Shown piece after piece: positions 1 through 21,592 of a stretch of DNA of 21,592 nucleotides. This DNA comes from a virus. Each line of letters opens with the position of its first letter. Within the stretch, counting starts at the first letter, position 1. The stretch spans positions 1-21,592 of IMG/VR virus record IMGVR_UViG_3300033388_001751. One strand, written 5' to 3'. A program made the position numbers and the translations under genes. The notes under the pieces were generated by a model, which was not told the DNA's origin, made no database searches, and saw only the letters and a list, made by a program, of their open reading frames with translations.

Positions 1-1
1 A

Positions 2-223
2 CAAGTTGACAAGGTTACACGAGCCATCGACTGCCATTCCTATTTCCACTCTGGCCTGGTAGTCTTACCGTCGCATGCCCATTGGCTGAACGACTATTTA
101 ATGGAGTTTGAAGATTTTAATCTTGAAGACACTCACGAGCACGACGACCAAGTCGATACAACTTTAGATGCCGTAAACATTTTACTTAAGGGAGAAGGCG
201 GTATAAACTATAGTGGATATTAA
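2..223 (+). CDS. Terminase large subunit, C-terminal end (partial)
   Basis: This is the last 73 codons of a gene that enters from the left edge. The large terminase is the ATP-driven motor and nuclease that cuts and packages phage DNA. The visible part belongs to the RNase H-like nuclease domain. It carries the motif HDDQVDTTLDAV, matching the conserved DDxxDA-type acidic block that binds catalytic metal near the end of the nuclease in many large terminases. The ATPase part lies outside the window. The portal gene follows 10 bases after the stop, the standard order in tailed phages. The family call rests on this motif and the context. The exact terminase subfamily cannot be told from so short a piece. 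Confidence 0.85.
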   Translation, partial: QVDKVTRAIDCHSYFHSGLVVLPSHAHWLNDYLMEFEDFNLEDTHEHDDQVDTTLDAVNILLKGEGGINYSGY

Positions 224-233
224 GGAGTTACAA

Positions 234-1652
234 ATGAACCAACAACCTTTTACATTACAGCCGAAATCCACTGCGGGCCAAGTCATAGACGGACTTGTAA
301 ACGTCATGTCGGGTCTCGGTACTGCTTCGGATAAAGGCGCTTACTCTACATTCATAAAGCACCAACGTTCCTATGAGGAATTCTCGCAGATGTATACCGG
401 TACTGCGATCGCCCGAAAGATTGTAGATATCATACCAGGTGACATGGTCCGAGAATGGAGAACTTTCGAAGATACTGACTTGAAGGATGAACAGATTAAG
501 CAATATACTGCAGCAGAACGAGTTTTCCAGGTACGGAAGAAAGTTAAAGAGGCTCTCATGTGGGCCAGGCTTTATGGAGGATCGCTCCTCGTCCCAATCA
601 TAGCGAATGGAGATACGGACTTATCCCTACCTTTAGAACTAGATACGATACGCCCAGGAGAGTTGAGAGGGTTTCAAGTGGTTGATGCCAAATATGCTGC
701 AGCCAGTCAGATAATCGATCAAGACCCTACAAGTACCAACTATCTCAAACCAACTGCATATCGTCTCACTACCAGAGCCGGATCAGCTTTACATCATACC
801 CGAGTAATACGATTCGACGGACTACCGCTACCACGTGACGAGTTCCAAAATAATAGATGGTGGAGCCAATCAGTCCTTGATAGTGTATACAAAGAGATGA
901 CAAACGCGACGCTCGTATCTGATTCCCTGGCTGCTCTGATGCACGAGTTGAATCTTGACATTGTAAATATTAAAGGGTTATCAAATAGCCTGGCTGCAGG
1001 ACAAGAGGAAAAGATCAAGCAACGTTTTGAAGTCTACGCTTTCATCAAGTCTATGTTTCATATGGCCTTATTGGACGAGGACGAAACTTTCAGCAACCGA
1101 GTTATGCCAGCCGCTGGAGTATCCGACCTGATAGAGAAGTTCTACGGGCTCTTAGCAGCAGTGACCGATATTCCTGCCACCCGCTTTCTAGGTAATTCTC
1201 CAGGCGGTCTGAACGCCACTGGTGAATCTGACCTCCGTAACTACTATGACAATATCCACGATAAGCAGGAGAGCGATCTCTCGCCTCCAATGTTCAAACT
1301 AGATGAGATCATATCAAGATCTCTATGGGGAGAGGTTCCAGAAGGCATACATCAATATGAATGGGTCAAATTATGGCAAGAAAGCCAGAAAGAACAGGCT
1401 GACCGAGAATTGGTTGATGCGCAAAGAGATGCCATATATCTACAGAATGCTGTCGTTACCGAAGCCCAGGTTGCCGAGGAATTACAACAGAATAAAGTCT
1501 ATAGTAATATAGAAGATTCTCACATTAAAGATCTAGAAGCTTTCGCCAATGAACCCCCAATAGACGAGGAGACATTCAATGCCGCGACTAAGTCCACTTC
1601 CCCTGAGGGAAAGAGTCCAGCTGAACAAAAGGATGAGGAAGAAGAACTCTAA
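234..1652 (+). CDS. Portal protein, DUF1073 type
   Basis: A 472-residue protein recognised as a DUF1073-type portal. The portal forms the dodecameric ring at one capsid vertex through which DNA is packaged and to which the neck attaches. Family-like stretches are RKIVDIIPGDMVREWRTF near the N-terminus, WARLYGGSLLVP around residue 115, and DIPATRFLGNSPGGLNATGESD around residue 320. The C-terminal tail is strongly acidic (KDEEEEL). I chose the ATG at 234 because AAGGAG at 222-227 sits 6 bases before it. A GTG at 213 in the same frame would add 7 residues and overlap terminase but lacks such a site. The length is normal for the family. Confidence 0.92.
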   Translation: MNQQPFTLQPKSTAGQVIDGLVNVMSGLGTASDKGAYSTFIKHQRSYEEFSQMYTGTAIARKIVDIIPGDMVREWRTFEDTDLKDEQIKQYTAAERVFQVRKKVKEALMWARLYGGSLLVPIIANGDTDLSLPLELDTIRPGELRGFQVVDAKYAAASQIIDQDPTSTNYLKPTAYRLTTRAGSALHHTRVIRFDGLPLPRDEFQNNRWWSQSVLDSVYKEMTNATLVSDSLAALMHELNLDIVNIKGLSNSLAAGQEEKIKQRFEVYAFIKSMFHMALLDEDETFSNRVMPAAGVSDLIEKFYGLLAAVTDIPATRFLGNSPGGLNATGESDLRNYYDNIHDKQESDLSPPMFKLDEIISRSLWGEVPEGIHQYEWVKLWQESQKEQADRELVDAQRDAIYLQNAVVTEAQVAEELQQNKVYSNIEDSHIKDLEAFANEPPIDEETFNAATKSTSPEGKSPAEQKDEEEEL

Positions 1653-2409
1653 CGAGATCATCGCCCCAGCTATTGAAGAGTCCAAGCGAGTGATGATTAG
1701 TTACCGTAAGGATCTCAATACTTTGATAACCCTCATGACCAAGGACGTGATGAATAACCTCGTCGCGTTCTTGCGTACTAATCGGAACCAGTTCGTTGCG
1801 GATAGCTTCTCTATGGACCTCCGTGACCTGGTGAATGGAGTAAAGAGGAAGTACCGAGATATCACTCCTGCAGCCTCTCGCATAGCCTCTGAAGCGGTTA
1901 TCGGGGAAGCCAGGGATAATACAAAGAAGTTTGACAAAGGGATGGAGAGGATCACTGGAGGTATATCGCTCGGTCGAGTACTCACGCAGGAAGGATTGAA
2001 CGATGTAATTCAGACTCAGATTGCGACCAACGTGGATCTCATACAGAGTATTCCAGATCAATATTTCAAACAGATCAGCACTATAATCTATCAAGGAGTG
2101 AGCGAGGGCCAGAAGGTCGGGAACATTACTAGAGAGATACAGAAGGTGACGGGTACGACCAGGAACCGAGCCAAGCTGATAGCTCGTGACCAGATACAGA
2201 AGACAAACTCCTTGATCACTCAACAACGCCAGGCAGATTTAGGAGTACAGGAATATGTCTGGCAGACTTCAAGAGACGATAGAGTGAGACCGACTCATGT
2301 GGCGAATAACGGTAAGACATTTAGATGGGATAGTCCTCCCCCGAAGACTGGGCACCCTGGCCATGACATAAACTGTCGTTGCGTGGCCAGGGCGATAATC
2401 CCTCTATGA
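1633..2409 (+). CDS. Minor head (head morphogenesis) protein, phage Mu gpF / SPP1 gp7-like
   Basis: About 258 residues. The C-terminal domain shows the classic Mu-F/SPP1-gp7 signature: QTSRDDRVRPTHVANNGKTF, then RWDSPPPKTGHPGHDINCRC and VARA. Members are minor capsid proteins acting near the portal and, in some phages, ejected with DNA. The N-terminal two thirds is helical and charged. The start is uncertain. ATG 1633 overlaps the portal by 20 bases but has no well-spaced ribosome site. ATG 1579 has GAGGAG at 1566-1571 with ideal spacing but would overlap the portal by 74 bases, and its first residues look like an out-of-frame reading of the portal tail. GTG 1690 is a third option. The function call is firm, the start is not. 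A leftward gene cluster begins just downstream, so this gene ends the first rightward block. Confidence 0.88.
   Translation: MRKKNSNEIIAPAIEESKRVMISYRKDLNTLITLMTKDVMNNLVAFLRTNRNQFVADSFSMDLRDLVNGVKRKYRDITPAASRIASEAVIGEARDNTKKFDKGMERITGGISLGRVLTQEGLNDVIQTQIATNVDLIQSIPDQYFKQISTIIYQGVSEGQKVGNITREIQKVTGTTRNRAKLIARDQIQKTNSLITQQRQADLGVQEYVWQTSRDDRVRPTHVANNGKTFRWDSPPPKTGHPGHDINCRCVARAIIPL
2355..2392. repeat. 9-bp perfect inverted repeat at the end of the head gene
   Basis: CCCTGGCCA at 2355-2363 pairs perfectly with TGGCCAGGG at 2384-2392. The 20-base loop holds a second small inverted repeat (GACA 2365-2368 with TGTC 2374-2377). It lies in the last codons of the minor head gene, just before rightward and leftward genes converge. 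No T-run follows on either strand, so it is not a normal intrinsic terminator. It may simply reflect codon choice in the conserved GHPGHDINCRCVA stretch. Confidence 0.45.
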
Positions 2410-2420
2410 GGACGTGGGAG

Positions 2421-2471
2421 TTATGAGTAGTCATCTTTCTTAAGCCGTTTCTTGCGCTGTCTCTTATTCAC
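2421..2471 (-). CDS. Possible 16-residue basic peptide
   Basis: A GTG-started reading frame of 16 codons that overlaps the end of the upstream leftward gene by 8 bases. The peptide is very basic in its first part (MNKRQRKKRLKK) and ends DDYS. The stop-start overlap fits the tight packing of this leftward cluster, and short basic peptides of this kind are annotated in some phages. However, I see no clear ribosome binding site, and a frame this short is expected by chance. Function unknown; reality uncertain. Confidence 0.2.
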   Translation of the reverse strand: MNKRQRKKRLKKDDYS

Positions 2472-2661
2472 TACTACACGCTTTGCTTATTATGATAGTT
2501 GCGACTGCAGCTAGTATACCGCTAACTGAGAATAGAGTAATTAGTTGCACTTGTAAAGGTTTCAAGAATACTGCCATTGCAACCCAGCCCAAGATAACGC
2601 CAACCCACATCATGAAGAATAGGAAGATGTTGATAATGAACCACAGAGTCTTGTCTTTCAT
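2464..2661 (-). CDS. Small membrane protein with two transmembrane helices
   Basis: A 65-residue hydrophobic protein with two probable membrane helices, about residues 7-33 (LWFIINIFLFFMMWVGVILGW and onward) and 38-60 (VQLITLFSVSGILAAVATIII), and short polar ends (MKDKT at the start, SKACSSE at the end). Its ATG shares one base with the stop of the upstream gene, and AGAAGGAG lies 7 bases before the start, so it is well supported as the late gene of the leftward operon. Size and topology allow a holin-like or superinfection-type membrane protein, but no family motif is visible and holins usually sit beside an endolysin, which is absent here. Function unassigned. Confidence 0.7.
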   Translation of the reverse strand: MKDKTLWFIINIFLFFMMWVGVILGWVAMAVFLKPLQVQLITLFSVSGILAAVATIIISKACSSE

Positions 2662-2849
2662 CAGCTCGCTCCTTCTAAGAACTTCTGAGCTATCCAGAGC
2701 ATGTCTATAGCCGTCTGAGTCTCGTAACTATTCAAAGGAGTTCCCTTACGAATTTTCTCCCTCACCACTTCGCAATGTTCTATAGTCTGAGACCTTTTAT
2801 GTATATTACCTAAGAGGAGTGTCGCAGAGTAATTCCTGACGTCGTTCAT
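2661..2849 (-). CDS. Hypothetical 62-residue protein of the leftward cassette
   Basis: A soluble, probably helical protein (MNDVRNYSATLLLGNIHKR, with TAIDMLWIAQKFLEGAS at the end). I recognise no family. Its start overlaps the stop of the upstream leftward gene in an ATGA arrangement, and its own stop shares a base with the start of the downstream membrane protein gene, which argues for translation as part of one message. A purine-rich AAGAGAGA lies a few bases before the start. Function unknown; support comes from operon geometry and sensible composition, not homology. Confidence 0.6.
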   Translation of the reverse strand: MNDVRNYSATLLLGNIHKRSQTIEHCEVVREKIRKGTPLNSYETQTAIDMLWIAQKFLEGAS

Positions 2850-3058
2850 TTTCCATGTCTCTCTTTTAAAATGTTTAAGGCGTCAAGAGCACCCCGTTCA
2901 AAGTCGTCAGGTTTGAGCTTCCTGGTGACTCGGGTTCTAAGCTCTTCGATAGAACGCCCTTTATTGTAATACTCATTACAGGCCCAGGCCCTGCCCTTCC
3001 AATAAGGAGAATCATCTTCCTTAGAGTTAACGCAGAACAGGATCAAGACCTGTAACAT
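2846..3058 (-). CDS. Hypothetical protein with hydrophobic N-terminus, uncertain start
   Basis: A 70-residue frame whose body, SKEDDSPYWKGRAWACNEYY then charged helices to LNILKERHGK, looks like a real soluble domain. The first residues (MLQVLILFCVN) are hydrophobic. The ATG at 3058 has no ribosome binding site. Upstream in the same frame the hydrophobic run continues without an ordinary start codon (IEFAILMLQVLILFC), and the purine run GGAGACTAGGG lies near an ATC codon at 3076. Translation could therefore start from an unusual codon or be coupled to the lipoprotein gene ending 22 bases upstream. Its stop overlaps the next gene by ATGA. It may be membrane-anchored. No family recognised. Confidence 0.55.
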   Translation of the reverse strand: MLQVLILFCVNSKEDDSPYWKGRAWACNEYYNKGRSIEELRTRVTRKLKPDDFERGALDALNILKERHGK

Positions 3059-3080
3059 GAGTATAGCGAATTCGATGACC

Positions 3081-3218
3081 CTAGTCTCCGTCTCTCAGGA
3101 TAACAGGACCAGCCGGAGTGTTGAATACTCCAGACCATTTAGGGAGTTTGACTCCTCCTTCAGGGACCGCACACCCCATCACCGACATAAGCACCAAAAT
3201 CAAAAGCAATTTCTTCAT
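3081..3218 (-). CDS. 45-residue putative lipoprotein
   Basis: A very short gene with strong support. MKKLLLILVLMSVMGC is a compact lipoprotein signal: two lysines, a hydrophobic core and a lipobox-like VMGC. The mature part would be only 30 residues (CAVPEGGVKLPKWSGVFNTP and ten more). GAGGAG lies 8 bases before the ATG, and the start overlaps the stop of the upstream gene in an ATGA arrangement. By family rules it would be lipidated at the cysteine and anchored in a membrane facing the periplasm. It is smaller than typical Rz1 outer-membrane spanins and less proline-rich. A surface-exclusion or spanin-like role is possible but only inferred. Confidence 0.65.
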   Translation of the reverse strand: MKKLLLILVLMSVMGCAVPEGGVKLPKWSGVFNTPAGPVILRDGD

Positions 3219-3496
3219 TTGACGTTCTCCTCTTTGTTAATTAAAATATAGTCTTTTCTGCGATTTACTACGTACGCAACGCCTTTGTACGTTGCTCTAT
3301 AGGAAAGTTTAGGTAGTATTAAGGCATTTAATTTAGTACTTAACGTAGACTTGACCACATGCAATTCACGGTCTTTGATAAGCGGGTTGTCGGGATCTGG
3401 GTCGTACGGATCAATATAGATCTTAAAACCTTCACCAGTTAACTTGACAACGTTGAGACTATGATCATCCATGGCCCGCGAGAATCCTTTACTCAT
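3215..3496 (-). CDS. Hypothetical 93-residue protein of the leftward cassette
   Basis: I chose the start at 3496 (MSKGFSRAMDDHS) because AAGGAG precedes it at good spacing and its A is shared with the stop of the upstream gene (TAATG). A longer in-frame version starting at 3565 would run antisense-like through that gene. The protein is mixed alpha/beta in appearance, with an acidic proline-rich loop (DPYDPDPDNP) at about residues 32-41 and a basic C-terminal half (YKGVAYVVNRRKDYILINK). No signal peptide or membrane segment is visible. I recognise no family and assign no function. Its position between two clearly coupled genes makes it real. Confidence 0.65.
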   Translation of the reverse strand: MSKGFSRAMDDHSLNVVKLTGEGFKIYIDPYDPDPDNPLIKDRELHVVKSTLSTKLNALILPKLSYRATYKGVAYVVNRRKDYILINKEENVK

Positions 3497-3660
3497 TACA
3501 TTTTCTCCTTCAATTGATTTAGACGTTTTGAGACTTCTTTCCGAGCCAGTACCGTTCGTCCACATACTGGTGGATCGGTATCATTCATATCCCAGCGAGT
3601 CTTACACTCAGGACAAAAGAACTCTTGACCTTGGGACTGGGCTTGGCAATAAGGTTTCAT
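3496..3660 (-). CDS. Small cysteine-rich protein, probable zinc ribbon-like fold
   Basis: A 54-residue protein with four cysteines at positions 5, 16, 19 and 33; the central FFCPECKTRW is a typical CxxC knuckle. The C-terminal 20 residues are basic and helical (RKEVSKRLNQLKEK). Such proteins usually bind zinc and can contact nucleic acid or protein, but the spacing C-x10-C-x2-C-x13-C is irregular, so the metal site is inferred. Start at 3660 is chosen because it overlaps the DUF4031 stop (ATGA) and has AAGGAA 5 bases upstream. An upstream in-frame ATG at 3678 lies inside the DUF4031 gene. Function unknown. Confidence 0.6.
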   Translation of the reverse strand: MKPYCQAQSQGQEFFCPECKTRWDMNDTDPPVCGRTVLARKEVSKRLNQLKEKM

Positions 3661-3941
3661 GGGAGTTCCTTGGCCCACTCACGGACTCTCTTGAACACTC
3701 CTAATAAATCTTTCCCGAGTTCCATCTCTACCGCCCCTAGCTCGATCGCTTTATCTCGTCTAGACTCTGTGAGGTCATAATGAGGGAGAGACTTAGGTTG
3801 GAACCACTCTTTCTTCATACCGATAGCTTGAGCCATCTCGTGGAGTTCTTCTAAAGAATCTGCCAATAGGTGACAATTTTTAGTACTCCGACCTCTGAGC
3901 ACCCACCCATGGTCCATAAGAGGATCTACATATACTGCCAT
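3657..3941 (-). CDS. DUF4031 family protein
   Basis: A 94-residue protein that closely fits the DUF4031 pattern: it opens MAVYVDPLMDHGWVLRGRS, continues with CHLLADSLEELHEMA, then GMKKEWFQ, then SLPHYDLTESRRDKAIELGA. The family is found in bacteria and phages and has no established biochemical role; the conserved Asp, His and Trp residues suggest a binding or catalytic pocket. The C-terminus here is extended by about 20 residues beyond the core (ELGKDLLGVFKRVREWAKELP). It is the second gene of the leftward operon, one base after the first, with GAGGG 9 bases before the ATG. It is the only recognised family in this cassette. Confidence 0.85.
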   Translation of the reverse strand: MAVYVDPLMDHGWVLRGRSTKNCHLLADSLEELHEMAQAIGMKKEWFQPKSLPHYDLTESRRDKAIELGAVEMELGKDLLGVFKRVREWAKELP

Positions 3942-3942
3942 C

Positions 3943-4131
3943 CTATATTTCCCTCTTTATCATTTCCAACAATATAGCTTGAATCTCTTCATCTCCGAAA
4001 CCTTCTTCTCTGGCATCCTCGACGAGGATTGGGAGGGCTTGAGTTAATTCTCTGAGAGCTCTTCCAGTGGCTATCCCTTCAAATCTTTCTAGTTGAGGTG
4101 ATTTTCCGTCTGATGTATGGAATCGTGTCAT
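3943..4131 (-). CDS. First gene of the leftward cassette, hypothetical 62 residues
   Basis: The start at 4131 (MTRFHTSDGKSPQLERFEGI) has AAGGAG a few bases upstream. A longer version from 4152 would place this ribosome site inside the coding sequence and begin close to the predicted promoter. The protein is charged and helical, with an acidic C-terminal half (LVEDAREEGFGDEEIQAILL). Being first behind the promoter, adjacent to palindromic operator-like repeats, it could be an autoregulator, but no helix-turn-helix is evident, so that is only a thought. No family recognised. The next gene starts one base after its stop. Confidence 0.65.
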   Translation of the reverse strand: MTRFHTSDGKSPQLERFEGIATGRALRELTQALPILVEDAREEGFGDEEIQAILLEMIKREI

Positions 4132-4158
4132 GTTCTTTCTCCTTTTTAACAATAATAC

Positions 4159-4187
4159 ATTATACTAGTCTTTACGGAAAAAGTAAA
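4159..4187 (-). promoter_or_regulatory. Leftward sigma70-like promoter of the small-gene cassette
   Basis: Read on the minus strand: -35 TTTACT (complement of 4182-4187), a 17-base spacer, then a perfect -10 TATAAT (complement of 4159-4164). Transcription would begin about 20-25 bases before the AAGGAG of the first leftward gene. The -35 and spacer coincide with the palindrome at 4171-4187, so a protein bound there would block the promoter. This is the best promoter match I see in the window. Confidence 0.7.
4171..4187. promoter_or_regulatory. Operator-like palindrome 1 (TTTAC-N7-GTAAA)
   Basis: TTTACGGAAAAAGTAAA, an inverted repeat with 5-bp arms (6 if the flanking C and G are counted) around a 7-base spacer. 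It lies across the spacer and -35 of the leftward promoter. A near copy lies 24 bases to the right. The arms resemble -35 hexamers, so some of the symmetry could be promoter sequence and not a repressor site. Confidence 0.5.
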
Positions 4188-4194
4188 GGCCTTC

Positions 4195-4211
4195 TTTACG
4201 GAAAACGTAAA
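4195..4211. promoter_or_regulatory. Operator-like palindrome 2 (TTTAC-N7-GTAAA)
   Basis: TTTACGGAAAACGTAAA, with 6-bp arms TTTACG/CGTAAA. It matches palindrome 1 at 15 of 17 positions. The two copies are 24 bases apart, slightly more than two helical turns, which would allow two dimers to bind on nearly the same face of the DNA upstream of the leftward promoter. Repressor or activator identity is unknown. Confidence 0.5.
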
Positions 4212-4292
4212 CTTTTATTAAAATACTTTATTTTACAGCTGGATAATAGTATCATTAATTTGATTGATTGATGAAGTTAATTCGTTTCTCCC
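4212..4292. other. Gene-free spacer between the divergent promoters
   Basis: AT-rich DNA that ends at the hairpin terminator. I see no open frame of useful length. TTTACA at 4232-4237 and GATAAT at 4242-4247 are promoter-like words, but they are not spaced as a good pair, so a start site here for a short rightward RNA is possible but weak. Confidence 0.4.
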
Positions 4293-4325
4293 AAAGAGGG
4301 CCATCCGGTCCTCTTTTCTTTTTTA
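4293..4325 (+). terminator. Strong rightward intrinsic terminator
   Basis: The 10-bp stem AAAGAGGGCC (4293-4302) pairs with GGTCCTCTTT (4307-4316) around a 4-base loop ATCC, with one G-T pair, and is followed by a T-rich run through 4325. The T-tract makes it a rightward terminator only. No rightward gene lies just before it: it must end either read-through from the head genes, antisense across the leftward cassette, or a short RNA begun in 4212-4260. It insulates the protease promoter downstream. Confidence 0.8.
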
Positions 4326-4335
4326 TAAATAACAC

Positions 4336-4363
4336 TTTACTTTTTTGTAAATTAGAATATAGT
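4336..4363 (+). promoter_or_regulatory. Rightward promoter for the protease/capsid block, with palindrome 3
   Basis: -35-like TTTACT at 4336-4341, a 16-base spacer and -10-like TATAGT at 4358-4363, placed about 25 bases before the protease ATG at 4387. The stretch 4336-4351 is also TTTAC-N6-GTAAA, matching the two leftward-side palindromes in its arms but with a spacer one base shorter. The strong terminator just upstream makes a new promoter here necessary. The match to consensus is fair, not perfect. Confidence 0.5.
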
Positions 4364-4386
4364 TAGATATACAGAGGATCTAAAGT

Positions 4387-5583
4387 ATGTCAGAGATTGA
4401 AACAATCTTAACTTATATTACAGACAAGCTCGACTTCGTTAACACGAAAAGAGAGAAGAGTTCAGAAGGGTACTTGATAGTAAGAGATAGTCGCCTGGCC
4501 AAAACAGGTGTACTCAACTATCGATCTTTTGAGATACCATTCATGACGGGAGCTCCTTCCGACTTACCAAGAGACCAAGTTATACGAGTCTATAGGGGAG
4601 AGCAAGAGCTCTTCAAACCGGAAGTCTTAGACTCCTTTAAATCCAAACCAATCACTTTAAATCACCCAGGGTCACTAGTTGACTCGCGTACTATTAAAAA
4701 GGATTCAGTCGGCTTCTCCAAAGACGATGTAGATTCTAAAGGCGAGTTTATGGAGTCTACACTAGTGATCACAGACTTTGAAACAATTAAAGAAGTAGAA
4801 GCAGGAACCAAAGAGCTCTCGCTCGGGTATACTGCAGATATACTTTGGCAGCCTGGAGTCGCACCCGATGGCTCTCCTTACGATGCTGTTCAACGGAACA
4901 TTCAAGGCAACCATATCGCTATAGTGCCAAGAGGTCGTTGCGGCTCCGACTGCCATATTTCAGACTCACAACCCCAAAACAAAAATAGAGGTAAACACAT
5001 GCCTGAACTCCAAAAGGTAATACTCGACGGAATTTCGTATGATTGTCCTGCTCAAACAGCTCAGGCATTTGCGAAAGTCTTAGAGGGTAAGGACAGTCAG
5101 ATTAAAGTCCTTAAAGATACCAAAAAAGAGCTCGAAGATGAGCTTGAAGAGAAGGAAGAAGAAGCCAAGAAGACTGAGGACGAGATGCAAGCCAAGCTTG
5201 ACGAAGCCGAGTCTAAAAAGGTTTCTGACGCTGATCTCGACACTCTTGTAGAAGAGCGCAAAGCAGTTATCGATACTGCAACTTCAATCGTTAAAGATTT
5301 CGACCCCAAGGGCAAGTCTAACGACGAAATCCGTAAAGCTGTTGTCATGGACAGATGTCCTGACCTTCCTGCTGATAAGTCCCAGGACTATATCAATGCT
5401 CGTTTTGACGGCCTGGCTGATAGCGTTAAATCTAACGAAGGCTCTGCCATCTTAGACGCTATGACTGACCACGCCAAAGGAGCTGGCGAGGTGAACGACT
5501 CTATGGGTGACGCCAATATGTCTTACTCGGAAAAGATCCGTGCTAAGAAGATCCAAGAACGTAAAGCTAAGAGAGGTGCATAA
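4387..5583 (+). CDS. DUF2213 prohead protease with C-terminal scaffold
   Basis: A 398-residue two-part protein. Residues 1-200 match DUF2213, a phage prohead protease family: ITLNHPGSLVD around His93, KELSLGYTADILW with Ser145, and NHIAIVPRGRCG with His176. These His and Ser residues are the likely catalytic ones, by analogy with other prohead proteases. Residues 205-398 form the scaffold: a lysine/glutamate coiled coil at about 235-280 followed by a helical region. The protease trims scaffold and capsid proteins so the prohead can expand. An internal start at 4999 would make the scaffold alone. AGAGGA at 4373-4378 precedes the first ATG by 8 bases. The capsid genes follow directly. Confidence 0.88.
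   Translation: MSEIETILTYITDKLDFVNTKREKSSEGYLIVRDSRLAKTGVLNYRSFEIPFMTGAPSDLPRDQVIRVYRGEQELFKPEVLDSFKSKPITLNHPGSLVDSRTIKKDSVGFSKDDVDSKGEFMESTLVITDFETIKEVEAGTKELSLGYTADILWQPGVAPDGSPYDAVQRNIQGNHIAIVPRGRCGSDCHISDSQPQNKNRGKHMPELQKVILDGISYDCPAQTAQAFAKVLEGKDSQIKVLKDTKKELEDELEEKEEEAKKTEDEMQAKLDEAESKKVSDADLDTLVEERKAVIDTATSIVKDFDPKGKSNDEIRKAVVMDRCPDLPADKSQDYINARFDGLADSVKSNEGSAILDAMTDHAKGAGEVNDSMGDANMSYSEKIRAKKIQERKAKRGA
4999..5583 (+). CDS. Nested scaffolding protein from an internal in-frame start
   Basis: The ATG at 4999 is in frame with the protease gene and follows AGAGGT at 4987-4992 by 6 bases, a much better ribosome site than expected inside a gene. The product would be 194 residues (MPELQKVILDGISYDCPAQT onward), starting just after the protease domain ends in a polar linker (SDSQPQNKNRGKH) and including the whole coiled-coil region. 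This copies the lambda C/Nu3 plan, in which the scaffold is made in excess from a start within the protease gene. The site and the domain boundary are seen; the separate protein is inferred. Confidence 0.55.
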   Translation: MPELQKVILDGISYDCPAQTAQAFAKVLEGKDSQIKVLKDTKKELEDELEEKEEEAKKTEDEMQAKLDEAESKKVSDADLDTLVEERKAVIDTATSIVKDFDPKGKSNDEIRKAVVMDRCPDLPADKSQDYINARFDGLADSVKSNEGSAILDAMTDHAKGAGEVNDSMGDANMSYSEKIRAKKIQERKAKRGA

Positions 5584-6062
5584 TGTCAGCACAAACTTCT
5601 TACGATAGACTGATGGATCCTCGCATCCACGGTTCTTTAAACGACCTCAACGACAACGAGATTCAGTCTGGTGTCGCAGAGGAAGCCCTCCCTGTAGGTA
5701 TTGCTGTAAAAAGAGGGACTGATAAAGAGTCTCAGCTTCTTAAGGCAACAGCCACTGATTTCCTCGGTGTCGCTGTCCGTGACCTTCATAGAGAAGGCGT
5801 ACTCAATACCGGAAGCCTTGATTATAAGGTAGAAGAGAACGTTTCAGTTCTTCGTTCTGGTAGAATCAACCTGACTTGTCCTTCTGGATGTACTGCTGGC
5901 GACCCAGTTAACTACGTTGATGCCACTGGTGTTATCGACGCAGGTGCTGCAGCTGCTGGTGAGACTCAAGTCGGCGGTGCAGAGTGGGAAACTACTACTG
6001 CTGCTGGTGAAGTCGGGATCGTTCGCTTTAAAGGCGAAGTAACTCTAACTGCAGGATCTTAA
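5583..6062 (+). CDS. Capsid decoration / structural cement protein
   Basis: A 159-residue protein between scaffold and major capsid, the normal place for a decoration protein. It looks like the Gp24-type structural cement family: an N-terminal arm (DPRIHGSLNDLNDNEIQSGV), then a beta-rich core with LPVGIAVKRGTDKESQLLKA, DFLGVAVRD and VLRSGRINLTC, and a Gly/Ala/Thr-rich C-terminal half. Such proteins bind the expanded capsid and stabilise it against DNA pressure. Its ATG shares one base with the protease stop (TAATG), so it is probably translated by coupling. The family name is moderately secure; the role follows from position. Confidence 0.75.
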   Translation: MSAQTSYDRLMDPRIHGSLNDLNDNEIQSGVAEEALPVGIAVKRGTDKESQLLKATATDFLGVAVRDLHREGVLNTGSLDYKVEENVSVLRSGRINLTCPSGCTAGDPVNYVDATGVIDAGAAAAGETQVGGAEWETTTAAGEVGIVRFKGEVTLTAGS

Positions 6063-6064
6063 TA

Positions 6065-7090
6065 ATGGCTATTAAGTATATTCAAGATGCAGAGTACGGA
6101 AGACTGAAAGTAAACGATTACGAAGGTATTCTTGCTCCTGTAAAGCATCCAAACATCATCGGTGATGCGATCGATACTTCTGTATTCTTCGCTCGTGAGC
6201 TCGAAAGAATCAAAGCTAAATCGTATGATGTTCAGTATTCTGAACTCATGTTCCGTCAGGTCTTCCCTGTTTCTAACGAAGCAGCTCCTGGCACTAAGTC
6301 TATCACATATAGAACTTACGATCAAACTGGCATTGCCAAGTTCATCGGTTCTTATGGTAAGGACATTCCTCGTGCAGACATCGGTGGTAAGGAAACTACT
6401 ATCAACGTCAAGACTATGGCTATCTCTTTCGGTTTCGATACTGCTGAGATCCGCAGCCAGGCGTTGTCTGGTCTTCCTCTTGACTCTCGTAAGTCTTCTG
6501 CAGCCGTTCGCGGTGTAGAACAGACACAAAACGAGACTTCTTTCTTCGGTAACGCAGAACAGGGTCTAGAAGGCTTCTTCAGCCATCCGAACATCCCTAC
6601 TGGTTCAGTTCCTAACGGCGCAGGCGGTAATCCTGAGTGGACTACTAAAACTCCTGACGAGATCCTTCTCGACTTGAACGCTTGTATGAACGATATCTGG
6701 GTTAACTCCAAGATGGTGGAAAGACCAACCGACCTTTGTATGTCTCCAGAGAGATGGTCGTTGATCGCCACTACTCCTCGTTCTAGCAACAGTGATACTA
6801 CTATTCTTGAATATTTTGTTCAGAATAACCAGTTCATCGCTTCTGCTGCTAATGTTCACGCTCTGAATGAATGTTCAGCTACTGTACAAAACGCTAAAGA
6901 TCTTGGCAATCGTGAAGTCATGTTCGGCTACACTAACAGCCCAGACAAAATGGAAATTGAGATTCCTATGGAGTTACAATTCCATCCTGAACAGCGTATC
7001 GGACTAGAGATCCTAGTACCAGGTGAAGCCTCAACTGCAGGCCTCAACATGTACTATCCTCTAAGCGCAAACATCAAAGAAGATATCTAA
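6065..7090 (+). CDS. Major capsid protein, DUF2184 family
   Basis: A 341-residue protein matching the DUF2184 major capsid family, which adopts the HK97 fold and builds the icosahedral shell. Recognisable regions are FFARELERIKAKSYDVQYSE near residue 40, FPVSNEAAPGTKSITYRTYD near 70, IPRADIGGKETTINVKTMAI, NETSFFGNAEQGLEGFFSHP near 160, and a C-terminal half typical of the family (RPTDLCMSPERWSLIATTPR; MEIEIPMELQFHPEQRIGLE). AGGAT lies 7 bases before the ATG. Codons here look more uniformly 'strong' (CGT, GGT, TCT) than in the baseplate genes, as expected for an abundant protein, though this was judged by eye. Confidence 0.92.
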   Translation: MAIKYIQDAEYGRLKVNDYEGILAPVKHPNIIGDAIDTSVFFARELERIKAKSYDVQYSELMFRQVFPVSNEAAPGTKSITYRTYDQTGIAKFIGSYGKDIPRADIGGKETTINVKTMAISFGFDTAEIRSQALSGLPLDSRKSSAAVRGVEQTQNETSFFGNAEQGLEGFFSHPNIPTGSVPNGAGGNPEWTTKTPDEILLDLNACMNDIWVNSKMVERPTDLCMSPERWSLIATTPRSSNSDTTILEYFVQNNQFIASAANVHALNECSATVQNAKDLGNREVMFGYTNSPDKMEIEIPMELQFHPEQRIGLEILVPGEASTAGLNMYYPLSANIKEDI

Positions 7091-7109
7091 GACAAAGGAG
7101 GGCCACGTA

Positions 7110-7505
7110 ATGCCTAAGATATTAAATACAACAGCAAAACCTTACAATCTTGCAATCTCCTTCAAGGACGTCAATGATATCTTAAGGAATAAACCTTTTC
7201 ACCTTATTCCTGGAGAATCTAAAGAAGTCTCTGACAAGGACCTTGAACAGCTTAGAAATCAGAAAGGTTTCAAGCGATATGAAGAGCAAGGAGTACTTGT
7301 AGTGTCGGGAGAGAAGAAAGCAGAAGCTCCTTCTGGACCGAGTATCAGCGCAAAGGCTCGCGAGTTAGCAGAAGCTAATGGCATCGAGTTAGAGGACGTA
7401 GAACCTAATAAGAACGGTTCTATCACTGTAGATATGGTGAAAGCTCTCATCGCTGAGAAGAATGACGAGTCTAATGGCGAAGAGCCTGACGACGAAGACC
7501 TATAA
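7110..7505 (+). CDS. Capsid-proximal protein with a peripheral-subunit-binding-like C-terminal domain
   Basis: A 131-residue protein with a strong ribosome site (AAAGGAGG, 8 bases before ATG). The N-terminal half is short and beta-like (KPYNLAISFKDVNDI, then FHLIPGESKEVSDKDLEQL). Residues about 76-114 (SISAKARELAEANGIELEDV, then EPNKNGSITVDMVKALIAE) resemble the E3/E1 peripheral-subunit-binding domain of 2-oxoacid dehydrogenase acyltransferases or a related HeH-type two-helix fold, in which AxxLAxExGIDLxxVxGTGxxGRITxxDV is typical. The last 15 residues are acidic. Position between capsid and DUF4054 suggests a head-associated or connector protein. The domain resemblance is by eye; no function is claimed. 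Confidence 0.65.
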   Translation: MPKILNTTAKPYNLAISFKDVNDILRNKPFHLIPGESKEVSDKDLEQLRNQKGFKRYEEQGVLVVSGEKKAEAPSGPSISAKARELAEANGIELEDVEPNKNGSITVDMVKALIAEKNDESNGEEPDDEDL

Positions 7506-7527
7506 TCAATAAACTGGACACGAGAAG

Positions 7528-7926
7528 ATGGCAACTACTGTAGAAGATTTTAGAACCCGATTCCCCGAGTTTTCTAACGTCGCTACGTACCCAGACGCTC
7601 GTGTCCAGCTATTTCTTGACGATGCAGCTTTATGTATAGATGAAGGCATATATGGTGACATGTATGACTTGGCAGTTTGCTATTTAGCAGCTCACGAGCT
7701 TTATCTAGGAACGCAAACAGCTTCATCGTCAGGAAATGCTGAGAAAGTAGGACCAGTGAGTTCTAAGTCCGCTGGACAGGTTACAGTGGCCCGAGGAGTA
7801 GCATCAGTAGATCTAACAGATCCAGACGCTTATTATCTCAAGACTACGTATGGTCAGAAGTTTATTAACATAAGAGACAAGGTGAAGATCCCTGGTTTCA
7901 TAGTAATTAATAATGTTGGATTATGA
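7528..7926 (+). CDS. Head-tail connector protein, DUF4054 family
   Basis: A 132-residue protein with the DUF4054 pattern: FRTRFPEFSNVATYPDARVQ at the start, a helical segment (LFLDDAALCIDEGIYGDMYD), then LAVCYLAAHELYLG, followed by a Gly/Ser-rich loop and YYLKTTYGQKFINIRDKVKI at the end. This family forms the adaptor ring that joins portal and neck in related phages. The ribosome site is weak (GAGAAG directly before ATG). Its stop overlaps the next gene by ATGA. The order capsid, DUF4054, gp10-like, closure, terminator is the usual connector block. Confidence 0.83.
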   Translation: MATTVEDFRTRFPEFSNVATYPDARVQLFLDDAALCIDEGIYGDMYDLAVCYLAAHELYLGTQTASSSGNAEKVGPVSSKSAGQVTVARGVASVDLTDPDAYYLKTTYGQKFINIRDKVKIPGFIVINNVGL

Positions 7927-8393
7927 GAATAAAGGCCAAAGTCACCCGCAAGGGAGATGCTTCCAAAGAGCTCAAAAAATTGGTTGGAGCTTTAGGAGGC
8001 ATCCGCATATCGGTAGGAGTACCAGAGGATGCAGCTCCGTATCCTGACGGAACGCCTACTGCGATGGTGGCAGCCGTCCATGAGTTCGGTTCTCCGAGTC
8101 GCAACATACCTGAAAGATCATTCATGCGCTCAGCTATAGAAGAGAATCAAGATAAGTATATAGATCTGGCCCAGGCTGGGCTACAGAGAGTTATCGACGG
8201 ACATATGACCCTTCACCAGTTAGGAGCTTTAATTGGCCAGGCTGCAGAAGACGATGTAAAAAGTAAGATAACTGACTTACAAGATCCGCCTTTAAAAGAA
8301 GCAACTATTAAGGCCAAGGGGTCAGACAACCCCCTTATAGATACAGGCCACCTGCGTCAGAGTATTAGATACGAAGTTACGGATACTCAATAA
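7923..8393 (+). CDS. Tail completion / neck protein, HK97 gp10 / Mu gpG-like
   Basis: A 156-residue protein with the widespread virion-morphogenesis signature: IRISVGVPEDAAPYPDGTPT, AMVAAVHEFGSPSRNIPERS followed by FMRSAIEE, and near the end KAKGSDNPLIDTGHLRQSIR. These residues (HEFG, IPERSF, LIDTG.L..SI) are diagnostic of HK97 gp10-like and Mu gpG-like proteins, which act where head and tail join. The start is fixed by ATGA overlap with DUF4054, and its stop shares a base with the next start (TAATG). The role in tail completion is known for relatives and inferred here. Confidence 0.82.
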   Translation: MRIKAKVTRKGDASKELKKLVGALGGIRISVGVPEDAAPYPDGTPTAMVAAVHEFGSPSRNIPERSFMRSAIEENQDKYIDLAQAGLQRVIDGHMTLHQLGALIGQAAEDDVKSKITDLQDPPLKEATIKAKGSDNPLIDTGHLRQSIRYEVTDTQ

Positions 8394-8776
8394 TGGCTAT
8401 AGATGTTGCATTAGAAGTTTTAACAGATGATGATTTTCTCATTACAGTGGACAGGAAGTCTACGTCGGAAGGTTCATATGTAAACGGGTTATTCGTAGCT
8501 GGGTCTGAGTCTTCTACTCCTATAAAGGTATCTATGCAGCCTGCGACTGCTGATGACTACCAGAATATGGAAGAAGGTGAACGTGTGAGTGGACTCCAAG
8601 TAATGTTTGGACTTGACGAATTGAAAGGTTCTAGAGACAATACCGAGTTTGATGTAATAGAAGGGTATTTGGGGGCCGACTGGAAAGTCGTCACTTCCGA
8701 ATCTTGGATACATCATGGATATTATAGAACAGTGATCACTCGTCTTCCGAAACCAGTGGAGCCAGTTGATCCATGA
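8393..8776 (+). CDS. Putative head-closure / neck protein
   Basis: A 127-residue protein with beta-strand character (EVLTDDDFLITVDRKSTSEG, then PIKVSMQPATADDYQNMEEG), a central GERVSGLQVMFG, and a C-terminal part (DWKVVTSESWIHHGYYRTVI) that resembles the short neck proteins encoded between gp10-like and terminator genes in related myoviruses. The start shares a base with the upstream stop, and the stop overlaps the next gene by 4 bases (ATGA). I know the position well but the family only loosely. A head-closure role is inferred from gene order. Confidence 0.6.
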   Translation: MAIDVALEVLTDDDFLITVDRKSTSEGSYVNGLFVAGSESSTPIKVSMQPATADDYQNMEEGERVSGLQVMFGLDELKGSRDNTEFDVIEGYLGADWKVVTSESWIHHGYYRTVITRLPKPVEPVDP

Positions 8777-9372
8777 AATTTTCTAATGAAACTCTTAACA
8801 AGGCCATACGAGACCTCATTGAGACTGCAGCAGGCGATTACGATAGTAAACCCGCTATCCTGGCCATTCGAGCTGAGCAAAACGCTCCAATCCCTGATGA
8901 CCGTCCTTTCGCCACTGTCCGGTTAACTCTTCGCCCTTTAAAAGGTTGGGCCGAGAGAACGCTCGAGAACAATATCTCGGGAGACGATATAGACGAGACT
9001 ATAGCTGAAAGAGTCATGGTGAGGGCTTCTATAAATTACTTTAAGAATAGAGGACAATATGCTGACGGTATCACTATCTCAGCTCTAGACGAAGCCTCGG
9101 CATTTGGAACATTTTTACAAGGGTCATCAGCAATACAGTCTTTAGACGTTGCTGGCATCGGCATTAATCGTATCTCTGAAGTGAGAAACGTGACTGCCTT
9201 AGATAAGACTCAATGGGAAGAAAGAGCCCAATTGGACCTCGACTTCAATGTCGTAGCGTCTAGGACAGACTTGATCTGTGAAATAAAATCTGTCTTGATA
9301 CAAGGTGAGTATCAGGAGCATAGTAACGAGTACATCCGTAGTTTCACTGTTGACGAAACTACATGTACATAA
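8773..9372 (+). CDS. Phage neck / tail terminator protein, LIC_12616-like
   Basis: A 199-residue protein resembling the LIC_12616 / neck-terminator family. Supporting stretches are FATVRLTLRPLKGWAERTLE, ERVMVRASINYFKNRGQYAD followed by GITISAL, VRNVTALDKTQWEERAQLDL then DFNV. In related phages this protein caps the tail tube and sheath at the head-proximal end, fixing tail length before the head is joined. It lies directly before the outer tail and tube genes, as expected. The last 35 residues, after SRTDLICEIKSV, look less family-typical. The start is set by ATGA overlap. Confidence 0.72.
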   Translation: MKFSNETLNKAIRDLIETAAGDYDSKPAILAIRAEQNAPIPDDRPFATVRLTLRPLKGWAERTLENNISGDDIDETIAERVMVRASINYFKNRGQYADGITISALDEASAFGTFLQGSSAIQSLDVAGIGINRISEVRNVTALDKTQWEERAQLDLDFNVVASRTDLICEIKSVLIQGEYQEHSNEYIRSFTVDETTCT

Positions 9373-9387
9373 AAAAGGAAAAATAAC

Positions 9388-10557
9388 ATGTCGGAGATTC
9401 CTATTTCCTCCATAGTAGATGTTCAGATATCTACGACTCCTGCGGCTCCAAGCCGGAAGGGATTTGGGGTCATGCTCCTGGTAACTCAAGAAACTGGAGT
9501 TATTGACCCTGTTGAAGGAGTTCGGTACTATAACAGTATCGAAGAGGTTGCGGCAGATTGGGCTTCTACTACTGAAGTCAATAAAGCTGCGACGGCTTAT
9601 TTTAGCCAGAGCCCTAGACCAGATACATTAGCAGTCGGAGTTCGCTATATCGCGGCTCAACCTGGTTCACTTCGCTCAAGTGCAAATGCAGAGAGTACTC
9701 TTTCTGTTTGGACTGCAGTTACGGATGGTGAATTCGCTATCTCGATCGACAGTGATGCTCAAGATATTACTGGTCTAAACTTCAGTGGTGACGCTGACAT
9801 GGACGATGTAGCCGCTACTATCCAGGCTGGTCTTCAGGCTATCGCGACTGGCGGATATACTGCAGCGACTTGTGTATGGGATTCCGTACAAACTGTATTC
9901 CTAATTAAGTCAGGAACTACTGGAGCATCTTCTTCAGTGAGTTACATGACTGATGCGGACGCAGGTGGTACTGATATCTCTGGAGCTGGTGAAGCTGGAG
10001 ACGCAGACGCGTTCTTCCAAGGCCGTCAAGGACAAGCTACATTATCGGCTGGTATTGATGCTGAGACTGCAGTAGGAGATGCTCTTACTCGTCTAGACGA
10101 TTGCCAAGATTGGTACGCTTTCGCATTCACTAAGGAAACTAGAGACGATACAGACGTACAGGATGCAGCAGCATGGGCAGAAGCTCGTATCAAGCAATTC
10201 TATACCGTCAGTAACAACGAAGACTCTATACAGTCAGGAGTTTCTACAGACATTGGTTCTGTATTAAATGCTCTTGGCTATAGTAGAACTTTCGTCATCT
10301 ACTCTACTCATCCTAATCAGTATCCGGAAGTTTCGGCTTTCGCTAGAGCTGCGACTGTAGACTTCACTTTTGATGATTCTACTATCACTCTTAAATTCAA
10401 GCAATTACCTGGTATCAATACTGAGATGATCTCTTCAGCTCAAGTCACTATCCTTAAAGGTAAAGGCGTCAACGTTTATACGAACGTCGGTGGAGTAGCA
10501 ATCCTTCAGGAAGGTTTGATGGTGAAAGGGGTAGGTCTTCTACAAAAGTCCCTCTAA
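9388..10557 (+). pseudogene. DUF3383 tail protein, N-terminal part of a disrupted gene
   Basis: 389 residues of a DUF3383 protein, the sheath-like or outer tail protein of this lineage. It starts with MSEIPISSIVDVQISTTPAA after AAGGAA at good spacing, contains the family's small inserted beta domain (about residues 95-190), and runs normally to NVYTNVGGVAILQEGLMVKG. Then nine unlike residues (VGLLQKSL-type) lead to a stop. The missing end of the family is found immediately downstream in the -1 frame (10558-10811). Between GLMVKG and that fragment, homologues have about 25 more residues (FFDEVHGTDWL-like). So a deletion of non-triplet length seems to have broken the gene. A sequencing or assembly fault is possible. 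Confidence 0.75.
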
Positions 10558-10811
10558 CAGATGAAGGCGGTCAGATCTTAGCACAGCAAGTAACCCTGGC
10601 CCTGGACGAAGGAGTCAAGAACGGACTCATCGCCCCTGGTACTGACATTGACGGAAACTTCTTACCTACTGGATACAGTGTCTCTGTTCAACCAGTTAGT
10701 GAGATCAATGCTTCCGACAAATCCGCACGTAAAGGTCCTAACATTAGTTTTGTAGCTATAGGGGCTGGAGCGATCCACTCAATAGATATTAATGGAGTAT
10801 TCGAAGGATGA
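10540..10811 (+). pseudogene. DUF3383 C-terminal fragment in the -1 frame
   Basis: In the frame of 10548 (GTC) the DNA reads KVPLTDEGGQILAQQVTLAL, then DEGVKNGLIAPGTDIDGNFL, PTGYSVSVQPVSEINASDKS and ARKGPNISFVAIGAGAIHSI, ending DINGVFEG and a TGA at 10809-10811. This is the unmistakable DUF3383 C-terminus (KVP.TD.G; NGLIAPG; R..P.I.......GAIH). It has no start codon or ribosome site of its own, so it would be expressed only if frame were restored. Its stop overlaps the tail tube start by ATGA, the arrangement of the once-intact gene. No canonical slippery heptamer is present at the junction. The left boundary given is approximate. Confidence 0.8.
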
Positions 10812-11236
10812 CAAAGTATTCATTTCAAGACCAAGTCGCTCTTGTAAACGGTGTTCCTCTGAGCGGGTTTGCTGAAGGCGATGACGTCATTCAAGGAGAC
10901 CGTAGAGAAGACGCATTTACAGACGTCGTAGGAGCTGACGGAAAGATGTTGGTAACTCAGACCTCTAACCGTTCTGGAGACATAATCTTCAGACTCTTAA
11001 AAGGTTCTGCAAGCAACGCTTACCTGGGCGCTTTGTTCGCTCAGCAAGAACGCGGAGACTTTGAAGCAGTAGCCGTATCTGTGATCAATACTAAGTCTGG
11101 AGACTCTCAGATTGGTACTAAAGGTTACATCAAGAAGCCTGCTCCGATTGCCATGGGTAACGGAGCTCAAGCTCAAGAATGGACTATCACAGTAGAAAAC
11201 TACGAAGCGATCTTCGGAGCTCTTCCTACATTATAA
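10808..11236 (+). CDS. Tail tube protein, DUF3277 family
   Basis: A 142-residue protein matching DUF3277, the inner tail tube subunit of this lineage: MTKYSFQDQVALVNGVPLSG, FAEGDDVIQGDRREDAFTDV then VGADGKMLVTQTSNRSGDI, and NGAQAQEWTITVENYEAIFG near the end. Many copies stack as hexameric rings to form the tube inside the contractile sheath. It directly follows the DUF3383 gene with an ATGA overlap, the usual pairing. Codon choice looks like that of the major capsid gene, which fits high expression. A strong structured terminator-like element follows its stop by 6 bases. Confidence 0.88.
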   Translation: MTKYSFQDQVALVNGVPLSGFAEGDDVIQGDRREDAFTDVVGADGKMLVTQTSNRSGDIIFRLLKGSASNAYLGALFAQQERGDFEAVAVSVINTKSGDSQIGTKGYIKKPAPIAMGNGAQAQEWTITVENYEAIFGALPTL

Positions 11237-11242
11237 CACTCA

Positions 11243-11299
11243 GGGAGGTGGACTTCGGTCTTAACAGAGACGTGGCCCTCTGCACCTCCCTTCTTTTTT
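11243..11299 (+). terminator. Three-way-junction RNA ending in a T-tract
   Basis: The outer stem GGGAGGTG (11243-11250) pairs fully with CACCTCCC (11283-11290). Inside it are two hairpins: GAC-TTCG-GTC (11251-11260, a UUCG tetraloop) and CAGAG (11265-11269) with CTCTG (11278-11282), joined only by TTAA. TTCTTTTTT follows at 11291-11299. It is thus a rightward intrinsic terminator of unusual, branched form, placed after the abundant tube gene. It would lower expression of the tail chaperone and later genes; it could also protect the 3' end of the capsid-tail message. Confidence 0.8.
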
Positions 11300-11330
11300 A
11301 TAGGCCGCAATTACATAAAGGTCACATTTT

Positions 11331-11786
11331 ATGCTCACAAACAAAACAAAGGTAATAGACGGCAGCACTTTCTTTGCCAGTCAACTTCCTCCCCTTCAGT
11401 CTATGAAACTGTTTGCGGTGGTTGCTAAAACTCTCGGTCCTGCTTTAAAAGGTATGGGGAAAGCTGATTTAAAAGGTCTTGTAGATCAAGTCAAAACTAA
11501 AGACGATGTAGACTTAGAAAGTGCCATGGTCATAGTTTCTGAGATCGCTGAAGGGCTGGACGAGAATAGGCTGGAAACCCTAGTCAAGAAGTGCTTGATT
11601 TCAGACAGTGTAAAGAAAGACGGAAAAGCCATAATCAATATAGACGCTGAATTTGAAGACCCTATTACGGTCCTCAAGGCTGTTGTTTTTGTTTTGGAGG
11701 TGAACTTCAAGAATTTTTTAGGAAAGTTGGGTTCCTTGCGGAAGGAAGCGGAGAGCCCGTCTATCTCGAAAAAACAAGAAGCTTAG
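11331..11786 (+). CDS. Tail assembly chaperone (short form, G-like)
   Basis: A 151-residue helical protein between tail tube and tape measure, the fixed position of the tail assembly chaperone. It starts MLTNKTKVIDGSTFFASQLP, then PLQSMKLFAVVAKTLGPALK, typical of the chaperones of this lineage, which coat the tape measure during tail assembly and are absent from the virion. AAAGGT lies about 9 bases before the ATG. Near its end it contains T TTT TTA in the correct frame, so a fraction of ribosomes should move to the -1 frame and make a longer form. The short form ends SISKKQEA. Confidence 0.85.
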   Translation: MLTNKTKVIDGSTFFASQLPPLQSMKLFAVVAKTLGPALKGMGKADLKGLVDQVKTKDDVDLESAMVIVSEIAEGLDENRLETLVKKCLISDSVKKDGKAIINIDAEFEDPITVLKAVVFVLEVNFKNFLGKLGSLRKEAESPSISKKQEA

Positions 11787-11965
11787 ACCTCCCCGACTGG
11801 TGCGACAATAACATGGAAATGCTAGTTTGGGCACCAGTATTAGCCAACCCTCCTATGGCTACTTACGGAGAAGTGGTAAGGGGAGAATATAGTATAGATG
11901 ATATATTGCAAATGAATCTGCTTATGAGTTATAAAGGCAAGTTCATGAATAAGGAAGAGATATGA
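11331..11965 (+). CDS. Tail assembly chaperone, -1 frameshift product (GT-like)
   Basis: Made by joining 11331-11720 to 11720-11965 after a -1 shift at T TTT TTA (11714-11720), giving about 211 residues. After the shift the frame reads RKVGFLAEGSGEPVYLEKTR, SLDLPDWCDNNMEMLVWAPV, LANPPMATYGEVVRGEYSID and DILQMNLLMSYKGKFMNKEE, which is clearly coding and has no start of its own near its beginning. In lambda and most long-tailed phages the chaperone gene is followed by such a T extension that binds tail tube subunits. The extended frame ends with ATGA overlap with the tape measure start, as expected. The shift is inferred; its efficiency is unknown. Confidence 0.85.
11714..11747 (+). promoter_or_regulatory. 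Programmed -1 frameshift site with downstream hairpin
   Basis: The heptamer T TTT TTA occupies 11714-11720 with the correct codon phase (codons TTT TTA in the short form). It is the X XXY YYZ type used by HIV-1. Eleven bases later TTCCTT (11732-11737) can pair with AAGGAA (11742-11747) across a GCGG loop, a candidate stimulatory hairpin, although the spacer is somewhat longer than usual and the stem is modest. The -1 frame is open from 11657, so the site lies inside the overlap. Confidence 0.8.
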
Positions 11966-13635
11966 CTATTGAAGAATTTCTGGTAGCTATAGGAATAGAG
12001 CTAGACCGAAGAGACTTAGAAGACATAAGGCGGTTCGAGCGTGAATTGAGAAGTGCCACTAAGACTCTGGCAAAGCTCACTGCTGTAGCTGTTGGAGGTT
12101 CTGCAGCCCTGGCAGGATTCGTAGCCTGGGTTTCTAAGTCTGTAGACGCTCTGGGGAAACAAGCCAGAGTATTAGATCTAGACGCTCAGAGACTTGACGA
12201 GCTACGTTTTGCCATGGATATCACTACAGGCAGTGCTGAAGGCATGGACGGGGCTCTAGAGTCCCTTTCTAAGAAGATATCTGAAGCATCAAGAGGCCTG
12301 GGGGAAGGAGTCGAGATATTCGGTCTATTAGGGACTGAAGTAGTAGACGCCGAAGGTAATCTGCGAAAAGTAGATGACGTCCTCTTAGACGTATTAGATA
12401 AAACTCAAGAACTAGATGCCACTCAACGTATAGAATATCTAGATAAACTGGGTCTGGGGAACCTTAACCTCACTGCCAGAGATTTCGACACATTTGTAAA
12501 ATCGTTGAAAGAGGCAAGAAGTCTCGGTTTCATATCGGAAGAAGATGTAAACAAAGCGGAGCAGTTCAATGATTCTATAACTCGAGTTTGGAGGGTAGTT
12601 AAGGACCTGGCCATAATGGTTGCCAGTACCTTGAGCCCTATGATGAAAGATCTCGTAGACCGAACCACTGAATGGGTGAAAGTGAACAAAGAGTTCCTCC
12701 GTCAAGAACTTACAAAGGTTTTCGAGACCTTAGGGAAAGTGTTCATGACGGTAGTGACTATCATGGTAAGGATCCTAGGACTGGGCTTGAAGATTACTCG
12801 TATGGTCGGAGGACTGAATAACGTTCTTAAAATTACATTGTTCATAATGGGCTTGATCGCTGCCTTTGCTGTAGGTAAAGGGCTATTGGCTATCATCGGA
12901 CTGGTAGGGAAATTGATACCTCTATTGACTCTTGCTAATGCCAAATTATTACTGGTCCCGACTATAATCGGAGGACTCATTGCTCTCATTGTCTTGGCCA
13001 TAGACGAACTGGCTACTTTTGCCAAAGGAGGTAGGACTCTATTCGATTTCTTATTTGACAAGTTCCCGACCTTCAGGATATTAGTTGAAGATGTCCTGGC
13101 CAACATAATGATAGCCTGGGACAGTTTTATAGATTTAGTTAAGAGCCCTTTAAAATGGGACAACTGGGTCAAGTTCTTTGACGGCATATTAGGGCTCTTC
13201 GGCACTACTTTAGAAAGCTTTGAAACGAAGATCATGGCAGTCATGAAACCTATCAGAGATGCGATGGTAGCTCTAGGACTCATTGACGACAAAACTCCTG
13301 AAATGGTAGAAGCCATAAGAACTGAAGGGGCTGGAGGAGGTCCAGAGATGGAAGGTAGGATGATCCGCACTGCTTCCAGACAGCAACTCATAGAGGCTAG
13401 GAAGAGGATACAAGCCGCTAACCAAGCAGGAGCCAATGCAGCTCAAACAGTTCAGCAAAGTAATAATACTGTAAATAAATCAACAACTCTAACTTCTAGT
13501 CAGAAAGTTACCGTAGAAGTCAAAGGTAATACTGACGGGATGGATAAACAAGCACTGCAAGAAGCTATAGAAAAATCAGTCATAGAATCTAATAGAGAAG
13601 CCTTGCGGAATATAGAAACTGGGATACAGAAATGA
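11962..13635 (+). CDS. Tail tape measure protein
   Basis: A 557-residue protein following the chaperone pair with an ATGA overlap. Charged helices at the start (IGIELDRRDLEDIRRFEREL) lead into hydrophobic segments at about residues 40-57, 290-326 and 329-350, the membrane-like stretches usual in tape measures, which are thought to help DNA cross the inner membrane. The last 80 residues are Gln/Asn/Thr-rich and polar. The tape measure sets tail length by spanning the tube; at about 0.15 nm per residue this predicts a tail near 80 nm, which is an estimate from the family rule. No lysozyme or peptidase motif is evident. Confidence 0.88.
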   Translation: MTIEEFLVAIGIELDRRDLEDIRRFERELRSATKTLAKLTAVAVGGSAALAGFVAWVSKSVDALGKQARVLDLDAQRLDELRFAMDITTGSAEGMDGALESLSKKISEASRGLGEGVEIFGLLGTEVVDAEGNLRKVDDVLLDVLDKTQELDATQRIEYLDKLGLGNLNLTARDFDTFVKSLKEARSLGFISEEDVNKAEQFNDSITRVWRVVKDLAIMVASTLSPMMKDLVDRTTEWVKVNKEFLRQELTKVFETLGKVFMTVVTIMVRILGLGLKITRMVGGLNNVLKITLFIMGLIAAFAVGKGLLAIIGLVGKLIPLLTLANAKLLLVPTIIGGLIALIVLAIDELATFAKGGRTLFDFLFDKFPTFRILVEDVLANIMIAWDSFIDLVKSPLKWDNWVKFFDGILGLFGTTLESFETKIMAVMKPIRDAMVALGLIDDKTPEMVEAIRTEGAGGGPEMEGRMIRTASRQQLIEARKRIQAANQAGANAAQTVQQSNNTVNKSTTLTSSQKVTVEVKGNTDGMDKQALQEAIEKSVIESNREALRNIETGIQK

Positions 13636-14213
13636 CAACTTTCTTAAACACTATATTGGGAAACATAGCATTCGATGCAGTGATATCGGAAGAGATCTTA
13701 GCATCTAGCGTAGTTACTTCCAACCCTATAGAAACAGGTGCGGAAGTGAATGACCATATCTATGCCAATCCAAAAGTCTATAGCTTAAACGCAGGAGTCA
13801 GCAATACTCCTTTATCTGTTTTAGATTCTGACATATTCAGCTCTTCAGATCAATTCGGAGATTCTAATGGTCCAGGCAGACGCGTGGCCGCGTGGGAGAT
13901 ATTGAACCAGTTACATGATGCCGGAGAACCTTTCATAGTTCAAGCAGGTCTGGAGTCTCTCCCTAATATGGTCATAACTTCTCTAAGTGCTCCCAATGAT
14001 TCTTTCGTGTCTGGGTCTCTCATATTTAACGCCACTTTAGTGCAATTGACCATTGTAGATACTGAGGAGACTCAGCTATCAGAACAGCAGCTGAAAGATA
14101 TCCAGACTAAAGAGAAAGGTACTTCTAACAAGCCGAAAGGGAAAGTCACCAAAGTTGCTAAAGAAGAAGAAAGCCTGGCCTTGCAAATATTTAAACTGTT
14201 TTCTGGAGAATAG
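13632..14213 (+). CDS. Baseplate Dit-like protein
   Basis: A 193-residue protein following the tape measure with an ATGA overlap. The core resembles the Dit-like N-terminal domain of this lineage: IAFDAVISEEILASSVVTSN, PIETGAEVNDHIYANPKVYS, RRVAAWEILNQLHDAGEPFI, LPNMVITSLSAPNDSFVSGS. Dit-like proteins form the central ring of the baseplate where tube and hub meet. After about residue 145 the chain becomes Lys/Glu/Gln-rich and probably flexible (SEQQLKDIQTKEKGTSNKPK), ending in a short hydrophobic helix (LALQIFKLFSG). The core call is fairly firm; the role of the tail is unknown. Confidence 0.8.
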   Translation: MTTFLNTILGNIAFDAVISEEILASSVVTSNPIETGAEVNDHIYANPKVYSLNAGVSNTPLSVLDSDIFSSSDQFGDSNGPGRRVAAWEILNQLHDAGEPFIVQAGLESLPNMVITSLSAPNDSFVSGSLIFNATLVQLTIVDTEETQLSEQQLKDIQTKEKGTSNKPKGKVTKVAKEEESLALQIFKLFSGE

Positions 14214-14214
14214 T

Positions 14215-14595
14215 ATGACTGAGATACCTATAGAACCTGCAGTATATTCTCAGACTTTCAAAGTAGATTTAGAAGATAATACCTATAACTTCAGAACTAT
14301 TTACAACTCTAGAGTAGGAGTTTGGACTTTTGACTTGTCTGACGAAGCCGGAACTACTCTAGCAGGAGGAGTCACTATGGTCCTAGGAGCTGATCTCATT
14401 GACCAATATAACTTGGGCATAGGAGCTCTGATAATGGCAGAAGAGGGGATCACAGGAATAGATGCTGGACCGGACGACTTAGGTTCTAGGATACTATTGA
14501 TCCATCTTACTGAGGAAGAGAAAGAAGCTTTTGAGGCTCAAGCAGAAGGAGTATCTCAAGGGTTCCCGTTCACCTTCCCTGTGGAGTTATCTTAA
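14215..14595 (+). CDS. Baseplate plug protein, cyanophage Pam3 gp18-like
   Basis: A 126-residue beta-rich protein (MTEIPIEPAVYSQTFKVDLE, then NTYNFRTIYNSRVGVWTFDL) that fits the Pam3 gp18-like baseplate plug family. In Pam3 this protein helps close the baseplate hub. I chose ATG 14215 because GGAG at 14205-14208 precedes it by 6 bases and it follows the Dit-like stop by 1 base. An upstream ATG at 14155 in the same frame would overlap the Dit-like gene and add a lysine-rich shadow. Its stop shares a base with the next start. Confidence 0.78.
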   Translation: MTEIPIEPAVYSQTFKVDLEDNTYNFRTIYNSRVGVWTFDLSDEAGTTLAGGVTMVLGADLIDQYNLGIGALIMAEEGITGIDAGPDDLGSRILLIHLTEEEKEAFEAQAEGVSQGFPFTFPVELS

Positions 14596-15455
14596 TGTCT
14601 AGGCAATTTAAAAGAGCTTACGAATTAAAGTTGATAAACACTGACGGAAGAGTTATCATCTCAAAAGACTTGCGTGTAAATTTTGAAATAACTAAAGACC
14701 TTTTTGGATATCCGAACTTGGCCAGGATATCAGTATATAATTTCAGTCTTGAAAGAGTGAACGAGATATCTGAAGAGTTCACCAATGTAGAATTTAAAGC
14801 AGGGTATGCTGATAGCATCGTGACTATATTTAAAGGAGATATCCGGAATATAGTGAACCGGAGAGATGGAGTTGATACCATAACTGAGTTCTATGCCGGA
14901 GACGGAGAGAGAGTTACCAGGGAATCTTATTTCTCTAGGACATATTCTGGAGGTACTCCCCTCAAGCAGGTAGTTAACGATCTGGCCTCGAATTTCAACA
15001 TACCCAAAGCGCAGTTAGATGGTTTGGACTCAGTACGGAAGAGCTTGAAAGGCCTTAGTTTCTCAGGACCTACTAAAGAGATTTTAAACAAGCTTTCAGA
15101 CGATTATGGATTTTATTGGTCTATACAAGACGGTCAGTTTGTAACTCAGGACAGGGACAAAGCCGACTTAGAGAACGAGGTCACAGTAGTCACTAGATCT
15201 ACTGGAATGATCGGTAGTCCTTCAGTCACGGAGATTGGAGCTGACGTAAGAATCTTATTGAATCCAGACATCCAACCATATAGAGCTTTTAAGATAGAGA
15301 CCCCCAATTTTGAAGTGAATGTAGGAAACTTATTCTTCAGGAAACAGATACCTACATTAGGAGAAGGCCTATTCAGAGTCAATAAGGTCGTACACTCAGG
15401 AGACACTAGAGGCACTGATTGGTTTAGCAGTATCACAGGAAGGAGATTATCATGA
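14595..15455 (+). CDS. Baseplate hub protein, gp27-like
   Basis: A 286-residue protein between plug and spike genes. It has the layout of small gp27/gpD-type hub proteins of contractile tails: a beta-rich start (YELKLINTDGRVIISKDLRV, NFEITKDLFGYPNLARISVY), a domain with FKAGYADSIVTIFKGDIRNI, and a helical segment around residues 115-170 (TPLKQVVNDLASNFNIPKAQ; PTKEILNKLSDDYGFYWSIQ). Hub proteins form the trimeric connection between tube and spike. Its stop overlaps the spike start by ATGA. The overall call is good; fine details of the fold are not verifiable by eye. Confidence 0.78.
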   Translation: MSRQFKRAYELKLINTDGRVIISKDLRVNFEITKDLFGYPNLARISVYNFSLERVNEISEEFTNVEFKAGYADSIVTIFKGDIRNIVNRRDGVDTITEFYAGDGERVTRESYFSRTYSGGTPLKQVVNDLASNFNIPKAQLDGLDSVRKSLKGLSFSGPTKEILNKLSDDYGFYWSIQDGQFVTQDRDKADLENEVTVVTRSTGMIGSPSVTEIGADVRILLNPDIQPYRAFKIETPNFEVNVGNLFFRKQIPTLGEGLFRVNKVVHSGDTRGTDWFSSITGRRLS

Positions 15456-16213
15456 GCAACGGAAACGAGAGTAACGAAGGAGAGATATTTTCTCTTGCCA
15501 ATGTTCTAAGAAACGGGTTCAGGGAACTCATGAAAGGAATCCATACCATGCTCCCAGGAGTCATAGATTCTTTCAATCCCGCTACTCAAAGAGCTCAGGT
15601 ATCTTTAGCAACTGCTCAAGAGACTGTCGAAGGGAAGAAAGTATCTTTTCCAGTACTGATAAATGTCCCTGTCCAATTCTTTAGATGGGGAAGCTTCTCG
15701 ATGACTGCTCCTATCAATAAAGGAGATGAATGCTGCGTTATATTTTCGGAAAGGTCTATGGATCTATTCTTGCAGCAAGGAGGAGTCGATAAGGTCCCCA
15801 ATGATGCCAGGTTCTTCGACCTAGCAGATGCATTTGCTATACCTGCTCTGAATTCTGATGCCAATATAGTTCCAGACTATGACCCTTCTAATTTGGTAAT
15901 AAAACATGATGATGGGACCGTCAAAATAACTTTAACTCCGGAAGGAGAAATGAAAGTAGAAGCTGACAAGGATATTACTCTTAAATCTAAAGAAAATATA
16001 AACTTACAAGCTGGAGACGGTATAGGGAACGCTGTCAAACTCTTTAAAGAAGGGTTCATCACTTCTACTAATTCTACTGCAGAACTCGTGACAGTATTAC
16101 ATGAGATGCTGGCGCTGATAGACCTTAATACTGTTCAGCCTGGTTGGTTACCTCAACCGAAACAATTATATGCTGCTGAACTTGTAAAACTCAAAACTTT
16201 CTTAGGAGTTTGA
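15452..16213 (+). CDS. Membrane-puncturing spike, Gp138 / gpV-like
   Basis: A 253-residue protein. Residues about 34-130 match the Gp138 N-terminal OB-fold: PGVIDSFNPATQRAQVSLAT, VSFPVLINVPVQFFRWGSFS, MTAPINKGDECCVIFSERSM, DLFLQQGGVDKVPNDARFFD then LADAFAIPAL. Then comes a repetitive beta segment (VKITLTPEGEMKVEADKDIT, LKSKENINLQAGDG) that forms the needle-like trimeric helix in relatives, followed by a helical end. The trimer is the tip that pierces the outer membrane. The apex lacks a clear HxH iron-binding motif, so the tip may be different from P2 gpV. Confidence 0.88.
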   Translation: MSNGNESNEGEIFSLANVLRNGFRELMKGIHTMLPGVIDSFNPATQRAQVSLATAQETVEGKKVSFPVLINVPVQFFRWGSFSMTAPINKGDECCVIFSERSMDLFLQQGGVDKVPNDARFFDLADAFAIPALNSDANIVPDYDPSNLVIKHDDGTVKITLTPEGEMKVEADKDITLKSKENINLQAGDGIGNAVKLFKEGFITSTNSTAELVTVLHEMLALIDLNTVQPGWLPQPKQLYAAELVKLKTFLGV

Positions 16214-16214
16214 C

Positions 16215-16598
16215 ATGATAGGAAGAGCTTTAAATAAATGCAATGACCTGTTCTTAGAGAACGGAAGAATCGGTACTATACAGGCCGGAGATCAAGTCGT
16301 CCAGCACGTACGGACTAGGCTACTCACTTATCTAGGAGAGTGGTTCTTAGATATTAATGCTGGACTTCCGTATTTTCAGAACATATTTACAAAGCCAGTA
16401 AACTTGACTCTTACAGAGTCTGTAATAAAGAATGAGATACTCCAAACACCAGACGTAAATAAACTTGTATCTTTTGAGTTTACTTTTGACAGAACCAAGC
16501 GTATATTGGAGATAGAGTTTGAAGCCGAGACCACCTTCGGTGAGGTGAGTAGCAGTTTGAGAATGAACAAGACAACTTTAGAGATTCAGAATGGCTGA
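16215..16598 (+). CDS. Baseplate wedge protein, gp25 / gpW-like
   Basis: A 127-residue protein with the gp25-like pattern: an N-terminal segment (DLFLENGRIGTIQAGDQVVQ), helical HVRTRLLTYLGEWFLDINAG, then LPYFQNIFTKPVN and VIKNEILQTPDVNKLVSFEF. This conserved wedge component triggers sheath contraction in T4 and injection systems. AGGAG lies 6 bases before the ATG, overlapping the spike stop. Its stop overlaps the gpJ-like gene by 8 bases. Length is typical. The EPR-like core residues of T4 gp25 are not obvious in this copy. Confidence 0.83.
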   Translation: MIGRALNKCNDLFLENGRIGTIQAGDQVVQHVRTRLLTYLGEWFLDINAGLPYFQNIFTKPVNLTLTESVIKNEILQTPDVNKLVSFEFTFDRTKRILEIEFEAETTFGEVSSSLRMNKTTLEIQNG

Positions 16599-17766
16599 TT
16601 ACGGAATTACAGATATAGGTTTCGTCAGGAAAAGACTTGACGAGATATTGAATGATAAGAATTCTGCAGTGCAGGCCATCTTTGGGCCAGACATAAACCT
16701 AACTCCTCAGTCTCCGGACGGACAGATAAACGGAACATTGTCTGAATCAGATGCAGCCCTTTGGGAACTGGCTCAAGCCTGCTATGATGCTTTTAATCCA
16801 GATGCAGCTGTAGGGAACATCTTAAGTAATCTGGTTCAACTGAACGGTATCACTCGCCTCCCTGCTACTCCTTCTATAGTAGAATTGAGCCTCACTGGGA
16901 CAGACAGTACCGTAATCCCTCAAGGTTCTATCGTGTCTACTGCAAGCGGTATTCAGTATTCTACAGATAGCGAAGTCACTATATCTGGGGCGACCCTAGT
17001 TAATGCTTCTGCAGTGATACCTGGAGCCACTATATCTCTGGCAGGAACTATAACAGAGATCGACACTCCAGTAGCCGGATGGAGCACTGTAACTAACCCT
17101 CTAGATGCCGTCATAGGACAAGACGAGGAAACAGATTCTGAGTTAAGGATACGAAGACAACAGTCAGTAGCTTTCCCCTCTCAATCTCTACTAGAAAGTA
17201 TATTTTCGGCAATAGCTAACTTGGAAGGAGTTGACAGCGTAATCGTATTAGAAAACGATACTAACGTAGTCGATTCTAATGGGCAAGACCCTCATTCTAT
17301 ACAGGCTATAGTTCAAGGAGGAGACAGTTCCGAGATTGCAGAAGCTATATTCAACGAGAAGGCGACAGGTATAACGACTGTCGGGTCTACTACTGTGGCA
17401 GTTTTAGATGTGATGGGTATACCTCACGATATAAACTTCCAAAGACCTGTAGAAGTAGATATCTATGTAATAGTCAATTTAACGACTAACTCTAACTATC
17501 CAGGAAACGGAGATGACCTCATAAAGCAAGCCATTGTAGATTTTGCTAATGGGGACTTGGTAGGGTGCGCGGCAGAAAATGGATTCAGCGTAGGAGATGA
17601 CGTAATCCATTCCCTATTATATACTCCTATAAATACTGTCCCTGGGCTTACTGTAGACTCTCTATTCATAGATATAACTCCTTCTCCTTCGTCTACTGCA
17701 GATATCGCCATAGACTTTAATGAGTTGGCCAACTTCTTGTCTACCAACATCACGGTGAATTCATGA
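16591..17766 (+). CDS. Baseplate J-like protein (wedge)
   Basis: A 391-residue protein of the baseplate J / gp6-like family. Recognisable parts are LWELAQACYDAFNPDAAVGN followed by ILSNLVQLNGITRLPATPS near the start, a beta domain with VIPQGSIVSTASGIQYSTDS, and the helix TDSELRIRRQQSVAFPSQSL with LLESIFSAIANLEGVDSVIV in the middle. J-like proteins make the wedge ring that surrounds the hub and hold the fibre attachment proteins. It overlaps gp25 upstream by 8 bases and the next gene downstream by 4 (ATGA). The full family length is present. Confidence 0.9.
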   Translation: MADYGITDIGFVRKRLDEILNDKNSAVQAIFGPDINLTPQSPDGQINGTLSESDAALWELAQACYDAFNPDAAVGNILSNLVQLNGITRLPATPSIVELSLTGTDSTVIPQGSIVSTASGIQYSTDSEVTISGATLVNASAVIPGATISLAGTITEIDTPVAGWSTVTNPLDAVIGQDEETDSELRIRRQQSVAFPSQSLLESIFSAIANLEGVDSVIVLENDTNVVDSNGQDPHSIQAIVQGGDSSEIAEAIFNEKATGITTVGSTTVAVLDVMGIPHDINFQRPVEVDIYVIVNLTTNSNYPGNGDDLIKQAIVDFANGDLVGCAAENGFSVGDDVIHSLLYTPINTVPGLTVDSLFIDITPSPSSTADIAIDFNELANFLSTNITVNS

Positions 17767-18458
17767 GCATAGAAAAATTAGACCATGAACAAGTCGCTAT
17801 CAGCAGGCTCCTAACTCAGTTCTCAGAAGCAGAGAATCTAAAGGGTTACATAAAAGCATTGCTATCCGAGGCCAATACTCTCGAGCAAGTATTCTGTGAT
17901 ATAATAGACTTAAGGACTATCGATACTGCTACTGGATTCACTTTGGACGTCATAGGAGTATTAGTAGGGCAGCCTAGAATACTGGTAGACGCTAATCTCT
18001 TAATGTTCTTTGGGTATCAAGGGGTAGGGAACGAAGATAGTTATGGAACGCTCTCAGACTCCTCTATAGGGGCTCGATACTTATCCTTGGGAGAAGACAC
18101 TACTGGGAACGTAGAACTGACGGACGAAGAATATAGGCTTTTTATAAGAGCCAGGATCGCTAAAAATCACAGTAACGGTTCTATTAACGATGTCGCTTCT
18201 TTAACTTCTTTCCTATCAGGTGCCGACCTGGTAATAGTACAAGATGGCCTAGAACCTGCCAGCTTTACGTTAGGGATCGGGAAAAAATTATCAGCCAACG
18301 AGAAACAACTACTTAAGACAAATGACCTCATACCCAAACCTGCAGGAGTCAATTTAAATCTATATTTTGATTTTCCTGCAGAGAATGCATTTGGGTACGC
18401 AGGAGCGTTTTCTGGAGTTAAAGGATACGACGTTGGAGAGTACGCAGAATCATTCTAA
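17763..18458 (+). CDS. DUF2612 baseplate / fibre-attachment protein
   Basis: A 231-residue protein matching DUF2612: YIKALLSEANTLEQVFCDII, DLRTIDTATGFTLDVIGVLV, GQPRILVDANLLMFFGYQGV, then YRLFIRARIAKNHSNGSIND and a C-terminal beta part. It sits at the gpI position, between the J-like gene and the tail fibre, where proteins adapt fibres to the wedge. The start overlaps the J-like stop by ATGA. The C-terminal end (FGYAGAFSGVKGYDVGEYAE) is Gly/Tyr-rich and could contact the fibre. Family call is good; the adaptor role follows from position. Confidence 0.83.
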   Translation: MSIEKLDHEQVAISRLLTQFSEAENLKGYIKALLSEANTLEQVFCDIIDLRTIDTATGFTLDVIGVLVGQPRILVDANLLMFFGYQGVGNEDSYGTLSDSSIGARYLSLGEDTTGNVELTDEEYRLFIRARIAKNHSNGSINDVASLTSFLSGADLVIVQDGLEPASFTLGIGKKLSANEKQLLKTNDLIPKPAGVNLNLYFDFPAENAFGYAGAFSGVKGYDVGEYAESF

Positions 18459-18469
18459 GGAGTAGAAAA

Positions 18470-18625
18470 GTGGAAATAAATAAAAACATAATCCAGGCTC
18501 TCAAGAAATTATCTTCTAAAGATCTGGAAGTCGAAGTACTGAAAGAAGGTAGGAAAACTCCTGTCTCTAAAGGGAAAGTGACACTAACTGAGAAAGGAAT
18601 CAAAGTAGATTATGCCGAAACCTGA
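18470..18625 (+). CDS. 51-residue GTG-started protein before the tail fibre
   Basis: A small gene that is easy to miss because it starts with GTG. AAGGAG at 18457-18462 lies 7 bases before the GTG, one of the best ribosome sites in the window. The product (MEINKNIIQALKKLSSKDLE, then VEVLKEGRKTPVSKGKVTLT) is basic, with a helix followed by a possible beta pair. It overlaps the fibre gene by 14 bases, so fibre translation may depend on it. The fibre ATG at 18612 has no strong ribosome site of its own. No family recognised; a fibre-related or translational-coupling role is inferred. Confidence 0.7.
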   Translation: MEINKNIIQALKKLSSKDLEVEVLKEGRKTPVSKGKVTLTEKGIKVDYAET

Positions 18626-19589
18626 TTTAAGCAAGGGGATATGGGGTTCTTCTGGGGCTTCTATAGATCCAGGCGGTGCGAAAACATTACTAGGTTGGAT
18701 AGCAGAAATCCCTCCGCATGAAACTCAGAACTGGTGGCAGGAAAGAGCTGATGAAATGCTATTCCATATAAATGGAGAAGGTATTCCGGAATGGGACGCC
18801 AATACTGACTATCCTTTAGACGGTTGGGCTAAGGGTTCAGACGGTGAAGTTTACGTTTCTAACACTACTCCTAATCAAGGAAATGATCCTACGGCTGAAC
18901 CAGAATGGGATTCACTTACGAGTTTGATTTCTGTCCCAGATGCTACTACTTCGGTGAAAGGTAAAGCTGCTCTTGCGACTAACGCGGAAGTACAAGCTGG
19001 TATAGTTACCGATAAGATCGTGACTCCTTCAGGACTAGCTTCTAAGGTCGCTTCAACGACGGCCCAGGGTATCGTAGAGCTTGCCACCAACGGCGAGACT
19101 CAGACAGGTACTGACGCGACACGTGCAGTAACTCCTGCAGGGTTAGAATCTAAAACTGCTACCGAAACCAGGAAGGGTATCGCAGAACTGGCTACTCAAG
19201 CCGAGACGGACGCAGGGACAGATGATGAAAGAATCGTCACTCCATTAAAACTTAAAGATCATTTAGACGGTACAGATTCCACTGTGAAAGCTTTCTTGTC
19301 TTATGACGTGACCAATGACGTAGTCAACGCCTCTTTTGGCATCGATTCAGTAACTAAGAACGGAACAGGCAGCTTTACAGTTAATTTTACTGCTGGAGTT
19401 TTCAGCACTGGAGATTACTCTGTTGGCGCTTGTGTAGGAGAAGGGGGTTCTTCTGGGGCTTCTAGAATGGTCAATTTTAGGAGGAACGTGACTCCTACTT
19501 CTTCAGCATGTAGGTTACAAGTTAAAGACGATGGAGGTGGCGACGTTAATGAGACTTTAGTCACAGCCACTTTCGTAGGAGGTCAGTAA
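18612..19589 (+). CDS. Tail fibre protein with three 36-residue repeats
   Basis: A 325-residue protein built in modules. Residues 1-55 form an attachment domain (IWGSSGAS, then WIAEIPPHETQNWWQERADE). Residues 58-102 (IPEWDANTDYPLDGWAKGSD, then GEVYVSNTTPNQGNDP) resemble a chitin-binding CBM5/12-type module. Residues 111-219 hold three fibre repeats with the core KGxxxLAT..E...GT....xVTPxxL, their VTP at 137, 173 and 209. Residues 229-325 form a beta-rich end domain (NASFGIDSVTKNGTGSFTVN onward) common at the tip of phage fibres. Such proteins bind host surface sugars. A 21-bp direct repeat flanks nearly the whole gene. Confidence 0.83.
   Translation: MPKPDLSKGIWGSSGASIDPGGAKTLLGWIAEIPPHETQNWWQERADEMLFHINGEGIPEWDANTDYPLDGWAKGSDGEVYVSNTTPNQGNDPTAEPEWDSLTSLISVPDATTSVKGKAALATNAEVQAGIVTDKIVTPSGLASKVASTTAQGIVELATNGETQTGTDATRAVTPAGLESKTATETRKGIAELATQAETDAGTDDERIVTPLKLKDHLDGTDSTVKAFLSYDVTNDVVNASFGIDSVTKNGTGSFTVNFTAGVFSTGDYSVGACVGEGGSSGASRMVNFRRNVTPTSSACRLQVKDDGGGDVNETLVTATFVGGQ
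18643..18663 (+). repeat. 21-bp direct repeat, left copy
   Basis: A perfect copy of the sequence at 19444-19464; its core is GGTTCTTCTGGGGCTTCTA with two extra G at the left. It encodes GSSGAS at residues 12-17 of the fibre. The copies are 801 bases apart, an exact multiple of three. Confidence 0.85.
19444..19464 (+). repeat. 21-bp direct repeat, right copy
   Basis: Perfect copy of 18643-18663, encoding GSSGAS at residues 279-284 of the fibre. Because the offset is 267 codons, exchange between the copies would delete 267 residues and leave the reading frame open. Confidence 0.85.
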
Positions 19590-19590
19590 G

Positions 19591-20136
19591 ATGAAAATAA
19601 TAAAAGATAATGGGAATGGGTGTTCTGTAACCACATATTTAAATGTAGATAGGTTCAACGAACATTCCGAGAATCTAGACTCTAGTGAGATAGTATGGCC
19701 AGAAGGTTTCGAACCTTCTACTCCTCAAGAGTTTTGGAGCATAGACAGTGGGTCTATAGTAGAAGATTCAGACGGAGCTTCGAATAAAGAGCAAGAGTAT
19801 ATGCTCAGTAACCTATACAATTCAGCTATCGGTTATCAGAAGGCCAATATAGACGGTAACATGAAAGACGAACTTGACAAAGCTGAGAACCTCTTAGAGA
19901 ATGGTACAGTGCAGCAGTCAGATCTTCCCAAGAATAACGAAGTAGCTCAATGGTTAGAGTCTTCTCTTTGGGGGCTACCTGCTGACTCGGCTTCTAAAGA
20001 CGGAAGCTACTATTCTCGTAAGAACTATATATTGGCAGGTAATTATGATGTAAGTTACGACTTCAGTAATATCGGAGCTGTCCCTCATAACTATTCAGAT
20101 ATCCGTACGGAAAGGAAAACCTTTTTGGCATCATGA
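19591..20136 (+). CDS. Hypothetical protein following the tail fibre, possible fibre accessory
   Basis: A 181-residue protein starting one base after the fibre stop, so it is expressed with it. The first part (MKIIKDNGNGCSVTTYLNVD) is beta-like; residues 55-110 are helical (KEQEYMLSNLYNSAIGYQKA; NMKDELDKAENLLENGTVQQ); the C-terminal part is Tyr/Asn-rich (DGSYYSRKNYILAGNYDVSY). No signal or membrane segment. Genes at this site are often fibre assembly chaperones or tip proteins, but I do not recognise a chaperone family motif. The call is by position only. Confidence 0.65.
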   Translation: MKIIKDNGNGCSVTTYLNVDRFNEHSENLDSSEIVWPEGFEPSTPQEFWSIDSGSIVEDSDGASNKEQEYMLSNLYNSAIGYQKANIDGNMKDELDKAENLLENGTVQQSDLPKNNEVAQWLESSLWGLPADSASKDGSYYSRKNYILAGNYDVSYDFSNIGAVPHNYSDIRTERKTFLAS

Positions 20137-20315
20137 AAAAATCATTTATAACGTCTTTACTTTTTACATGTTTTGGTTGCTCGGTCACTATCGTCTGGGC
20201 CCCGAAAGAAGTAGTATTGAAAGACAGTGAAGATATAGAGATAGCTATAACTGGGAGCGACTTGAAAGGGAATGACCTTGAACAGAGCTCTCATGGGGAG
20301 GCCAAGCTTAAATGA
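20133..20315 (+). CDS. Small lipoprotein, possible outer-membrane spanin
   Basis: A 60-residue protein with a lipoprotein-type signal: MKKSFITSLLFTCFGC, positive start, hydrophobic core, and Gly-Cys at the cleavage point (cysteine at residue 16). The mature part is about 45 residues (CSVTIVWAPKEVVLKDSEDI onward), with an Asp/Glu-rich end. Its ATGA overlap with the upstream gene and with DUF1353 downstream places it in one message. A short outer-membrane lipoprotein and a membrane-anchored coiled-coil protein nearby (20740) fit a two-component spanin, but the genes are not adjacent and the proline content is low, so this is only a candidate. Confidence 0.65.
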   Translation: MKKSFITSLLFTCFGCSVTIVWAPKEVVLKDSEDIEIAITGSDLKGNDLEQSSHGEAKLK

Positions 20316-20743
20316 ACCTGGTTAAAGGGAATCGTCGTAAAGTATGCTCTAAGTATATGGAACGCTTCATCCAGGGCCTCGACTATAGAGAGCTCACTAA
20401 GGCTGAGAGAAAGGCTACTAGAAAGCGATATAAGTATGAGATGCTGGCAGACCGTATGGTATTCACCAAAGTCACTGGGTATCTCATATCTCATGAATAT
20501 TTTGAACTATATGAAGACGGACGTCTCCTCATAAAGAAAGGATATCGTTGGGACGGGCCTTCTGGAGTCACCTTAGATACTGCCAGTTTCATGAGAAGTT
20601 CATGCGTACACGACGTGTTCTTCCAATGCCTTCGCGAAAACCTTTTTATGCTTATCATCGTACCTCCTCACCTATTGATGAAAGAAGTAGGAGAGTGGAA
20701 AAGATTGTTCACTTTATCCAATAGAGCAAAGGAACTGATATGA
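20312..20743 (+). CDS. DUF1353 family protein
   Basis: A 143-residue protein with the DUF1353 pattern in its second half: KKGYRWDGPSGVTLDTASFM, then RSSCVHDVFFQCLRENLF. The WDGPSG and the HD pair are the conserved points of this phage family, whose biochemical function is not established. The first 40 residues are unusually basic (NRRKVCSKYMERFIQGLDYR; KAERKATRKRYKYEMLADR). It overlaps both neighbours by 4 bases. In many phages DUF1353 genes lie among late or lysis genes, which agrees with the possible spanin genes on either side. Confidence 0.83.
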   Translation: MNLVKGNRRKVCSKYMERFIQGLDYRELTKAERKATRKRYKYEMLADRMVFTKVTGYLISHEYFELYEDGRLLIKKGYRWDGPSGVTLDTASFMRSSCVHDVFFQCLRENLFMLIIVPPHLLMKEVGEWKRLFTLSNRAKELI

Positions 20744-21066
20744 ATTTACTAAACTATAAAGATGCTAAGAATATAATCATATGGCTTTTAATGGCCCTTA
20801 TAGGATTGGCCACTTATGTGTATAAGTCTGACCAAGGAGCTCTGAAAACTAGATACGATGAAGTCATCTCGTCAGTAGAAAAGAACAATCTATCAGTGCT
20901 TTCTTCAGTAGAAGATATGCATAAGAACCTTGAAGAGAAAGTCAGAGAAGTCACTACTGAACAAAAACAGATTAAAGAAGGTCAGCAACGCATGGAGATA
21001 GATGTCGCCAGGCTCAAAGCTCTAAGAGAAGCTGAACATGATATAATAAAAAGAAATAATCCTTAA
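20740..21066 (+). CDS. Membrane-anchored coiled-coil protein, possible inner-membrane spanin
   Basis: A 108-residue protein with one membrane helix at about residues 11-28 (NIIIWLLMALIGLATYVYKS) followed by a long charged coiled coil (SSVEDMHKNLEEKVREVTTE, QKQIKEGQQRMEIDVARLKA). This N-in, C-out layout is that of Rz-type i-spanins and of other small phage membrane proteins such as XhlA. AAGGAA lies close before the ATGA overlap start. With the lipoprotein at 20133 it could form a spanin pair, but no endolysin or holin is visible in the window, so the lysis role is an inference from topology. Confidence 0.65.
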   Translation: MNLLNYKDAKNIIIWLLMALIGLATYVYKSDQGALKTRYDEVISSVEKNNLSVLSSVEDMHKNLEEKVREVTTEQKQIKEGQQRMEIDVARLKALREAEHDIIKRNNP

Positions 21067-21076
21067 GGAGAGAACC

Positions 21077-21385
21077 ATGGCTGTTGGAGACAATGTTAAT
21101 TACTGGACTTTATTTGAAAACGAAACAGGAGTTTCTGTAAACTCTATAGAAGCTACTCTTAATGTGGCCGGAGATAAGTACCTATTTATAGACGGTACTT
21201 TTGATGGGAACATTGTAACTGCTTATATGAAGTCTCCAGGGTCAGGGGCTTTCGTAAAGATAGACGGAGGTGACTTTACTGAACCTCTAGTCAAGCTCTT
21301 AAAAGGTATCCCCAAGAGTGCCACTATCCGTCTCACTATCACAGGGACAGGGACTTCTGACATAACTGCAGAGCTTACAAAATGA
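21077..21385 (+). CDS. Hypothetical beta-rich protein near the fibre region
   Basis: A 102-residue protein with a strong ribosome site (AAGGAG about 6 bases before ATG). It is rich in Gly, Thr and Val and reads as a small beta sandwich (GVSVNSIEATLNVAGDKYLF, IDGTFDGNIVTAYMKSPGSG; SATIRLTITGTGTSDITAEL). No signal peptide, cysteines or membrane segment. It may be a virion surface or fibre-associated protein, since its stop overlaps a following gene that looks like a LamG-type binding protein. No family recognised. Confidence 0.68.
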   Translation: MAVGDNVNYWTLFENETGVSVNSIEATLNVAGDKYLFIDGTFDGNIVTAYMKSPGSGAFVKIDGGDFTEPLVKLLKGIPKSATIRLTITGTGTSDITAELTK

Positions 21386-21592
21386 TTGAACCGGTAATGT
21401 CTCCGGCGCTGGAAGACTTGTTCACTAAACAGTTTAGAGGCGACACAACATATGCGGCTAATGCAGTGAATCTCAATGAAACCGATGAATGGCTGGGGCT
21501 CCAAGGAGCAACGACACGGCTAGACCTTGGCACTAAAACACTTGCATGGTGTGGGTGGGTTGACTGGGATGGTTCTAGTCGACATGTATTAT
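21382..21592 (+). CDS. N-terminal part of a LamG/concanavalin-like protein (cut by window edge)
   Basis: The first 70 codons of a gene that continues past the window. It starts with an ATGA overlap on the upstream gene: MIEPVMSPALEDLFTKQFRG, then DTTYAANAVNLNETDEWLGL, and TRLDLGTKTLAWCGWVDWDG. The last part resembles the opening strands of a laminin-G / concanavalin fold, in which the first hydrophobic pair is followed by a tryptophan-containing strand. Such domains bind glycans and are common in phage surface proteins. The codons look different from those of the neighbours. Identification is tentative because only the start is visible. Confidence 0.55.
   Translation, partial: MIEPVMSPALEDLFTKQFRGDTTYAANAVNLNETDEWLGLQGATTRLDLGTKTLAWCGWVDWDGSSRHVL

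Follow-up and report, generated by a model that had tools for sequence, protein, structure and literature searches.

Related arrangements in described phages

Dwarf myoviruses of the phiPLPE group have a conserved structural module, while their other modules are variable (PMC3391216), and in Bcep781-like phages the non-structural genes are scattered among opposed clusters (PMC2771037). In several described phages, small genes on the opposite strand are found next to, or within, the run of head genes. In Klebsiella phage vB_KpnM_JustaPhage (Jedunavirus), whose structural operon is related to the one described here, eight small leftward genes, partly overlapping (gp13-gp6), occupy precisely the interval that separates the head protein gene from that of the head maturation protease; they include a DUF3310/nucleotide-kinase-like gene and a DUF551 gene, among others. 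Aeromonas phages 56 and 4_D05, Iodobacter phage phiPLPE, and Burkholderia phage Bcep781 have small, variable genes, mostly without an assigned function, in the same junction position and orientation. In Vibrio phages 12E28.1 and K443, leftward sets of small variable genes follow the terminase (terL), portal, and head genes, directly behind the head gene.

Accessory genes known as morons are usually single, with their own promoter and terminator and a distinct base composition (PMC4378225).

A leftward block of small genes between two head genes

The window (the whole stretch of DNA analysed, a 21,592-base virus record from IMG/VR) is a fragment, and the half of the genome with the early and lysogeny genes lies outside it. 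Within it, a leftward block of eight tiny genes sits inserted between two head genes of a small myovirus-like phage: a Mu F-like head morphogenesis gene (PF04233; 1579..2409, plus strand) on the left, and a DUF2213 head maturation protease gene (4387..5583, plus strand) on the right, both recognized by profile match. The eight ORFs (A to H, 45-94 codons) run leftward within positions 4131-2421 of the minus strand, each overlapping the next or separated from it by no more than 22 nt. Leftward ORFs of at least 45 aa fill 96% of 2421-4131, compared to 43% for the plus strand; in 1,000 dinucleotide shuffles, the minus-strand tiling had a mean of 21% and a maximum of 63%. An earlier note on this DNA had proposed eight or nine genes. 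Eight are borne out by this tiling; the ninth, a possible ORF I of 16 codons with a GTG start (2421..2471, minus strand) and a very basic 16 aa product (MNKRQRKKRLKKDDYS), is doubtful as a gene.

Nearly all of these genes had been described as joined by ATGA or TAATG overlaps. This is the case for B-C, D-E, and F-G (all ATGA) and for C-D (TAATG), but A-B and E-F have gaps (1 and 22 nt, respectively), and the overlaps at G-H and H-I are TGATG and GTGA.

Codon scores place A, B, E, F, G, and H each above 96% or more of wrong-frame segments; the score of D is borderline, and C and I are unsupported. ORFs C and D both have good ribosome sites; C is accepted because of this site and its CxxC match (below), rather than its codon use. 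The codon use of most of the cassette ORFs resembles that of the same phage's structural genes, and their ribosome sites are good. The GC content of the cassette (0.435) is that of the window (0.436), so it is not compositionally foreign. No non-coding RNA or tRNA was found that might mark an integration or insertion event.

Further along the window, 11331-11965 encodes a likely tail assembly chaperone pair. The ORF at 11331-11786 ends just past GAAAAAAC, and the -1 frame is open from 11768 to 11965, reaching the start of the tape measure gene, as for a programmed frameshift.

Predicted cassette proteins

ORF A (3943..4131, minus strand), the first gene of the cassette, has a strong ribosome site (AAGGAG) and encodes an acidic, family-less protein of 62 aa. 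ORF B (3657..3941, minus strand; 94 aa) is a DUF4031 protein, matching PF13223 (E=4.5e-20) and phrog_4887 (E=5.2e-33). Its PF13223 score is 72.1 bits, against a curated cut-off of 25.6, and no other cassette protein reaches a Pfam cut-off, in agreement with the earlier note's statement that DUF4031 is the sole known family here. Four DUF4031 residues (D6, H24, H54, and D56) are conserved among 40 aligned members, and might belong to a metal or catalytic site. The fold was considered as a route to DUF4031 function and given up: an AlphaFold2 model of B, from an alignment of 40 viral members, is confident (mean pLDDT 91), yet it has no match at E<=0.001 among PDB and viral structures. There is also no sequence relative of B in the PDB.

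ORF C (3496..3660, minus strand; 54 aa) encodes a CxxC zinc-ribbon-like protein with weak matches to phrog_8641 (E=2e-6) and phrog_35049 (E=2e-4), both without an assigned function. ORF E (3081..3218, minus strand; 45 aa) has a signal peptide and a lipobox (VMGC), and is a predicted lipoprotein. ORF F (2846..3058, minus strand; 70 aa) begins at an ATG without a convincing ribosome site; its residues 19-66 match phrog_10502 (E=7.6e-5), a PHROG without an assigned function. The remaining three products are those of ORFs D (3215..3496, minus strand; 93 aa), G (2661..2849, minus strand; 62 aa), and H (2464..2661, minus strand; 65 aa, with two predicted membrane helices). A single-sequence structure model of D is unusable (pLDDT 41). 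The CxxC protein, the 45-residue lipoprotein, and the two-helix protein that had been picked out earlier are real as sequence features. A hydrophobic N-terminus had also been ascribed to F, but from its ATG the best 19-residue Kyte-Doolittle mean is 0.29, too weak for a membrane helix.

For A, D, G, and H, no relatives were found in any of the libraries and collections searched (Pfam, PHROGs, NCBIfam, PADLOC, phages, plasmids, and viral contigs). Searches by tblastn found no relatives of A, C, D, F, and G, or of E and H, in phages, and none of A, C, D, F, and G in plasmids; nor did peptide-pattern scans for D and F find any among viral contigs. No defence or exclusion homologue was found among the cassette proteins in Pfam, PHROGs, or NCBIfam, and PADLOC gave nothing of note (weak matches to B only, at E values of at least 0.013).

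The control region upstream of ORF A

The interval between ORF A and the protease gene is 255 bases long and ~29% GC. A strong sigma70-type promoter-like site for the cassette (TTTACT-17-TATAAT; 4159..4187, minus strand) has 10 of 12 consensus matches. With it are two near-identical, operator-like 17 bp palindromes (TTTAC[T/G]TTTTCCGTAAA) of the form TTTAC-N7-GTAAA: the first (4171..4187, minus strand; TTTACTTTTTCCGTAAA) supplies the -35 hexamer of the promoter-like site from its first half, and the second (4195..4211, minus strand; TTTACGTTTTCCGTAAA) is 24 bp away. On the other side of the interval, before the protease gene, is a rightward promoter-like site (TTTACT-16-TATAGT, 9/12; 4336..4363, plus strand). 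It is overlapped by a third palindrome (4336-4351; TTTACTTTTTTGTAAA), and lies behind a predicted rightward intrinsic terminator (4293..4325, plus strand) composed of a 10 bp stem (4293-4316), a 4 nt loop, and a T-rich tail. The promoter and operator-like sites attributed to the cassette in the earlier note are thus confirmed as sequence features.

Three TTTAC-N5-8-GTAAA sites in the control region were found in 0 of 2,000 dinucleotide shuffles. Since the palindrome motif itself came from the data, a test in which any five-base arm is allowed is fairer; by this measure, three copies were found in 57 of 2,000 shuffles. The stretch around the rightward terminator has a fold z of -3.2, with the reservation that, taken as a class, terminator-like sites occur no more often than in shuffles. 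No leftward terminator was found after the cassette. Just downstream of it, the 3′ end of the head gene (2350-2390) has a perfect 9 bp inverted repeat (CCCTGGCCA/TGGCCAGGG), lacking a T-run and folding no better than shuffles (z -1.35).

The predicted operators common to both promoter-like sites suggest joint control of the cassette and capsid genes. More speculatively, and in our view improbably, a single regulator acting at all three TTTAC-N6/7-GTAAA sites might govern the leftward cassette together with a restarted capsid operon, in which case the inserted cassette would have brought with it a timing switch splitting the late operon between the head and protease genes. Palindromic operators were seen neither in JustaPhage nor beside the other leftward cassettes checked.

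The head/protease junction in relatives

The head and protease genes had been said to be neighbours in related phages, and this holds for nearly all of the nearest ~100 relatives (median gap 63 bp). Over 121 distinct junctions, a set that includes cultured phages selected for diversity rather than at random, the two are adjacent (gap <300 bp) in 101, again with a median gap of 63 bp; inserts of 0.33 to 3.5 kb are found at 20. The close relatives L026 and L125 have rightward genes there, one encoding a 947-residue protein, while L160 has mainly leftward genes. According to their deposited annotations (the source of gene strand for L163, L165, and L173), leftward genes are found at the junction in JustaPhage (eight), Aeromonas phages 56 and 4_D05, phiPLPE, Bcep781, and Acinetobacter phage 5W. 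The groups with other leftward genes there are Jedunavirus, Popoffvirus, Kunmingvirus, Iodovirus, Naesvirus, an Acinetobacter phage, and Vibrio phages, although for 12E28.1 and K443 no DUF2213 protease match was found within the stretch fetched. A scan of genome contigs for a host copy found one locus, a distant one from Burkholderiaceae, with the genes adjacent.

The survey shows that, in phiPLPE-like dwarf myoviruses, unrelated sets of accessory genes have repeatedly been inserted at the head/protease junction. Insert content varies completely: by phmmer, none of A-I has any similarity to proteins of the other junction inserts, those of JustaPhage included, and the gene content of the Aeromonas, phiPLPE, Bcep781, and Vibrio cassettes is unrelated to that in the window. 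The earlier note would have given up the idea of cargo if all relatives had the same genes, with a known structural role, at this place; the place is the same, but the genes are different. With different gene blocks at the junction in many relatives, the cassette is a further case of an established pattern, in which variable accessory genes, probably expressed early, are lodged between capsid genes.

The nearest relative among the viral contigs scanned (L090; MCP 60%, protease 52-54%), although nearer ones may exist, was considered as a closer view of the junction and set aside, as its contig starts ~140 bp before the protease start and gave no match to the head gene. These first bases (1-140) are AT-rich and include a TTTACT...TATATT promoter-like site, with no recognized head gene end, so that this lineage may carry an insert too.

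Two other arrangements were seen among these phages. In L160, the Mu F-like head morphogenesis protein (944-2698) has ~280 extra residues between DINC and CRCTA, beginning CFLGDSLLSI and ending SNNIITSNC; these resemble an intein or homing insertion. In Vibrio phages L171 and L179, a number of distinct leftward sets of small genes lie between successive packaging and head genes, a strongly interleaved layout.

Cargo of other cassettes and surroundings of DUF4031

Pfam and PHROGs were searched with thirty proteins encoded leftward at these junctions. The Pfam families found were P22 NinX (two), DUF3310, DUF551, a DNA polymerase III beta (sliding-clamp) domain, PAPS reductase, and a winged helix; PHROGs matches were to a RusA-like resolvase, a nucleotide kinase, and a glycosyltransferase. 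Judging by these matches, the recognizable cargo elsewhere consists of early (nin-like) or nucleic-acid-metabolism genes.

In T4-like phages, DUF4031 is encoded in the early region, between NrdC.10 and ModB. These proteins are 66-69% identical to that of gene B over residues 1-73, but their neighbours are unrelated to those of B, and the early regions concerned are those of 165-kb phages. In a Pseudomonas phage, the DUF4031 gene has a Holliday junction resolvase on one side and NinB/NinG on the other, in a nin-like region; elsewhere it adjoins DNA methylases or a Dda-like helicase. The context is not uniform, because in other viral contigs DUF4031 also adjoins terminase and head genes.

Possible roles of the cassette

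We read the eight small accessory genes as a self-contained operon, directed leftward and placed at an insertion hot spot of a phiPLPE-like dwarf myovirus; the operon is most likely of an early or delayed-early, host-takeover type (probability about 0.6). That it is an accessory insert is supported by leftward ORF tiling far beyond chance, and by nearest relatives in which the flanking genes are adjacent and others in which the inserts differ. The nin-like and nucleic-acid-metabolism genes at this junction in relatives, together with the presence of DUF4031 among early genes, point to expression early in infection rather than to lysogenic conversion. Since seven of the eight proteins have no recognizable function, the case for early expression draws on DUF4031 and on where the cassette lies. 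The viral contigs with DUF4031 next to terminase and head genes count against it, as does the absence of the palindromes beside the other leftward cassettes checked.

If this is correct, the cassette would be transcribed soon after infection from the sigma70-type promoter (4187-4159), and its products would adjust host or DNA metabolism ahead of rightward late transcription. A repressor binding the two palindromes could then shut the leftward operon off. Rightward transcription coming from the head gene would end at the terminator (4316-4325), and the new promoter (4336-4363) would restart the interrupted late operon at the protease gene.

The earlier note had leaned toward a moron or an anti-defence/superinfection-exclusion cargo. 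As insertion cargo the cassette stands, being absent from the junction of the nearest relatives. A moron in the strict sense, with genes expressed from a prophage to alter the cell surface or block other phages and with E and H as exclusion proteins, seems unlikely to us. Like the morons of lambdoid and Mu-like phages, the cassette is an accessory insert between genes that are adjacent in relatives, and it has its own promoter (by sequence match), in this case with operators. It also encodes one predicted lipoprotein (E) and one small predicted membrane protein (H), and Ltp-type lipoproteins act in superinfection exclusion in Streptococcus phages (PMC3952083). However, morons are usually single genes, whereas there are eight here, with the composition of the window as a whole and no leftward terminator found; there is no defence-library match of note, and neither the libraries nor tblastn against phages gave relatives of E or H. 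The promoter is overlapped by an operator-like site, which speaks for regulation and not for constitutive expression from a prophage. Lysogeny is also not to be assumed, because the 21.6-kb fragment has no integrase or repressor, nor any other sign of it. What is found instead are the features of a variable leftward cassette, namely leftward genes at a junction of the Mu F head/DUF2213/DUF2184 type and content that differs between phages. Nothing found here points to a specific anti-defence or exclusion role, although single cassette genes may have one.

The insert might alternatively be mainly regulatory, with a promoter region that splits the late operon and leftward antisense transcription that silences the portal and head genes until a repressor stops it. 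One palindrome type common to both divergent promoters, a rightward terminator ahead of the protease gene, and the lack of a detected leftward terminator before the head gene would all fit, but such a role would not call for eight coding genes with ribosome sites, and we regard this as very unlikely. Least probable, by a little, is a displaced lysis set, in which H would be the holin and E the outer-membrane spanin lipoprotein, partnered by F: E does weakly match the Rz-like spanin family phrog_16495 (E=0.009), H has its two predicted membrane helices, and the lysis genes of Bcep781-like phages are scattered, with Rz/Rz1 away from the endolysin and holin (PMC2771037), but the cassette has no endolysin, F has no convincing membrane helix, and a better inner-membrane-spanin-like candidate is encoded in the rightward late operon at 20740-21066 (108 residues, with an N-terminal hydrophobic helix, a long charged helical region, and no family matches).

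Implications

In a widespread myovirus group, variable cassettes of small genes, often on the opposite strand, have docked again and again at the head/protease junction. Comparing this single junction across phages would be a quick way to harvest candidate host-takeover genes, and the paired operators would make it easy to test how a late operon copes with an insertion in the opposite orientation.
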